Of a DNA stretch of 57,550 nucleotides, positions 1 to 57,550 are shown piece by piece. Source of the DNA: Burkholderiaceae bacterium (GTDB taxonomy: Bacteria > Pseudomonadota > Gammaproteobacteria > Burkholderiales > Burkholderiaceae_C); assembly GCA_023954035.1 (NCBI GenBank), contig JAMLIT010000023.1, forward strand, positions 1 to 57,550, written 5' to 3'. The number at the start of each line of letters is the position of its first letter. The stretch's first letter is position 1. The notes beneath the pieces are model-generated. The model was given only the letters and a program-made list of their open reading frames with translations. It was not told the DNA's origin and made no database searches. Position numbers and translations under genes: made by a program.

Positions 1-87
1 AAGCCAAAGCGAATACCCTCACCTGACAGGCGCTGCGCAAGCGGTGGCACGCGTCCACGGGTTCCCTGACACCATTTGTTCGGCCAT
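1..87. other. Left edge, no gene recognised
   Basis: These bases lie downstream of the minus-strand rsmI stop codon. I see no open frame with family resemblance and no convincing RNA gene. In some Burkholderiales rnpB sits next to rsmI, but the conserved core of RNase P RNA is not visible in this short piece. Confidence 0.4.
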
Positions 88-1020
88 TCACCCATGCGGT
101 TGGCTTTCGCCGCCCTGTCGCAGCGCAAGCGCCTGCTCGTACAACGCGTTGCGTGGCGCACCTGTGACCTCCGCGGCAATGCGCACGGCGGTCTTGAGCG
201 GAAGTTCCGGCAGGAGTTTTTGCAGTAGGGCGCTCGGCAGTGCATCGTCTTTTGCCATGCTCGCTGGATGAAGAATCACCACAAATTCACCGCGTGAGCG
301 ATTGCTATCGCCAGCGAGCCAGTGCTCCAGCTGATTGGCCGGCCGGTTCGTCACGCTTTCGAACTGCTTGGTCAATTCCCTTGCAAGCGTGACGCGGCGA
401 TCTCCCAACACGGTGAGCGCATGGGCCAAGTCCCGAATGCGATGCGGGGCTTCGAGCAAGACCACGCAGCGCGACTCCCTGCGCAACTCCTCAATGGCTG
501 CGCTGCGTTCGCCGGGTTTGGACGGCAAAAAGCCCGCGAAGACGAATCCGCTTCCAGCACCTGGCGCGGCGACAGCGCCCGCAACGCTGATCGCCGCCGT
601 CACGCTGCTGACGCCGGGAATGGTCACCACCTGCAGCTCGGAGGCATGCACCGCAGCGACCAGTCGTGCACCTGGGTCACTGACTGCAGGCGTCCCGGCG
701 TCGCTGACGAAGGCCACGCGCAGTCCTTGCTGCAAACGCGCGACGACGCTCTGCGCGCTTTCTTGCTCGTTGTGCTGATGCACTGCAAGCAGCTGCGAGC
801 CGCTTCTCTCAATGCCGTAGCTGCGCAGCAGCGACTGGCTATGGCGAGTGTCTTCGCAAGCAATGCAGTCGACAAGTTGCAGCACGTGAAGGGCGCGCAG
901 GCTGATATCCGCCAGGTTGCCAATGGGGGTAGCGACCATGTACAGGGCGCCATGAGGATAATGCTGGCCCGAGGCGATGTCGCTGGCGGCGCGCAAGACG
1001 GAAGCGAAAGAGACGTTCAA
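88..1020 (-). CDS. rsmI: 16S rRNA 2'-O-ribose C1402 methyltransferase RsmI
   Basis: SAM-dependent tetrapyrrole-methylase-fold enzyme that 2'-O-methylates C1402 in the decoding centre of 16S rRNA. The 310-residue product carries the family signature TPIGNLADIS near residues 31-40, CEDTRHS near 55-61 and SDAGTPAVSDPG near 106-117. The frame stays open upstream, but that part lies antisense to yraN and has no family match. The chosen start is a TTG at 1020, preceded on the minus strand by AGGA at about 1029-1032 with 8-base spacing. An internal ATG at 939 would remove the residues just before the TPIGN motif. The start codon directly abuts the yraN start on the other strand, so its promoter must lie inside yraN. 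Family assignment is firm; the exact start is inferred. Confidence 0.93.
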   Translation of the reverse strand: MNVSFASVLRAASDIASGQHYPHGALYMVATPIGNLADISLRALHVLQLVDCIACEDTRHSQSLLRSYGIERSGSQLLAVHQHNEQESAQSVVARLQQGLRVAFVSDAGTPAVSDPGARLVAAVHASELQVVTIPGVSSVTAAISVAGAVAAPGAGSGFVFAGFLPSKPGERSAAIEELRRESRCVVLLEAPHRIRDLAHALTVLGDRRVTLARELTKQFESVTNRPANQLEHWLAGDSNRSRGEFVVILHPASMAKDDALPSALLQKLLPELPLKTAVRIAAEVTGAPRNALYEQALALRQGGESQPHG

Positions 1021-1416
1021 ATGCGGTTTCCTGGTAAAAGCCCGGACGCTGGACCAGCCGTCCAGACCACGCGGCAAAGAGGCAAAGAGGCCGAAGATTG
1101 GGCTCTCGCTCATCTGGAGGCGGCAGGACTGCGCTTGCTTGAGCGCAATTATCGAACTCCTGGGCGCGGCGGTGGGGAAATCGACTTGGTCCTCCGCGAC
1201 TGCGATGGAACAGTGGTCTTCGTCGAGGTCCGCCGCCGCGGAACCAGCGCATTCGGCGGTGCGGGTGCAAGCATTCAGCCTGCGAAGCAGCGGCGCATCG
1301 TTCTCGCTGCGCGCCACTATCTCCTGCGCATGCGCTCGCCACCGCCTTGTCGCTTTGACGTGGTGCTGGTGCAGGACAAGATCGAATGGCTCAAGGCGGC
1401 CTTCAATGCCGATTGA
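1021..1416 (+). CDS. yraN: YraN family (UPF0102) endonuclease-like protein
   Basis: Small 131-residue protein of the UPF0102/YraN family, which has a restriction-endonuclease-like fold. Its role is still unclear; links to Holliday-junction or DNA processing have been suggested for the family. The core GEIDLVLRD followed by VFVEVRRR (about residues 55-80) is the acidic D-ExK-type signature, with Arg in place of the usual Lys. The N-terminal KGKxAE-type helix is present as RQRGKEAEDWA. The ATG at 1021 has a purine-rich GAAAGAG upstream, inside the divergent rsmI gene. The order yraN-diaA-dolP matches the conserved proteobacterial cluster, which supports the call. Confidence 0.9.
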   Translation: MRFPGKSPDAGPAVQTTRQRGKEAEDWALAHLEAAGLRLLERNYRTPGRGGGEIDLVLRDCDGTVVFVEVRRRGTSAFGGAGASIQPAKQRRIVLAARHYLLRMRSPPPCRFDVVLVQDKIEWLKAAFNAD

Positions 1417-1503
1417 ACCCAAGGTCCACATCCCTACTTGTTGCTACAAAAGCTGTAACAGACGGCGGTTATGATTCGGGCATTCTCGTGAATTCGACCC
1501 TTC

Positions 1504-2097
1504 ATGTTAGAACAGCGCATCCAACAGCATTTCATTGACAGCGCTGACCTGAAGTACCAGGTGGCGCCCCTGCTGGGCAAGCCGCTGGCGGACGCCGTTC
1601 ACGCGCTGGTGGCGTGCGTGACCAGCGGCGGCAAGATACTCGCCTGCGGCAACGGGCCGTCGGCCGCCAGCGCCCAGCAGTTCGCGGCCTTCTGTGTGGC
1701 GGGCTTCGAGCGAGACCGACCCGGCATGGCGGCTATTGCGCTTGGCGCGGACGGAGCGGTTCTCACCAGCGGCGGGGCGGGCGACGGCACGCTGCAGTTT
1801 GCCCGCCAGGTGCGCGCACTGGGGCAGGCGGGCGACGTGCTCCTGCTGATCTGCGTCGCGGGAAACGACGCGAATTTGCTTAGCGCCGTAGCGGCCGCGC
1901 ACGAGCGCGAGATGGTCGTCGTCGCCCTGAGCGGCCGCGCCGCGGGCACGCTAGCCGCTTTGTTGCGCGAAACAGATATATTTATCAGCGTTCCGCATGA
2001 GCGCGCTGCCCGTGTACGCGAGGTGCACGCCGTGCTGCTCAACTGCTTGTGCGACGGCATCGATTCGCAACTATTTGGTGAACAGGAGAACCCATGA
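1504..2097 (+). CDS. diaA: SIS-domain protein, DiaA/GmhA-like
   Basis: A 197-residue single sugar-isomerase (SIS) domain protein. In E. coli the protein in this position, DiaA (YraO), is a tetramer that binds DnaA and promotes replication initiation; close relatives are phosphoheptose isomerases (GmhA). The phosphosugar loop GNGPSAASAQQFAAF lies at about residues 48-62, and a second loop has ALGADGAVLTS near 79-89. Placement between yraN and the BON-domain lipoprotein favours DiaA over GmhA, as no heptose genes are near. No strong Shine-Dalgarno precedes the ATG at 1504. The stop overlaps the next start (ATGA), implying translational coupling to dolP. Confidence 0.85.
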   Translation: MLEQRIQQHFIDSADLKYQVAPLLGKPLADAVHALVACVTSGGKILACGNGPSAASAQQFAAFCVAGFERDRPGMAAIALGADGAVLTSGGAGDGTLQFARQVRALGQAGDVLLLICVAGNDANLLSAVAAAHEREMVVVALSGRAAGTLAALLRETDIFISVPHERAARVREVHAVLLNCLCDGIDSQLFGEQENP

Positions 2098-2750
2098 ATT
2101 TAACTTTGACCTACCGTCTGCTCGCCGTAATGCTGCTGGCTGCCACCGTGGGCGGTTGCGCCGCGCCGCTCGTGATCGGGGGGGCGGCCGTGGGAGGGAT
2201 AATGGCGGTCGACCGCCGAACCGCTGGGACCCAGGTGGAAGACGAAGGCATCGAGCTGCGTGCCACGAACCGCATTTTTGGGGACTATGGCGACAAGGTG
2301 CACGTCAACGTCACCAGCTACAACCGGCAGGTGCTGTTGACAGGAGAAGTCTCCAGCGAGCAGGTACGCGATGCCGTTCAGAAGACCGTCTCTCAGGTCG
2401 CCAATGTGCGCTCCATCGTCAATGAATTGGCGGTCATGCCCAATACCTCCATCACCGAGCGATCCAACGACACCTTCATCACCGGAAAGATGCGCGCGAG
2501 TCTGCTTGACGCCAAGGACCTGACCGCCACCGCTTTTAAGGTGGTTACCGAGCGCGGCGCGATCTACTTGATGGGCATCGTGAGCCAGCGCGAGGCAGCG
2601 CGTGCCACAGCAATAGCGCGCGGCGTGACTGGCGTGCGCAAAGTCGTTCGGGTCTTCGAGTACGTGAGCGACGAAGATTTGGCGCGGATGAACACCGGAT
2701 CTCGTGCGCCGGTGACCGACACCAATCCCGATTCCGCCCCCGCCAGATAG
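2094..2750 (+). CDS. dolP: Outer-membrane BON-domain lipoprotein DolP/YraP
   Basis: Lipoprotein of 218 residues with two BON domains (about residues 50-110 and 125-195), matching DolP (YraP), which helps maintain outer-membrane integrity and BAM function. The N-terminus is a lipoprotein signal peptide: a hydrophobic stretch (residues 8-19) ending in lipobox VGGC, with Cys22 as the lipidated residue. The following Gly/Ala-rich segment GGAAVGGIMAVDRRTAG is typical of the family. The start overlaps the diaA stop by four bases. The C-terminal tail is Asp/Pro-rich and probably disordered. It faces the dehydrogenase gene on the other strand across a 34-base gap. Confidence 0.92.
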   Translation: MNLTLTYRLLAVMLLAATVGGCAAPLVIGGAAVGGIMAVDRRTAGTQVEDEGIELRATNRIFGDYGDKVHVNVTSYNRQVLLTGEVSSEQVRDAVQKTVSQVANVRSIVNELAVMPNTSITERSNDTFITGKMRASLLDAKDLTATAFKVVTERGAIYLMGIVSQREAARATAIARGVTGVRKVVRVFEYVSDEDLARMNTGSRAPVTDTNPDSAPAR

Positions 2751-2760
2751 CGCCAGAGAC

Positions 2761-2779
2761 GCGCCGCGCTCGTCGGCGC
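2761..2779. terminator. Inverted repeat between converging genes
   Basis: GCGCCG and CGGCGC flank a 7-base loop in the 34-base gap where dolP and the minus-strand dehydrogenase gene converge. There is no U-run on either side, so it is a possible bidirectional stop rather than a classic intrinsic terminator. Confidence 0.3.
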
Positions 2780-2784
2780 TCGGG

Positions 2785-3699
2785 TCAATCAAGCCGCTTG
2801 ATCAGGCTGGAGGTATCCCAGCGCTGTCCGCCCAGGGCCTGCACGTCGGCGTAGAACTGATCCACCAGCGCCGTGACGGGAATGCGTGCGCCGTTGCGCC
2901 TGGCTTCTTGCAGCACCAATCCCAGATCCTTGCGCATCCAATCCACGGCAAAGCCAAAGTTGAATTGGCCAGACGCCATGGTTTTGCCCCGGTTGTCGAG
3001 CTGCCAGCTTTGCGCTGCGCCCTTGCCGATGACGTCGAGCACTTGTGCAATGTCCAGGCCCGCCCGCTTGCCAAATGCAATCGCCTCGGCCAGGCCTTGC
3101 AGCAGGCCGGCAATACATATCTGGTTGACCATCTTGGTCAGTTGCCCGGCACCCGCCTCTCCCATGCGGGTGAAGGCACGCGCGAAGGCCATGGCAACCG
3201 GCCGCGCTGCATCGAAGGCCGCCTGGTCGCCGCCACACATCACCGTCAGCTGACCGTTCTGGGCTCCAGCCTCACCGCCAGACACCGGCGCATCGACAAA
3301 GGACAGTCCCAGGGTGCGCGCGGCGCCGTACAGCTCACGGGCGACTTCAGCCGAGGCGGTGGTGTGGTCGACGAAGACGGCGCCAGGCTCCATGCCGGCG
3401 AAAGCTCCATCGGCGCCCAGCGTCACTGCCCGCAGGTCGTCGTCGTTGCCCACGCAGCAAAACACAAGCGAGGCCCCGCGTGCCGCCTCGCGGGGACAAT
3501 CAGCATGCTTCTTGGCTCCAGCGCTTGCGTATTCAGCGCACCATGCTATCGATTTAGAAGTGGTTCGGTTGTAGACCGTTACCGCGTGCCCGGCCCGGGC
3601 AAGGTGGCCGGCCATGGGATAGCCCATCACCCCCAGACCGAGAAAAGCGACTTTCTGCGGGGCAACGGGTTCGTAGGTGCGAGAAGACGACAGGGCCAT
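2785..3699 (-). CDS. NAD(P)-dependent 3-hydroxyisobutyrate dehydrogenase-family oxidoreductase
   Basis: Beta-hydroxyacid dehydrogenase of 304 residues (3-hydroxyisobutyrate, tartronate semialdehyde or glyoxylate reductase group). The Rossmann motif GLGVMG is at residues 21-26, the substrate-binding DAPVSGGEAGAQNG near 133-146, and the catalytic Lys lies in QLTKMVNQ. The exact substrate cannot be read from sequence; tartronate semialdehyde is one option. The ATG at 3699 has AAAGG upstream; a longer 17-residue extension lacks family resemblance. It lies 55 bases behind pilU, so it may be read with the pil genes. Odd feature: codons for residues 47-67 are built from a copy of the palindromic repeat (3501-3560), and this stretch is more AT-rich than its surroundings. 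Confidence 0.85.
   Translation of the reverse strand: MALSSSRTYEPVAPQKVAFLGLGVMGYPMAGHLARAGHAVTVYNRTTSKSIAWCAEYASAGAKKHADCPREAARGASLVFCCVGNDDDLRAVTLGADGAFAGMEPGAVFVDHTTASAEVARELYGAARTLGLSFVDAPVSGGEAGAQNGQLTVMCGGDQAAFDAARPVAMAFARAFTRMGEAGAGQLTKMVNQICIAGLLQGLAEAIAFGKRAGLDIAQVLDVIGKGAAQSWQLDNRGKTMASGQFNFGFAVDWMRKDLGLVLQEARRNGARIPVTALVDQFYADVQALGGQRWDTSSLIKRLD
3501..3560 (-). repeat. Palindromic repeat copy A, inside a coding sequence
   Basis: Read on the minus strand this matches the window's repeat family: a gATAGC head, a diverged GCGCTGAATACGC half, then AAGCGCTGGAGCCA and AGAAGC. It lies wholly inside the dehydrogenase gene and keeps its reading frame. Confidence 0.75.
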
Positions 3700-3754
3700 G
3701 GGCAAAAGACCTTTGGAAGCGGGGCCGCGCCGGGAGATGCCGGCGCGCATGGGC

Positions 3755-4891
3755 TCAGACGATCACGAAATGCTCCGTGCCGGCAGCCAGATCGCTGGTC
3801 TTGGCGCGCTGGCTGCTGAGCTTGATCTGCAGCCGCAGGTCGTTGAGCGAGTCGGCGTTGCGCAGGGCGTCCTCGTAGGTGATGACGTTGGCTTCGAAGA
3901 GATCGAACAGCGCCTGGTCGAACGTCTGCATGCCCAGGTTGCGGCTTTTTTTCATGATTTCCTTGATCTCGGCCACTTCGCCCTTGAAGATCAGATCGGA
4001 AATCAGCGGCGTGTTGAGCATGATTTCGACCGCAGCGGCGCGTCCCTTGCCGTCCTGCTTGGGAAGAAGGCGCTGCGAAACCAGTGCACGCAGGTTGAGC
4101 GAGAGGTCCATCAACAACTGCGCGCGGCGTTCCTCGGGGAAGAAGTTGATGATGCGGTCGAGTGCCTGGTTGGCGCTGTTGGCGTGCAGCGTGGCCAGGC
4201 ACAGGTGGCCGGTCTCGGAGAAGGCAATAGCGTGTTCCATGGTCTCGCGATCGCGGATCTCGCCCATCAGGATGACGTCGGGTGCCTGGCGCAGCGTATT
4301 TTTGAGCGCCGCCTCCCAACTGTCCGTATCCAGCCCCACTTCGCGCTGCGTCACCACGCAGTTCTTGTGCGGGTGAACGAATTCGATCGGGTCTTCCACC
4401 GTAATGATGTGGCCGAAAGAATGTTCGTTGCGCCAGTCCACCATGGCCGCCAGCGTGGTCGATTTGCCCGAGCCCGTCGCGCCGACCAGGATGCACAGGC
4501 CGCGTTTGGCCATGGTTACTTCCTTGAGCACCTGAGGGACGCCCAGGCCGTCGATCGTGGGCAGGGTGAGCGGAATCACCCGAAGCACCATGCCCACCCT
4601 GCCCTGCTGGATGAAGGCATTGACGCGGAAGCGACCGATGCCTGCAGGCGAAATGGCGAAGTTGCATTCCTTGGTCCGCTCAAAATCGGCGGCCTGCTTG
4701 TCGCTCATGATCGAGCGCGCCAGCGTCAATGTGTGTCCGGGCGTCAAGGCCTGGGGCGAGACCTTGCCGATAGAACCATCGACCTTGATGGCGGGCGGAA
4801 AGTCGGCCGTGATGAACAGATCGCTGCCGCCGCGGCTGACGAGCAGCTTCAATAAGTCGTTGATGAATTTACTGGCCTGATCGCGTTCCAT
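3755..4891 (-). CDS. pilU: Twitching motility retraction ATPase PilU
   Basis: Type IV pilus retraction ATPase of 378 residues, the accessory motor that acts with PilT at the inner-membrane base of the pilus. It is a GspE/PilT-family hexameric ATPase: Walker A GATGSGKST at about residues 137-145, Walker B region VILMGEIRDRET near 205-216, and the His/Asp box around EDPIEFVH. The N-terminal ERDQASKFINDLLKLL and the longer C-terminal tail distinguish it from PilT upstream. The ATG at 4891 has GAGAGGAAA in front. It is third in the order pilT, cNMP-binding gene, pilU, all on the minus strand. Confidence 0.95.
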   Translation of the reverse strand: MERDQASKFINDLLKLLVSRGGSDLFITADFPPAIKVDGSIGKVSPQALTPGHTLTLARSIMSDKQAADFERTKECNFAISPAGIGRFRVNAFIQQGRVGMVLRVIPLTLPTIDGLGVPQVLKEVTMAKRGLCILVGATGSGKSTTLAAMVDWRNEHSFGHIITVEDPIEFVHPHKNCVVTQREVGLDTDSWEAALKNTLRQAPDVILMGEIRDRETMEHAIAFSETGHLCLATLHANSANQALDRIINFFPEERRAQLLMDLSLNLRALVSQRLLPKQDGKGRAAAVEIMLNTPLISDLIFKGEVAEIKEIMKKSRNLGMQTFDQALFDLFEANVITYEDALRNADSLNDLRLQIKLSSQRAKTSDLAAGTEHFVIV

Positions 4892-4982
4892 CGCAGTTTC
4901 CTCTCAGCGTGGGCACCTGTTGTGCCCGGGGCTGTGCGCAAGCAGTCCTCGGCTAGGGCAAGCCAAAGGGAGTTGCACCAGC

Positions 4983-5615
4983 TTATTTCTGGTTTTCGCT
5001 CAACCGCGCGCTGACGGCGCGCAGACGCAGCGAGAGCTTGCGCGCCAAAAGCGCAACCAGACTCGCGGCAAGCTGCGGGTCTTTCATCATCATCTCGTCC
5101 ATGCCGTCGGCCGAGAGCACCGCGATCTCGCAATCGGTCAATGTCGTGCAGGCCGAAAATCGGATGCCGCTGTCCAGCAAGGACATTTCCCCCAGGATGT
5201 CCCCGGGCCGGGTTTCGGCCAGGCGCAGCTGCTCGCCCCAGGGCTGCAGACGGTCTACGGCAATGGTGCCCGTCAGCAGCACCACCATGAAGTTGCCGTA
5301 TTCATCCTGGCGGATCACGTCGCGGTTGGGTGGGATGTGGGCAAACTCGAAAAACTGCTCCATGCGGTGCACGGCGTCGTTGTCCAGGTGCGCCATGTAT
5401 TTGTCCTTGGCCCACAGCGCCTGCAGCAGTTTGCCGCCCCGGCTGGTGGGCAGGCGCTTGGCGCCCACTTCCACCGCGCGCGCTTCCCAGGGGACGAGCA
5501 TGCTCGAATCGACCCCCTGGTTGGCAAAGGCGGTGGAAAAGAAGACCGAGTCTCCGTGCTCCGGATTGGGTTTGGAGGAACGCGAGCCGCGCAACAGGCC
5601 AAGAATGCCTTTCAT
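4983..5615 (-). CDS. Cyclic-nucleotide-binding-domain protein between pilT and pilU
   Basis: A 210-residue protein with one Crp-like cNMP-binding beta-barrel (about residues 85-195) and no DNA-binding helix-turn-helix. The barrel signature is visible: FMVVLLTGTIAV, then PGDILGEMSLLDSGIRFSAC, which resembles the phosphate-binding cassette. Whether it binds cAMP, c-di-GMP or nothing cannot be told. The N-terminal 80 residues are basic and low in recognisable motifs. Its position between the two pilus retraction ATPases, seen also in other Burkholderiales, suggests a nucleotide-linked regulator of retraction. The ATG at 5615 has GGAG upstream. Confidence 0.85.
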   Translation of the reverse strand: MKGILGLLRGSRSSKPNPEHGDSVFFSTAFANQGVDSSMLVPWEARAVEVGAKRLPTSRGGKLLQALWAKDKYMAHLDNDAVHRMEQFFEFAHIPPNRDVIRQDEYGNFMVVLLTGTIAVDRLQPWGEQLRLAETRPGDILGEMSLLDSGIRFSACTTLTDCEIAVLSADGMDEMMMKDPQLAASLVALLARKLSLRLRAVSARLSENQK

Positions 5616-5668
5616 GGGGAACTCCAGTAGGCGAGCACTTCAGGGTGCCAATACAAAAAAGGGTGCGA

Positions 5669-6712
5669 TCAACCAGGGAAGTTGTCCGGAATCTTGGCCT
5701 TGCTGCGGGCCTCGGCCGGGCTGATGATGTTGCGGCGCACCAAGTCGGTCAGGTTCTGGTCCAGCGTCTGCATTCCCACGCTGTTGCTCGTCTGGATGGT
5801 GGAGTACATCTGCGCCACCTTGGCCTCGCGGATGAGGTTGCGGATGGCACTGGTGCCCAGCATGATCTCGTGTGCCGCAACTCGGCCCGACCCGTCCTTG
5901 AGCTTGCACAGCGTCTGTGAGATCACCGCCTGGAGCGACTCGGACAGCATGGCCCGCACCATTTCCTTTTCCTCCGCTGGAAACACGTCAATGATCCGGT
6001 CGATGGTCTTTGCAGCGCTCGAGGTGTGCAGCGTGCCGAACACCAGGTGCCCGGTTTCTGCCGCAGTCATCGCCAGCCGAATCGTTTCCAGGTCGCGCAT
6101 TTCGCCCACCAGGATGGCGTCCGGATCTTCGCGCAGCGCAGAGCGCAGGGCGGCGGCGAAGGACAGCGTCATGGGGCCGACTTCGCGCTGGTTGATCAGG
6201 CACTTCTTGGATTCGTGCACGAACTCGATCGGGTCCTCGATGGTGAGCACGTGGCCGTATTCGCTCTCGTTGAGGTGGTTGACCATGCCGGCCAGCGTGG
6301 TCGATTTGCCCGAGCCCGTGGGGCCGGTGACCAGTACCAGTCCGCGCGGTTTGAGCGAGAGGTCGGCAAAAATCTTGGGCGCGTTGAGCTGCTCCAGCGT
6401 GAGGATCTTGCTTGGAATCGTCCGGAACACGGCGGCGGCGCCGCGGTTCTGGTTGAAGGCGTTGACGCGAAAACGCGCCAGGCCTTCGATCTCGAATGAG
6501 AAGTCGACTTCCAGGAATTCTTCGTAGGTCTTGCGCTGCGAGTCGCTCATGATGTCGTACACCATGGCGTGAACCGTTTTGTGGTCCAGCGCATCGACGT
6601 TGATGCGCCGCACGTCGCCATGCACCCGGATCATCGGCGGCAGGCCTGCGGAGAGGTGCAGATCGGACGCCTTGTTTTTGACGCTGAATGCGAGCAGCTG
6701 GGTGATGTCCAC
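5669..6712 (-). CDS. pilT: Twitching motility retraction ATPase PilT
   Basis: Main type IV pilus retraction motor, 347 residues, the usual PilT length. Visible motifs are the N-terminal MDITQLLAFSVKNKASDLHL, Walker A GPTGSGKST at about residues 130-138, the Asp box IEDPIEFVH, Walker B AILVGEMRDLET and the C-terminal AIRNLIREAK, which corresponds to the retraction-essential AIRNLIRE motif. The start is a GTG at 6712 preceded by GAGGGAA. It is first gene of the minus-strand pil block, divergent from yggS with only 38 bases between the two starts. Confidence 0.96.
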   Translation of the reverse strand: MDITQLLAFSVKNKASDLHLSAGLPPMIRVHGDVRRINVDALDHKTVHAMVYDIMSDSQRKTYEEFLEVDFSFEIEGLARFRVNAFNQNRGAAAVFRTIPSKILTLEQLNAPKIFADLSLKPRGLVLVTGPTGSGKSTTLAGMVNHLNESEYGHVLTIEDPIEFVHESKKCLINQREVGPMTLSFAAALRSALREDPDAILVGEMRDLETIRLAMTAAETGHLVFGTLHTSSAAKTIDRIIDVFPAEEKEMVRAMLSESLQAVISQTLCKLKDGSGRVAAHEIMLGTSAIRNLIREAKVAQMYSTIQTSNSVGMQTLDQNLTDLVRRNIISPAEARSKAKIPDNFPG

Positions 6713-6750
6713 GGGGTTCCCTCGGTCGTTTGGTACGCTCGGTAAACATT

Positions 6751-7464
6751 ATGACCACGATTGCAGACAAGCTCCAAGAGGTGCGCACCCGTATTGACGC
6801 TGCGTGCCGGGCTGCGGGCAGGGCGCCGGCCGAGGTGTCGCTGCTGGCCGTGTCCAAGACCTTTCCCGCCGAGGCGGTGGCGCGCGCAGCGCTGGCAGGA
6901 CAGCGGGCCTTTGGCGAGAACTACCTGCAGGAGGCTGTGGAAAAAATGTCACAACTGGAAGACGCGGGCGTGAGCGGCCTTGAGTGGCACTGCATTGGTC
7001 CGGTCCAGGCCAACAAGACCCGTCTGGTGGCGGAGCATTTTGACTGGCTGCACACGCTGGACCGCGAAAAGATCGCCCGCCGTCTGTCCGAGCAGCGTCC
7101 GGCCGGCCTCGCGCCGCTGCAGGTGTGCATCCAGGTGAATGTGGACGGCGGCGCCAACAAGGCCGGCGTGGCGCCCGGGGACGCGCTGGCATTGGCGTGC
7201 GCAGTGGCCGCCTTGCCCCGCCTGCAGCTGCGAGGAGTGATGAGCATTCCCGAGCCCGCGCCGGACTTTGACAGCCAGCGCGCCCTGCATCTCAAAGCGC
7301 GTGCGGTGTTTGACGAGATACGCGCTGCCGATTTGCCGGGCGCTGAGCGCTTTGACACATTGTCGCTGGGCATGAGCGGCGATCTGGAAGCCGCTGTCGC
7401 GGCTGGCAGCACCCTGGTGCGTGTGGGCAGCGCGCTGTTTGGGCAGCGCGCAGCGCGGGCCTGA
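6751..7464 (+). CDS. yggS: YggS/PLPBP family PLP homeostasis protein
   Basis: Single-domain alanine-racemase-fold protein of 237 residues that binds pyridoxal phosphate and controls free PLP and amino-acid pools; it has no known catalytic reaction. The PLP lysine lies in LLAVSKTFP (Lys36), followed by the family motifs FGENYLQEA, WHCIGPVQANKTR, and near the C-terminus SLGMSGDLEAAVAAGSTLVRVGSALFG as its LGMSxD phosphate loop. The ATG at 6751 is preferred over one seven codons upstream because it matches usual family length. yggS divergent from pilT is a widespread proteobacterial arrangement. Confidence 0.95.
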   Translation: MTTIADKLQEVRTRIDAACRAAGRAPAEVSLLAVSKTFPAEAVARAALAGQRAFGENYLQEAVEKMSQLEDAGVSGLEWHCIGPVQANKTRLVAEHFDWLHTLDREKIARRLSEQRPAGLAPLQVCIQVNVDGGANKAGVAPGDALALACAVAALPRLQLRGVMSIPEPAPDFDSQRALHLKARAVFDEIRAADLPGAERFDTLSLGMSGDLEAAVAAGSTLVRVGSALFGQRAARA

Positions 7465-7470
7465 CCCCGC

Positions 7471-8031
7471 CTACTTCTTGCGCGGCGCGTTGATGGCGCC
7501 CGTGCAATCGGACGAGAGCCATTTGCCGTCGACGTCCATGGTGATTTTTTCGCTCTTGCCCTTGACCGTCTGCACGCTCTCGCTGTGCATGCTGTATTGC
7601 TTCGGGCTGATGAAGGTCACGGTGCCCTCGCCCCGGATGTCGGGATCCGTGCACTGGTAGCTGAACTTCATGGTGTTGCCAGAGCGCTTGGCGGGCGTCG
7701 TCTTGCAGTCACCCTCCTGCACCGGCACCTCCGAGCGCTCGGCCATTTCCGGTGTCACGCAGGATTTCACGCGCATGCCGCCCTTGCCATCGACCGCCAG
7801 TCCCATGTTGCCCATCATGGCCTCCATCTGCTTGCGCTGGGCGGGGGGCATGCTGGCCATCTGCTGTTGCATCTGCGCCATGGCCTGCTGCGTTTCCTTG
7901 TCGGTATGCGTCATGCGCGTGTGCATTTCCCACAGGCCGGGCTGGATGGACTGAGCGGCTGCGCCGCTAGTGAATGCCAGGCCTGCACACAGGAATGCGG
8001 CGGGCCAAAGAGCGGGTCGCAAGGGATTCAT
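7471..8031 (-). CDS. DUF3617 domain secreted protein
   Basis: Exported protein of 186 residues with a DUF3617 domain, function unknown. A signal peptide covers about residues 1-26 (basic start, hydrophobic core, Ala-x-Ala near TSGAAA). The family hallmark follows: PGLWEMHTRM near residue 31-40, then a Met/Gln-rich helix (QQAMAQMQQQMASMPPAQR), two conserved cysteines (SCVT, GDCKT), and KFSYQCTDP. The ATG at 8031 is chosen because it begins the signal peptide; the frame continues 50 codons further without resemblance to anything. It ends six bases from yggS, tail to tail. Confidence 0.85.
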   Translation of the reverse strand: MNPLRPALWPAAFLCAGLAFTSGAAAQSIQPGLWEMHTRMTHTDKETQQAMAQMQQQMASMPPAQRKQMEAMMGNMGLAVDGKGGMRVKSCVTPEMAERSEVPVQEGDCKTTPAKRSGNTMKFSYQCTDPDIRGEGTVTFISPKQYSMHSESVQTVKGKSEKITMDVDGKWLSSDCTGAINAPRKK

Positions 8032-8107
8032 CGCAAGGTCTCCGTAGCTGGGGAATCGCGGGCATTGTGTCGTGCTGCGACCGATCTGCCAAGTCAATAC
8101 TGAGTGA

Positions 8108-8155
8108 AAATGCCGTGCAGCGCTTATCCAACAAGCGTAAACAGCTATTTTTTCA
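8108..8155 (-). repeat. Palindromic repeat copy B
   Basis: Minus-strand reading: AATAGCTGTTTACGCTTG, then TTGGATAAGCGCTG and GGCATTTTC. It lies in the 240-base gap between the DUF3617 gene and the aminotransferase gene, which are divergent, so it may sit in or near both promoters. Confidence 0.8.
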
Positions 8156-8271
8156 GGAGCGTTCGTGCCGCCCCGCCGCACGCTTGTGCCAGCACCGCCG
8201 TGCTAAGCTGAACCGCTTGACAGCGACCGCCAGGCAGCCTGGCGCGCTCCCCCATTTCTCGGAGAACCCCC

Positions 8272-9411
8272 ATGCCAGGACTTTTGCCCGATATCGATCC
8301 CGACGGTCTGCTCGAATTTTCGGTGGTCTACACCGACCGCGCGCTCAACCACATGTCCCAGCGCTTTGCTGGCGTGATGAAAGACATCCTCGCCACGCTC
8401 AAAGAGGTCTACCACGCCCATACTGCGGTACTGGTGCCCGGCAGCGGCACCTTTGGCATGGAGGCCGTTGCACGCCAGTTTGCCAACCAGGAAAAGGTTC
8501 TCATCGTGCGCAACGGATGGTTCAGCTACCGCTGGACGCAGATTTTCGACGCAGACAAAGGCCTGGGCGGCGGCTCGGTCGTGTGCAAGGCGCGCCGCCA
8601 GGGCGAGGGTCCGCAGGCGCCTTGGGCGCCCTGCTCAGCGCGGGAGGTCGCCGCAGCCATCCGCGCCGAGAAACCCAAGGTCGTGTTCGCGCCGCATGTG
8701 GAAACGGCCAGCGGCATTCTCCTTCCCGACGACTACATCCGCACCGTGAGCGCTGCGGCGCATGAGGTCGGCGCGCTGTTCGTGCTCGACTGCGTGGCTT
8801 CAGGCGCCATGTGGGTCGATATGCAGGCTACGGGCGTCGATGTGCTGATTTCGGCGCCGCAAAAAGGCTGGAGCGGCTCGCCCTGCTGCGCCATGGTGAT
8901 GCTCTCCGGACGTGCCCGCCAGGCCATTGAGGATACGCAGAGTTCAAGCTTTTCCTGCGATTTGAAAAAGTGGATGCAGATCGCCGAAGGCTACGAAAAA
9001 GGCGCGCACGCCTACCACACCACCATGCCGACCGACGCCTTGGTGCGCCTGCGCGATGTGATGCTGGAGACGCGCGAATACGGCTTCGAGAAGGTGCGCG
9101 CCGAGCAGATCGAGTTGGGCGACAAGGTGCGCGCGCTGCTGGAATCGCGCGGTTTTCCCAGCGTGGCGGCCGACGGATTCAAGGCGCCGGGCGTGGTGGT
9201 GAGTTTCACCACCGACCCCGGCATCCAGAGCGGCAAGAAGTTTGCGGAGGTTGGTTTGCAGACCGCTGCGGGCGTGCCGCTGCAGTGCGACGAAGGACCG
9301 GATTTCAAAACCTTCCGCCTGGGGCTGTTCGGCCTGGAAAAATGGCACAACGTGGATCGCACCGTGGGACAGTTGGCCGCGGCGCTGGATGCCATTGCTG
9401 CCAAGGGCTAA
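8272..9411 (+). CDS. Class V PLP aminotransferase (alanine-glyoxylate/serine-pyruvate type)
   Basis: Fold-type I PLP enzyme of 379 residues in the alanine-glyoxylate/serine-pyruvate aminotransferase group. Visible features are the cofactor loop PGSGTFGMEAVARQ (56-69), the aspartate in FVLDCVASGA (Asp173), and the Schiff-base lysine in SAPQKGWSG (Lys198). The likely reaction moves an amino group between small amino acids such as serine or alanine and glyoxylate or pyruvate; the exact pair cannot be told. GGAG precedes the ATG at 8272. The FKBP gene follows 58 bases downstream on the same strand. Glyoxylate chemistry would fit the glcD cluster some 5 kb away, but that link is speculative. Confidence 0.85.
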   Translation: MPGLLPDIDPDGLLEFSVVYTDRALNHMSQRFAGVMKDILATLKEVYHAHTAVLVPGSGTFGMEAVARQFANQEKVLIVRNGWFSYRWTQIFDADKGLGGGSVVCKARRQGEGPQAPWAPCSAREVAAAIRAEKPKVVFAPHVETASGILLPDDYIRTVSAAAHEVGALFVLDCVASGAMWVDMQATGVDVLISAPQKGWSGSPCCAMVMLSGRARQAIEDTQSSSFSCDLKKWMQIAEGYEKGAHAYHTTMPTDALVRLRDVMLETREYGFEKVRAEQIELGDKVRALLESRGFPSVAADGFKAPGVVVSFTTDPGIQSGKKFAEVGLQTAAGVPLQCDEGPDFKTFRLGLFGLEKWHNVDRTVGQLAAALDAIAAKG

Positions 9412-9469
9412 GCGGAGCAACTTTTTTCAGTTTTCCCGGTCATTCCACTTTTTCTACCTCTCCTATTTC

Positions 9470-9892
9470 ATGACACCCTTCATTCGACCCCGGAGCGCCC
9501 TGGGCGCATTGGCCGCTCTGGCCGTTGCTGCTGCCGCGCCCGCATTCGCTGCAGCACCTGTCACCACCGCCAGCGGCCTTATTTACGAGAGCCTCAAGGA
9601 AGGCACTGGCCCGAGCCCCAAGGCCAGCGACACCGTGCGCGTGCACTACCGCGGCACCTTCCCTGAAACCGGAAAGGAATTCGACAGCTCCATCGCGCGC
9701 GGCCAGCCCATTGAGTTCCCCTTGTCGGGCGTGATCCCTTGCTGGACCGAGGGCGTGCAGAAAATGAAAGTCGGCGGCAAGGCCAGGCTCACCTGCCCGC
9801 CGGCCATTGCCTACGGCGCACGCGGTGCGGGCGGCGTGATTCCGCCCAATGCCACGCTCAACTTCGAAGTCGAGCTGCTCGGCATCAAGTAA
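9470..9892 (+). CDS. Periplasmic FKBP-type peptidyl-prolyl isomerase
   Basis: Single-domain FKBP peptidyl-prolyl cis-trans isomerase of 140 residues with an N-terminal export signal (hydrophobic Ala/Leu-rich segment about residues 9-27, cleavage after AFA). The domain shows VRVHYRGTFPETGKEFDSS, then FPLSGVIPCWTEGVQKMKVG and a C-terminal IPPNATLNFEVELLGIK, all standard for the fold. It would assist folding of proteins outside the cytoplasm. The ATG at 9470 starts the signal peptide; an earlier in-frame start would run into the aminotransferase gene. The DUF445 gene begins 9 bases after the stop. Confidence 0.92.
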   Translation: MTPFIRPRSALGALAALAVAAAAPAFAAAPVTTASGLIYESLKEGTGPSPKASDTVRVHYRGTFPETGKEFDSSIARGQPIEFPLSGVIPCWTEGVQKMKVGGKARLTCPPAIAYGARGAGGVIPPNATLNFEVELLGIK

Positions 9893-9901
9893 GGGCAGGG
9901 C

Positions 9902-11185
9902 GTGCAGGACGCCGGCACCGAGCTTGTGCGCGCCAAGCGCCTGGCGCTCGCCTTGCTGGCGCTGGCGGCTGCCGTGTTTGCCGCCACCAGCTTCGCGCCC
10001 CCGCATCTGGCGGTGTTGGCCCTCAAAGCCGTGGCCGAGGCCGCCATGGTGGGCGCGCTGGCCGACTGGTTTGCCGTGCGCGCGCTGTTTCACCGCGTGC
10101 CCTTGCCGTTCATCTCGCGGCACACCGCCATCATCCCGCGCAACAAAGACCGCATTGGGCGCAACCTGGCGCAGTTCGTGCGTGAGAAGTTTCTCGACGC
10201 CGACTCCCTGGTCGCGCTGATCCGCCGCCGCGACCCGGCCGCCCTGGTCGCCAACTGGCTCACCCGCCCGGCCAATGCCCGCCTGGTGGCGGCGCAGGTG
10301 GCGCGCATGCTGGCGGCTGCGCTGCAGGCGCTGGAAGACGCGCAGGTCGAGCGTTTTGTGCAGCGCGCGCTGCGCTCGGTGGTGGGGCAAATGGACCTGG
10401 CGCGCCTGGCCTCCGAACTGCTCGCCGCGCTCACCCAGGGCGGGCGCCACCAGCAGTTGCTCGACCAGGCGCTCGCGCGGCTCATCGCCGTGTTGCAAGA
10501 GGAAGACACGCGCCAGCTCATCGCCAGCACGCTGGTCGGCTGGCTCAAACGCGAGCACCCGCGCAAGGAAAAGCTCCTGCCCACCGATTGGCTGGGCGAC
10601 AAAGGTTCGGCCATGGTGGCCAATGCGCTGGAGAGCCTGCTGGCCGACATTGCCGCGCACCCCGAGCACCGGCTGCGCGCGCAGTTTGACGAAGCGGTGC
10701 ACGAATGGATTGACCGCCTGCGCAGCGACCCGGCTTGGCTGCAGCGTGCCGAGGATTTTCGCCATTACCTCAGCCACGATGCGGCGCTGGCCGAGTACCT
10801 GCAATCGCTCTGGCGCAGCGCCCGCAGCGCGCTGCTGGCCGACCTGGAGCGTCAGGATTCCGGGACTGCGGCGCGCGTGCGCCGCATGGCGCTGTGGCTG
10901 GGCCACGCGCTGGCGGGCGACGCGGCCCTGCGCGCCTCGCTCAACCTTCGGCTGGAGCGCTGGGTGCAGGGCCTGGCGCCCGAGGCGTCGCGCTTCATTG
11001 CCCAGCACATCGAGCAGACCGTGAGTGCCTGGGATGCGCGCGAGATGTCGGCGTTGATCGAGCTGCACATCGGGCGCGACCTGCAGTTCATTCGCGTCAA
11101 CGGCACGCTGGTGGGCGGGCTGGTGGGGCTGGTGTTGTTTGTGCTGTCGCACGCGAGAGAGCTTGCGCGTACCCTCGGCGCTTAA
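9902..11185 (+). CDS. DUF445 (YjiN-like) inner-membrane protein
   Basis: DUF445-family membrane protein of 427 residues, function unknown. One hydrophobic segment near the N-terminus (about 14-45) is followed by the family signature GALADWFAVRALFHRVP and IPHT-like IPRNKDRIGRNLAQFV; a second membrane segment lies at the extreme C-terminus (LVGGLVGLVLFVLS). The middle is a long helical domain. Start is a GTG at 9902 with GGGCAGGG just upstream. It follows the FKBP gene by 9 bases and is probably cotranscribed. A repeat copy lies just past its stop. Confidence 0.85.
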   Translation: MQDAGTELVRAKRLALALLALAAAVFAATSFAPPHLAVLALKAVAEAAMVGALADWFAVRALFHRVPLPFISRHTAIIPRNKDRIGRNLAQFVREKFLDADSLVALIRRRDPAALVANWLTRPANARLVAAQVARMLAAALQALEDAQVERFVQRALRSVVGQMDLARLASELLAALTQGGRHQQLLDQALARLIAVLQEEDTRQLIASTLVGWLKREHPRKEKLLPTDWLGDKGSAMVANALESLLADIAAHPEHRLRAQFDEAVHEWIDRLRSDPAWLQRAEDFRHYLSHDAALAEYLQSLWRSARSALLADLERQDSGTAARVRRMALWLGHALAGDAALRASLNLRLERWVQGLAPEASRFIAQHIEQTVSAWDAREMSALIELHIGRDLQFIRVNGTLVGGLVGLVLFVLSHARELARTLGA

Positions 11186-11204
11186 GGGAAAAGAGAACTC
11201 TCTT

Positions 11205-11262
11205 ATTTATAGCTGCTAACGCCCGTGGAATAAGCGCTAACGGCCTAAAACACTTGAATTTT
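11205..11262 (+). repeat. Palindromic repeat copy C, providing a stop codon
   Basis: TATAGCTGCTAACGC, then TGGAATAAGCGCTAACGGCC and ACTTGAATTTTA. It sits between the converging DUF445 and ThDP-enzyme genes, and its final bases form the TAA stop of the ThDP-enzyme gene on the minus strand. Confidence 0.85.
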
Positions 11263-12958
11263 ACTTGCCCCGAATCTGGCTGAGCGAGCGCCCCGGCGTG
11301 ATCGCCTCCGGGTCGATCAGGCAGTGCACCAGGGCGGGCAGGCGCGTGGCCGCTGCGGCCTCGCGCAGGCGTGCAAAAGCAGGGGCGAACTCTTCGGTGC
11401 GTGCCACGCGCGCGCCGTGGCCACCAAAGGCTTTGGCGTAGGCGGCGAAGTCGGGGTTCTGTAGCTGCGTGCCGCTCACGCGGTGCGGGTATTCGCGCTC
11501 CTGGTGCATGCGGATCGTGCCGTACATGGCGTTGTCCAGCAACACCACGAGGAGGGGCAGCCGGTACTGCACGGCGGTGGCGAACTCCTGGCCGTGCATG
11601 AGGAAGTCGCCGTCGCCTGCGAACACCACCACCGTGCGCTCGGGCCACAGGCGCTGCGCCCCCACGCCGGCCGGTAGCCCGTAGCCCATGCTGCCGCTGG
11701 TGGGTGCGAGCTGCGTGCCGAATTGGCGGAACGGCCAGAAGCGGTGCACCCAGGTGGCGAAGTTGCCCGCGCCGTTGCAAAAGACGGTATCGGGCGGGAG
11801 CACTTCGCGCAGGTGCTGCATCACTGCGCCCATCTGCAGATTGCCGGGAATGTGGATCGGCGCCGGGTCGCTCCAGGCCTGGTAGGCGGCGTGGGCCTCG
11901 TGCACGGCCTGCTGGCGCTGCGCGCTGGGCGCCTGCGCCGCCGTGGTCGGCAGGGCGGCGCAGAAGGCGGCGGGCGATGCGTTGATGGGCCACTGCGCCT
12001 GGTACACGCGGCCCAGCTCGTCCGGGTCGGGGTAGACATGCACCAGCGGGATCTGCGGCGTGGGAATGTCCAGCAGGGTGTAGCCCTGCGAGGGCACCTC
12101 TGAAAGCCGACCGCCCACAAGCAGCAGCAGGTCGGCCGCGCGGATGCGCGCCAGCAGCGCCGGGTTCACGCCCAGGCCCAGGTCGCCCGCGTAGCAGGGG
12201 TGCTGGTGGTCGAACAGCATCTGGCGCCGGAACGAGCAGGCCACGGGCAGGGCGTGAGCGGCGGCGAAGTCCTGGAAGCGCGCCACGGCCTCGGCGTCCC
12301 AGCGGCTGCCGCCGACGATGGCCACCGGGTTGCGCGCCTGGCGCAGACGTTCGAGCAGCTGCGCCATCTGCGCCGGGCTGGGCGCGCTCGCTATGGGCTG
12401 GAGCGCTCGCGCGTCGGAGACCTCGGCGCGCTCGGTCAGCATGTCCTCGGGCAGGGCCACCACCACCGGGCCGGGGCGCCCGCTGCAGGCCACGCTGAAG
12501 GCGCGCGCCACGATCTCGGGCAGGCGGCGCGCGTCGTCCACCTCGGTGGCCCACTTGGCCAGCGGGCCGAAGGCGGCGCGGTAGTCCACTTCCTGGAAGG
12601 CCTCGCGCCCGCGCGCGCCGCGTTCGATCTGGCCGACGAACAGCACCATGGGCGTGGAATCCTGCATGGCGATGTGCACGCCCGCCGCCGCGTTGGTGGC
12701 GCCGGGGCCGCGCGTGACGAAGCACACACCGGGCTGCCCGGTGAGCTTGCCGTGCGCTTCGGCCATCATCGCCGCGCCGCCTTCCTGGCGGCAGACGGTC
12801 AGTTCGATCGGTGCATCGTGCAGCGCGTCGAGCACGGCCAGGTAGCTCTCGCCGGGGACGCAGAAGATGTGGCGCACGCCGTGCAGCACGAGCTGGTCGA
12901 CCAGGATCTGGCCGCCGGTGCGCACGCGCGATGGAATGGAGGACGATGGTCTCGGCAT
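11261..12958 (-). CDS. Thiamine-diphosphate-dependent enzyme, acetolactate synthase-like
   Basis: ThDP enzyme of 565 residues with the three-domain layout of acetolactate synthase, glyoxylate carboligase and benzoylformate decarboxylase. The cofactor-activating glutamate is in CRQEGGAA (Glu59); the large-subunit motif REAFQEVD is present; the ThDP/Mg site is GDGDFLMHGQEF followed by LLDNAMYG in the C-terminal third. There is no ilvN small subunit next to it, so biosynthetic acetolactate synthase is less likely than a catabolic ketoacid carboligase or decarboxylase. It follows lrgB by 23 bases, suggesting one unit with lrgA-lrgB-glcD. The stop codon comes from repeat C. Confidence 0.82.
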   Translation of the reverse strand: MPRPSSSIPSRVRTGGQILVDQLVLHGVRHIFCVPGESYLAVLDALHDAPIELTVCRQEGGAAMMAEAHGKLTGQPGVCFVTRGPGATNAAAGVHIAMQDSTPMVLFVGQIERGARGREAFQEVDYRAAFGPLAKWATEVDDARRLPEIVARAFSVACSGRPGPVVVALPEDMLTERAEVSDARALQPIASAPSPAQMAQLLERLRQARNPVAIVGGSRWDAEAVARFQDFAAAHALPVACSFRRQMLFDHQHPCYAGDLGLGVNPALLARIRAADLLLLVGGRLSEVPSQGYTLLDIPTPQIPLVHVYPDPDELGRVYQAQWPINASPAAFCAALPTTAAQAPSAQRQQAVHEAHAAYQAWSDPAPIHIPGNLQMGAVMQHLREVLPPDTVFCNGAGNFATWVHRFWPFRQFGTQLAPTSGSMGYGLPAGVGAQRLWPERTVVVFAGDGDFLMHGQEFATAVQYRLPLLVVLLDNAMYGTIRMHQEREYPHRVSGTQLQNPDFAAYAKAFGGHGARVARTEEFAPAFARLREAAAATRLPALVHCLIDPEAITPGRSLSQIRGK

Positions 12959-12981
12959 GGCAAGGGAGTCCACAAGGGGGG

Positions 12982-13707
12982 TCAGAAGCAGGCGGCAAAG
13001 AGCGGGATCAGGAGCGCGGCCGCCACCACCTGCAGTCCCAGTGCCAGCGCGGCCCAGGCGCCGGCATCCGCATTCACCTGCAGGGCGCGTGCTGCGCCAA
13101 TGCCGTGGGCCGCAGTGCCCATGGCAAAGCCGCGTGCCATCCAGCCGATCGGGTCGGTGCCGATGCGCAGCAGCGCAAACAGCGCCTTGCCGCTGAGCGC
13201 ACCGATCAGCCCGGTCACCACGGCAAACACGGCAGCCAGCGAGGGCACGCCGCCAATCTTGTCGGCAATGCCCATGGCGACCGGCGCCGTGACCGATTTG
13301 GGCGCGAGCGACAGCACGGCTTCGCGCGGCAGGTCCAGTGCCCAGGCAATCGCGACTGCGCTGCCTGCTGCCGCAGCGCCGCCCACCAGCGCTGCGAGCG
13401 TGAAGCGCGCCCAGTGCGCCCGCAGCTGCACGCGCCGCTCCCACAGCGGCCAGGCCAGCGCCACCACCGCCGGCCCGAGCAGAAAGTGGATGAACTGTGC
13501 GCCGGCGAAGTAGGTCGGGTAGGCGGTGCCGGTTACCAGAAGCGCGGCACCCAGAACGATGATGGAGAGCAATACCGGGTTGGCCCATGGCGCCTGGCCC
13601 AGGCGCTGGTACAAAGCGAGCGCCAGCACATAGACCACCAGCGTGGCGTTCAGGCCGAACAGCGGCGTGGCCGAGAGGTAGACCCAGAGCTGCACGAAGT
13701 CGGTCAT
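12982..13707 (-). CDS. lrgB: LrgB/CidB family membrane protein
   Basis: Integral membrane protein of 241 residues with six or more hydrophobic segments, matching LrgB/CidB. Characteristic motifs are the central SLAPKSVTAPVAMGIADKIGG and AHGIGAARAL near the C-terminus. The family was first described as holin/antiholin-like, but relatives act as small-carboxylate carriers: the plant PLGG1 glycolate/glycerate transporter is an LrgA-LrgB fusion, and some bacterial LrgAB systems move pyruvate. Here it lies among genes for 2-hydroxyacid oxidation and a ThDP enzyme, which favours a transport role. A 288-base GC-rich element separates it from lrgA. Confidence 0.9.
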   Translation of the reverse strand: MTDFVQLWVYLSATPLFGLNATLVVYVLALALYQRLGQAPWANPVLLSIIVLGAALLVTGTAYPTYFAGAQFIHFLLGPAVVALAWPLWERRVQLRAHWARFTLAALVGGAAAAGSAVAIAWALDLPREAVLSLAPKSVTAPVAMGIADKIGGVPSLAAVFAVVTGLIGALSGKALFALLRIGTDPIGWMARGFAMGTAAHGIGAARALQVNADAGAWAALALGLQVVAAALLIPLFAACF

Positions 13708-13995
13708 GGCGTTTCTCTGTCCGGTGGCGCTGAACTGCTTATCCGTTTTCCATTGTGCGTCGCACTCCCCGCGGCGCAGAGTGCCCGCGCGGCGCAGGCC
13801 ATCGGCCACCGTGCAAGGGCCTTGGCCGGCCGCGCCGCCCCGCCGCGCGGGTGGCGTCCCCCCGCCCGCAGCGCGCAGCGGTGCGAGAGCGGGGGCTGAG
13901 GGGCACGGCTCCAAGCCTGCCTGCGCAGGTTTGGACGTCCCCGAAGGGCAGCCGTCTCTGGTGGCTGCATGGAGGAGCGCAGCGGCATAGGGGGG
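13708..13995 (-). repeat. GC-rich intergenic element splitting lrgA and lrgB
   Basis: This 288-base stretch has very high GC, several short inverted GC repeats, and no coding similarity in any frame. Blocks such as CGGCGGGGCGGCGCGGCC and GGCCCTTGCACGGTGGCCG resemble long GC-rich intergenic elements I recall from Comamonadaceae genomes; only one copy is in this window, so the repeat nature is inferred. The lrgB promoter or ribosome-binding region must lie at its right-hand (lrgB) end. Confidence 0.45.
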
Positions 13996-14331
13996 TCACT
14001 TCATCAACCAGCGCAGCACCAGCGCCGACACCGCCATGCCAATCCAGGTCGAGAGCACCAGCACCACCGCCAGCCGCAGGCCATATTGCGCCAGCACGTC
14101 AAGCTGGGTGATGACGCCCACGCCCACGGGCACGAACAGCAGCGAGAGGTGCGCCAGCAGAAAATCGGCCACCGAGCGCACGCGCAGCTGCACGGCAGGC
14201 CAGCGCAGCGCGATGAGCAGCAGCACCATGCCAATCACCGGGCCGGGGTAGGGCAGGTGCAGCAGCCGCGAGAGCGCCTCGCCCAGCGACTGCAAGGTCA
14301 GCAGAATGGCCAGGCCTTGCAGCATCTGCAT
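13996..14331 (-). CDS. lrgA: LrgA/CidA family membrane protein
   Basis: Small membrane protein of 111 residues with four hydrophobic segments, matching LrgA/CidA. The motif PYPGPVIGMVLLL near residues 27-39 and the loop LSLLFVPVGVGV are typical. It is expected to form a two-part membrane system with LrgB, either a holin/antiholin-type complex or, more in line with this neighbourhood, a carrier for glycolate, lactate or pyruvate. It starts 12 bases after the glcD stop and so is probably translated from the same message. The ATG at 14331 is followed two codons later by a second ATG. Confidence 0.88.
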   Translation of the reverse strand: MQMLQGLAILLTLQSLGEALSRLLHLPYPGPVIGMVLLLIALRWPAVQLRVRSVADFLLAHLSLLFVPVGVGVITQLDVLAQYGLRLAVVLVLSTWIGMAVSALVLRWLMK

Positions 14332-14343
14332 CGCAGGGGTCGC

Positions 14344-15879
14344 TCAGTAGCGGGGCAGGTCGGGGTGCGCCAGCTTGCCGCCGCGAATCAGCATCTTGCC
14401 GTACTCGGCGCAGCGGTTGAGCGTGGGAATGAGCTTGCCAGGGTTGAGCAGGCCTTCGGGGTCGAAGGCGTGCTTCAGCGCCATCATCTGCGCGTTTTCT
14501 TCCCGCGAGAACTGAACGCACATGCTCGAGAGCTTTTCCACGCCCACGCCGTGCTCGCCGGTAATCGTCCCGCCCATGGCCACGCTGGTCTCCAGGATCT
14601 CCGCGCCAAACAGCTCGCAGCGGTGCAGTTGGTCCGGGTCGTTGGCGTCAAACATGATGAGCGGGTGCAGGTTGCCGTCGCCCGCGTGGAACACGTTCGC
14701 ACAGCGCAACTGGTACTTCTTTTCCATCTGCTGGATGGCCAGCAGGATGTCGGCCAGGCGCTTTCTCGGGATGGTCGAGTCCATGCACATGTAGTCGGGG
14801 CTGATGCGGCCACTGGCCGGGAAGGCGTTTTTGCGCCCGCTCCAGAAACGCAGGCGCTCGGCTTCGTCCTTGCTGACCGAGATGGCGGTGGCGCCGGCGC
14901 CCGCCAGCACGGCGCGCATGCGGGAGATTTCTTCCTCCACCTCTTCGGGCGTGCCGTCGCTTTCGCACAGCAAAATCGCTTCGGCCGTCAGGTCGTAGCC
15001 GGCGTGGACAAAGTCTTCCACGGCGGCGGTCATCGGCTTGTCCATCATCTCCAGGCCGGCGGGGATGATGCCGGCGGCAATCACGGCGGCCACGGCGTCG
15101 CCCGCTTTGCGGATGTCGTCAAAGCTGGCCATGATGCAGCGCGCCAGCAGCGGCTTGGGGATCAGCTTGACGGTGACTTCCACCGCCACGGCCAGCATGC
15201 CTTCGCTGCCGATCACCGTGGCCAGCAGGTCGTAGCCGGGCACATCGAGCGCGGCGCTGCCGAATTGCACCGGTTCGCCCTCCATGGTGAAGCCGCGCAC
15301 CGCCAACACGTTGTGCACCGTCAGGCCGTACTTCAGGCAGTGCACGCCGCCCGAGTTTTCCGCCACGTTGCCGCCAATGGTGCAGGCGATCTGGCTGCTC
15401 GGGTCGGGCGCGTAGTACAGACCGTATTGCGCCGCGGCCTCGCTGATGGCCAGGTTGCGCACGCCGCACTGCACGCGGGCGGTGCGGGCGCGCGGGTCAA
15501 TCTCAACGATGCGATTGAAGCGTGCCAAGGAGAGCGTCACGCCCAGCGCGTGCGGCATGGCGCCGCCGGAGAGCCCGGTTCCGGCGCCGCGCGCCACTAC
15601 GGGAACGCTCAGGCGGTGGCAGGTGCGCAGCACGGCCTGCACTTCGTCTTCGGTCTCGGGCAGGCAGACCACCAGCGGGCGCTGGCGGTACGCGGTCAGG
15701 CCATCGCACTCGTAGGGCGTGGTGTCTTCCGCATTCCACAGCAGACTGTGCGCCGGCAGCACGCTGGCCAGTGCGGCCACCACTTCGCGCTGGCGCGCGG
15801 CGCGGTCGGGTTCGGTGGGCGGCTTGGGCGCAGCGAAAACGGGAGTGTGCGTGGGCGACTGGGCAGCGGCGGTGTTCAT
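14344..15879 (-). CDS. glcD: FAD-linked 2-hydroxyacid oxidase, GlcD-like
   Basis: Flavoprotein of 511 residues in the GlcD/D-lactate dehydrogenase family (FAD-binding type 4 plus FAD-linked oxidase C domain). The FAD site is visible as VVARGAGTGLSGGAMP and IGGNVAENSGGVHCLKYG in the first half; the C-terminal half has NVFHAGDGNLHPLI and GEHGVGVEK, the substrate/metal histidine regions. It oxidises D-2-hydroxyacids such as glycolate or D-lactate. glcE and glcF are not adjacent, so it may be a stand-alone D-lactate dehydrogenase or pair with subunits elsewhere. It is first in the minus-strand run glcD-lrgA-lrgB-ThDP enzyme. Confidence 0.9.
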   Translation of the reverse strand: MNTAAAQSPTHTPVFAAPKPPTEPDRAARQREVVAALASVLPAHSLLWNAEDTTPYECDGLTAYRQRPLVVCLPETEDEVQAVLRTCHRLSVPVVARGAGTGLSGGAMPHALGVTLSLARFNRIVEIDPRARTARVQCGVRNLAISEAAAQYGLYYAPDPSSQIACTIGGNVAENSGGVHCLKYGLTVHNVLAVRGFTMEGEPVQFGSAALDVPGYDLLATVIGSEGMLAVAVEVTVKLIPKPLLARCIMASFDDIRKAGDAVAAVIAAGIIPAGLEMMDKPMTAAVEDFVHAGYDLTAEAILLCESDGTPEEVEEEISRMRAVLAGAGATAISVSKDEAERLRFWSGRKNAFPASGRISPDYMCMDSTIPRKRLADILLAIQQMEKKYQLRCANVFHAGDGNLHPLIMFDANDPDQLHRCELFGAEILETSVAMGGTITGEHGVGVEKLSSMCVQFSREENAQMMALKHAFDPEGLLNPGKLIPTLNRCAEYGKMLIRGGKLAHPDLPRY

Positions 15880-15959
15880 GGCTGCACTGTAGCCAAGCGC
15901 GCGCGCCCTGGTGTGAAGATTGTTTCAGCCTTGCGTGAATTGCGTTGGGCAGAACCAAT

Positions 15960-16028
15960 GAATACTATTAAAAAGATAGCAGTCAGTGCTTGATGGATAA
16001 GCGCTAGAGGCCAATTTAACTTGAATTT
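15960..16028 (+). repeat. Palindromic repeat copy D
   Basis: AGATAGCAGTCAGTGCTTG, then ATGGATAAGCGCTAGAGGCC and AATTTAACTTGAATTTTT. It lies in the 243-base space between the LysR gene and glcD, both on the minus strand. The rest of this space shows no gene. Confidence 0.85.
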
Positions 16029-16122
16029 TTCCCATCTACACGCCTCCTTTGGTTGCCGTGGGCACGTCCAACTGGCGCGGCCCAGGCCGGTAGCGCAGCC
16101 ACCCCGTGGGATGGTCCTGCCA

Positions 16123-17019
16123 CTACACCATGCTCTTGTGCAGCCAGTCGGCAAAGGCCGCGCACTCCCAGCGGTCCATGGCGCCGGTGCGCCAGCACAG
16201 GTAGTGGGCGTGCGGGCTGGGCGCGTCCAGGTCGAACAAGCGCACCAGCGTGCCGTTCTCCACCCAGGGCGCGCCGAGCTTGAGGCGCACGAGGGCCACG
16301 CCCATGCCGGCGGCGGCGGCGTCGCACATCAGGCCGACGTCGTTGAACTGTGAGCCGTCGCGCGGTTCCTGCCAGGGCAGGCCCGCCGCGGAAAACCAGC
16401 TGCGCCAGGGCTCCAGCGGGCTGCGCAGCAGCGTGGCCGGGTCGAGTTCTTCCGGACGCTCAAACGGCCCGTGCTCGCGCAGCCAGGCGGGGGAGGCCAG
16501 CGGCGTCACGATGTCGCGCACGATTTCGCTGTACTCCACGTCGGCGTAGTGGCCGGTGCCAAAGCGCACCACCAGATCGGCGTCCTCCGCCACCACGTCC
16601 ATGAGGGGAATGGAGATCTGCAGTGCCAGGTCGATCTCGGGGTAGGCCTCGCGGAAATGGCGCAGCCGGGGAATCAGGATCACCCGCGCGAAGGTGGGGG
16701 TGACGGCAAGTTTGAGGCGGCGCTTGCCAGGGGCGCTGGCCAGACCGGGAAAGCGCTGCAGCGCGACCAGGCCCTCGCGCACGTTGGCCAGGTAGGCAAT
16801 GCCGTCGGTGGTGAGCGAAAAATCCGCCCGGCCGAACAGCCGGGTGCCGATGATCTGCTCGAGCTGCTTGACGCGGTGGCTGACCGCGCTGGGCGTCACG
16901 CAGAGTTCGTCGGCCGTCAGCGTCACGCTGCGCAGGCGCGCCAGCGCTTCGAAGGTCAGCAGGCACTGAATGGGCGGGATGCGCCGCAGCGGCCCGGAAG
17001 CTTCGGCAAGCGAAATCAT
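16123..17019 (-). CDS. LysR-type regulator, GcvA-like
   Basis: LysR-family transcription factor of 298 residues. The N-terminal winged helix-turn-helix (about residues 17-75) has the GcvA-subgroup pattern LLTFEALARLRSVTLTADELCVTPSA, quoted here to its recognition-helix start, with the usual SHRVKQLE and GTRLFGR following. The C-terminal substrate-binding domain includes HFREAYPEIDLALQIS and a VVRFGTG loop typical of GcvA-like members. Its target is unknown. glcD lies 243 bases beyond its stop on the same strand and purU lies 24 bases upstream, so either could be controlled by it, but neither is in the divergent position typical for LysR targets. Confidence 0.88.
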   Translation of the reverse strand: MISLAEASGPLRRIPPIQCLLTFEALARLRSVTLTADELCVTPSAVSHRVKQLEQIIGTRLFGRADFSLTTDGIAYLANVREGLVALQRFPGLASAPGKRRLKLAVTPTFARVILIPRLRHFREAYPEIDLALQISIPLMDVVAEDADLVVRFGTGHYADVEYSEIVRDIVTPLASPAWLREHGPFERPEELDPATLLRSPLEPWRSWFSAAGLPWQEPRDGSQFNDVGLMCDAAAAGMGVALVRLKLGAPWVENGTLVRLFDLDAPSPHAHYLCWRTGAMDRWECAAFADWLHKSMV

Positions 17020-17043
17020 GCGGATGCGCCCCTTTGCTGAGGT

Positions 17044-17892
17044 TTATCGAAAAACGACCGTCTTGTGCCCGTTCTGCAGCACGCGGTGCTCGCTGTGCCA
17101 CTTGACGGCGCGCGCCAGCACCTGGCTTTCGGTGTCGCGGCCGCGTGCCGTCAGGTCTTCGACGGTATCGGTGTGATCGGCACGTGTAACATCTTGTTCG
17201 ATAATCGGGCCTTCGTCCAGATCGGCGGTGACGTAGTGCGCGGTGGCGCCAATCAGTTTGACACCGCGATCATGCGCCTGGTAGTAGGGCTTGGCACCCT
17301 TGAAGCTGGGCAAAAAGCTGTGGTGGATGTTGATTGCGCGGCCCGACAGGCGCTGGCACATGCCGTCGGAGAGCACCTGCATGTAGCGCGCCAGAACCAC
17401 CAGTTCGGCGCCTTCCTGCTCGATGATCTCCAGTTGGCGCGCCTCGGCCTGCGCCTTGGTGGCGGCGGTCACGGGAATGTGATGAAAAGGGATGTTGTAA
17501 CTGGCCGCCAGTTGGTAGAAGTCTCGGTGGTTGCTGATGATGGCGCGGATGTCGATGGGCAGCAGGCCCGATTTCCAGCGGAACAGCAAGTCGTTGAGGC
17601 AGTGGCCTTCGCGGCTGACCAGGAGGACCGTGGGCATGGGCTGGTGCGTGGCGTGCAACTGCCAGTGCATTTGGTAGGGTTCGGCAAAGAGTTTCAGGTG
17701 CGCGGCGAGTTCGGCCTGTTCGTGCGCGGAGCAGGCAAACTGCACCCGCATGAAAAACAGGCCTGTGGCCGCGTCGTTGAACTGGGCGGCTTCTTCGATA
17801 TTGCCGCCGCGCTCGAGCAGAAAGCCGGACACGGCGTGCACCAGACCGAGGCGGTCGGGGCAGGACAGGGTGAGAACGTAGGCGTGGGTCAT
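17044..17892 (-). CDS. purU: Formyltetrahydrofolate deformylase PurU
   Basis: Hydrolyses 10-formyltetrahydrofolate to formate and tetrahydrofolate, balancing one-carbon pools. The 282-residue protein has an N-terminal ACT domain (TLSCPDRLGLVHAVSGFL, about residues 7-24) and a C-terminal formyltransferase fold with SNHRDFYQLA, the catalytic INIHHSFLPSFKGAKPYYQA and the late aspartate in GATAHYVTADLDEGPIIEQD, each cited as separate short motifs. The ATG at 17892 starts the ACT domain; the frame extends 17 codons further without support. The start overlaps the beginning of the open frame on the opposite strand, so the promoter lies within or near the 5' end of the GGDEF-EAL gene. Confidence 0.95.
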   Translation of the reverse strand: MTHAYVLTLSCPDRLGLVHAVSGFLLERGGNIEEAAQFNDAATGLFFMRVQFACSAHEQAELAAHLKLFAEPYQMHWQLHATHQPMPTVLLVSREGHCLNDLLFRWKSGLLPIDIRAIISNHRDFYQLAASYNIPFHHIPVTAATKAQAEARQLEIIEQEGAELVVLARYMQVLSDGMCQRLSGRAINIHHSFLPSFKGAKPYYQAHDRGVKLIGATAHYVTADLDEGPIIEQDVTRADHTDTVEDLTARGRDTESQVLARAVKWHSEHRVLQNGHKTVVFR

Positions 17893-17941
17893 GGCTGAGA
17901 ATTGTCGCAGCAGGGCGGCGCGCCGCGGCGCAAGGATGGGC

Positions 17942-20614
17942 ATGAAAGCACGGTGGTTGGCAAGACGCGAGCGGGCTTGGACGCCCGGGAAAGCGGCCGC
18001 CCTGTACCTTGCCCTGGGCCTTGCCTGGGTCTGGCTGGGCGATCGATGGTTGTTTCAAGTGGTGCACGATGCCCAGGCGCTCGAGCGCGCGCAGGGGTGG
18101 AAGGGCGGTGCCTACGTCGCCCTCACGGCCGTCCTCGCCGCCTGGCTGGTCTGGCGCCTGGGCCGCGCAGAGCGCTTGCGCAGGGCCAGCGAGGAGCAAT
18201 TGAGCACCTTGGTCCAGCATGCTTCGGCCGGCATCGCCCGCGTCGCGCTCGATGGTCGCGTGCTTTGGGCCAATGCGCGGCTGCTGGACATGCTGGGGAT
18301 CGACGAAAGGGCGCTCGGCGCGGTCGATTTTGGCGCCGTTGCACCGCCGCGCGAGCCGGTCTGGGTCGCCCGCCAGATGGGGCGGCTGCTGGTCGGAGAG
18401 ATCGATCATTTCGTCGGCGAGCGCCAGTGCGTACCCGCCGACGGGCGCGAGCCCCTGCCCACGCTGTGCACGACCACCACGGTGCCCGAGAGCGAGGGCT
18501 CTGCGGCGCACCTGGTCTGCGTGCTGCAGGACTTGAGCGAGGTCGTGCGCGCCCGCAGCGAACTCGAGCGCAGTCAGGCACGTCTGCAACTGGCGCTCGA
18601 AGGCAGCGCCAGCGGCGTGTGGGACTGGGATTTGCAGGCCCAGCGTCTGAGCTGCTCGCCCGGCATCGAGCGCATGCTGGGCTACACCGGTGATTGCCTG
18701 GAGCGCGACCTGCGCCTGAGCGAATGCATGGTCCTGGCCGACCGACGGCGGCTGCTTGCCGCCGCGCGCCGCGCGATCAAGAACGGGCAACCGCTGGTGG
18801 AGACCTTCAGCGTGCGGTGTTTCGACGGCCAATTGCGCTGGTTCGAGGCGCGTGGCCAGCGGTACGCCGCCGCGCACGGCGGGCCCGAGCGCTTCACCGG
18901 CCTGCTGACCGACCTGAGCGGCGCCTACCATGCCGAAGAGCGCCAGCGCCTGGCAGCGGCCGTGGTGGACAACGCGGCGCAGGGGGTGGTCGTGACCGAT
19001 GCGTTGGGCAACATCCGTTCGGCCAACGCGGCTGCGCAGCGCATTCTGGGCTATGGCGAAGCCGAGCTGCTGGGCCAGAATCCGCGCATCTTCCAGTCCG
19101 GCCGCCACGACCGTCCGTTCTACCAGGCGCTCTGGGATCAATTGCTGCGCACTGGCCAATGGCAGGGCGAGCTTTGGAACAAGCGCAAGAACGGCGAGAT
19201 TTTTCCCGAGCAGGCTGCGATCAGCGCGGTGCGCGATGCGGGCGGCAGCACCACGCACTTCATCTGCATGTTCACCGACCAGTCGCAGCAAAAGGCCAGC
19301 GAACAGCGCATTGAATACCTGGCCGGCCACGACGCGCTCACCGGCCTGGCCAACCGCGAGACCTTTGCCCAGAAATTGGAAGCCGTGCGCCAGCAGGCAT
19401 TGCACAACGGCGAGCAGTTCGCCGTGCTGCAGCTCAACCTGGACCGTTTCAAGGAAGTGAACGACAGCTACGGCTACACCGTGGGCGACGCCGTGCTGCG
19501 CCACATCGCCAACCAGGTGCAGCGGGCCTTGCGCCCGGGTGACGTCATTGGGCGCCTGGCCGGCGACGAGCTGGCCGTGGTGGCCCGGCAACTGCGCCAT
19601 GGCGATGGCGCCGCCGCCGTGGCGCGCCACCTTATTGAAGCGGCGGCCAGCCCCTGGCGTTCGCCCGAGGGCGTGGACGTCGTTGTGGGCGCGAGCGTAG
19701 GCATCTGCATGTTTCCCCAGCATGTGGACTCCAGCGAGGCGCTGCTGCAAGGCGCGCACGCGGCCGTGTATGGCGCCAAGGCCTTGGGGCGCGGCGCCTG
19801 GTGCTTCTATGAAGAAGGCATGACGCAAGCAGCGCGCGAGCGCCTGGCGGTGGAAGCCGGACTGCGCCGCGCTCTGGCGCGAGGCGAGCTGCGTTTGCAT
19901 TTCCAGCCGCAGTGCGATGTGGCAAGCGGCCGCATCGTGGGCGCCGAAGCCCTGCTGCGATGGCAGGACCCGCAGCACGGCCTGGTCCCGCCAGGACGCT
20001 TCATCCCGGTGGCAGAGTCTTCCGGCCTGATAGCGCCCATTGGCCGGTGGGTGCTGCAGGAGGCCTGCCAGCAAGCGCAGCGCTGGCGCGTGGCCGGTCT
20101 GGGCGCGATGACGATGGCGGTCAATGTGTCGCCGCGCCAGTTCGCGCTCAGCGATTTGGTGGACGAGGTGGGCCAGGCCCTGGCGCAAAGCGGGTTTGCA
20201 GCCACTTCGCTGGAACTTGAAATTACGGAAAGCGCGCTCGCCGAGCGCCCTGAGCGGGCCCTGGCGCTGCTCAATCGCCTGGGCGATCTGGGCTTGCGCC
20301 TGGCGGTGGACGACTTCGGCACCGGCTACTCGTCGCTCGCGCACATCAAGCGCTTTCCCATCGACGTGCTCAAGATCGACCAGAGCTTCATCCGCGAAAT
20401 TCCGCAGAGCGGCGACGACATGGCGATCAGCTCGGCCATCATCGCCATGGGGCACAGCATGGGGCTGGCGGTGCTGGCCGAAGGCGTGCAGACGCAGGCC
20501 CAACTCGACTTCCTGCGGGAGCGCGGGTGCGACCGCTTCCAGGGCTTTCTGCGCAGCCGCCCGGTTCCGCCCGACGCCTTCGAGGCGCTGCTGCGCGAGC
20601 AAGCCCGGGGTTGA
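17942..20614 (+). CDS. Membrane PAS-GGDEF-EAL protein, probable c-di-GMP phosphodiesterase
   Basis: About 890 residues: two N-terminal membrane helices (about 15-30 and 54-70), three PAS-like domains (about 75-210, 215-330, 335-450), a GGDEF domain and a C-terminal EAL domain. The EAL half keeps the catalytic set: EALLRW, NVSPRQ, EITES, DDFGTGYSS, KIDQSF, AEGVQT and FQGF. The GGDEF half is degenerate: NLDRF replaces the metal-binding DLDRF and AGDEL replaces GGDEF. The inferred activity is c-di-GMP breakdown with a possible GTP-sensing GGDEF domain. Several in-frame starts exist; the ATG at 17942 gives a short basic N-terminus, with 17936 and 17891 as alternatives. It ends immediately before the convergent ChaN-like gene. 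Confidence 0.88.
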   Translation: MKARWLARRERAWTPGKAAALYLALGLAWVWLGDRWLFQVVHDAQALERAQGWKGGAYVALTAVLAAWLVWRLGRAERLRRASEEQLSTLVQHASAGIARVALDGRVLWANARLLDMLGIDERALGAVDFGAVAPPREPVWVARQMGRLLVGEIDHFVGERQCVPADGREPLPTLCTTTTVPESEGSAAHLVCVLQDLSEVVRARSELERSQARLQLALEGSASGVWDWDLQAQRLSCSPGIERMLGYTGDCLERDLRLSECMVLADRRRLLAAARRAIKNGQPLVETFSVRCFDGQLRWFEARGQRYAAAHGGPERFTGLLTDLSGAYHAEERQRLAAAVVDNAAQGVVVTDALGNIRSANAAAQRILGYGEAELLGQNPRIFQSGRHDRPFYQALWDQLLRTGQWQGELWNKRKNGEIFPEQAAISAVRDAGGSTTHFICMFTDQSQQKASEQRIEYLAGHDALTGLANRETFAQKLEAVRQQALHNGEQFAVLQLNLDRFKEVNDSYGYTVGDAVLRHIANQVQRALRPGDVIGRLAGDELAVVARQLRHGDGAAAVARHLIEAAASPWRSPEGVDVVVGASVGICMFPQHVDSSEALLQGAHAAVYGAKALGRGAWCFYEEGMTQAARERLAVEAGLRRALARGELRLHFQPQCDVASGRIVGAEALLRWQDPQHGLVPPGRFIPVAESSGLIAPIGRWVLQEACQQAQRWRVAGLGAMTMAVNVSPRQFALSDLVDEVGQALAQSGFAATSLELEITESALAERPERALALLNRLGDLGLRLAVDDFGTGYSSLAHIKRFPIDVLKIDQSFIREIPQSGDDMAISSAIIAMGHSMGLAVLAEGVQTQAQLDFLRERGCDRFQGFLRSRPVPPDAFEALLREQARG

Positions 20615-21454
20615 TCAGTTCCTGGCGGGCTGGCGCAGGCTCGCGCAGGCATCGTGGGCCGGTAGCGGGGCCGTGACGGGTGCCGCATCTGCTTCGTTTT
20701 CAATAGCTGCTTGCGCTTGTCCCGCCTGCGCTAGAACCACTTTTGACCTGAAATTTTCCGGCAAATGCGCCGGCACGCCGCGGCTGCGCAGCACGTGGCC
20801 GCCGCCGGCAATCAGGAGCGCCGTCTGGCCCGCTGCGCGCGGCGCCGCCGCCAGCGTGCGCGCCATGCTCTGGTCGCGGGCGATCTGGATGCGCACCATG
20901 CCGGGCAGCTGCGTCTCCGGCAGCAAGTCGCAATGGCCTTCGCGCACCGCCTCCAACTGCGCGCTGCGCGCGGCCGGGGGCAGGGCAGCGTCCAGTGCTT
21001 CGTCCAGCATGGCGGCGCGCATGGCGCTGCGCGGCAGGTTGCCGCCGAGGACTGGAACGCCAGCGCGCACCGCGGCCATCACCGCCGCCGAGTAGGGCTT
21101 CCACGGCCACTGCCGCTCGTCCCAGGCTAGCGCGGCGCGCACCGCGGCCTCTTGGGCCTCGGCAGGCAAATGCGCCGTGCCGTGGCCGGCCTCGGCCATC
21201 TCCAGTACCAGCGCCGAGAGCCTGCCCTGCACGGCCAACCATTGCACGGCTGCTGCCTGCAGCGCCTGGTGCTCCGCAGCGTCGTGCTGCTCGCCCAGCA
21301 AGATCGCATCGGCCGGCAGCAAGGCCGCCAGGCTTTGGGGCCAGCCCGGGGGCAGACGCGCCGGGGCAGCGCAGCCCGCCAGCACGAGGGCGAGCAGGGC
21401 GGCCATCACGGCGCGGGCAACGCCTGAGCGCGCGAGAAGAAAATACGGTTTCAT
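20615..21454 (-). CDS. ChaN-like heme-uptake lipoprotein
   Basis: Lipoprotein of 279 residues in the ChaN (haem-binding, PhuW/EreA-like) family. A signal peptide ends in lipobox LAGC with Cys28. Family motifs are ILLGEQHDAAEHQ near residues 50-62, LVLEMAE, and GGGHVLRSRGVPAHLP near 215-231. ChaN proteins bind haem as a dimer in the periplasm or outer membrane. The segment coding residues 232-254 comes from a palindromic repeat copy (20695-20760) placed between the conserved HLP region and the C-terminal DACASLR, so this part is lineage-specific. No haem receptor gene is adjacent. Confidence 0.8.
   Translation of the reverse strand: MKPYFLLARSGVARAVMAALLALVLAGCAAPARLPPGWPQSLAALLPADAILLGEQHDAAEHQALQAAAVQWLAVQGRLSALVLEMAEAGHGTAHLPAEAQEAAVRAALAWDERQWPWKPYSAAVMAAVRAGVPVLGGNLPRSAMRAAMLDEALDAALPPAARSAQLEAVREGHCDLLPETQLPGMVRIQIARDQSMARTLAAAPRAAGQTALLIAGGGHVLRSRGVPAHLPENFRSKVVLAQAGQAQAAIENEADAAPVTAPLPAHDACASLRQPARN
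20695..20760 (+). repeat. Palindromic repeat copy E, inside a coding sequence
   Basis: Plus-strand reading: CAATAGCTGCTTGCGCTTG, then CGCCTGCGCTAGAACCACTT and TGACCTGAAATTTT. It lies inside the ChaN-like gene (minus strand) and is read through in frame, coding about residues 232-254. Confidence 0.8.
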
Positions 21455-21517
21455 CGGCTGCATGCTACCGGGCGGGAGCGCTGCACCGCCAGCCAGCGCT
21501 CTCGTACACTGCCAGCC

Positions 21518-23449
21518 ATGCGCTCACGCACCACGCTCACCACCAAGCTCCTGACCATGGGCATGGTGTTTTTGCTGGTCACGCTCAGCTCCATCAGCCT
21601 GACGCTCTGGGTCACCTGGAAGCTCGAAGGCGGCGCCGCGGCGGTCAACGAGGCCGGGCGCCTGCGCATGCGCACCATGCGCATGGCGCTGGCAGCGGAG
21701 AACGGTGCGCGCGACAAGCTGCTGGCCAATGCGCAAAAGATCGAAGCGAGCCTGGAGCTGCTGCGCACCGGCGACCCCGACCATCCGCTCTATGTTCCCT
21801 GGAGCGATGAGACCCGTGCGCGGTTTGACGAGGTGCGCAGCCAGTGGGCAGCGGTGCGCGAGGAGTGGCTGGCGCCGCAAGCGCCTCCGGTGCCGGTGCT
21901 GGTGGCGCGCGCCGACGCGGTGGCCGAAGTCATGAACCGGTTTGTCGACGCGATCGAAGTGCAGATTGCCCGCTGGACGGCCGCGCTGCACGTGCTGCAG
22001 CTTTTCATGATGGGCTTGACGCTTCTGGCCGCCTTTGGCGCCATGGTCGTGACTGGCCTGGTCGTCATCAATCCGGTAGCCCGCCTGCAGGAGGCGCTGT
22101 TGCAGATCCGCCAGGGCGCCCTGGGAACGCGGCTGCCGGTCGACACGGACGACGAGTTCGGCCAGCTCAACGAGGGCTTCAACCGCATGGCGCAGGCGCT
22201 GCAGGCTTCGCATGAGGACCTGGCGCTCAAGGTGCGCGAGAAAACGGCGAGCATCGAGGACAAGAACCAGCGCCTGTCTGCCCTGTACGAAGTGAGTGCG
22301 ATGGCCGCCCAGGCGCCCAATCTGCAGGCGCTGACGCAAGGTTTCGTGCGCCAGGTGCGCCGCGCCGCACACGCCGACGCCGCCGTGGTGCGCTGGTCCG
22401 ACGAAGGCAACGAGCACTACGTGATCCTGGCGGCCGACGGCCTGCCCCAGGCCACCATCGACCAGGAGCAATGCCTGCGTGCCAGCAACTGCTTTTGCGG
22501 CCAGACCCCGAGCCGGCCCGACGCGCGCGTGATTCCCATCAGCAGTGCAACGCCCATGGTGCTGCCGCATTGCCACGAAGCGGGCTACCAGACGCTGGTG
22601 GTTCTGCCCGTGATGGTGCACCAGCGCGTGCTGGCCGAACTGAACCTGTTTTTTCGCTCCAGCCTGGAGCTGTCTGCCGACATGCGCGAACTGCTCGAGG
22701 CCATGGTGCGCCACCTGGCCAGCAGCATGGAGGGACTGCGCGCGGCGGCGCTCGAGCGCGAGGGTGCGGTGGCCGAGGAGCGCGGCATGCTGGCGCGCGA
22801 GCTGCACGACTCGATTGCGCAGTCGCTCGCCTTCCTCAAGATCCAAACGCAGTTGCTGCGCGACGCCGTCAAAAAAGGCAACGACGCGGCGCGCGACCGC
22901 AGCATGGCCGAACTCGACGCCGGCGTGCGCGAGTGCTATGCCGACGTGCGCGAGCTGCTCGTGCACTTTCGCACCCGCGCCAGCGAAGAAGACATTGAGG
23001 AGGCGCTGCGCACCACGCTCTCCAAGTTCGGCCACCAGACGGGCATCGCCACCCACCTTGCCATGGAGGGCCACGGCCTGCCGCTGGACGCGGACGTGCA
23101 GATCCAGGTGCTGCACATGGTGCAGGAGGCGCTTTCCAACGTGCGCAAGCACGCACGGGCCACGCGGGTCGAGCTGCGCGTGCGACGCCATCCTGCGTGG
23201 CGCTTCGAGGTGCAGGACGACGGTATTGGGTTTGACGCCGGGCGCACCCTGTCCGCCGACTCCCTGCACGTGGGCCTGCGCATCCTGCACGAGCGCGCCG
23301 AAGGCATTGGCGCCCAGGTCCACGTGCGCTCCGCACCCGGCTTGGGCACGACGGTCTGCATCGAGCTGCCGCACCCTGCCTCCGCGGCGCCCGCCGGTCC
23401 GGTATCCGAACTGCCTGCGCCGAAGGTGCCCGCGTGGAGTTCAGTGTGA
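21518..23449 (+). CDS. narX: Nitrate/nitrite sensor histidine kinase NarX
   Basis: Membrane sensor kinase of 643 residues. Order: TM1 (about 10-32), periplasmic helical sensor with the nitrate-binding P-box NEAGRLRMRTMRMAL (43-57), TM2 (about 158-183), HAMP, a GAF-like linker with a cysteine group (QCLRASNCFCGQ), then a HisKA_3/HATPase module. The phosphorylated histidine is in RELHDSIAQS (His430); N-box QEALSNVRKHA and G-box DDGIGFD follow. It should sense nitrate/nitrite and phosphorylate NarL, encoded directly downstream with a four-base overlap. It is divergent from the ChaN-like gene with a 63-base gap. Confidence 0.95.
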   Translation: MRSRTTLTTKLLTMGMVFLLVTLSSISLTLWVTWKLEGGAAAVNEAGRLRMRTMRMALAAENGARDKLLANAQKIEASLELLRTGDPDHPLYVPWSDETRARFDEVRSQWAAVREEWLAPQAPPVPVLVARADAVAEVMNRFVDAIEVQIARWTAALHVLQLFMMGLTLLAAFGAMVVTGLVVINPVARLQEALLQIRQGALGTRLPVDTDDEFGQLNEGFNRMAQALQASHEDLALKVREKTASIEDKNQRLSALYEVSAMAAQAPNLQALTQGFVRQVRRAAHADAAVVRWSDEGNEHYVILAADGLPQATIDQEQCLRASNCFCGQTPSRPDARVIPISSATPMVLPHCHEAGYQTLVVLPVMVHQRVLAELNLFFRSSLELSADMRELLEAMVRHLASSMEGLRAAALEREGAVAEERGMLARELHDSIAQSLAFLKIQTQLLRDAVKKGNDAARDRSMAELDAGVRECYADVRELLVHFRTRASEEDIEEALRTTLSKFGHQTGIATHLAMEGHGLPLDADVQIQVLHMVQEALSNVRKHARATRVELRVRRHPAWRFEVQDDGIGFDAGRTLSADSLHVGLRILHERAEGIGAQVHVRSAPGLGTTVCIELPHPASAAPAGPVSELPAPKVPAWSSV

Positions 23450-24165
23450 ACCCAGCCCGCGCCATCACGGTTTTCGTCGTTGACGACCACAACCTGTTCC
23501 GTCGCGGCCTGGTGGCGTTGCTGTCGCAGGACGAGGGCCTCTGCGTCGTTGGCGAGGCGGGCGATGCGGGCGAGGCATTGCGCCTGGTGCCCGGCTTGCG
23601 GCCCGACGTCATCCTGCTGGACAACCACCTGCCCGGCGTACTCGGGGTGGACGCGGTGCGCGGTCTGCGCGCGGCGTCGCCTGCGAGCCGCGTGCTGATG
23701 CTCACCGTGAGCGAGGATGCGCAGGACCTGGCGGCTGCCCTGCGCAACGGCGCCCAGGGCTACCTGCTCAAGACCATCGACGGCGACCTGCTGGGCCAGG
23801 CGATTGCCCGCGCGGCGGCTGGCGAACCGGTGGTCAGCCCGGAGCTGATGGGCAAGCTGGTGGCGGCTTTTCAATCGCAAGGCGGGCCTCCTCCCCATGC
23901 GCATCGGGCGCCCGCTGAGCCGGTGGAAACGACCGCGCCAGACGCGATGGCAGCGGCTGCGCCGCCGGCGCTCTCCCCGCGCGAGGAAGACGTGCTGCGC
24001 GAGATTGCGCTGGGCGCGAGCAACAAGGAAATCGCGCGCACGCTGGACATCGCCGAGACGACGGTAAAAATTCACGTCCAGCACATCCTGCGCAAGCTGG
24101 GGCTCAACTCCCGCGTGCAGGCGGCCGTGTACGCCACCGACCGCACCCGCGGCGACAGCGCATAA
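23446..24165 (+). CDS. narL: Nitrate response regulator NarL
   Basis: Two-domain response regulator of 239 residues, partner of NarX. The receiver has the acidic pair VDDH (13-14), phospho-acceptor Asp59 in LLDNHLPG and the conserved Lys in YLLKTI. After an Ala/Pro-rich linker (about 145-175) comes a LuxR/NarL helix-turn-helix (SPREEDVLREIALGASNKEI, then TVKIHVQHILRKLG). The GTG at 23446 overlaps the narX stop as GTGA and has GGAG at a good distance; an in-frame GTG at 23434 is the alternative. It likely activates the nar genes downstream when nitrate is present. Confidence 0.94.
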   Translation: MNPARAITVFVVDDHNLFRRGLVALLSQDEGLCVVGEAGDAGEALRLVPGLRPDVILLDNHLPGVLGVDAVRGLRAASPASRVLMLTVSEDAQDLAAALRNGAQGYLLKTIDGDLLGQAIARAAAGEPVVSPELMGKLVAAFQSQGGPPPHAHRAPAEPVETTAPDAMAAAAPPALSPREEDVLREIALGASNKEIARTLDIAETTVKIHVQHILRKLGLNSRVQAAVYATDRTRGDSA

Positions 24166-24180
24166 AGCCGACTCCGGTGC

Positions 24181-24200
24181 AGTAGTTCTTTCGAACTACT
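24181..24200 (+). terminator. Perfect inverted repeat after narL
   Basis: AGTAGTTC-TTTC-GAACTACT forms an 8-bp perfect stem 15 bases past the narL stop. No U-tract follows, so it could be a weak terminator or RNA-stability hairpin, or a palindromic operator upstream of narK. No clear FNR-type TTGAT-N4-ATCAA site was found in the 152 bases before narK. Confidence 0.45.
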
Positions 24201-24317
24201 CCCCCGGGCAAACCCTCGTTCTTTTTCCCTGGGCCACCCCTCCGCCCGAAGGATAGGCAGCGGGCGGCGCCTGCGCGACCATCGCTCCACTCATTCAAAA
24301 GAGAGGAAAAGCGCAAA

Positions 24318-25604
24318 ATGGCTACCGCCCCACTTACAGGCAACGGTCCGGAAAAGGGCCGCGAAGCCTGGTCCGTGCTCATTGTGAGCACCCTGGCCTT
24401 CACGGTCTGCTTCATGGTGTGGATGATGTTCGCCGTCATCGGCATCCCGCTGAAGAAGACCTTGGGTCTCAACGCCACAGAATTCGGCCTGCTGACGGCC
24501 ATGCCGGTGCTCTCGGGCTCGCTGGTCCGCGTGCCGCTGGGCATCTGGACCGACAAGTACGGCGGCCGCATCGTGATGGCGGCGTTGCTGGCCATCACCG
24601 TACCAGCCATCTGGTTCATGGCTTACGCCACGCAGTTCTGGCACTTCCTGGTCATTGGCCTGGTGCTGGGCCTGGCGGGCGGCTCGTTTTCGGTGGGCAC
24701 GCCGTATGTGGCGCGCTGGTTTCCCAAGAACCGCCAGGGCATGGCCATGGGCGTGTTTGGCGCCGGCAACTCCGGCGCGGCAGTGAACAAGTTCATCGCG
24801 CCCGCCCTGGTGGTGGCTTTTGGCTGGACCATGGTGCCCAAGGTGTACGCGGCCGTCATGTTGGTCACGCTCATCATCTTCTGGTTTGGCAGCGCCAGCG
24901 ACCCGCGCCACCTGGTGACCTCCAAGGCGAGCTTCATGGACCAACTCAAGTCCTTGAAAGACCCTCGCGTGCTCAAGTACTGCCAGTACTACAGCATCGT
25001 CTTCGGCGGCTACGTGGCGCTCTCCTTGTGGATGGTGCAGTACTACGTGGGCGAATACGGCCTGGACATCCGCGTCGCGGCCTTGCTCGCAGCCTGCTTC
25101 TCACTGCCCGGTGGCGTGCTGCGCGCCATTGGCGGCTGGTTGTCGGACAAGTACGGCGCGCACAGCGTCACCTGGTGGGTCATGTGGGTCAGCTGGATCT
25201 GCCTGTTCTTGCTGTCTTATCCGCAGACCGATTTCACGATCAAGACCATCGACGGCGTGCAGACCTGGAGCCTGGGCCTGAACGTCTATGCATTCACCGC
25301 CCTGATGTTTGCGCTGGGCATCGCTTTTGCCTTCGGCAAGGCCAGCGTCTTCAAGTACGTGAGCGACGATTACCCCGAGAACATCGGCACCATCAGCGGA
25401 ATCGTCGGCCTGGCGGGCGGTCTGGGCGGTTTCGTGCTTCCCATCATGTTTGGCGCGCTGGTGGACATCACCGGAATCCGCTCCAGCGCCTTCATGCTGA
25501 TGTATGCGGTGGTCTGGGTGTCGCTCATCTGGATGTACTGGACGGAAGTGCGCAGGGCCAGCCCCATGGGCGACGCAAGCAAATCCCTTTCCCTTCAAAA
25601 CTAG
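24318..25604 (+). CDS. narK: Nitrate/nitrite MFS transporter, NarK1 type
   Basis: Major facilitator superfamily transporter of 428 residues with about twelve membrane segments. The nitrate-porter signature GGSFSVGTPYVARWFPK and GVFGAGNSGAAVNKF is in the first half, with a matching GIVGLAGGLGGFVLP in the second. By length and sequence it is the type I NarK (nitrate/proton symport). It is followed after 9 bases by a second, longer NarK, the tandem arrangement seen upstream of narG in several denitrifying proteobacteria. SD AGAGAGGAAAAG precedes the ATG at 24318. Confidence 0.93.
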   Translation: MATAPLTGNGPEKGREAWSVLIVSTLAFTVCFMVWMMFAVIGIPLKKTLGLNATEFGLLTAMPVLSGSLVRVPLGIWTDKYGGRIVMAALLAITVPAIWFMAYATQFWHFLVIGLVLGLAGGSFSVGTPYVARWFPKNRQGMAMGVFGAGNSGAAVNKFIAPALVVAFGWTMVPKVYAAVMLVTLIIFWFGSASDPRHLVTSKASFMDQLKSLKDPRVLKYCQYYSIVFGGYVALSLWMVQYYVGEYGLDIRVAALLAACFSLPGGVLRAIGGWLSDKYGAHSVTWWVMWVSWICLFLLSYPQTDFTIKTIDGVQTWSLGLNVYAFTALMFALGIAFAFGKASVFKYVSDDYPENIGTISGIVGLAGGLGGFVLPIMFGALVDITGIRSSAFMLMYAVVWVSLIWMYWTEVRRASPMGDASKSLSLQN

Positions 25605-25613
25605 GCCCTCATC

Positions 25614-27242
25614 ATGAACAAGACAACCACCAGCGGCGCCGACATCGTCGATTGGCGCCCGGAGGACGAACAGTTCTGGGAATCCACCGGCAGGAAAATC
25701 GCTTACCGCAACCTCTGGATTTCCATTCCTGCCCTGCTCTGCGGCTTCGCCGTCTGGGGCATGTGGGGCATCATCACGGTGCAGATGCTCAACCTCGGCT
25801 ACCCCTTCAGCCAGGCCGAGCTGTTTACCCTGACTGCCATTGCCGGCCTGGCCGGCGCGACGATGCGCATTCCGGCCTCGTTTTTGATCCGCCTCTCGGG
25901 CGGGCGCAACACCATTTTCTTGACCACGGCCATGCTTTTGGCCCCGGCCATCGGCACCGGCATCGTGCTGCAGCATCCGGAGTGGCCGCTGTGGTCGTTT
26001 CAGCTCATGGCCTTGTGGTGCGGCGTGGGCGGCGGCAACTTCGCCTCGTCGATGTCCAACATCTCCACCTTCTTTCCCAAACGCCTGCAAGGCACGGGAC
26101 TGGGGTTGAACGCTGGGCTGGGCAACTTTGGCGTGACCACGATGCAGATCGTGATTCCGCTGGTGATGACCGTGCCCTTGCTGGGCTCGCTCGGCGGGGA
26201 GTCAATGACGCTGCAAAAGGAAAGCGGCTGGATCTTCGGCGCCATCCCGCCCGGCACGCCCACCTGGATCCAGAACGCCGGCTTTGCCTGGGTCTTGTCG
26301 CTGGTACCGCTGTCCATCCTGTGCTGGTTTGGCATGAACAACCTCAAGACCGTTTCGCCGGACACTGGCGGGCCGATCACGGCATTCCTGAAAATCATCT
26401 GGCTCTACACCCTGTCGTTCATTCCGGCTGGCGTGGGCTTGTACCTCTACCTTCCCGCGCCCAGCGGACTGGGAATGCTCAACATGTGGCTGGCGATGCC
26501 GCTGATCATCGTGAGCACGCTGATGGTGATGAAGCTGACCGCCTTTGGCACCATGAAGGACAACGTGGCCAAGCAGTTTGCGATTTTCAGCAACAAGCAC
26601 ACCTGGTCGCTGACCATCCTCTACATCGTCACGTTCGGTTCCTTCATTGGCTTTTCGATGGCCCTGCCGCTGGCGATGAAAGTGATTTTCGGTATCAGCC
26701 ACGTACCCGACGCCAACGGCGTCCTGCAGCACACCCTGGTCAATCCCAACGGCCCCCCGGTTCTGGCCTATGCCTGGATCGGCCCTTTTGTGGGCGCCGC
26801 AATCCGTCCGGTTGGCGGCTGGATATCCGACAAGCTCGGCGGCTCCATCGTGACTCAATGGGTTTGCGCCACCATGGCTATTGCCGGCGTGGCCGTGGGC
26901 TACGTGATGCAGCTGGCTTACCAGTCGGCCCACCCCGAAGAGTATTTCTTCATCTTCCTTGCGCTGTTCATGGTCCTGTTTGCCGCCAGCGGTATCGGTA
27001 ATGGCTCGACGTTCCGAACGATCGGCGTCATCTTTGACCGCCAGCAGGCCGGCCCCGTTTTGGGCTGGACGTCGGCGGTGGCCGCCTACGGTGCCTTCAT
27101 CGCGCCGGTGGTAATCGGCCAGCAAATCAAGCTCGGTACGCCGCAGATGGCGATGTACGGGTTTGCAGTGTTCTATGCTCTGTGCCTGCTGCTCAACTGG
27201 TGGTTCTATCTGCGCAAGAACGCAGAAATCAAGAATCCCTGA
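25614..27242 (+). CDS. narK2: Nitrate/nitrite antiporter, NarK2 type
   Basis: Second MFS nitrate/nitrite transporter, 542 residues, longer than NarK1. It opens with a soluble segment containing DIVDWRPEDEQFWESTGRKI, typical of type II NarK (nitrate/nitrite exchange). Signatures GGGNFASSMSNISTFFPK and GLNAGLGNFGVTTMQ are present, with extra loops in the middle (about 195-225 and 360-380). Paired NarK1/NarK2 would cover nitrate entry at the start of respiration and exchange for toxic nitrite later. narG begins 35 bases downstream, so one transcript is likely. A weak SD precedes the ATG at 25614. Confidence 0.93.
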   Translation: MNKTTTSGADIVDWRPEDEQFWESTGRKIAYRNLWISIPALLCGFAVWGMWGIITVQMLNLGYPFSQAELFTLTAIAGLAGATMRIPASFLIRLSGGRNTIFLTTAMLLAPAIGTGIVLQHPEWPLWSFQLMALWCGVGGGNFASSMSNISTFFPKRLQGTGLGLNAGLGNFGVTTMQIVIPLVMTVPLLGSLGGESMTLQKESGWIFGAIPPGTPTWIQNAGFAWVLSLVPLSILCWFGMNNLKTVSPDTGGPITAFLKIIWLYTLSFIPAGVGLYLYLPAPSGLGMLNMWLAMPLIIVSTLMVMKLTAFGTMKDNVAKQFAIFSNKHTWSLTILYIVTFGSFIGFSMALPLAMKVIFGISHVPDANGVLQHTLVNPNGPPVLAYAWIGPFVGAAIRPVGGWISDKLGGSIVTQWVCATMAIAGVAVGYVMQLAYQSAHPEEYFFIFLALFMVLFAASGIGNGSTFRTIGVIFDRQQAGPVLGWTSAVAAYGAFIAPVVIGQQIKLGTPQMAMYGFAVFYALCLLLNWWFYLRKNAEIKNP

Positions 27243-27277
27243 ATTTGCCCCCTTTCCCTGCCTTTCGGAGACAACCC

Positions 27278-30200
27278 ATGAGCCATTTCCTTGACCGCCT
27301 CACCCATTTCTCGCAGCCGCGCGAATCCTTTTCCGGAGGCCATGGCGTCACCACTGCGGAGGACCGCACCTGGGAAGACGCCTACCGCAACCGCTGGGCG
27401 CACGACAAGATCGTGCGCAGCACGCACGGCGTGAACTGCACCGGCTCGTGCTCGTGGAAGATTTACGTCAAGGGCGGCATCGTGACCTGGGAAACCCAGC
27501 AGACCGATTACCCGCGCACGCGCTGGGACATGCCCAACCACGAGCCGCGCGGGTGCTCCCGCGGCGCGAGCTACAGCTGGTACCTGTACAGCGCCAACCG
27601 CGTCAAGTATCCAATGGTCCGCGCCCGGCTGCTCAAGCACTGGCGCGAAGCGCGCTTGAGCCTGCCGCCGGTGGAGGCTTGGGCCGCCGTGGTGCAGGAC
27701 GACGCCAAGCGCCGCGACTACCAGAGCGTTCGTGGCCTGGGCGGCATGGTGCGCTCGTCCTGGGACGAGGTGAACGAGCTGATCGCCGCAGCCAACATCT
27801 ACACCATCAAGCAGCATGGCGCGGACCGCATCATCGGCTTCTCGCCCATTCCGGCGATGTCCATGGTCAGCTACGCCTCGGGTTCGCGCTACATGTCGCT
27901 CATTGGCGGCGTGTGCATGAGCTTTTACGACTGGTACTGCGACTTGCCCCCCAGCAGCCCGCAAGTGTGGGGCGAGCAGACCGACGTGCCCGAATCAGCC
28001 GACTGGTACAACTCGGGCTTCATCATTGCCTGGGGCTCGAACGTGCCGCAGACGCGCACGCCGGACGCGCACTTTTTTACCGAGGTGCGCTACAAGGGCA
28101 CGAAGACGGTGGCCATCACCCCCGACTATTCCGAAGTGGCCAAGCTGTCCGACCTCTGGCTGCACCCCAAGCAGGGCACCGACGCGGCCGTCGCCATGGC
28201 CATGGGTCACGTCATTCTGAAGGACTTCTACTTTGGCGGCAACGGCCAGCCGCGCTCGGCCTACTTCGACGACTACGCGCGCCGCTACACCGACTTGCCG
28301 ATGCTGGTGATGTTGAAGCAGCATACGCTGGAGAACGGCAGCACCTGCCTGGTGCCCGACCGCTACGTGCGCGCCAGCGACTTTGCCGACCAGCTTGGCC
28401 AGGACAACAATCCGGACTGGAAAACCGTCGCGCTGAACGCGGACGGCAAGGTGGTGGTGCCGCAGGGCGCGATCGGTTTTCGCTGGGGACCCGACGGCCG
28501 GGCCGACGCCGGCCAGTGGAACCTGGAGGCCAAGGAAGCGCAGGCAGGCAGCGCGGTCTCGCTCAAACTCTCGGTCATGGAAGGCGAGGATGGCGTGGAA
28601 AGCGCGTCGGCCGACAGCGCGCGCGTGGGCTTTCCTTATTTTGGCGGCATTCCCCACGAGCACTTTCCCCACAACGAGCAAAGCGACGTGCTGGTGCGCA
28701 CCGTCCCGGTGCAGCGCATTGCGCTGGGAAGCGGGGAAGCCCTGGTTGCCACGGTGTTCGACTTGCAGGTCGCGCAGTACGGTGTCGCCCGTGGCCTGGA
28801 CGGCGAGCTGGCAGCGGCCGATTTCGACGACAACACGCCCTACACGCCCGCCTGGCAAGAGCAGATCACCGGCGTGCCGCGCGACCAGATCATCGCCGTC
28901 GCGCGCCAGTTTGCAGACAACGCGCACAAGACCGAAGGCCGCTCCATGGTCATCATCGGCGCCGGCATGAACCACTGGTACCACAGTGACATGAACTACC
29001 GCGGCGTCATCAACATGCTCATGATGTGCGGTTGCGTCGGCAAGAGCGGTGGCGGCTGGTCCCACTATGTGGGCCAGGAAAAACTGCGCCCGCAGACCGG
29101 CTGGACGCCGCTGGCCTTTGCGCTCGACTGGATTCGTCCTCCGCGCCAGATGAACAGCACCAGCTTTTTCTACGCCCACACCAACCAGTGGCGCTACGAA
29201 AAGCTGGGCGTCGATGAGGTGCTCTCGCCGCTGGCCGACAAGAAGCTGTATGGCGGCAGCATGATCGACTACAACGTGCGTGCCGAGCGCATGGGCTGGC
29301 TGCCCAGCGCGCCGCAACTGCAGACGCATCCCATGCAGGTGGTCAAGGACGCGCAGGCTGCCGGTATCGACCCCAGGGACTACGTCGTCAAGTCGCTCAA
29401 GGACGGCTCTCTCAAGCTCAGCTGCGAAGACCCCGATCATCCGGCCAACTGGCCGCGCAACATGTTTGTCTGGCGCTCCAACATCATTGGCTCGTCGGGC
29501 AAAGGGCATGAGTACTTCCTCAAGCATCTGCTGGGCACCAGCAATGGCGTGCAGGGCAAGGATCTGGGCACCGAAGAAGCCAAGCCCGAGGAAGTGGTCT
29601 GGCACAACAAGTCGCCGGAGGGCAAACTCGATTTGCTGGTCACCCTCGACTTCCGCATGAGCACCACCTGTCTGTACTCGGACATCGTGCTGCCTACGGC
29701 CACCTGGTATGAGAAGAACGACCTCAACACCAGCGACATGCATCCGTTCATCCATCCTCTGTCCACCGCCGTGGATCCGGTGTGGCAATCCAAGAGCGAC
29801 TGGGAAATCTACAAGGGTTTCGCGAAGAAATTCAGCGAGCTGTGCGTGGGCCACCTGGGCGTGGAACAGGAAATGGTGCTCACCCCGATGCAGCACGACT
29901 CGCCGGGCGAACTCGCGCAGCCGCTGGACGTGCGGGACTGGAAACGTGGCGAGTGTGAGTTGATTCCGGGCAAGACCGCGCCGCAGATGCAGGTGATCGA
30001 GCGCGACTACCCCAACCTCTACAAGCGTTTCACTGCGGTGGGCCCCTTGCTCAACAAGATTGGCAATGGCGGCAAGGGCATTTCCTGGGACACGAAGACC
30101 GAGGTCACGCAACTCGGTCAGCTCAGTGGCATTGTGACCGAAGCGGGTGTGACGCAAGGCATGCCGCGCATCCAGAGCGACATCGATGCCTGCGAAATGG

Positions 30201-31096
30201 TGTTGCAGCTGGCGCCGGAGACCAACGGCCACGTGGCGGTCAAAGCCTGGGCCGCCCTGAGCAAGCAGACCGGCCGCGACCATACCCACCTGGCGCTGCA
30301 CCGCGAAGACGAGAAAATTCGCTTCCGCGACATCCAGGCGCAACCGCGCAAGATCATCAGCTCGCCCACCTGGAGCGGCATCGAGTCCGAGACCGTGTCG
30401 TACAACGCGGGCTACACCAACGTGCACGAGCTGATTCCATGGCGCACGCTGACCGGCCGCCAGCAGTTCTACCAGGACCATCCGTGGATGATTGCCTTCG
30501 GCGAAGGGTTTGCCAGCTACCGGCCGCCGGTGAACCTGAAGGCCACGGCAGGAATGCACAAGATCCGTAGCAATGGCAACAGCGAAATCTTGCTGAACTT
30601 CATCACGCCGCACCAGAAGTGGGGCATCCATTCGACTTACACCGACAACCTGATCATGCTCACGCTCAGCCGGGGCGGACCGATCATCTGGCTGAGCGAA
30701 GACGATGCCAAGGCCATCGGCGTCGAGGACAACGACTGGATCGAGGCCTACAACGTCAACGGGGCGATTGCGGCGCGGGCCGTGGTGAGCCAGCGGGTCA
30801 AGCCCGGCATGGTGATCATGTACCACGCGCAGGAGAAGATCGTGAATACCCCGGGGTCGGAGATCACCGGTACGCGCGGCGGCATTCACAACTCGGTCAC
30901 GCGCGTGGTTCTCAAACCCACGCACATGATCGGTGGCTACGCGCAGTTGTCCTACGGCTTCAACTACTACGGAACGATTGGTACCAACCGGGACGAATTC
31001 GTCGTGGTTCGCAAGATGGACAAGGTGGACTGGCTGGATACGCCAAGGGACGACGAACGCGCCTTCGCGGTGCAGCAACAGGGAGAGTCGGCATGA
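27278..31096 (+). CDS. narG: Respiratory nitrate reductase alpha subunit NarG
   Basis: Catalytic subunit of membrane-bound nitrate reductase, 1272 residues, facing the cytoplasm and reducing nitrate to nitrite at a Mo-bisMGD centre. The FS0 [4Fe-4S] ligands are His50, Cys54, Cys58 and Cys93 (HGVNCTGSC and RGCSRG). The Mo-ligand aspartate is Asp222 in YCDLPPSSPQ. Length and motifs match E. coli and Pseudomonas NarG. CGGAG lies before the ATG at 27278; an upstream in-frame extension falls inside narK2. Its stop overlaps narH (ATGA). No twin-arginine leader is expected; the N-terminal RESFSGGH resembles the vestigial one seen in the family. Confidence 0.97.
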   Translation: MSHFLDRLTHFSQPRESFSGGHGVTTAEDRTWEDAYRNRWAHDKIVRSTHGVNCTGSCSWKIYVKGGIVTWETQQTDYPRTRWDMPNHEPRGCSRGASYSWYLYSANRVKYPMVRARLLKHWREARLSLPPVEAWAAVVQDDAKRRDYQSVRGLGGMVRSSWDEVNELIAAANIYTIKQHGADRIIGFSPIPAMSMVSYASGSRYMSLIGGVCMSFYDWYCDLPPSSPQVWGEQTDVPESADWYNSGFIIAWGSNVPQTRTPDAHFFTEVRYKGTKTVAITPDYSEVAKLSDLWLHPKQGTDAAVAMAMGHVILKDFYFGGNGQPRSAYFDDYARRYTDLPMLVMLKQHTLENGSTCLVPDRYVRASDFADQLGQDNNPDWKTVALNADGKVVVPQGAIGFRWGPDGRADAGQWNLEAKEAQAGSAVSLKLSVMEGEDGVESASADSARVGFPYFGGIPHEHFPHNEQSDVLVRTVPVQRIALGSGEALVATVFDLQVAQYGVARGLDGELAAADFDDNTPYTPAWQEQITGVPRDQIIAVARQFADNAHKTEGRSMVIIGAGMNHWYHSDMNYRGVINMLMMCGCVGKSGGGWSHYVGQEKLRPQTGWTPLAFALDWIRPPRQMNSTSFFYAHTNQWRYEKLGVDEVLSPLADKKLYGGSMIDYNVRAERMGWLPSAPQLQTHPMQVVKDAQAAGIDPRDYVVKSLKDGSLKLSCEDPDHPANWPRNMFVWRSNIIGSSGKGHEYFLKHLLGTSNGVQGKDLGTEEAKPEEVVWHNKSPEGKLDLLVTLDFRMSTTCLYSDIVLPTATWYEKNDLNTSDMHPFIHPLSTAVDPVWQSKSDWEIYKGFAKKFSELCVGHLGVEQEMVLTPMQHDSPGELAQPLDVRDWKRGECELIPGKTAPQMQVIERDYPNLYKRFTAVGPLLNKIGNGGKGISWDTKTEVTQLGQLSGIVTEAGVTQGMPRIQSDIDACEMVLQLAPETNGHVAVKAWAALSKQTGRDHTHLALHREDEKIRFRDIQAQPRKIISSPTWSGIESETVSYNAGYTNVHELIPWRTLTGRQQFYQDHPWMIAFGEGFASYRPPVNLKATAGMHKIRSNGNSEILLNFITPHQKWGIHSTYTDNLIMLTLSRGGPIIWLSEDDAKAIGVEDNDWIEAYNVNGAIAARAVVSQRVKPGMVIMYHAQEKIVNTPGSEITGTRGGIHNSVTRVVLKPTHMIGGYAQLSYGFNYYGTIGTNRDEFVVVRKMDKVDWLDTPRDDERAFAVQQQGESA

Positions 31097-32625
31097 AAAT
31101 TCGCGCGCAAATCGGCATGGTGCTGAATCTGGACAAATGCATCGGCTGCCACACCTGTTCGGTGACCTGCAAGAACGTCTGGACCAGCCGTCCCGGCATG
31201 GAATACGCGTGGTTCAACAACGTGGAGACCAAGCCCGGCATTGGCTATCCCAAGGAATGGGAGAACCAGGACAAGTGGAACGGCGGTTGGATTCGGCGGG
31301 CCGACGGCTCCATCGTGCCGCGCCAGGGCGGCAAATGGGCGATGTTGATGAAGCTGTTCGCCAACCCGAACATGCCGCAGATCGACGACTACTACGAGCC
31401 GTTCACCTTCGATTACGACCACCTCCAATCGGCGCCCGAGATGAATGCGTCGCCCACGGCCCGTCCCCGCAGCCTGATCACGGGCAAGCGCATGGAAAAA
31501 ATCGAGTGGGGCCCGAACTGGGAGGAGATCCTGGGCGGCGAATTTTCCAAGCGAAGCAAGGACGCCAACTTCGACAGCTTCGAGCAGGTGCAAAAGGACA
31601 TGGTGGGGCAGTTCGAGAACACCTTCATGATGTACCTGCCGCGCTTGTGCGAGCACTGCCTGAACCCCGCCTGCGTGGCTTCCTGCCCTTCCGGCTCGAT
31701 CTACAAGCGCGAGGAAGACGGTATCGTGCTGATCGATCAAGACAAGTGCCGGGGCTGGCGCATGTGCGTCTCGGGCTGTCCGTACAAGAAGATTTACTAC
31801 AACTGGAAGAGTGGCAAGGCCGAAAAGTGCACCTTTTGCTACCCACGCATCGAGGCCGGTCAGCCCACGGTCTGCTCGGAAACCTGTGTCGGTCGCATCC
31901 GCTACCTCGGAGTGCTTCTGTACGACGCCGACCGCGTCCAGGAAGCGGCCAGCGTGGAACGCGACCGCGATCTCTACCAGGCCCAACTCGACATCTTTCT
32001 TGATCCGCACGACCCGGTCGTCATCGAGCAGGCACGCCGCGACGGCATTCCCGAAGCCTGGCTGGAAGGCGCGCGCAAAAGCCCGGTCTACAAGATGGCG
32101 GTCGACTGGAAGGTGGCACTGCCGCTGCACCCGGAGTACCGCACGTTGCCCATGGTGTGGTACGTCCCGCCGCTCTCACCCATCACTTCGGCGGCCAACG
32201 CCGGCAAGATCGGTGTCAACGGCGAGCTGCCCGACATCGCCGAAATGCGCATCCCCGTGCAATACCTTGCGAATCTGCTCACGGCGGGCGATACCGCGCC
32301 GGTGGTTCGTGCGTTGCAGCGCATGCTGGCGATGCGCTCCTACCAGCGCAGCAAGCACGTGGACAATGAAGAGAACCTGGCCGTGCTCGAGCAGGTGGGA
32401 CTGACCATGGCAGAGGTCGAAGACATGTACCACGTCATGGCCATTGCCAACTATGAGGATCGCTTCGTGATTCCGACGACGCACCGTGAGTACGCCGAGA
32501 ATGCATTCGACGTGCGCGGAGGTTGCGGCTTCACCTTTGGCAACGGCTGCTCCGAGGGCAGCACCGAGGTGAGTCTGTTTGGCGGCACCAAGCGGCGCAC
32601 CATTCCCATCAAGATGGAGGTGTGA
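31093..32625 (+). CDS. narH: Respiratory nitrate reductase beta subunit NarH
   Basis: Electron-transfer subunit of 510 residues carrying four iron-sulfur clusters between NarI haems and NarG. Cysteine groups are visible in order: CIGCHTCSVTC (Cys16, 19, 22, 26), CEHCLNPACVASC, CRGWRMCVSGC and CTFC with CSETC. In the third group a Trp replaces one Cys, the known basis for the [3Fe-4S] cluster. The ATG at 31093 overlaps the narG stop and narJ starts two bases after its stop, so narGHJI is translationally coupled. Confidence 0.97.
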   Translation: MKIRAQIGMVLNLDKCIGCHTCSVTCKNVWTSRPGMEYAWFNNVETKPGIGYPKEWENQDKWNGGWIRRADGSIVPRQGGKWAMLMKLFANPNMPQIDDYYEPFTFDYDHLQSAPEMNASPTARPRSLITGKRMEKIEWGPNWEEILGGEFSKRSKDANFDSFEQVQKDMVGQFENTFMMYLPRLCEHCLNPACVASCPSGSIYKREEDGIVLIDQDKCRGWRMCVSGCPYKKIYYNWKSGKAEKCTFCYPRIEAGQPTVCSETCVGRIRYLGVLLYDADRVQEAASVERDRDLYQAQLDIFLDPHDPVVIEQARRDGIPEAWLEGARKSPVYKMAVDWKVALPLHPEYRTLPMVWYVPPLSPITSAANAGKIGVNGELPDIAEMRIPVQYLANLLTAGDTAPVVRALQRMLAMRSYQRSKHVDNEENLAVLEQVGLTMAEVEDMYHVMAIANYEDRFVIPTTHREYAENAFDVRGGCGFTFGNGCSEGSTEVSLFGGTKRRTIPIKMEV

Positions 32626-32627
32626 GC

Positions 32628-33335
32628 ATGGCACTGTTTCATCACGTTCCAGACGCCAGCAAAAGCCTGCGCGTGCTGGCCCATCTGCTGGCGTATCCGG
32701 ACGCAGGGCTGCGCGGCCATTTGGCTGATTTGCGCGCTGCGCTGCACGCTGAGCGCGCGCTGCCGGCCGCGCGTCTGGCAGAGCTCGATGCGCTCATCGA
32801 CGTGCTCGGGCGCAAGGCCCAACTGGAGGTCGAGGCCGACTACGTCGAGCTGTTTGACCGCGGCCGTGCAACGTCGCTGCATCTGTTCGAACACGTGCAT
32901 GGCGATTCGCGCGACCGCGGCCCCGCCATGATCGATCTGACCAAAACCTACGAGCAAGAAGGCCTGTTCCTGGGCGAAGGCGAACTGCCTGACTTCGTGC
33001 CTGTGGTGCTTGAATTTGCCTCTACGCTGGCGCCGCGCCAGGCGCGCGATTTTCTTGCGGAAATGGCGCACATTTTCAATGCCATCTTCGCAGCGCTGCA
33101 GCAGCGCGAGAGTCCCTATGCCGCCGTGCTCGGCGCGCTGCTGGAACTGGCCGGCGAGAAAGCCTCCCCGGTCGAGATTGCGCCCGAGGAATCGATCGAC
33201 GCCGTGTGGGAAGAGCCTGTCGTGTTCGACGGCTGTTCTTCCAAGGGCCAATCACGTCCTGACCAAGTCCAACCCATCCACATCGTGCCGAAATCGGCCC
33301 GCGAAGCACTCAAATCCCTAGGAGCACAGCAATGA
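32628..33335 (+). CDS. narJ: Nitrate reductase assembly chaperone NarJ
   Basis: Cytoplasmic chaperone of 235 residues that binds apo-NarG and assists Mo-cofactor and FS0 insertion; it is not part of the mature enzyme. The all-helical TorD/DmsD-like fold is suggested by LRVLAHLLAYPDA near the N-terminus, and the family motif LFEHVHGDSRDRGPAMIDL lies near residues 85-103, followed by YEQEGL and ELPDFVPVVLEF. The C-terminal 40 residues are low in conserved motifs. The start ATG at 32628 follows the narH stop, with GGAGGTG upstream; its stop overlaps narI. Confidence 0.95.
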   Translation: MALFHHVPDASKSLRVLAHLLAYPDAGLRGHLADLRAALHAERALPAARLAELDALIDVLGRKAQLEVEADYVELFDRGRATSLHLFEHVHGDSRDRGPAMIDLTKTYEQEGLFLGEGELPDFVPVVLEFASTLAPRQARDFLAEMAHIFNAIFAALQQRESPYAAVLGALLELAGEKASPVEIAPEESIDAVWEEPVVFDGCSSKGQSRPDQVQPIHIVPKSAREALKSLGAQQ

Positions 33336-34102
33336 CCTCCCTGCACGGTTTTCTCTTTGGGGTCTATCCCTACATTTGTCTGACGGTGTTCCTGCTCGGC
33401 AGCCTGCTGCGCTTCGACCGGGATCAGTACACCTGGAAAAGCGATTCGTCGCAGATGCTGCGCACTGGGCTGCTGCGCTGGGGCAGCAACCTTTTTCACG
33501 TCGGCATTCTGTTCCTCTTCTTCGGCCACCTCGTCGGCTTGCTGGCGCCGCACGCGTTTTACGCGCATTTCCTCGAAGCGTCGGTCAAGCAGCGCGTCGC
33601 CATTTACTCTGGCGGTTTTTTCGGAGTGTTGTGCTTCATCGGTCTGTCGATGCTCATCTACCGCCGCACTTTTGACGAACGCATTCGTTACACGAGCCAC
33701 AAGACGGATCTGGCCATTCTGTGGATTCTCTGGGTGCAGCTGGTGGTGGGCCTGATCACCTTGCCGTTTTCCTGGGCGCATTCGGACGGAGCCGTCATGC
33801 TGATCCTCGCCGATTGGGCGCAGCGCATCCTGACGCTGCGTACGGTGGATGCCGAGGTCCTCGCGGGCCTGCCCTGGCCCTACCTGTTCCACATCGTGTT
33901 TGGCATGACGATCTTTTTGCTGTTCCCGTTCAGCCGGCTGGTGCACGTATGGAGCGGCTTCGCCTCCGTGGGCTACCTGCTGCGTCCCTACCAGGTCGTG
34001 CGAACCCGGCGCCCGGACGTCGGAGCGAACACGCGCTCGTCTCCGGCGCCCGATGTCCGCCGGCCCGGCCAGCCCGCGGCGCATTCGCGCAGCGTGCACT
34101 GA
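33332..34102 (+). CDS. narI: Respiratory nitrate reductase gamma subunit NarI
   Basis: Membrane cytochrome b subunit of 256 residues that oxidises quinol at the periplasmic side and passes electrons to NarH. Five hydrophobic segments are visible. The haem-ligand histidines expected in the family are in NLFHVGILFLFFGHLVG (segment two) and in the last helix region LFHIVFGMTIF followed by SRLVHVWSG. The C-terminal 40 residues are Pro/Arg-rich and probably cytoplasmic. Start overlaps narJ as ATGA. The parvulin gene begins 12 bases downstream. Confidence 0.96.
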   Translation: MTSLHGFLFGVYPYICLTVFLLGSLLRFDRDQYTWKSDSSQMLRTGLLRWGSNLFHVGILFLFFGHLVGLLAPHAFYAHFLEASVKQRVAIYSGGFFGVLCFIGLSMLIYRRTFDERIRYTSHKTDLAILWILWVQLVVGLITLPFSWAHSDGAVMLILADWAQRILTLRTVDAEVLAGLPWPYLFHIVFGMTIFLLFPFSRLVHVWSGFASVGYLLRPYQVVRTRRPDVGANTRSSPAPDVRRPGQPAAHSRSVH

Positions 34103-34114
34103 GAGGTGGACCGC

Positions 34115-34963
34115 ATGTCTACCCCAACGACCCAACCCGATGTGCCGGACGGCGGTTGCGGCAGCGGCCACTGTGGTTGCGCGGCCCCCGCGGTTGCTCC
34201 TGCGACCGCTCGCGTCAACGGTGTGCCGCTTCACGGGCCAGACGAGCGGCCGTCGACCGACGAACTGCGCGAGCGGGCGTATACCGAACTGCTGCGCCAG
34301 CGCGCAGTTTCCCTCGGACTGCTGCCCGCCCACGCGGGTCCGACGGCGCCGCAGCTACAAGAGCCAGAGCGCCAGCTTATCGAGGAGATGGTGGAGCGCG
34401 AAGTGGTCACCCCCGAGCCCCGGGAGGACGAATGCCGGCGCTACTACGACGCGCATGCAGCGCAGTTCACGGTAGGCCAGGCGGTTCGGCTGCGGCACAT
34501 TCTTTTTGCGGTGACCCCCGGCATCAACGTCCAGGCGCTTGCGGTGCACGCAGAGAAGGCACTGCTGGAGCTGTGCCACAAGGACACGCCTGCTTCCCGC
34601 TTCTCTCGACTCGCCGAGGATCTCTCCAACTGCCCCAGCAGCACCCAGGGGGGCGATTTGGGCTGGGTCGGCCCGGACGATTGCGCGCCGGAACTGGCGC
34701 GCGCTCTGTTTCAGGGGTCCCAGCATGGGGTCGGAATTCACCCCCGCCTGGTGCACAGCCGCTTTGGCTTTCACATCGTCGACGTGCTCGAGCGGCGGGC
34801 TGGGACCATTCCATCCTATGAGGCGGTACGGGAGCGCATCGAGCGGCTTCTGACCATGCAAACCCGGGGCCGGGCGCTGCACCAATACATGGCGCTGCTC
34901 GCAGGAGAAGCCGATCTGGAACATATTCAGCTCACGGCGGCAGACTCCCCGCTGGTGCAGTAG
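34115..34963 (+). CDS. Parvulin-type peptidyl-prolyl isomerase linked to nar operon
   Basis: A 282-residue protein with a PpiC/parvulin rotamase domain (about residues 130-230): VRLRHILFAV, then FSRLAEDLSNCPSS, GGDLGWV and SRFGFHIVDVLER. The N-terminal part is helical and resembles NifM/SurA-like chaperones. A short cysteine-rich stretch GGCGSGHCGCAAP sits at about residues 13-25, and there is no signal peptide, so it should act in the cytoplasm. Genes of this type follow narI in several betaproteobacterial nar operons, suggesting a role in nitrate reductase folding or stability; that role is inferred. The ATG at 34115 has GAGAGGTGGA upstream. Confidence 0.85.
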   Translation: MSTPTTQPDVPDGGCGSGHCGCAAPAVAPATARVNGVPLHGPDERPSTDELRERAYTELLRQRAVSLGLLPAHAGPTAPQLQEPERQLIEEMVEREVVTPEPREDECRRYYDAHAAQFTVGQAVRLRHILFAVTPGINVQALAVHAEKALLELCHKDTPASRFSRLAEDLSNCPSSTQGGDLGWVGPDDCAPELARALFQGSQHGVGIHPRLVHSRFGFHIVDVLERRAGTIPSYEAVRERIERLLTMQTRGRALHQYMALLAGEADLEHIQLTAADSPLVQ

Positions 34964-34980
34964 CGTCAAAACCCTTCGCC

Positions 34981-35667
34981 ATGCCAGACGACGACTTGCT
35001 TGACCGCCTGCGCAGCTTCAAGCGAGACGCCTTTCCGCAGTACCGTCAGCAGTTCAAGTCGCTGGTGGAAGGCGGCCAGCATCCGACCACCTTGTTCATC
35101 GGCTGCTCGGACTCGCGCCTGCTGCCCTACCTGTTGACCGGAGCGGGGCCGGGGGAACTGTTCCTGGTGCGCAACGTCGGTGCGTTCGTGCCGCCCTACG
35201 ACGGTTCCTATGGTCACCACGGCACTGCGGCGGCCATCGAGTTTGCGGTGCTGAACCTGCACGTCAGCCGCATCGTGGTGTGCGGGCACAGCCATTGCGG
35301 CGCGATCAGGGCTTTGTACGAAGGGGTGCCGCCCGAAGCGCACAACCTGCAGCGCTGGCTGGAACTGGGCCGGGATGCAGCGCTTCCGGTCCAGCCCTGT
35401 GAGGAAGCATTTCGCCGCACCGAGCAGCGCGCCGTGGTGCTGCAACTGGGCCGCTTGATGGAATTTCCCATGGTGCGCAGTCGTGTGCTGGCCGGTGAGA
35501 TCAGCTTGCACGGTTGGCACTACGTGATCGAAGAGGGCGAGGTGCACGTCTTTGACGTAGAGACTGGACGTTTTCTTGCGGCCTCGGTGGCCACGCACAG
35601 TGGTACCGGACCCTACGCTCCCTACGTCGAACACGACGGGCAGGTTCTATCGGATGAAAACCCTTAG
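34981..35667 (+). CDS. Beta-class carbonic anhydrase
   Basis: Zinc enzyme of 228 residues interconverting CO2 and bicarbonate. Zn ligands and catalytic dyad are visible in IGCSDSRLLP (Cys and the Asp-Arg dyad near residues 41-47) and VCGHSHCGAI (His and Cys near 101-108). GELFLVRNVGAFVPP and the C-terminal LHGWHYVIEEGEVHVFD are also standard for the family. It lies 17 bases after the parvulin gene, at the end of the apparent nar transcript. A role in bicarbonate supply or pH balance during anaerobic growth is plausible but inferred. Confidence 0.92.
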   Translation: MPDDDLLDRLRSFKRDAFPQYRQQFKSLVEGGQHPTTLFIGCSDSRLLPYLLTGAGPGELFLVRNVGAFVPPYDGSYGHHGTAAAIEFAVLNLHVSRIVVCGHSHCGAIRALYEGVPPEAHNLQRWLELGRDAALPVQPCEEAFRRTEQRAVVLQLGRLMEFPMVRSRVLAGEISLHGWHYVIEEGEVHVFDVETGRFLAASVATHSGTGPYAPYVEHDGQVLSDENP

Positions 35668-35908
35668 TCCGGTAGAAAATTGTAAAAATCTTCTTTGCAA
35701 ACAGTGCGCGCTAAGTGCGCGCCACACTTGAATTCGCCCGCTGACTGCCGCGGGAACTAGCACAAATGGTGAAACCCGTCAGGCACGCCGGCAAGTGCCG
35801 AAAGGGCTAAACTGGCGTCGCTTTCCCAGCCCACTTTTTCCCCGGTGGGTGGACTTCGCCCGACGCGCCTTGCGGCGCGTTTTCGTCACATCACCTACGG
35901 ACTCCACC
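35668..35908 (+). promoter_or_regulatory. Structured leader of nrdJ, candidate cis-regulatory RNA
   Basis: The 241 bases before nrdJ hold a series of stems: CCCGC/GCGGG (35737-35754), GGCAC/GTGCC (35782-35799), CCCAC/GTGGG (35830-35849) and a strong terminator-like hairpin (35863-35883). Between the first two lies an unpaired A-rich stretch (ACTAGCACAAATGGTGAAAC). A noncoding nrdJ-associated RNA motif has been described in the literature; whether this is that motif I cannot test here. It does not show the B12-box of classic cobalamin riboswitches. A promoter may lie near 35675-35710. Confidence 0.5.
35863..35883 (+). terminator. Terminator-like hairpin in the nrdJ leader
   Basis: ACGCGCC-TTGC-GGCGCGT is a perfect 7-bp GC-rich stem followed by TTT (TTTT counting the last arm base). 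It ends about 25 bases before the nrdJ start, so it is placed to attenuate nrdJ rather than to end the carbonic anhydrase gene 195 bases upstream. Confidence 0.6.
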
Positions 35909-38338
35909 ATGAAGAGAGAAGACCTGGGCCGCGCGCAAGACGTCACGGCCATTCAGCCCATCAGCCAAGATGTACTGCAGGAAAAATATCTCAAACCGGG
36001 GGAAACCAGCGTCGACGAGCTGTTTCGGCGCGTTGCACGGGCGCTGGCTTCGGTCGAGGCAGAAGCTGAGCGGGAGAAATACGAAGCGCTGTTCCTGGCC
36101 AACATGCGGGCGGGCGCGATTGGCGCCGGACGCATCATGAGCGCGGCCGGCACGGACATCCAGGCGACGCTGATCAATTGTTTCGTGCAGCCCGTGGGCG
36201 ACTGCATCCAGGGCGTGGACGACGAGGGATTTCCCGGTATTTACGAGGCACTGCGCGAAGCGGCCGAAACGATGCGGCGCGGCGGTGGCGTGGGCTATGA
36301 CTTTTCGCGCATCCGGCCGCGCGGCGCCGAGGTCAAAGGCACTCACTCCATGGCCTCGGGGCCGTGCAGCTACATCAACGTATTCGATCAATCGTGCTCT
36401 ACGGTGGAGAGCGCGGGCGCGCGCCGCGGAGCCCAAATGGGCGTGCTGCGCATCGACCACCCCGACGTGATGGATTTCATCACCGCCAAGCGCACGCCCG
36501 GACGCTGGAACAACTTCAACGTCTCGGTGGGCGTGAGCGACGCCTTTGTCCAGGCGGTGCTGGATGACCAACCCTGGGAACTCGTCCACAAGGCGCGCCC
36601 TGGGGCGACGGTCATGGCGAAGGGGGCCTACCAGCGCGCAGACGGTCGGTGGGTCTATGAGAGCCTGCCGGCGCGTGACCTGTGGGACACGATCATGAAG
36701 TCTACCTACGACTTCGCCGAGCCGGGCATCCTGTTCCTGGACCAGATCAACACCGACAACAACCTGCACTACTGCGAGGACATCAACGCCACCAATCCGT
36801 GTGGCGAGCAGCCTTTGCCCTCGTACGGCTGCTGCGATCTGGGCCCCATCATCCTGACGCGTTTCGTGCGCCACCCCTTCGGTTTCGATGGCGTGCCGGC
36901 GTTCGACTTTGCCGCCTTCGAAAAGTCCGTAGCGCTCCAGGTGCGGGCGCTGGACAACGTGCTGGACGTCACCTTCTGGCCGCTGCCCCAGCAACGCGAC
37001 GAAGCCCACGCCAAGCGCCGCATCGGCGTTGGCTTTACTGGAATGGGCAATACGCTGGCCATGCTCTGTCTGCGTTACGACAAGGAAGAAGGCCGTGCCA
37101 TGGCTGCGCGCATTGCCGAGCACATGCGCAATGCCGCATATTCGGCGTCGGTGGATCTGGCGGTCGAAAAGGGCGCGTTTCCCAAATTCGACGCTGACGG
37201 CTATCTTGCAAAGGGTACTTTTGCCAGCCGCCTTCCCCAGCCCATCCAGGCGCGCATCCGCGCGCATGGCATCCGAAACAGCCATCTGCTCTCCATTGCA
37301 CCCACCGGGACGGTGAGCCTGGCCTTTGCCGACAATGCCTCCAACGGCATCGAGCCGCCGTTCTCCTGGATGTACAAGCGCCGCAAGCGCGAGTCCGATG
37401 GTTCCATGGCCGAATACGCAGTGGAAGACCATGCCTGGCGGCTGTATCGCGAACTGGGCGGTGACGTCAACCAACTGCCCGACTACTTCGTCTCGGCGCT
37501 GGAAATGTCGGCCGAGAGCCACATTGCGATGATGAAGACGGTGCAGCCTTTCGTGGATACGGCCATCTCGAAGACGGTCAACATCCCGGCCGACTACCCT
37601 TACGAAGATTTCAAGGGTCTGTACCTGCAGGCATGGCGTGCCAAGCTCAAGGGCCTGGCGACCTATCGGCCCAACAGCATTCTCGGTTCGGTGCTGGAGA
37701 CGCACGCTGCCGACGATCAGGCGCAGCAAGCGGCGCAAGCGGTTCCCGTGGATCCGATGCGCACCGTCATCGAAAGTCGGCCCAAGGGCGCGCTGTCGGC
37801 GGTGGCCGAAAAAGTGGATTACTGGACGCAGGAGGGGCAAAAGCGTCTGTATCTCGTGGTTTCCTTCCTGCCCGTGCAGGACCCGGAAACGGGGGGACTC
37901 ATTGACCGTGCCATTGAATTTTTCATGCCTGTGGGGCAGAGCGGCGAGTCGCAGCAGTGGGTGACGTCGAGCATGCGCCTGCTTTCGCTGGCTGCGCGCG
38001 GCGGCTTTCTTGAGCGGGCCCTCAGCGACATGCGCAAGGTGGCCTGGGACCGCGGCCCCGTGCGGCTGGGAACGTACCAAAAGGCGGACGGCACCTTGGT
38101 GCCCATGTGGCACGACTCCGAAGTCGCTGCCATCGCCTACGCCATTCAAAATATCCTGGCGCGGCGCGCCCGGCCCTTGGCCGGCGACGAAGATCTCTTG
38201 GCCGGCGAAAGCGCGCTCAGCGCCGTCTCGCCCGTCATGGCCGGCAAAAAGTGCAGTGAATGCGGGGCCCACGCCATGATTCGCAAGGACGGCTGCGACT
38301 ACTGCACCCAGTGCGGCCATCTGGGCAGCTGCGGCTGA
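35909..38338 (+). CDS. nrdJ: Adenosylcobalamin-dependent (class II) ribonucleotide reductase
   Basis: Oxygen-independent ribonucleoside-diphosphate reductase of 809 residues using adenosylcobalamin as radical source. Motifs: [11 protein letters not shown] (substrate-site cysteine), the glycine-rich [28 protein letters not shown] with the active-site Cys/Glu, and [16 protein letters not shown]. The C-terminus has a zinc-ribbon-like CSECG plus CDYCTQCG, common in NrdJ. The ATG at 35909 is chosen; the frame extends 38 codons upstream through the terminator hairpin without homology. No nrdA/B genes are adjacent. It suits DNA synthesis under the anaerobic conditions served by the nar genes upstream. 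Confidence 0.95.
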
Positions 38339-38354
38339 AGCCGGCGCGTCGCGC

Positions 38355-39659
38355 GTGCCGCCCGGTCCGCCGGCTCCCTCCAAACCTTCGGCCGAGGCCC
38401 GCGCCCGGCTGGATCTGCGCTGGCGTCTTGCGCACCTGCTGATCGCTCCGCACCGCCTGGCGTTTTTTCTGGGCTTGCTCGTCTTGGCTGCAAGCTCGCT
38501 GTGGTGGACGCTGGTGCAGGCGGTGCGCGCGACCGGCGCAGCGCCGATGGAGCCCGCGCTTCCTGCAGCTTTGGTGCACGGCGCGCTCATGGTGTTTGGC
38601 TTTTTCCCGCTGTTCTTCTCGGGTTTTCTGTTCACCGCCGGGCCCAAGTGGCTGCGGGTGCCGCCCTGGCCGGTACGCAGCTTGCTGCCGCCCTGGATCC
38701 TGCTCGCGCTCGGCTGGCTTGCCTGGCTGCTGGGCGCGCAATGGCATCCGGCGCTGGCGCTTGCCGGGACCTTTTTGGCCGCCTTCGGTATGGCGTGGGT
38801 CAGCGGGCTGTTCTGGCGTTTGCTGGGGCAGAGCCAGGTCGAAGACCGTGTGCATGCGCGCCTCCTTGCCGCAGCCTTCGCGGTCGGCACGGTGTGCGTC
38901 GCCGGCCTGGCGCTGGCGCTGGCGCTGGGCGCAGACCGGGGCGCGCGCCGGTTCGTCCTTACCGGGCTCTGGGGGTTGGACGCCATGGTCTTTGTGACTG
39001 TGGCGCACCGCATGCTCCCCTTTTTCTCCCTGCCCTCTGACCATGGCGCGGGCGGTGACAACCCGTGGGGGACGCTGGGCTTGCTGGCGGGTGCGGCCAC
39101 TTTTGAAGCGCTGGCGGTCTGGATGGAAGCGGTGGTGCCGTACGGGTCGCCCTGGGATCTTGGCTGGGGGCTGCTGCATGGATGGGTGGAATGCGCAGTG
39201 GGTACGGTGCTGCTCTGGCGCGCGTGGGGCTGGGCGCGACGCCAGAGCCTGCGCAACCGCCTGCTGCGCATGTTTTTTCTGGGTTTCGTTTGGCTGGGCC
39301 TGGCCTTTCTTCTGCACGGCGCGTCGCGCTGGCTCGCCCTGGCGGGCGCGCCGCAGTGGAGCCTGGGCGCCACGCACGCGCTTGGCATGGGGTGCTTCGC
39401 TTCGCTGATGCTGGCCATGGTGACGCGGGTGTCCGCAGGACACAGTGGTCGGGCGCAGGTGGCGGACGCGACGGTATGGGCGTTGTTCGGTCTGCTCCAG
39501 GCGGCGGTGGTCTTGCGCCTGATGGCGGTGCCCGCAGAATCGGCAGCGCCTAGCCTGCTCTTGCTCTCTGCCGTGCTGTGGGTGGCGGCTGTCCTGCCGT
39601 GGGCGGTGCGGCTTGGCTCCTGGTACGGCCGGCTGCGCCCCGACGGGCGCGCCGGGTGA
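38355..39659 (+). CDS. nnrS: NnrS family haem-copper membrane protein
   Basis: Polytopic membrane protein of 434 residues with about twelve hydrophobic segments, matching NnrS, a haem- and copper-containing protein that protects against nitric-oxide stress in denitrifiers. Conserved His-bearing stretches are HGALMVFGFFPLFFSGF, AGPKWLRVP, FVTVAHRMLPFFS and TRVSAGHSGR. The start is a GTG at 38355, 16 bases after nrdJ, so the two genes are probably cotranscribed. Its presence beside nrdJ and nar genes fits a low-oxygen, NO-exposed lifestyle. The N-terminal 20 residues are Pro-rich and cytoplasmic. Confidence 0.9.
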   Translation: MPPGPPAPSKPSAEARARLDLRWRLAHLLIAPHRLAFFLGLLVLAASSLWWTLVQAVRATGAAPMEPALPAALVHGALMVFGFFPLFFSGFLFTAGPKWLRVPPWPVRSLLPPWILLALGWLAWLLGAQWHPALALAGTFLAAFGMAWVSGLFWRLLGQSQVEDRVHARLLAAAFAVGTVCVAGLALALALGADRGARRFVLTGLWGLDAMVFVTVAHRMLPFFSLPSDHGAGGDNPWGTLGLLAGAATFEALAVWMEAVVPYGSPWDLGWGLLHGWVECAVGTVLLWRAWGWARRQSLRNRLLRMFFLGFVWLGLAFLLHGASRWLALAGAPQWSLGATHALGMGCFASLMLAMVTRVSAGHSGRAQVADATVWALFGLLQAAVVLRLMAVPAESAAPSLLLLSAVLWVAAVLPWAVRLGSWYGRLRPDGRAG

Positions 39660-39661
39660 CA

Positions 39662-40309
39662 ATGGCGCCCATGCACGACCCCGCCACCCACGCCGCTTTC
39701 GCGTCCGGCCAGGAATGCGCGGCCTTTGCAGCGGCGCTGATGCAGGCGCGCCAGACCATTTTGCCCAAACGTCTGGGCGAGCCCGGGCCGACGTCGGCGC
39801 AGTTGGCGCACATCGTCGCCGGCGCGGCGCATGCGCCCGACCATGGCCAATTGCTGCCGTGGCGGCTGGTGCAGGTGCCCGCTGCGGCCAGGCCCGCACT
39901 GGCCGAAGCCTTTGCGCAGGCGCTGCAGGAGCGCGACGCACTGGCCACACCCGAGCAGTTGGCGCAGGCACGCGAAAAGGCTTTTCGTTCTCCGGTGCTG
40001 TTGCTGGTGGTGGTTGATCTGCTCTGCGGCGACCCCGAGATCGAGGCCGCCGAACGCATGGTGTCGGCCGGCTGCGCGGTGCAAAACCTGCTGTTGATGG
40101 CAACTGCCCTGGGTTTTGGCTCGGCGCTGACCAGCGGCAAGGCGCTGTCTTCCGCTCCACTGCGCACGCTGTTTGGGCTCGCATCCAGCCAACAGGCGCT
40201 TTGTTTCGTCAACATCGGCACCGTGGTCGCGCCCAAACGGGCTCGGTTTCGGCCGTCTCCGGACGCCTATTTCAGCGTGCTGCAAGCGCCTCCGCCGACC
40301 GCCTCCTGA
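39662..40309 (+). CDS. YdjA-like FMN nitroreductase
   Basis: Nitroreductase-family flavoprotein of 215 residues. The arrangement resembles the YdjA subgroup: an N-terminal loop LPKRLGEPGP, then AGAAHAPDHGQLLPWRLVQVP near residues 52-72 with the FMN/NADPH-binding PDHGxLxPWR pattern, a short mid-region, and LLMATALGFGSALTSGKAL near the C-terminus. It would reduce nitro compounds or quinones with NAD(P)H. The ATG at 39662 starts two bases after the nnrS stop; a second ATG three codons later is an alternative. Likely in the nrdJ-nnrS transcript. Confidence 0.85.
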   Translation: MAPMHDPATHAAFASGQECAAFAAALMQARQTILPKRLGEPGPTSAQLAHIVAGAAHAPDHGQLLPWRLVQVPAAARPALAEAFAQALQERDALATPEQLAQAREKAFRSPVLLLVVVDLLCGDPEIEAAERMVSAGCAVQNLLLMATALGFGSALTSGKALSSAPLRTLFGLASSQQALCFVNIGTVVAPKRARFRPSPDAYFSVLQAPPPTAS

Positions 40310-40344
40310 ACGAGCCCCGTTTTCTGAACTTTGGAAACCAAGCC

Positions 40345-40749
40345 ATGGAAATTTCCCGTTTCGACGACCTTTTACAGGCTGCCCATGCGCAGCCCCTACC
40401 GCAACGCCTGTTGTTCGTATTTGCCGGTGTGGAACTGCCCGACGACGCGACGCCCGAGCAGCGCGAGCGCTTCGCGCAGGGCGAAGGGGGTGCGCTGGTG
40501 CCGCAGATGTGTGTCGACAAGGCACCGGACGATCTGGTGTCCTTTGATGCCCTCGTTGAGGAAGCCGCCCAGTTTGGCAAGGACTGGACCCTGGTGTTTG
40601 CTGCGGCCCTGTCGGGCAACGTCGGCCATGCGCCCACCAGCGACGACGCCCAGGCGCCGCTGGAGCGCATGGTGGACGCCGTCAAGCGCGGCGTGCATTC
40701 GGGTTTGATTCCGTTTGACCGCACGGGTCACGCCGTGCGGATTGACTGA
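40345..40749 (+). CDS. Small conserved protein downstream of nrdJ cluster
   Basis: Acidic soluble protein of 134 residues with no signal peptide or membrane segment. I recall close homologues in Comamonadaceae databases labelled 'ribonucleotide reductase subunit alpha', but the sequence shows no RNR motif, so that label is probably transferred from context. Conserved-looking stretches are RLLFVFAGVELPDDATPEQ, GALVPQMCVDKAP and GLIPFDRTGHAVRID. It starts 35 bases after the nitroreductase gene. Function unknown; the location beside nrdJ is the only hint. Confidence 0.75.
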   Translation: MEISRFDDLLQAAHAQPLPQRLLFVFAGVELPDDATPEQRERFAQGEGGALVPQMCVDKAPDDLVSFDALVEEAAQFGKDWTLVFAAALSGNVGHAPTSDDAQAPLERMVDAVKRGVHSGLIPFDRTGHAVRID

Positions 40750-40751
40750 GC

Positions 40752-41300
40752 GTGCCGCGCGGCACCCCCTTGCCCGGTTTTGGCGCCCCCGCCGTAGGCT
40801 TCGATACCCCATTCGAAATGCTGCTGGCATGCCACGAGCGCGTAAAGCGCTCGCTGGCACTGCAGCAGCGCCTGCGAGCGTACCTGCAAACCACGGGCTG
40901 CGACGATTCGGCGCGCAGCGCAGCGCGGGACGTACTGCGCTATTTCGACATCGCTGCGCCCCTGCACCATGAAGACGAGGAGCGCCATGTGTTCCCCGCG
41001 CTGCAGGCAGTGCAGGACGAAGGCTTGCGGGCTGCAGTTGCCCGCCTGCAGGATGAGCATGTCGCCATGGCCCTGCGCTGGACGCGGGCCCGCAGCGCCT
41101 TGCTGGCGCTCGCGGACGCAAGCATCACGCAGTTTTCGGAAGAGCAGGTGGCGGCGCTCGCTGCTTTTGCTGCCGGCTACGCGGAGCACATTCAGGTTGA
41201 AGAATCGCTGGTGTACCCAGCGGCGCGGGCAGCCATGGACGAAGCTGCGCTTCAAGCCATGGCGCAGGACATGCGCCAACGCCGTGGTGCACCGCAATAA
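40752..41300 (+). CDS. Hemerythrin HHE-domain protein
   Basis: Four-helix hemerythrin-like protein of 182 residues with a di-iron centre. Metal-ligand motifs are CHERVKRS (first His, about residue 28), HHEDEERHVFP (near 73-83), LQDEHVAMALRW and YAEHIQVEESLVYP, in the HHE order. Such proteins bind O2 or NO or handle iron in low-oxygen conditions. Start is a GTG at 40752, two bases after the preceding stop, so it belongs to the same transcript. It is the last gene of the nrdJ-nnrS group; a repeat copy follows immediately. Confidence 0.87.
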   Translation: MPRGTPLPGFGAPAVGFDTPFEMLLACHERVKRSLALQQRLRAYLQTTGCDDSARSAARDVLRYFDIAAPLHHEDEERHVFPALQAVQDEGLRAAVARLQDEHVAMALRWTRARSALLALADASITQFSEEQVAALAAFAAGYAEHIQVEESLVYPAARAAMDEAALQAMAQDMRQRRGAPQ

Positions 41301-41365
41301 TTGCTATTGATTTAGGAGCTATAAACGATTATGGGATAAGCGCTATAGCCAATTTTTATCCAAAA
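41301..41365 (+). repeat. Palindromic repeat copy G
   Basis: GAGCTATAAACGATTATG, then GGATAAGCGCTATAGCC and AATTTTTATCC. It lies between the converging hemerythrin and DUF3567 genes, ending 6 bases short of the DUF3567 stop codon. Confidence 0.8.
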
Positions 41366-41371
41366 AACCCT

Positions 41372-41662
41372 TCAATGCACCACCACCGGGTGCTGCGCAA
41401 GCCCGGTATAGCCTTCCAGCGTGTCTTCCACCTCTTCCTGTGTCGGCGCGTCGCGCTGCCAGGCCAGGATCTGCAGCTGGAACATCTCAGCCCAGGAGCC
41501 GTCGAGGTAGACCTCCTTGCCGGTGCGTTTGTCGACAATTTCAAAACCGTGGCGCGCCAATTGCAGCGGCGCCGGCCCGTCGTGGGAGGCATCCTCCACG
41601 CGGTCGGCATCGGGCAGCATGTGCACCACCACAAAAGAATCCGAGTCGTAGAGCATGTTCAT
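41372..41662 (-). CDS. DUF3567 family small protein
   Basis: Soluble protein of 96 residues of the betaproteobacterial DUF3567 group, function unknown. It starts MNMLYDSDSFVVVHMLPDA and carries the family pattern HGFEIVDKRTGKEVYLDG, then a helical EMFQLQILAW and a Glu-rich TQEEVEDTLEGY. No signal peptide or metal motif is seen. The ATG at 41662 has GGAGGAA upstream, which decides against an extension of 19 codons. The preceding 130 bases before the DUF3108 gene hold no recognisable feature. Confidence 0.8.
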   Translation of the reverse strand: MNMLYDSDSFVVVHMLPDADRVEDASHDGPAPLQLARHGFEIVDKRTGKEVYLDGSWAEMFQLQILAWQRDAPTQEEVEDTLEGYTGLAQHPVVVH

Positions 41663-41792
41663 GGCGTTCCTCCTGCGCTTGTAGTCATTGTCAGATGGAA
41701 TCGATGCGCCAGAGTTCAAGCGCCTATACGTTCTACACGCATTGTCTGTTTGCGCCTACAGCGGTGCTTCGCCAGGTCGGCGGGCGACGCAC

Positions 41793-42929
41793 TCAGGGCG
41801 CCTCGTGCTCGCTCAGGTTCAGTTCGACAAAGTCGCCGTTGGCCTCGGTGATGCGGATGCGCGCGGGCAGGTAGCCCAGCGCGGGCGCAAGCCATAGCTG
41901 GGCCTTCTGGTCGTAGTCGCGTCGCGGCGGGCGCTGCAATTGCACGGTGCGCATCGTGCCTGCGGGGAGTTCTAGGGTGTCTTCACCCTCGACGGTGAAG
42001 GTCCAGACGTCGGCCGCGCGGGCGCTCACCGTCGTCATCGCGATCTGCGCGCCTGTGGGGTAGCGCTCGGGCGCGGCAGCCAGCATGCTCGCCAGTTGCA
42101 GGAATACGCTCAGCCGGTCCTGCGCGCCCGGTTCGATCGGTGCGGCCGGCGTGTTCGCGCTGAAAGTCACCTGCCCCTTGGCAAAGTCGAAATGCGCGGC
42201 GCGCTCGCTGCGCGAGCGGTCGCCAAAGCGCCGCGGCTGCAGGCCGCGTTCGGTAACGCTGCCGACGCTGCTTTGCGATCGCGACCCGAGAAAGATCACT
42301 TTTACTTCCTGGTGGGCGCTGTAGCTGGTGGCGTCGTGCTGCCACAGCAGCTCGGCGTGCGCGTTGTAGCCAAAGCCGCGGGCCTTTCCGGTGACATCGA
42401 AACGCAGGCGCGCCGGTGGCGGAAGCTTCACCGGTGCGACGTCTGCGTCGGCCGGAGCAGAGCGCTCTGGCGCGGAGGCGGGGGCGGGGGTTGGCGCTGC
42501 TGCGGCCGGACGCTCGCCATCGGGCCGCCCGGGCGGGGGCGTGGGCGCCTCCTGCGGCTCGGCCGCCACGGCGGGCGCCTGCTCCCCGCCCGCCGCGTCC
42601 AGGGCCAGCAGTTCGCTGTCGCTAGGCGCCACCCAGACCGGAGCCACAGGCACTGGCGGCGCCGCGACGGGTGCAGGAGTCGGCGCGGGTGCCTTGTTGC
42701 GCCTAGCGGTCGGTGCCGTGCTCAGCGTCGTGGGCCGGCGGGGCGCAGCGCGGGTCACGGGCGCCGGCGCGGTCTGCACTGGGACCGGGGCACTGAGCGT
42801 GCGGGTCACAAACACCGGCGGCGCGGTGCCAGCGGCGCGGCGCACGCCGGCCGAGGCGCCCGAGAGCAGCAGGGCATGCAGTGCGAGCACCAGCGCAGTG
42901 AGCAGGACGAGCAGGCGCTTGGGGATCAT
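41793..42929 (-). CDS. DUF3108 protein with proline-rich N-terminal spacer
   Basis: Membrane-anchored or exported protein of 378 residues. An N-terminal hydrophobic helix (about residues 3-23) is followed by a long Pro/Ala-rich spacer (about 35-170) reminiscent of TonB, and then a DUF3108 domain (about 175-370) with LRFDVTGKARGF near its start and ending in ARIRITEANGDFVELNLSE. DUF3108 domains are beta-rich periplasmic modules of unknown function. The ATG at 42929 is preferred; an upstream TTG at 42944 adds five residues. It is divergent from the FAH gene across about 105 bases. Confidence 0.82.
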   Translation of the reverse strand: MIPKRLLVLLTALVLALHALLLSGASAGVRRAAGTAPPVFVTRTLSAPVPVQTAPAPVTRAAPRRPTTLSTAPTARRNKAPAPTPAPVAAPPVPVAPVWVAPSDSELLALDAAGGEQAPAVAAEPQEAPTPPPGRPDGERPAAAAPTPAPASAPERSAPADADVAPVKLPPPARLRFDVTGKARGFGYNAHAELLWQHDATSYSAHQEVKVIFLGSRSQSSVGSVTERGLQPRRFGDRSRSERAAHFDFAKGQVTFSANTPAAPIEPGAQDRLSVFLQLASMLAAAPERYPTGAQIAMTTVSARAADVWTFTVEGEDTLELPAGTMRTVQLQRPPRRDYDQKAQLWLAPALGYLPARIRITEANGDFVELNLSEHEAP

Positions 42930-43034
42930 GGAGGGAGTGGGCAAGACCTGCTGACGTTACCACCGCCGGCCGGCTCGCGTACCATGCGGCGTCTTGCGCG
43001 CTGGCAACCTGCCACAGCCATTTTTTCACGCTCC

Positions 43035-44024
43035 ATGAAGCTCGCTACCTTGAACGACGGTTCGCGCGACGGCCAGTTGGTCGTCGTCTCGCGCGATCTC
43101 GCCCAGGCCCATTACGCCACCGGCATCGCCAACCGCCTGCAGCAGGTGCTGGAAGACTGGGGATTTTTCGCCCCGCAACTACAGGACCTGTCGGACGCGC
43201 TGAACGCCGGCCGCACCCACCACGCCTTTCCCTTGGATCCGCAGCAGTGCCTGGCGCCGCTGCCGCGTGCTTACCAGTGCCTGCAGCGTGCCGAGTCATT
43301 GAGTGAAGAGACTGCGGCACGCGCCGGCATGCCCGACATGGTTCAGCTTGCCGGCGACGCAATGCTGGGCGCCTGCGCCGATATCGCTGCTGGCAGCACG
43401 GCCATGGAGATGGATTTCGGCGCTGGCCTGGCGGTCATCACCGGCGACATTGCCGCTGCCAGCACGCCGGCCCAGGCACTCGATGGCGTGCGCCTTGTGA
43501 TGCTGGCCAACACCCTCAGCCTGCGGGCGCTGGAGGCACGCGAACGCGCCGCAGGCCTGGGGCCGCTTCTCAGCCGGCCGGCGACGGCTTTCAGTCCGGT
43601 GGCAGTGACACTGGACGAACTCGGCGCCGCCTGGGACGGCGGGCGTATCGCGCTGGCGCTGCAGGTCGGGCTGAACGGCCGCAAGTTCGGTCTGTGCGAC
43701 GGCGTGGCTGGCATGCCCTGGGGGTTTGGCGAGCTTATCGCCCACGCCGCCTGCACGCGCCCGGTGCGCGCCGGCAGCATCGTCTGCAGCGGCCCCTTGG
43801 CCACAGCCGCTGGGCCGCTCGCCCAGGGCCGCGCGGAGTCGGCGCGCGGCTTCAGCAGCATGCAAGCCAAGCGCCGGGCCGAAGCGCAGGAGGCGGGGCA
43901 AGCCAGCACCGGCTACCTGCAACCGGGCGACGTGCTGCGCATGGAGATGAAAGGCAGCAGTGGTGCCAGCCTGTTTGGCGCCATTGAACAGGCCGTGGCC
44001 GAGGCCGCGCCATGGCCGCAATGA
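43035..44024 (+). CDS. Fumarylacetoacetate hydrolase (FAH) family protein
   Basis: FAH-superfamily enzyme of 329 residues with an N-terminal FAH_N-like domain (MKLATLNDGSRDGQLVVVS) and a metal-dependent C-terminal fold. Metal-binding acidic residues lie in MEMDFGAGLAVITGDI and the later GDVLRMEMKG. In Burkholderiales similar proteins hydrolyse fumarylacetoacetate or related 2-oxo compounds in aromatic or tyrosine breakdown; no such pathway gene is adjacent, so the substrate is open. The next gene, a methyltransferase, overlaps its end by 13 bases. Confidence 0.85.
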   Translation: MKLATLNDGSRDGQLVVVSRDLAQAHYATGIANRLQQVLEDWGFFAPQLQDLSDALNAGRTHHAFPLDPQQCLAPLPRAYQCLQRAESLSEETAARAGMPDMVQLAGDAMLGACADIAAGSTAMEMDFGAGLAVITGDIAAASTPAQALDGVRLVMLANTLSLRALEARERAAGLGPLLSRPATAFSPVAVTLDELGAAWDGGRIALALQVGLNGRKFGLCDGVAGMPWGFGELIAHAACTRPVRAGSIVCSGPLATAAGPLAQGRAESARGFSSMQAKRRAEAQEAGQASTGYLQPGDVLRMEMKGSSGASLFGAIEQAVAEAAPWPQ

Positions 44025-44719
44025 AAGATTCCGACGTCGGGCAAGGCGGCCCCGAAATGCGGGCCTACTACGCCGCCCGCGCCGAGGAATACGACGCGGT
44101 CTATTTCAAGAGCGAGCGCCAGTTCGATCTGCGCGCCATCGAGGCTTGGCTGCCAGCGCGCTTTGCGGGTGCGCAGGTGCTGGAAATCGCCTGCGGCACC
44201 GGCTACTGGACGCAATTCATCGCCCCCGTGGCGCGCAGCGTGTGGGCTCTTGACGCTGCCCCCGAGACACTGCGCGTGGCGCGCGCGCGCGGCCTGGGCG
44301 CGCATGTGCACTGGATGGTGGGCGATGCCTACGCACTGCCCATGGCCAGGCGGGTGTGGGATGCCGCCTTTGCAGGCTTCTGGTTCTCGCATGTGCCGCA
44401 GGCGCGGCGTGTGGAGTTTCTTGCAGGCCTGCACGCCTCGCTGGCCCCAGGAGCGCGCGTGGTCTTGCTGGACAACCGCTTTGTCGCCGGCAGCAGCACC
44501 CCGCTGTGCGACACCGATGCGAACGGCGATACCTGGCAGCGGCGTCCACTGCGCGATGGCTCGGTGCACCGCATCCTGAAGAACTTTCCGGATGCCCAGG
44601 AGCTGCACGCCGCAGTGCGCCAAGCAGGAGCGGCCGAAGGCAGCTTGACGCAGTGGCCGCATTACTGGGCTTACGCGTACTGCACGCCGCAGCCTGCTGC
44701 GCCGGGCCATTCGCGCTGA
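44012..44719 (+). CDS. Class I SAM-dependent methyltransferase
   Basis: Methyltransferase of 235 residues with the class I Rossmann fold. Motif I is VLEIACGTGYWTQF (near residues 54-67), motif II follows as VWALDAAPETL, and the acidic region VGDAYALP appears near 100. The hydrophobic substrate is unknown; the pattern FWFSHVPQARR and the ending with LDNRFV resembles ubiE-like or small-molecule methyltransferases. The ATG at 44012 overlaps the FAH gene; a second ATG at 44021 would give the more usual ATGA overlap. Likely cotranscribed with the FAH gene. Confidence 0.85.
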   Translation: MAAMKDSDVGQGGPEMRAYYAARAEEYDAVYFKSERQFDLRAIEAWLPARFAGAQVLEIACGTGYWTQFIAPVARSVWALDAAPETLRVARARGLGAHVHWMVGDAYALPMARRVWDAAFAGFWFSHVPQARRVEFLAGLHASLAPGARVVLLDNRFVAGSSTPLCDTDANGDTWQRRPLRDGSVHRILKNFPDAQELHAAVRQAGAAEGSLTQWPHYWAYAYCTPQPAAPGHSR

Positions 44720-44860
44720 AAGAACGGCGGCGTCCGGTGCGCCTACTCGCGACAGGGTTCCTTGGGGAGGGATATGCCGCTCGCCGCCCAGCCGGCTACA
44801 GTGACTGGCGAGCTGGCGTTGGCCGGCTTGCATGTCCCACGATTCAAAGGAGAACACCAC

Positions 44861-45091
44861 ATGGCCGATACCTGGCTGCCTTCCCTGATCACCGCTACGC
44901 CCCAAGAAGGCTTTGAACTGGCCATTACGCTGAGCCGCCGCGGCGTCAAGTACACCCAGCCGGACATGGAGACGCTCAAGCAACTGCGACCCGAGTACGC
45001 GCAGTCGGCCGATGGATTGACCGCCGCCTCGCAGGTGATTGCCATCAACTTCCAGACCGTCTCCGCCGCCAACAACTACTGGCGCGGTTGA
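44861..45091 (+). CDS. Hypothetical small protein, 76 residues
   Basis: Not recognised. The frame from 44861 has a good Shine-Dalgarno (AAAGGAGAA) and codes a soluble, slightly polar protein beginning MADTWLPSLITATPQEGFEL and ending NYWRG. There is no signal peptide, membrane segment or cysteine. The gene stands alone: 141 bases separate it from the methyltransferase, and a repeat copy begins at its stop. The strong ribosome site and codon use similar to neighbours argue that it is expressed, but the function is unknown. Confidence 0.65.
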   Translation: MADTWLPSLITATPQEGFELAITLSRRGVKYTQPDMETLKQLRPEYAQSADGLTAASQVIAINFQTVSAANNYWRG

Positions 45092-45160
45092 AAATATCAG
45101 TAAAAATGGCCTCTAGCGCTTATCCATAAAGCGCTAATAGCTCATTTATTGATAGCGTTT
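45090..45160 (-). repeat. Palindromic repeat copy H, providing a stop codon
   Basis: Minus-strand reading: CGCTATCAATAAATGAGC, then TATTAGCGCTTTATGG and ATAAGCGCTAGAGGCC. The AGCGCTT/AAGCGCT arms form a clear hairpin. It lies between the converging 76-residue gene and the molybdoenzyme gene, and supplies the last codons (A-I-N-K) and TGA stop of the molybdoenzyme. Confidence 0.85.
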
Positions 45161-47232
45161 GATGGAGTTGCGGCGGCTTGCACCTCCACCAGGCAGTCGT
45201 AAAACGTCGGCCCCTGGCCAAGATCGGTCAGCGCCTGGCTGGTGAGCTGGTTCACGTTGGTGCCCTCCAAGCCGAGCTTGCGCCACCAGATGCCCAGGCC
45301 GTTGACCACGCCGGGGCGGGCACGTTCGCTCAGTTCCGCGTGGCACAGATAGCTGCCCCGGTCGTTGAACACGCGCACCACGCTGCCGTCCGCAATGCCG
45401 CGCGCGGCCGCGTCGTGCGGGTGAATTTCCAGGAGAGGTCGACCTTCCTGTTTTTGCAAACTGGCCACGTTGACAAAGGTGCTGTTGAGGAAATTGCGCG
45501 CGGGCGGCGAAATCATTGCCAGCGGATACGCGGCCGACTGGCCGAAGGTTTCGTAGTTGGGCACATGGTTGGGCAGGGCGTCCTGCCCGCAAGCCGAGAG
45601 CGCGGCGCTGAAAAATTCGCACTTGCCCGACGCGGTGGGAAAGTTGCCCTGGGCAAAGGGCGCGTCAGGGATCGGCAGCGCCGCAAAGCCTTGGTCCAGC
45701 AGCTCGTTGAAGTCGACCTTTTCGCCGTAGGCCTGGCGGCACAAGGTTTCGTCGCTGTCGGCAAAGCAGGGCTCGGAAAATCCCATGCGCGCCGCCAGTT
45801 CGCGAAAGATGCGGGCGTTGGAGCGCGCCTCGCCGCAGGGCCCAATCGCCGGGCGGTTCAGCAGCACGTCGGTGTGGCCATAGGCCAGGTGCACGTCCCA
45901 GTGTTCCAGCTGCGTGGTGGCAGGCAGGATGTAGTCGGCGTAGTCTGCGGTGTCCGTCTGGAAATGCTCCAGCACCACGGTAAACAGATCGTCCTGCGCA
46001 AAGCCACGCGCCACCTTGCCCGATTCGGGCGCAACCGCCAGCGGGTTGCTGTTGTAGACCACGACGGCCTCGATTTTTGGTCCAAAGGCTTCGGAGGTCT
46101 CCCGCAGCAAGTCGTCGCCAATGGTCACCATGTTGATGGTGCGCGGGCGGCGCTGGCCCAGCAGCTCGGGGCGTTGCAGAACGCCGCGCTGCACCGGGAA
46201 GTTGCCGGAACTTGAAAACAGCACGCCGCCCGCGCGCTCGCGCCAGGCACCCGTAAGCGCCGGCAGGCAGGCAATGGCACGCACCGCGTTGCCCCCTCCC
46301 CGCACGCGCTGCACGCCGTAGTTCACGCGGATGGCGGATGGCTTTGTCGTACCGTAGGCGCGCGCCAGGTCGCGGATTTGCTCCACAGGCAGCGCGCAGA
46401 CTTCGGCCGCGCGCTCGGGCGGGAACGTGAGCGCCCGTTCGCGCAGCGCTTCCCAGCCCAGCGTGTGCTGCGCCAGGTAGTCGTGGTCCAACCAGTCGTG
46501 CACGATGAGTTCGTGCATCAGTGCCAGGGCCAGCGCCGCGTCGGTGCCGGGCAGCAGTTGCAGGTGCTCGTGGCATTTTTCGGCGGTTTCGGTCTTGCGG
46601 GGGTCGATGCAGACGAGGCGGGCACCCTCGCGCTTGGCCTGCTGTGCGTAGCGCCAGAAGTGCAGGGTGCTGGTGATGGAATTGCTGCCCCAGATCAGGA
46701 TGAGCTTGGCCTCGGCGAAGAACTCCACCTTCATCCCTACCTTGCCCCCCAGGGTCTGCACCATGGCCTCGCCACCGGCGGCCGCGCAGATGCTGCGGTG
46801 CAACAGCGAAGCGCCCAGGCGGTGGAAGAAGCGCCGGTCCATGCTCTCGCCCTGCACCAGGCCCATGGTGCCGGCGTAGCTGTAGGGCACGATGGCTTCG
46901 GGATTGCGTGCGGCAATTTCGGCCAGGCGCGCCGCGATGTCGGTCAGGGCTTCGTCCCAGCCGACCTGCGTGAACTGGCCGCTGCCTTTGGGACCACTGC
47001 GCCTGAGCGGCGTGAGGATGCGGTCCGGGTGGTAGGTGCGCTCAGGGTATTTGGAGACCTTGGCGCACAGCACGCCGCCCGTCTGGGCGTGCGCGGGGTT
47101 GCCCTGCACGCGCACGGCCACGCCGTTTTCCACCGTGGTGATTAGCGCGCATGTGTCGGGGCAGTCGTGCGGACAGGCGCCGCGCACCCTGTGGCGGACG
47201 GGAGTCGATTCGAGCAAGGCAGCAGGGTTCAT
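45142..47232 (-). CDS. Molybdopterin-dependent oxidoreductase, formate-dehydrogenase-like family
   Basis: DMSO-reductase-family molybdoenzyme of 696 residues with one N-terminal [4Fe-4S] site (CPHDCPDTC near residues 20-28 plus a later Cys in GGVLCAKVSKYP). A likely Mo-ligand Cys is in HRSICAAAGGEAM near residue 149. MGD-binding stretches IWGSNSITSTLHFW and VVVYNSNPLAVAPESG, and a C-terminal domain with ARNFLNSTF, are typical. No membrane or FeS partner gene is adjacent and there is no Tat signal, so it is a soluble enzyme of unknown substrate. It is divergent from hoxK across a 414-base gap. The final codons come from a repeat. Confidence 0.82.
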   Translation of the reverse strand: MNPAALLESTPVRHRVRGACPHDCPDTCALITTVENGVAVRVQGNPAHAQTGGVLCAKVSKYPERTYHPDRILTPLRRSGPKGSGQFTQVGWDEALTDIAARLAEIAARNPEAIVPYSYAGTMGLVQGESMDRRFFHRLGASLLHRSICAAAGGEAMVQTLGGKVGMKVEFFAEAKLILIWGSNSITSTLHFWRYAQQAKREGARLVCIDPRKTETAEKCHEHLQLLPGTDAALALALMHELIVHDWLDHDYLAQHTLGWEALRERALTFPPERAAEVCALPVEQIRDLARAYGTTKPSAIRVNYGVQRVRGGGNAVRAIACLPALTGAWRERAGGVLFSSSGNFPVQRGVLQRPELLGQRRPRTINMVTIGDDLLRETSEAFGPKIEAVVVYNSNPLAVAPESGKVARGFAQDDLFTVVLEHFQTDTADYADYILPATTQLEHWDVHLAYGHTDVLLNRPAIGPCGEARSNARIFRELAARMGFSEPCFADSDETLCRQAYGEKVDFNELLDQGFAALPIPDAPFAQGNFPTASGKCEFFSAALSACGQDALPNHVPNYETFGQSAAYPLAMISPPARNFLNSTFVNVASLQKQEGRPLLEIHPHDAAARGIADGSVVRVFNDRGSYLCHAELSERARPGVVNGLGIWWRKLGLEGTNVNQLTSQALTDLGQGPTFYDCLVEVQAAATPSNAINK

Positions 47233-47646
47233 CTTGGTGGCAATGGCAGGAGGGACAGGCCGGTCCTGCGAAACGCTTTGGTTGAATCTTAGCGATCTGG
47301 GGAACGCAACGTCCCGGGCGCCTAGGGTTTCCCGCAGTCCGCGCTCTGCGAAGTCTCGTCCTTGGCCCGTGAAAAGCCAACGTCCCGACGCAAGTCACTG
47401 CCAACCGGGTTGCCACTGTTCCGCCTTGGCTGCCAATGGACTTTCCAGTTCTTCGCAGCGGCCGATTTCACGGCAACGACCGCAGTTTGAATTCTCCCTG
47501 TCCTGGCGCGCACTTGCGCTTTGGCGATAAGGGTATTCCCGAGATCGCGTCGATTGGGCACGCAACTTGTATGGATTGCTCTGAGCGAGGTGGCCGCGAC
47601 CATGCATGTGCCTGCCTTTCAGACCCCCATAACGAGGAGAGACACT
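47233..47646 (+). other. 414-base gap between the molybdoenzyme and hydrogenase genes
   Basis: This divergent spacer holds no gene I can support. It should contain the hydrogenase promoter and the molybdoenzyme promoter. A candidate sigma-54 element is listed separately at 47556-47570. The right end carries AACGAGGAGAG, the ribosome site for the GTG start of hoxK at 47647. No REP-type repeat was seen. Confidence 0.6.
47556..47570 (+). promoter_or_regulatory. Candidate sigma-54 promoter of the hydrogenase operon
   Basis: GGGCACGCAACTTGT has the sigma-54 spacing (GG, then ten bases, then the GC-like pair, here GT). It differs from TGGCACG-N4-TTGC at the first base and at the -12 C. A start of transcription near 47582 would give a leader of about 65 bases before hoxK. 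Hydrogenase operons in Cupriavidus are sigma-54 driven with HoxA, which makes the site plausible. Confidence 0.45.
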
Positions 47647-48726
47647 GTGGAAACGTTTTACGAGGTGATGCGGCGCCAAGGCATTTCACGGCGAAGTCTC
47701 ATGAAGTTTTGTTCGCTGACGGCCACCTCCCTCGGCCTGGGCCCCGCCTTTGTGCCGCAGATTGCCCATGCCATGGAAACCAAACCGCGCACGCCCGTGC
47801 TGTGGTTGCATGGACTGGAGTGCACCTGCTGTTCGGAGTCATTTATCCGTTCGGCGCACCCCTTGGCCAAGGATGTGGTGCTGTCCATGATCTCGCTCGA
47901 CTATGACGACCTGCTGATGGCTGCCGCAGGCCACCAGGCCGAAGAGATTCTTGAAGAGATCATGGTCAAGTACAAAGGGCAGTACATCCTGGCGGTGGAG
48001 GGCAATCCGCCGCTCAATGAAGATGGCATGTACTGCATTCAGTCTGGCAAGCCGTTCATTGACAAGCTCAAGCGTGTGGCCAAAGACTGCAAGGCCATCA
48101 TCTCGTGGGGGTCGTGTGCCTCCTGGGGTTGTGTGCAGGCGGCCAAGCCCAACCCGACGCGCGCCACCCCGATTCACAAGGTGATTTTCGACAAACCCAT
48201 CATCAAGGTGCCGGGTTGTCCGCCCATCGCCGAGGTGATGACCGGGGTGATCACCTACATGCTCACTTTCGACCGCATTCCTGAGCTTGACCGCCAGGGG
48301 CGGCCCAAGATGTTCTACAGCCAGCGCATCCACGACAAGTGCTATCGCCGTCCGCATTTCGATGCCGGGCAGTTTGTCGAATCATTTGACGACGAAAACG
48401 CGCGCAGGGGCTATTGCCTCTACAAGGTGGGTTGCAAGGGGCCGACAACCTACAACGCCTGCTCGACGGTGCGCTGGAACGATGGCACGAGCTGGCCGGT
48501 GCAGTCTGGCCACGGCTGCCTGGGATGTTCGGAAGAGGGCTTCTGGGACAAGGGTTCGTTCTACGACCGCCTGACGAATATCAACGCCTTCGGTGTCGAA
48601 TCCAACGCCGACAAGATAGGCATTGGTGCGGCTGTGGGCGTTGGCGCAGCCGTGGCAGCCCACGCTGCTGTCTCGGTGCTCAAACGCGCCTCTGACAAAA
48701 CCGAGTCTGCCAAGGCGGATCACTGA
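47647..48726 (+). CDS. hoxK: Uptake [NiFe]-hydrogenase small subunit, oxygen-tolerant type
   Basis: Electron-transfer small subunit of 359 residues, very similar to Cupriavidus HoxK. A twin-arginine leader (SRRSLMKF, residues about 14-21, Leu in place of the usual Phe) ends at IAHA, and the mature protein starts METKPRTP. The proximal-cluster cysteines are CTCC (Cys17, 19, 20 of the mature chain) and GSCASWGC (115, 120), with Cys149 expected further on; the extra Cys19 and Cys120 mark the [4Fe-3S] cluster of oxygen-tolerant enzymes. A C-terminal helix ([19 protein letters not shown]) anchors it in the membrane. Start is GTG at 47647 with GAGGAG in front. Confidence 0.96.
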
Positions 48727-48749
48727 GCAAGCACAAGGAAGCATGCACC

Positions 48750-50606
48750 ATGGGCGCTAACGACACTCCTTCATTCAAGCTCGACAACAGCGGCAAGCGC
48801 ATCGTTGTCGACCCCGTGACCCGCATCGAGGGGCACATGCGCTGCGAGGTCAACCTCGACAGCAACAACGTCATCCGCAACGCGGTCTCCACGGGAACCA
48901 TGTGGCGTGGCCTGGAGGTCATTCTCAAGGGGCGTGACCCGCGCGATGCCTGGGCCTTCGTCGAGCGCATCTGCGGCGTGTGTACCAGCAGCCATGCGCT
49001 GACCTCGGTGCGCGCGGTGGAGGACGCGCTGGGCATCCGGATCCCGAAGAACGCGCACCTGATCCGCGAGATGATGGCCAAGGCACAAATGATGCAGGAC
49101 CACGTGGTGCATTTCTACCACCTGCATGCATTGGACTGGGTGGACGTGGTGTCCTGCCTCAAGGCCGACCCCAAGAAAACATCGGAGCTGCAGCAACTCG
49201 TCTCGCCCGCCCATCCCCTGTCTTCTCCAGGGTATTTCCGCGACATCCAGAACCGTATCAAGAAGTTTGTTGAAAGCGGGCAACTGGGCCCTTTCCGCAA
49301 CGGCTACTGGGGGAGTCCAGCCTACATCCTGCCGCCTGAGGCCAACCTCATGGCTGTCACGCACTATCTCGAGGCCCTGGACCAGCACAAAGAGTGGATC
49401 AAGATCCAGACCATCTTTGGTGGCAAGAACCCGCACCCCAATTACCTCGTGGGGGGCATGCCGTGCGCCATCAATATCGACCAAGATGGCGCGGCCGGAG
49501 CACCCATCAACATGGAGCGCCTGAACTTTGTCAAGGCGCGCATCGACGAAGGCAATGCGTTCTACCGCAACGTCTACCTGCCCGATGTGCTGGCCATCGG
49601 AACGCTATACAAGCATGCGGGATGGCTGCATGGCGGCGGACTGGCCGGTTTCAACGTGATGGACTTTGGCGAGCATCCCAAGATCAACTACGACAAGAGC
49701 ACCGACCAGTTGCCCGGCGGCGCCATCATCAACGGCGACTGGGGCAAGATCCATCCGGTCGATCCGCGCGACCCCGAGCAGGTGCAGGAGTTTGTGACGC
49801 ACTCCTGGTACAAGTACGACGACGAGAACAAGGGCCTGCACCCCTGGGATGGCGTGACCGAGCCGCACTATGTGCTGGGCGCGAAGACCAAAGGCACGCG
49901 TACCGATATCAAGGAGATCGACGAGAGTGCCAAGTATTCGTGGATCAAGGCGCCGCGCTGGCGTGGCCACGCCATGGAGGTGGGCCCACTGGCGCGGTAC
50001 ATCCTGGCCTATGTGCATGCTTCGCAAGGCAACAAGTATTGCCAGCGCACCAAGGAGCAGGTGGACCATTTGGCCAGCATGGTCAACAGCGGCATTCCCA
50101 AGGCGCTGGGCCTGCCCGAAACGCAGTACAGCCTGAAACAGCTCCTGCCCACCACCATCGGGCGCACGGCGGCGCGCTGCCTTGAAGGCCAGTACCTGGG
50201 TGAACTATTGCAGGATGACTGGAACGAGCTGATCGCCAATATCAAGGCTGGCGACACGGCCACCGCGAACGTCGAGAAATGGGATCCTTCCACCTGGCCC
50301 AAGGAGGCCAAGGGCGTGGGCACCGTCGCTGCGCCACGCGGCCAGCTGGCGCATTGGATCAAGATCAAGGACGGCAAGATCGACAACTACCAGTGCGTCG
50401 TGCCCACCACCTGGAACGGGAGCCCGCGCGACGCCAAAGGCCAGATCGGCGCCTTCGAGGCCGCCTTGTTGGGCACGCCCATGGTCAACCCCGAGCAACC
50501 GCTCGAAATTCTGCGCACCCTGCATTCCTTTGACCCCTGCCTTGCCTGCTCCACCCACGTGATGGGCCCGGACGGCGACGAACTTACCGTCGTCAAGGTA
50601 CGCTGA
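48750..50606 (+). CDS. hoxG: Uptake [NiFe]-hydrogenase large subunit
   Basis: Ni-Fe catalytic subunit of 618 residues, matching HoxG/HupL. N-terminal Ni ligands are in [17 protein letters not shown] (two cysteines), and the C-terminal pair in [15 protein letters not shown]; the maturation protease cuts just after the His in CSTH, removing the last 15 or so residues. It catalyses H2 splitting to protons and electrons. The gene follows hoxK by 23 bases. hoxM later in the operon is the expected protease. Motif RIEGHMR near residue 26 is also standard. Confidence 0.97.
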
Positions 50607-50638
50607 AGCCGCCTGACATCACGGCACTGGAGAACCAC

Positions 50639-51247
50639 ATGAAAACATCCTGCATTCAACGCAACAGCCTGCTCGCGCTGGTCCTTCTGGGAGTGGCCGG
50701 CGCTGCGCAAGCCCACGTGGGCCATGAAGGAGTGCACGCCGCCACCTTCCTCTCCGGCCTGGCGCATCCTGTCTCGGGCATGGACCACTTGCTGGCCATG
50801 GTGGCCGTCGGGGTGTGGTCGGCCGTCGCCATGCCGCAACGCCGCTGGCAGGCCCCCACTCTCTTTGTCGGAGTGATGGCCCTGGGGGCGTTGCTGGCCC
50901 ACACCGGTCTGGTCCTGCCCCTGGGGGGTTCTCTGGAATGGCTGATTGCTGGCAGCGTCATCCTGCTTGGCGGTCTGCTGGTCAGCGGTGCCGCCTTGCC
51001 TTTGGTGATCGGTCTGCCCGTGGTGGCTGCATCCGCCCTGCTGCATGGCACCGCGCATGGACTGGAGATGGTGACGGGGGCGTCCTTCCTGGCTTATGGC
51101 GCAGGGTTCGCCCTGGCCACGGCGCTGCTGCATCTGGGGGGCGTGGGGCTGGGCGCAGCGCTGCAGCGCGCGCGTGCCGCCCTGCCGCGCCTGGCTGGCG
51201 CCCTGATCGGTGGTGCCGGCCTGTTCATGCTGGTTTCGCGCATCTGA
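50639..51247 (+). CDS. hupE: HupE/UreJ family membrane protein, possible nickel carrier
   Basis: Membrane protein of 202 residues with a signal peptide (residues 1-25, cleavage after AQA) and about six hydrophobic segments. The metal-linked motif HVGHEGVHAATFLSGLAHPV follows cleavage, ending HPVSGMDHLLAM, quoted in parts; HGTAHGLEM is another His cluster. HupE proteins import nickel for hydrogenase. It is placed between hoxG and hoxZ, where Cupriavidus has no such gene. GGAG precedes the ATG at 50639, and hoxZ starts 23 bases after the stop. Confidence 0.92.
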   Translation: MKTSCIQRNSLLALVLLGVAGAAQAHVGHEGVHAATFLSGLAHPVSGMDHLLAMVAVGVWSAVAMPQRRWQAPTLFVGVMALGALLAHTGLVLPLGGSLEWLIAGSVILLGGLLVSGAALPLVIGLPVVAASALLHGTAHGLEMVTGASFLAYGAGFALATALLHLGGVGLGAALQRARAALPRLAGALIGGAGLFMLVSRI

Positions 51248-51270
51248 CGGATCACAACCAGGAGACGGGC

Positions 51271-51993
51271 ATGAGCAGCATGGCAAATAGCAATGTCACC
51301 GGAATCGACGAGGGTGCGGTCGCCAGCGGCGCGCAGGTGCGTTCGGTCTATGTGTACGAGGCGCCGGTGCGCATCTGGCATTGGGTCAACGCTCTGGCCA
51401 TCACCGTCCTGTGCGTTACGGGCTACCTCATCGGATCACCGTTGCCCAGCCTGTCTGGCGAAGCAAGCGCCCATTTCATGATGGGCTATATCCGCTTCGC
51501 ACATTTTGCTGCGGCGTATGTTTTTGCCATTGGACTGATTGGGCGCATGTACTGGGCCTTTGTAGGTAACCACCATTCGCGCGAGCTGTTCACGCTGCCC
51601 GTGCTGCGGTTGGCCTACTGGCGCGAGGTGTGGGCCATGTTCAGCTGGTACCTGTTTCTGCGTCCGCGGCCCAACCAGTATGTGGGGCACAACCCCATGG
51701 CACGGCTGATGATGTTCGTGGGCTACCTTCTGGTCTCGCTCTTCATGCTGGTCACGGGTTTTGCCCTGTACGGCGAAGGACTGCAGACTGGTTCGTGGGC
51801 CGACCGGATGTTTGGCTGGGTGATTCCGCTGCTGGGCCAATCGCAGGGCGTGCACACCTGGCACCACCTGGGCATGTGGGCGCTGGTGCTGTTTGTCATC
51901 GTGCACATTTATGCCGCCATCCGCGAAGACATCATGGGGCGCCAGAGCATTGTCAGCACCATGATCTCGGGGTACCGCACCTTCAAGGATTGA
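51271..51993 (+). CDS. hoxZ: Hydrogenase b-type cytochrome subunit
   Basis: Membrane cytochrome b of 240 residues that anchors the hydrogenase and passes electrons to quinone. Four helices are visible. Haem-ligand histidines expected in the family lie in RIWHWVNALAI (first helix), RFAHFAAAYVF, and the HTWHHLGMWALVLFVIVHIY region near the C-terminus. The N-terminal 30 residues are hydrophilic. SD GGAGACGGG precedes the ATG at 51271. Together with hoxK and hoxG it forms the membrane-bound H2-quinone oxidoreductase. Confidence 0.95.
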   Translation: MSSMANSNVTGIDEGAVASGAQVRSVYVYEAPVRIWHWVNALAITVLCVTGYLIGSPLPSLSGEASAHFMMGYIRFAHFAAAYVFAIGLIGRMYWAFVGNHHSRELFTLPVLRLAYWREVWAMFSWYLFLRPRPNQYVGHNPMARLMMFVGYLLVSLFMLVTGFALYGEGLQTGSWADRMFGWVIPLLGQSQGVHTWHHLGMWALVLFVIVHIYAAIREDIMGRQSIVSTMISGYRTFKD

Positions 51994-52000
51994 GCGGGCC

Positions 52001-52342
52001 ATGGCAATACCCCGGAGCGATACCCCGCAGCGATGGGTGCACCCGCGCCCGCCGCTTCCTGCGGGGGTGCCGCTGCGCAGCCCACAGCATCCGGGGCGCT
52101 TTCTGGAAAAGAATTTTCTTCAGCCACTGTCCCTTAGCCAGACCGATGCCGCCCGGCTGCTCGGCGTGTCGCGTCGGCGCCTGAACGAAATTGTCCAGGG
52201 TCACCGGGGTATCACCCCCGACACCGCCATTCGCTGCGCCATGGTGTTTGGCACCGATGCCTTGTTCTGGCTGGCGCTGCAGTCCCGGTGGGACAGTTTC
52301 CATGCATGGAAGAGCCTGCGCCAGTCCTGCGCCCTGCACTGA
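52001..52342 (+). CDS. HigA-like helix-turn-helix protein inside the hydrogenase operon
   Basis: A 113-residue protein with a single XRE-type helix-turn-helix (LSLSQTDAARLLGVSRRRLN, about residues 43-62) and the HigA/VapI-like continuation NEIVQGHRGITPDTAIRCA and FWLALQSRWD. The N-terminal 30 residues are Pro/Arg-rich and unusual. No toxin gene of the HigB type is adjacent. It begins 7 bases after hoxZ and ends 30 bases before hoxM, so it is part of the operon. It might be an operon regulator or a captured antitoxin; sequence alone does not settle this. Confidence 0.8.
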   Translation: MAIPRSDTPQRWVHPRPPLPAGVPLRSPQHPGRFLEKNFLQPLSLSQTDAARLLGVSRRRLNEIVQGHRGITPDTAIRCAMVFGTDALFWLALQSRWDSFHAWKSLRQSCALH

Positions 52343-52372
52343 GTCCCTCTCACTGTTTTCGAGCTATTGACC

Positions 52373-53026
52373 ATGACTGTTTCCACGCCCGAAATGACCT
52401 GTAACGCTTCACGTAACAGCTTGCAAAATATCGTGGTGCTGGGTATTGGCAATGTGCTCTGGGCCGACGAAGGTTTTGGCGTGCGCTGTGTCGAGGCACT
52501 GCAGCAGCGCTACGACTTTGCCGAGCATGTGCAGCTCGTTGATGGTGGCACCCAGGGCATGGCGCTGCTGTCCTATGTGCAGGAGGCCGATGCGCTGCTG
52601 ATTCTCGATGCCATCGATTACGGCCTGCCGCCGGGCACGCTCAAGGAGGTGAGGGGCAGCGAGGTTCCCTGCTTCCTGGGTGCCAAAAAAATGAGCCTGC
52701 ACCAGACGGGCTTTCAGGAGGTGCTGATGGTGGCGCAGCTCACCGGGAAGTTCCCTGCGCAGATTGCCTTGATCGGATGCCAGCCCGAGGAGTTGGAGGA
52801 CTATGGCGGTAGCCTGCGTGCCGGCACCAAACAGGCGCTTGAAGTGGCCCTCGGCATGGCCGTGGCCCAACTGCAAAACTGGGGTGCATGCCCCATGCCC
52901 CGCAGCCAAGCTGTGGTGGGAGAGAACGTTGTAACGGTACCGAATTTGGGCCTGGCCGAGTATGAGATGGGCCGCCCCAGTGCCGAGCAGGCCTGCCGCA
53001 TCGGCGACCACCGTTTCATGGATTGA
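52373..53026 (+). CDS. hoxM: Hydrogenase maturation endopeptidase
   Basis: HoxM/HupD-type protease of 217 residues that removes the C-terminal peptide of HoxG after nickel insertion. The nickel-sensing residues lie in VLGIGNVLWADEGFGVR (Glu), ILDAIDYGLPPG (Asp) and MSLHQTGF (His). The core ends near residue 165, followed by an extra 50-residue tail that many HoxM homologues also carry. The ATG at 52373 is chosen; a TTG two codons upstream is possible. hoxL starts 14 bases after the stop. Confidence 0.94.
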   Translation: MTVSTPEMTCNASRNSLQNIVVLGIGNVLWADEGFGVRCVEALQQRYDFAEHVQLVDGGTQGMALLSYVQEADALLILDAIDYGLPPGTLKEVRGSEVPCFLGAKKMSLHQTGFQEVLMVAQLTGKFPAQIALIGCQPEELEDYGGSLRAGTKQALEVALGMAVAQLQNWGACPMPRSQAVVGENVVTVPNLGLAEYEMGRPSAEQACRIGDHRFMD

Positions 53027-53040
53027 GGGGCGACAAGTCC

Positions 53041-53376
53041 ATGTGTATCGGTATCCCCATGCAAGTGCAATCGACCAGCCCTGGCCATGCGCTGGTGGTC
53101 GGTGCAGACCACGCTGAGCGCGTCAACACCGATCTGGTGGGCGACTGCCAACCAGGGGACTGGGTGTTGGTCTTTCTCGGCTCGGCGCGGGAACGCATCA
53201 GCCCTGAGCGTGCGGCCGAAGTGCAAGCCACCTTGCTCCTGGTGCAGGCCAGCATGAGCGGCCAGTACGAGGCTGCAACGCCGGCCCACGCTGCATTCGA
53301 GCTGCCTTCGGCCATGGGGCCGGAGCAATTGGCAGCGCTGCTGGGTTCTAGTCAAAACCAACCAAGGAAACCATGA
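53041..53376 (+). CDS. hoxL: HypC-family hydrogenase chaperone HoxL
   Basis: HypC-type chaperone of 111 residues, starting MCIGIPMQV with the family-defining N-terminal Cys2. It carries the Fe(CN)2CO unit or holds the large subunit during maturation. GDWVLVFLGSARERIS in the centre matches the family; the last 40 residues are a variable tail. HoxL is the operon-linked HypC paralogue that works on the membrane-bound hydrogenase. The start is the ATG at 53041, because the family requires Cys directly after Met. It overlaps hoxO by four bases. Confidence 0.92.
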   Translation: MCIGIPMQVQSTSPGHALVVGADHAERVNTDLVGDCQPGDWVLVFLGSARERISPERAAEVQATLLLVQASMSGQYEAATPAHAAFELPSAMGPEQLAALLGSSQNQPRKP

Positions 53377-53822
53377 TGAACGCTGAAGTTGCCGCCCCAC
53401 CCCTGGTGCAACGGCTGGTGGATGTGCACGGTGCGTGCTGGATCGACCAGACCAATTTGCAGGACTTCACGCAAGGAGACGGCGCCCGGGTACTTTTCTT
53501 TTGCGGTGATCCGATCCGGGTTGCAGAAGGACTGGATGTGGCCGTAGTCCTGCCCGAGTTGCGGGCCGCGCTGGGGCAGGAGTTTGTCATCGGTGCAGTC
53601 CGGGGCAGCTGTGAGGACGATATCGCGCGGCGCTTTGGGGTGCAGCGCTGGCCTTCGCTGGTGTTCTTTCGAAATGGCGACTACATCACCACGCTGGCGG
53701 GTATGTACGACTGGAATGACTATCTGGAGCGGGTGCAGCAGGCCCTGGCAATGTCCCCCAGCCGCAAACCGGGGATCGGTATCCCGGTGGTCACCCTGGG
53801 CGGCGGCAGCCACTGCCACTGA
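53373..53822 (+). CDS. hoxO: Thioredoxin-like hydrogenase assembly protein HoxO (HyaE type)
   Basis: Thioredoxin-fold protein of 149 residues of the HupG/HyaE/HoxO family, a chaperone for the Tat-bearing small subunit HoxK. It lacks the thioredoxin CxxC pair, consistent with a binding rather than redox role. Recognisable pieces are RVLFFCGDPIRVAEG, EFVIGAVRG, and RFGVQRWPSLVFFRNGDYIT. The C-terminal tail is Gly/Pro-rich. ATG at 53373 overlaps hoxL, and hoxQ starts 17 bases past the stop. Confidence 0.9.
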   Translation: MMNAEVAAPPLVQRLVDVHGACWIDQTNLQDFTQGDGARVLFFCGDPIRVAEGLDVAVVLPELRAALGQEFVIGAVRGSCEDDIARRFGVQRWPSLVFFRNGDYITTLAGMYDWNDYLERVQQALAMSPSRKPGIGIPVVTLGGGSHCH

Positions 53823-53839
53823 AACGACAGAAAAACACC

Positions 53840-54748
53840 ATGAACTCCAACCCTAGCCAACGCCCTTTTCCCATTCCGCTCGTGGACATTCTGGGCCCGG
53901 GAAGCCAGCCCGAGGAGGACGAGCTGGACTATTTGCCCATGCCGCGTGGCATGGCCACCTACCAACCGCCGCCACTGCCCGAGCCCGAGGAATTGGCCGG
54001 CCATGAGGCTGCGGTGCGCGTGCTCACAACGCTGTTGTCCACCCTCCATATGGCCATTCGGGGCGAAGCCGTCTCGCCCGTGCAACTGGCTGGATTGGCG
54101 CCGGAAGATCTTCGTCTGATCAACCAGGTGCTCGGAGAAGGCGAAGTCAGCGCGCAGGTAATAGCGACTCCCGGTGCGGCAGGAGCCAATGGTGTGAGCG
54201 CACCAGCGATGGTGCAGGTGCAGGAGGCGGTATTCGCCGGTGTATGGCGCGTGCTGGAACGCCAAAGCGATGGTGCACTGCACGATCGCATCGAGGTGGG
54301 CGCGATTCCAGAAGTGCTCAAACAAGAAGCGCGCAAGGATGCTGCCAGCGGCCACCAGCCCGACACTGCGCCCCCTGCTGGGGTCATGAATGCCCCCAGC
54401 TTGCTGCAAGAACTGCATGACCAGCGCCAGCAGTGGCGCCCGGGTATGCCCGCGCACCTGGTCAATCTGTCGCTTCTGCCGCTAAGCCTTGAAGATGTGG
54501 GATTTATGGATCAGCAACTGGGCACAGGGCGCGTGCTGATTCTGTCGCGAGGTTATGGAAACTGCCGCATCACAAGTACCCGCGTGGCCAATACCTGGCG
54601 CGTCGTCTACTACAACTCGCAGGACGCCATGATTCTCAATTCGGTCGAAGTGGTGGACATGCCGGAAGTGGCCTGTGCGGCCCCTGAAGATCTGGTGGAC
54701 TCTGCGCTGCGGCTAGAGGAGGTGCTTGAATGGGTGAACCAGGCATGA
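53840..54748 (+). CDS. hoxQ: Hydrogenase expression/formation protein HoxQ (HyaF/HupH type)
   Basis: HupH/HyaF/HoxQ-type protein of 302 residues that works with HoxO on small-subunit maturation before Tat export. N-terminal FPIPLVDILGPGSQPEEDEL and the central LLQELHDQRQQW are seen, then LSRGYGNCRITSTRVANTW and YYNSQDAMILNSVEVVDMP, all characteristic of the family. No enzyme motif is visible. It overlaps hoxR by 19 bases. The C-terminal region ends with acidic helix LRLEEVLEWVN. Confidence 0.92.
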   Translation: MNSNPSQRPFPIPLVDILGPGSQPEEDELDYLPMPRGMATYQPPPLPEPEELAGHEAAVRVLTTLLSTLHMAIRGEAVSPVQLAGLAPEDLRLINQVLGEGEVSAQVIATPGAAGANGVSAPAMVQVQEAVFAGVWRVLERQSDGALHDRIEVGAIPEVLKQEARKDAASGHQPDTAPPAGVMNAPSLLQELHDQRQQWRPGMPAHLVNLSLLPLSLEDVGFMDQQLGTGRVLILSRGYGNCRITSTRVANTWRVVYYNSQDAMILNSVEVVDMPEVACAAPEDLVDSALRLEEVLEWVNQA

Positions 54749-54966
54749 CCCCATCACCCACCGGAGGACTTGCCTTTGGCGACACCTCGCAGGTTCCGGC
54801 GGAGGCCCGTCTCGAATGCAAGATCTGCTGGTGGGTGTACGACCCCGCCGAGGGCGACTCGGTATGGCAAGTTGCTCCAGGTACGCCGTTTGCGGCGCTG
54901 CCTCCGCACTGGCGGTGCCCGCAATGCGATGCCGAAGCCAGCAAATTTTTATTGCTGCCCGATTGA
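54730..54966 (+). CDS. hoxR: Rubredoxin HoxR
   Basis: Rubredoxin of 78 residues with one Fe(Cys)4 site: CKIC (about residues 32-35) and CPQC (near 65-68), spaced as usual, with aromatic WWVYDPAEGD following the first pair. HoxR-type rubredoxins support oxygen-tolerant assembly of the hydrogenase under aerobic conditions. The strong AGAGGAGGTG just ahead of 54730 decides this start over the ATG at 54745 that overlaps the hoxQ stop. hoxT starts 12 bases after the stop. Confidence 0.93.
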   Translation: MGEPGMTPSPTGGLAFGDTSQVPAEARLECKICWWVYDPAEGDSVWQVAPGTPFAALPPHWRCPQCDAEASKFLLLPD

Positions 54967-54978
54967 GGCCGCAGCGCG

Positions 54979-55479
54979 ATGCACGACACCCTGGAGAGAA
55001 AAGTGGCGTTGCTGGAAACGGTTTTTCGCCGTATCCAGGCAACGCGGATGGAAGGTGTGCCCCTGCTTCACCCTGATCTGCATGTACAGGCGATCGGTTT
55101 TGCCCCAGAGCCCAAGGCGCCAGTGGCCATGGGGGTGTTGGTCACGCCCTGGTTCATGAATTTGCTGCGTTTTCCCCTGGGGGACGCGCCTGATGCGTCG
55201 CTGGAAGGCAAACTGCAGTGGGACGGTCATCACCTCAGTTTCATTGCGGCCTTTGAGGCTGAATTCGGGGCCTTTGCCATCTGCTCTCTGGCCTCGCCCA
55301 TGTTCGAGTATGTTGATCAAGATGCTGCTGTGGCTACAGCCCGTGAGGTCCTTGCGCAGTTGCGCAGCCCTCGGGTGGCCACCCAAACCCCCGACCCTCA
55401 GCGGCGCAGGTTTCTTTTGGGTCGCAGTGCAGTGCCACCCGCTGAGACCAGCCTTGCGCGTATGAAAGGGACCGCCTGA
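54979..55479 (+). CDS. hoxT: HybE-family hydrogenase assembly chaperone HoxT
   Basis: HybE/HupJ/HoxT-type chaperone of 166 residues, thought to guide the small subunit and prevent premature export. The family core is seen in VGV-like APVAMGVLVTPWFMNLLRFPL, quoted in two parts, and AFEAEFGAFAICSLASPMFEY. The C-terminal DPQRRRFLLGR matches other HoxT. ATG at 54979 is 12 bases from hoxR. The last base of the stop is the first base of hoxV, giving tight coupling. Confidence 0.9.
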   Translation: MHDTLERKVALLETVFRRIQATRMEGVPLLHPDLHVQAIGFAPEPKAPVAMGVLVTPWFMNLLRFPLGDAPDASLEGKLQWDGHHLSFIAAFEAEFGAFAICSLASPMFEYVDQDAAVATAREVLAQLRSPRVATQTPDPQRRRFLLGRSAVPPAETSLARMKGTA

Positions 55480-56567
55480 TGGCCATGCCGGGCCAGGAGC
55501 GCTTGGTGTTCATGCCTGGTGCCGCTGTGCCGGTGGCAGGCGTGCGTGCGCCACTGGCCCAGCGGTTGTTGCAAGGGCGCGCCTGCGCGCTGGCGCCCAT
55601 GTTGTTGGGCAGTCTGTATTCGATGTGTGGGCAGGCGCACCGGGTTTGCTCCCAATTGGCGCTGGCGGCATTAGAGGCGGGCGAAGGGGTGCTGCATCGT
55701 CCCGATGCCCCGCAGCGCCTGGCCCTGTGGCGCGAAGCTTTGCGTGAGCATCTGCGCCGCCTGTTTATGGATTGGCCCAGGTTGCTGGGACAAGGTCGCA
55801 CACCTTGCGCGCCATTGTTGGTGTCCTGCCCAGGGTTGCAGCCTGAATTGCAGTATGAAAGCCTTGCGCTGCAAGCCTGGCTGGAGCAGTACGTGCTGGG
55901 CATGCCTATGTCCCCTTGGCTCCAGGGTTGTCAGAAAAACCCGGGGGAATGGCTGCTTCAATGGGTGCATGAAAGTCCCACCGTACCTGCACAACTGCTT
56001 ATGGGCGCCCTGCCGCTGGGTGGGGCCTTGAAATGCACCTGGCCGGTACTTGAGCTGGACGATGGGGGCGCCGTGTTGAGGCAGTTGAGCGCACGCATGC
56101 GCGCCGACGATGCCTTCACGTCGCGTCCTCACCTGGGCGGGCGATGCCTCGAAACAGGGTGCTGGAGCCGTGCGGGCGCCGTGCACGATGTGTGGGCGCG
56201 ACTCGCGATGCGCCTCGCAGAGCTGATTTTTCTGGCACAGGACGCCCAAGGCGAAAGACTGCAGGCAGGAGCCTGGTCACTGGGCGCAGGCGAATCGATC
56301 GCCTGGTGCGAAACGGCCCGGGGTGTGCTGGTGCATTGGCTGCAAGTGGATGGGAAGGGCTGCATTGAACGCTACGGCGTATTGGCCCCGACCGAGTGGA
56401 ATTTTCATCCGCAAGGTGCGGTCGCGCAGCTCGTGCGGGCATTGCCCGAGTTGGTGGCCCCACATGAGGTGGCGAGCGCAGTCGATCTGTTGGTCGCCGC
56501 ATGGGACCCTTGCGTGGCCCATACGCTGGTGTCGGCACAAACCCCCCTGGGAGCCGCGCATGCATGA
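55479..56567 (+). CDS. hoxV: Hydrogenase maturation factor HoxV (HupK type)
   Basis: HupK/HoxV-type protein of 362 residues, a scaffold related to the large subunit and used for assembly of the Fe(CN)2CO group. Family features are SLYSMCGQAHRVCSQLALAA near residues 45-64 (resembling the large-subunit N-terminal CxxC region) and the terminal VASAVDLLVAAWDPCVAHTL with a lone Cys in the second pair position. The Ni-binding cysteines are incomplete, as expected for a scaffold. It overlaps hypA by 8 bases, so expression is linked. Confidence 0.9.
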   Translation: MAMPGQERLVFMPGAAVPVAGVRAPLAQRLLQGRACALAPMLLGSLYSMCGQAHRVCSQLALAALEAGEGVLHRPDAPQRLALWREALREHLRRLFMDWPRLLGQGRTPCAPLLVSCPGLQPELQYESLALQAWLEQYVLGMPMSPWLQGCQKNPGEWLLQWVHESPTVPAQLLMGALPLGGALKCTWPVLELDDGGAVLRQLSARMRADDAFTSRPHLGGRCLETGCWSRAGAVHDVWARLAMRLAELIFLAQDAQGERLQAGAWSLGAGESIAWCETARGVLVHWLQVDGKGCIERYGVLAPTEWNFHPQGAVAQLVRALPELVAPHEVASAVDLLVAAWDPCVAHTLVSAQTPLGAAHA

Positions 56568-56901
56568 GCTGAGCCTGGCCGGAGGCATCCTGAAGCTGGT
56601 GGAAGATGCTGCGGCGCGCGAGTCGTTTGCGCGGGTGTTGCAGTTGCGTCTGGAAGTGGGCAAGTTGGCTGCGGTGGAGGTGCAGGCCCTGCGCTTCGCC
56701 CTGGAATCGCTGGCCCCTGGAACGGCGCTGGACGGTGCGGAGCTGGTGATCGACGAGCCTGCGGGCCAGGCCTGGTGCATGGGCTGCAGCCAGACCGTGG
56801 AGATTGCCGCGCGTGGTGATCCCTGTCCCTGCTGTGGCGGCCACTGGCTGACCCCCCAAAGCGGCGAGGCATTGCGCGTGGTCGATATGCAGGTGGTTTA
56901 A
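56560..56901 (+). CDS. hypA: Hydrogenase nickel-insertion protein HypA
   Basis: Nickel chaperone of 113 residues. The N-terminal MHELSLAGGI carries the nickel-binding His2, and the zinc site is CMGC (near residues 73-76) plus CPCC (near 89-92) in the second half. HypA works with HypB to insert nickel into HoxG. The ATG at 56560 is inside the end of hoxV, but the family start MHEL leaves no alternative. hypB follows 34 bases later. Confidence 0.95.
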   Translation: MHELSLAGGILKLVEDAAARESFARVLQLRLEVGKLAAVEVQALRFALESLAPGTALDGAELVIDEPAGQAWCMGCSQTVEIAARGDPCPCCGGHWLTPQSGEALRVVDMQVV

Positions 56902-56935
56902 CCGAGAAACGACAGCGATGCGAAAGGACTGAGCG

Positions 56936-57550
56936 ATGTGCGTGGTATGTGGATGCAATGCCCCTGACGCGGGGAACGAGAAGGTGGCGCCGGATGCTGG
57001 GGGTGCTGTGGTCGATGCCCACACGGGCGACCTGCACTTTGGTGCAGGTGCCGCCCGCGTTACCGTGCCGGGTCTGAGCGAGGCGCGGGCCATCCGCATC
57101 GAGCAGGACGTGCTGGGCGCCAACAACCAGGTGGCGCAGCAGAACCGGGCGCATTTCCATGCCCATGGCGTGCGTGCGCTCAACCTCGTGTCCAGCCCCG
57201 GCTCGGGCAAGACCACACTGCTGTGCGCCACCATCCGCGCGCTGCAGCAGCAGCACCCCGAGCTGCCGCTGGCGGTGATCGAAGGCGACCAGCAAACGTC
57301 ACACGATGCCGACCGCATTCGCGCCACGGGTGCTCCTGCCATCCAGGTCAACACGGGCAAGGGCTGCCACCTGGACGCCCCCATGGTGGCCCAGGCCTTC
57401 GCCCGCCTGGCGCTGCACGACCATGCGCATGAACACGGGCACCATCACCACGACCACGACCACGACCACGGGCACCACCACCATCCGCAGTCGCTGCTGT
57501 TCATCGAAAACGTGGGCAACCTGGTGTGCCCCGCGCTGTGGGATCTGGGC
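56936..57550 (+). CDS. hypB: Hydrogenase nickel-insertion GTPase HypB (partial, runs off window)
   Basis: First 205 residues of the HypB GTPase; the gene continues beyond the right edge. The N-terminus MCVVCGCN carries the metal-binding CxxCxC motif. G1 is [11 protein letters not shown] (about 84-94), then [25 protein letters not shown] and [17 protein letters not shown]. Unusual point: the histidine-rich stretch (residues about 161-183, some seventeen His among Asp/Gly) is an insert before the [11 protein letters not shown] switch region. Most His-rich HypB proteins carry theirs at the N-terminus, and here that region is nearly free of His. The P-loop and switch motifs are intact. Confidence 0.95.

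Follow-up and report, generated by a model that had tools for sequence, protein, structure and literature searches.

Class II ribonucleotide reductases (RNRs) require adenosylcobalamin, and several described systems come close to the DNA found upstream of the nrdJ gene analyzed here. The nrdJ RNA motif (RF03034), which a Streptomyces lividans study places upstream of nrdJ (PMC8079986), shares that position with the leader of our locus; it differs in that this leader has no match to it and that it exceeds the cut-off in none of 26 genomes of the same genus. The cobalamin riboswitch (RF00174) is linked to the locus by pathway only: the leader contains none, and the copies of the genus lie elsewhere. 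Stem-loops in 5'UTRs that stabilize mRNA have been reviewed (PMC7509114). Stabilizers of the ompA type have a hairpin near the 5' end whose sequence is free to vary, as our leader would have at its predicted 5' end; they differ from our locus in that the start here is predicted from sequence and the first hairpin is rivalled by another fold. NrdR-controlled nrd promoters, such as that of nrdJ in Pseudomonas aeruginosa (PMC4409342), likewise join an RNR promoter to upstream regulatory DNA, whereas our window contains no site within three mismatches of the NrdR consensus. Among the papers listed by our literature searches on nrdJ, no title or abstract opening describes the present leader, and a search for a class II RNR promoter in Betaproteobacteria gave no paper.

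The window is the whole stretch of 57,550 nucleotides of contig JAMLIT010000023.1 from a Burkholderiaceae bacterium; nrdJ and the leader features described below lie on its forward strand. According to codon-usage gene calls, nrdJ starts with the ATG at 35,909 and ends at 38,338, encoding 809 aa with domains PF02867 and PF00317. We take its product, named NrdJ from homology to database records and from an earlier note on this DNA, to be a class II (B12-dependent) RNR. The gene is a member of a nitrate-respiration cluster (narGHJI, PPIase, carbonic anhydrase, nrdJ, NnrS): by gene calls and domain search, the genes for the alpha and beta subunits of nitrate reductase lie upstream, the carbonic anhydrase gene (34,981-35,667, PF00484) is the upstream neighbor, and nrdJ is followed by genes for NnrS (PF05940) and for a member of the nitroreductase family. 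The earlier note had regarded positions 35,668-35,908 as one structured leader of four stems with the layout of an attenuating riboswitch or RNA thermometer, and had inferred that it senses a B12 form, a nucleotide or a related signal. In place of this proposed B12 riboswitch, our analysis puts a model in which the oxygen-independent RNR has a promoter and a short leader.

NrdJ loci were collected from the best 80 of 480 named genome contigs encoding a relative and from 26 genomes of the window's genus. The N terminus was located in 109 sequences including the window, 89 of which have distinct upstream DNA (an N-terminal piece from G309 was left out). Fifteen distinct upstream regions, all matching genomes of the genus, share the motif [CG]GCTA(A/C)ACT and can be aligned. 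Because these leaders were chosen by the motif, its presence in 15/15 holds by construction, which is not true of its steady place and its flanks. Within up to 400 nt of upstream DNA, the motif is absent from ten other distinct leaders of the genus (L014-L020 and L113-L115) and from the other 64 distinct nrdJ leaders. The leader of G225 is the closest to the window's, with 77% identity over 199 nt. For genome background, we used 191 upstream regions (gaps of at least 90 nt) taken from 20 stretches and the window. The carbonic anhydrase gene lies upstream of nrdJ in 12 of the 15 aligned leaders; it was not found there in L009, L012 and L107, all of which still have the leader element before nrdJ, and the leader therefore goes with nrdJ.

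Across the aligned regions, the block CGCTA(A/C)ACTG stands out, and [CG]GCTA(A/C)ACT sits 98-114 nt before the ATG in all 15 leaders. The window's version includes TAAACT at 35,808-35,813, a probable sigma70-type -10 box judging by the conserved motif and a strand bias. TA[AC]ACT occurs 15 times (345/Mb) in sense orientation within 250 nt upstream of genes in the window's own genome, compared with two antisense upstream occurrences (65/Mb) and two in coding DNA (3/Mb), while two control hexamers of scrambled order were not more frequent in sense than in antisense; such a strand bias is to be expected of a sigma70 -10 box. A consensus promoter scan found no promoter, and no FNR-like site with two or fewer mismatches to the consensus occurs in 35,640-35,908. 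The best match to a -35 hexamer over spacers of 15-19 nt is 3/6, and since no -35 element is recognizable, the promoter is probably activator-dependent. An AT-rich block found in other members of the genus, TAACAAWAWWTTACA, matches five places in the 26 genomes, all of them preceding an nrdJ start by 183-192 nt (G294, G141, G314, G315 and G319), and is possibly an activator site.

Counting 7 nt past the -10 box, we infer a transcription start near 35,820, which would give a 5'UTR of about 89 nt (35,820-35,908). The DNA at 35,668-35,800, with the upstream stems of the earlier note, would then be promoter and presumed regulatory DNA, so that most of what had been called a leader is probably promoter DNA rather than RNA. 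By the terms of the earlier note, its reading would be refuted by a start downstream of 35,863, which would leave the terminator-like hairpin untranscribed. The predicted start lies upstream of this hairpin (hairpin 2), so it would be transcribed.

Folding results agree with this division. Folded as a whole, the 241 nt reach -86.8 kcal/mol (z -2.22, 6/200 shuffles as good), and the predicted UTR alone is ordinary, as 45% of the 191 own-genome upstream regions have a minimum free energy (MFE) as low. Consensus folds were computed against column shuffles for two subgroups of the aligned leaders, the window's (five leaders) and a second one (ten leaders), to which TAACAAWAWWTTACA belongs. Between the -10 box and the ATG, both exceed their shuffles, with z -3.11 (1/200 as low) in the window's subgroup and z -2.70 (2/200) in the second. 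The 109 nt through the -10 box have no excess consensus structure in either (z -0.85, 38/200, and z -0.96, 20/200, respectively), so that four stems within one RNA leader are not supported. All 15 leaders folded jointly yield no consensus structure (z 0.13). What the leaders have in common is hairpin structure past the presumed start and, ahead of the ATG, a stretch with ACGGA or a close variant of it. The consensus of the second subgroup contains hairpin 1 and hairpin 2; that of the window's subgroup contains hairpin 2 and a long-range helix, without hairpin 1.

Covariation, which the earlier note had named as a test of its stems, is modest overall in these alignments and differs between the subgroups. 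Five leaders of the second subgroup have 3/16 pairs changed on both sides (25/500 shuffles have as many; 11/500 by covariation score), and all three lie among the nine pairs of hairpin 1. Four leaders of the window's subgroup have a single such pair, in hairpin 2, a number at shuffle level (as many in 110/500 and 148/500 shuffles in two runs), and give no covariation support for hairpin 1 or the long-range helix.

Hairpin 2 (35,863-35,880) bears out the earlier description of a perfect 7-bp GC hairpin with a T-run before nrdJ: its arms ACGCGCC (35,863-35,869) and GGCGCGT (35,874-35,880) are 100% complementary around the loop TTGC, and its stem ends 28 bases before the ATG. The TTTT run occupies 35,880-35,883, its first T being the last base of the stem. 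This hairpin appears in all folds examined for the window's subgroup. Its d'Aubenton-Carafa score of 17.5 ranks 4th of the 191 upstream regions and is equalled in 2/200 shuffles. The score is a poor terminator detector in this genome because only 2/22 convergent 3' regions score above zero, and a terminator consensus scan requiring at least five T in eight found none in 35,000-36,200. As a terminator, hairpin 2 is middling. Perfect stems of at least 7 bp occur in the last 89 nt before the start in 18/191 upstream regions, and together with a T-rich tail in 2/191, nrdJ being included in both counts. Over the last 110 nt, such stems are present in 8/15 motif leaders vs 18/169 other upstream regions, and in 3/10 other nrdJ leaders of the genus and 6/64 further nrdJ leaders, relatives not being independent in these counts. 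In L007, a 7-bp hairpin of mostly different pairs lies at -45, the window's at -46. In L018, a leader from an uncultured Simplicispira that lacks the -10-like motif shared by the window and its group, an inverted repeat of 23 perfect base pairs around a 4-base loop (L018:2901-2950) lies 51-100 nt before the nrdJ start.

Hairpin 1 (GCCCAC/GTGGGT, 35,829-35,850) has only six pairs in the window and begins about 10 nt past the predicted start; where it is seen in other leaders, it begins about 3-10 nt past the predicted start of each. It is rivalled by a long-range helix (35,845-35,852 with 35,891-35,898) that encloses hairpin 2 and uses the 3' arm of hairpin 1. In the window's leader, the hairpin-1 fold has -28.2 kcal/mol vs -28.7 kcal/mol for the long-range fold, and the MFE structure contains the long-range helix. 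Hairpin 1 is uncertain in the window because the subgroup consensus lacks it and the two folds are nearly equal. The hairpin-1 fold is better by about 1.4-2.4 kcal/mol in the relatives L003 (2.3), L006 (1.4) and L008 (2.4), and the free MFE structures of L003 and L006 add a third helix over the ribosome-binding site (RBS). The conserved stretch before the ATG (35,891-35,908) contains a weak Shine-Dalgarno-like ACGGA, with ACGGG or ACAGG in other leaders. It could pair within the window either as 35,848-35,858 with 35,898-35,908 (inverted pair I2) or through the long-range helix. In the window, pairing of the RBS exceeds that in shuffles (0.46 vs 0.66 ± 0.07), with L003, L006, L013 and L094 tending in the same direction, and the RBS is more open than in shuffles in L007, L008, L009 and L098. 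RBS pairing, as a sequestering switch or thermometer would need, is possible in the window but mixed over the 15 leaders and not conserved among them.

Searches against Rfam, which the earlier note had proposed for the nrdJ motif and the cobalamin models, returned nothing in the leader. The window has no match, and 35,300-36,000 has none even at E≤5. Sixteen nrdJ loci have no match at the gathering score. A lax search (E≤1) of six loci gave matches only at L009:8153-8248 and L007:4004-4089, away from the leaders. At L009:8153-8248, miRNA precursor models match both strands below their cut-offs, probably owing to a long inverted repeat. For RF03034, the genome of the window gave no match up to E 10 among 117 candidates scored. 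RF00174 was found in 25/26 genomes of the genus, with a single copy in the window's genome on another contig (G000:C13:47109-47349) and none among 65 candidates scored in G225; no listed match lies at an nrdJ leader. Classical cobalamin riboswitches are thus in use in the genus, although not at this locus.

Covariance models of our own were also used, R1 from the window's four leaders and R2 from five second-subgroup leaders. The four best matches of R2 in 168 kb are the nrdJ UTRs of L091, L007, L010 and L094 (E 0.0001-0.004), followed by weak ones to the window (E 0.29, partial), L008 (0.14) and L006 (1.3); L009, L107 and L003 are not among the matches listed for 18 sources. R1 matches L007 (E 0.0037) and, weakly, L012, L011, L082 and L013 (0.04-3.2) in the 18 sources. 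Off-target matches reach such E-values genome-wide (R2 at G304:C2:1915330, E 0.0028; R1 at G307:C41:112645, E 0.015), and the shared sequence before the ATG contributes part of the scores. With 150 candidates scored per genome, strong matches in the 26 genomes occur only at the source nrdJ leaders of each model, the weaker ones being a mix of nrdJ leaders and other places. A regulon sharing this leader was rejected on these matches, and a BLAST search of the leader against its own genome finds only itself.

We tentatively explain these data by a structured 5'UTR of genus-level distribution that needs no ligand and, under the promoter, adjusts mRNA stability or read-through, with weak termination in some species. 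The -10 box would direct transcription from about 35,820, probably with an activator, and any oxygen or nitrate control would sit at the promoter. The 89-nt leader would fold locally, with hairpin 2 firm and hairpin 1 exchanging with the long-range helix, and structure near the 5' end may shield nrdJ mRNA from 5'-end-dependent RNase E decay without any ligand. Hairpin 2 and its short T-run would act in the window's own clade at most as a weak, constitutive terminator or pause. Judged from sequence comparisons, the conserved -10-like block, the hexamer strand bias, the fold excess confined to the UTR, the double-changed pairs and the linkage to nrdJ make this the most likely reading. Against it stand the missing -35 element, the ordinary energy of the UTR, the weak covariation in the window's subgroup, the uncertain, six-pair hairpin 1 of the window and the lack of a joint structure in 15 leaders. 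R1 and R2, moreover, cross-find only part of the other subgroup, at E-values that off-target matches also reach. If the hairpins matter, they are a small example of structure kept despite sequence turnover within one genus. At a rather low probability, only the promoter is conserved and the hairpins are an inconsequential product of GC-rich DNA, alike in relatives by descent: the commonness of UTR energies this low, the few independent sequences and the weak covariation in the window's subgroup would fit, whereas a consensus-fold excess found in two subgroups and not upstream, and the second subgroup's double-changed pairs in hairpin 1, argue otherwise.

Regulated attenuation, in which hairpin 2 and the T-run form an intrinsic terminator and a factor, the nucleotide pool or RNA polymerase pausing sets read-through, seems unlikely to a similar degree. 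The high rank of the hairpin 2 score and scores above zero in 7/15 leaders (three owing to hairpin 2, four to hairpin 1) speak for it, but 8/15 leaders score below zero and the T-run follows hairpin 2 in only 4/15. For the two inverted pairs that could compete with its arms, I4 and I15, the 5' arm falls upstream of the predicted start, and I15 is by eye not kept in L003; an inverted-repeat search found no antiterminator pairing inside the predicted transcript. The sensing leader of the earlier note, whether an adenosylcobalamin or nucleotide riboswitch or a thermometer, would in the window alternate between two forms, one with hairpin 1 and the other with the long-range helix beside the RBS. 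The cofactor need of the enzyme, the paired RBS of the window and four relatives and the two near-equal folds favor such a switch. We nevertheless regard it as very improbable, given the Rfam results, consensus folds in which no invariant unpaired aptamer-like core is seen, the open RBS of four other leaders and a long-range helix that lacks covariation and is the poorer fold in L003, L006 and L008. Of the earlier interpretation, a structured 5'UTR tied to nrdJ and shared among relatives is supported, as is a terminator-like hairpin among the nearest ones; the proposed sensing is not. A bolder reading, to which we give little credence, is a genus-restricted cis-regulatory RNA outside Rfam, in which fast-changing hairpins after an activator-dependent start would set nrdJ expression; the window's clade would have a bistable leader, in which the 3' arm of hairpin 1 pairs either within that hairpin or with bases flanking the ribosome site, and hairpin 2 and its T-run would serve as a stop.

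The RNR genes of the genus gave some further observations. The class I RNR small subunit (PF00268) is present in 22/26 genomes of the genus and was not found in the window's own genome (G000), from which it may simply be missing because this genome is 89% complete. Three genomes have an RF00174 match 0.1-2.8 kb from a low-scoring PF00268 match (60-93 bits): G305 (C9:20493-20715 and 23438-24280), G314 (C47:4763-4978 and 1162-2004) and G300 (C30:162358-162576 and 162713-163348), an arrangement that hints at an alternative RNR under B12 control. The NrdJ proteins of G309, G310, G311 and G318 (L108-L111, L113-L115) match in two pieces with a break near residue 294-299; the pieces lie on two contigs in G310, and in G309, G311 and G318 both are part of a single open frame of more than 1200 aa, the pattern to be expected from an intein.
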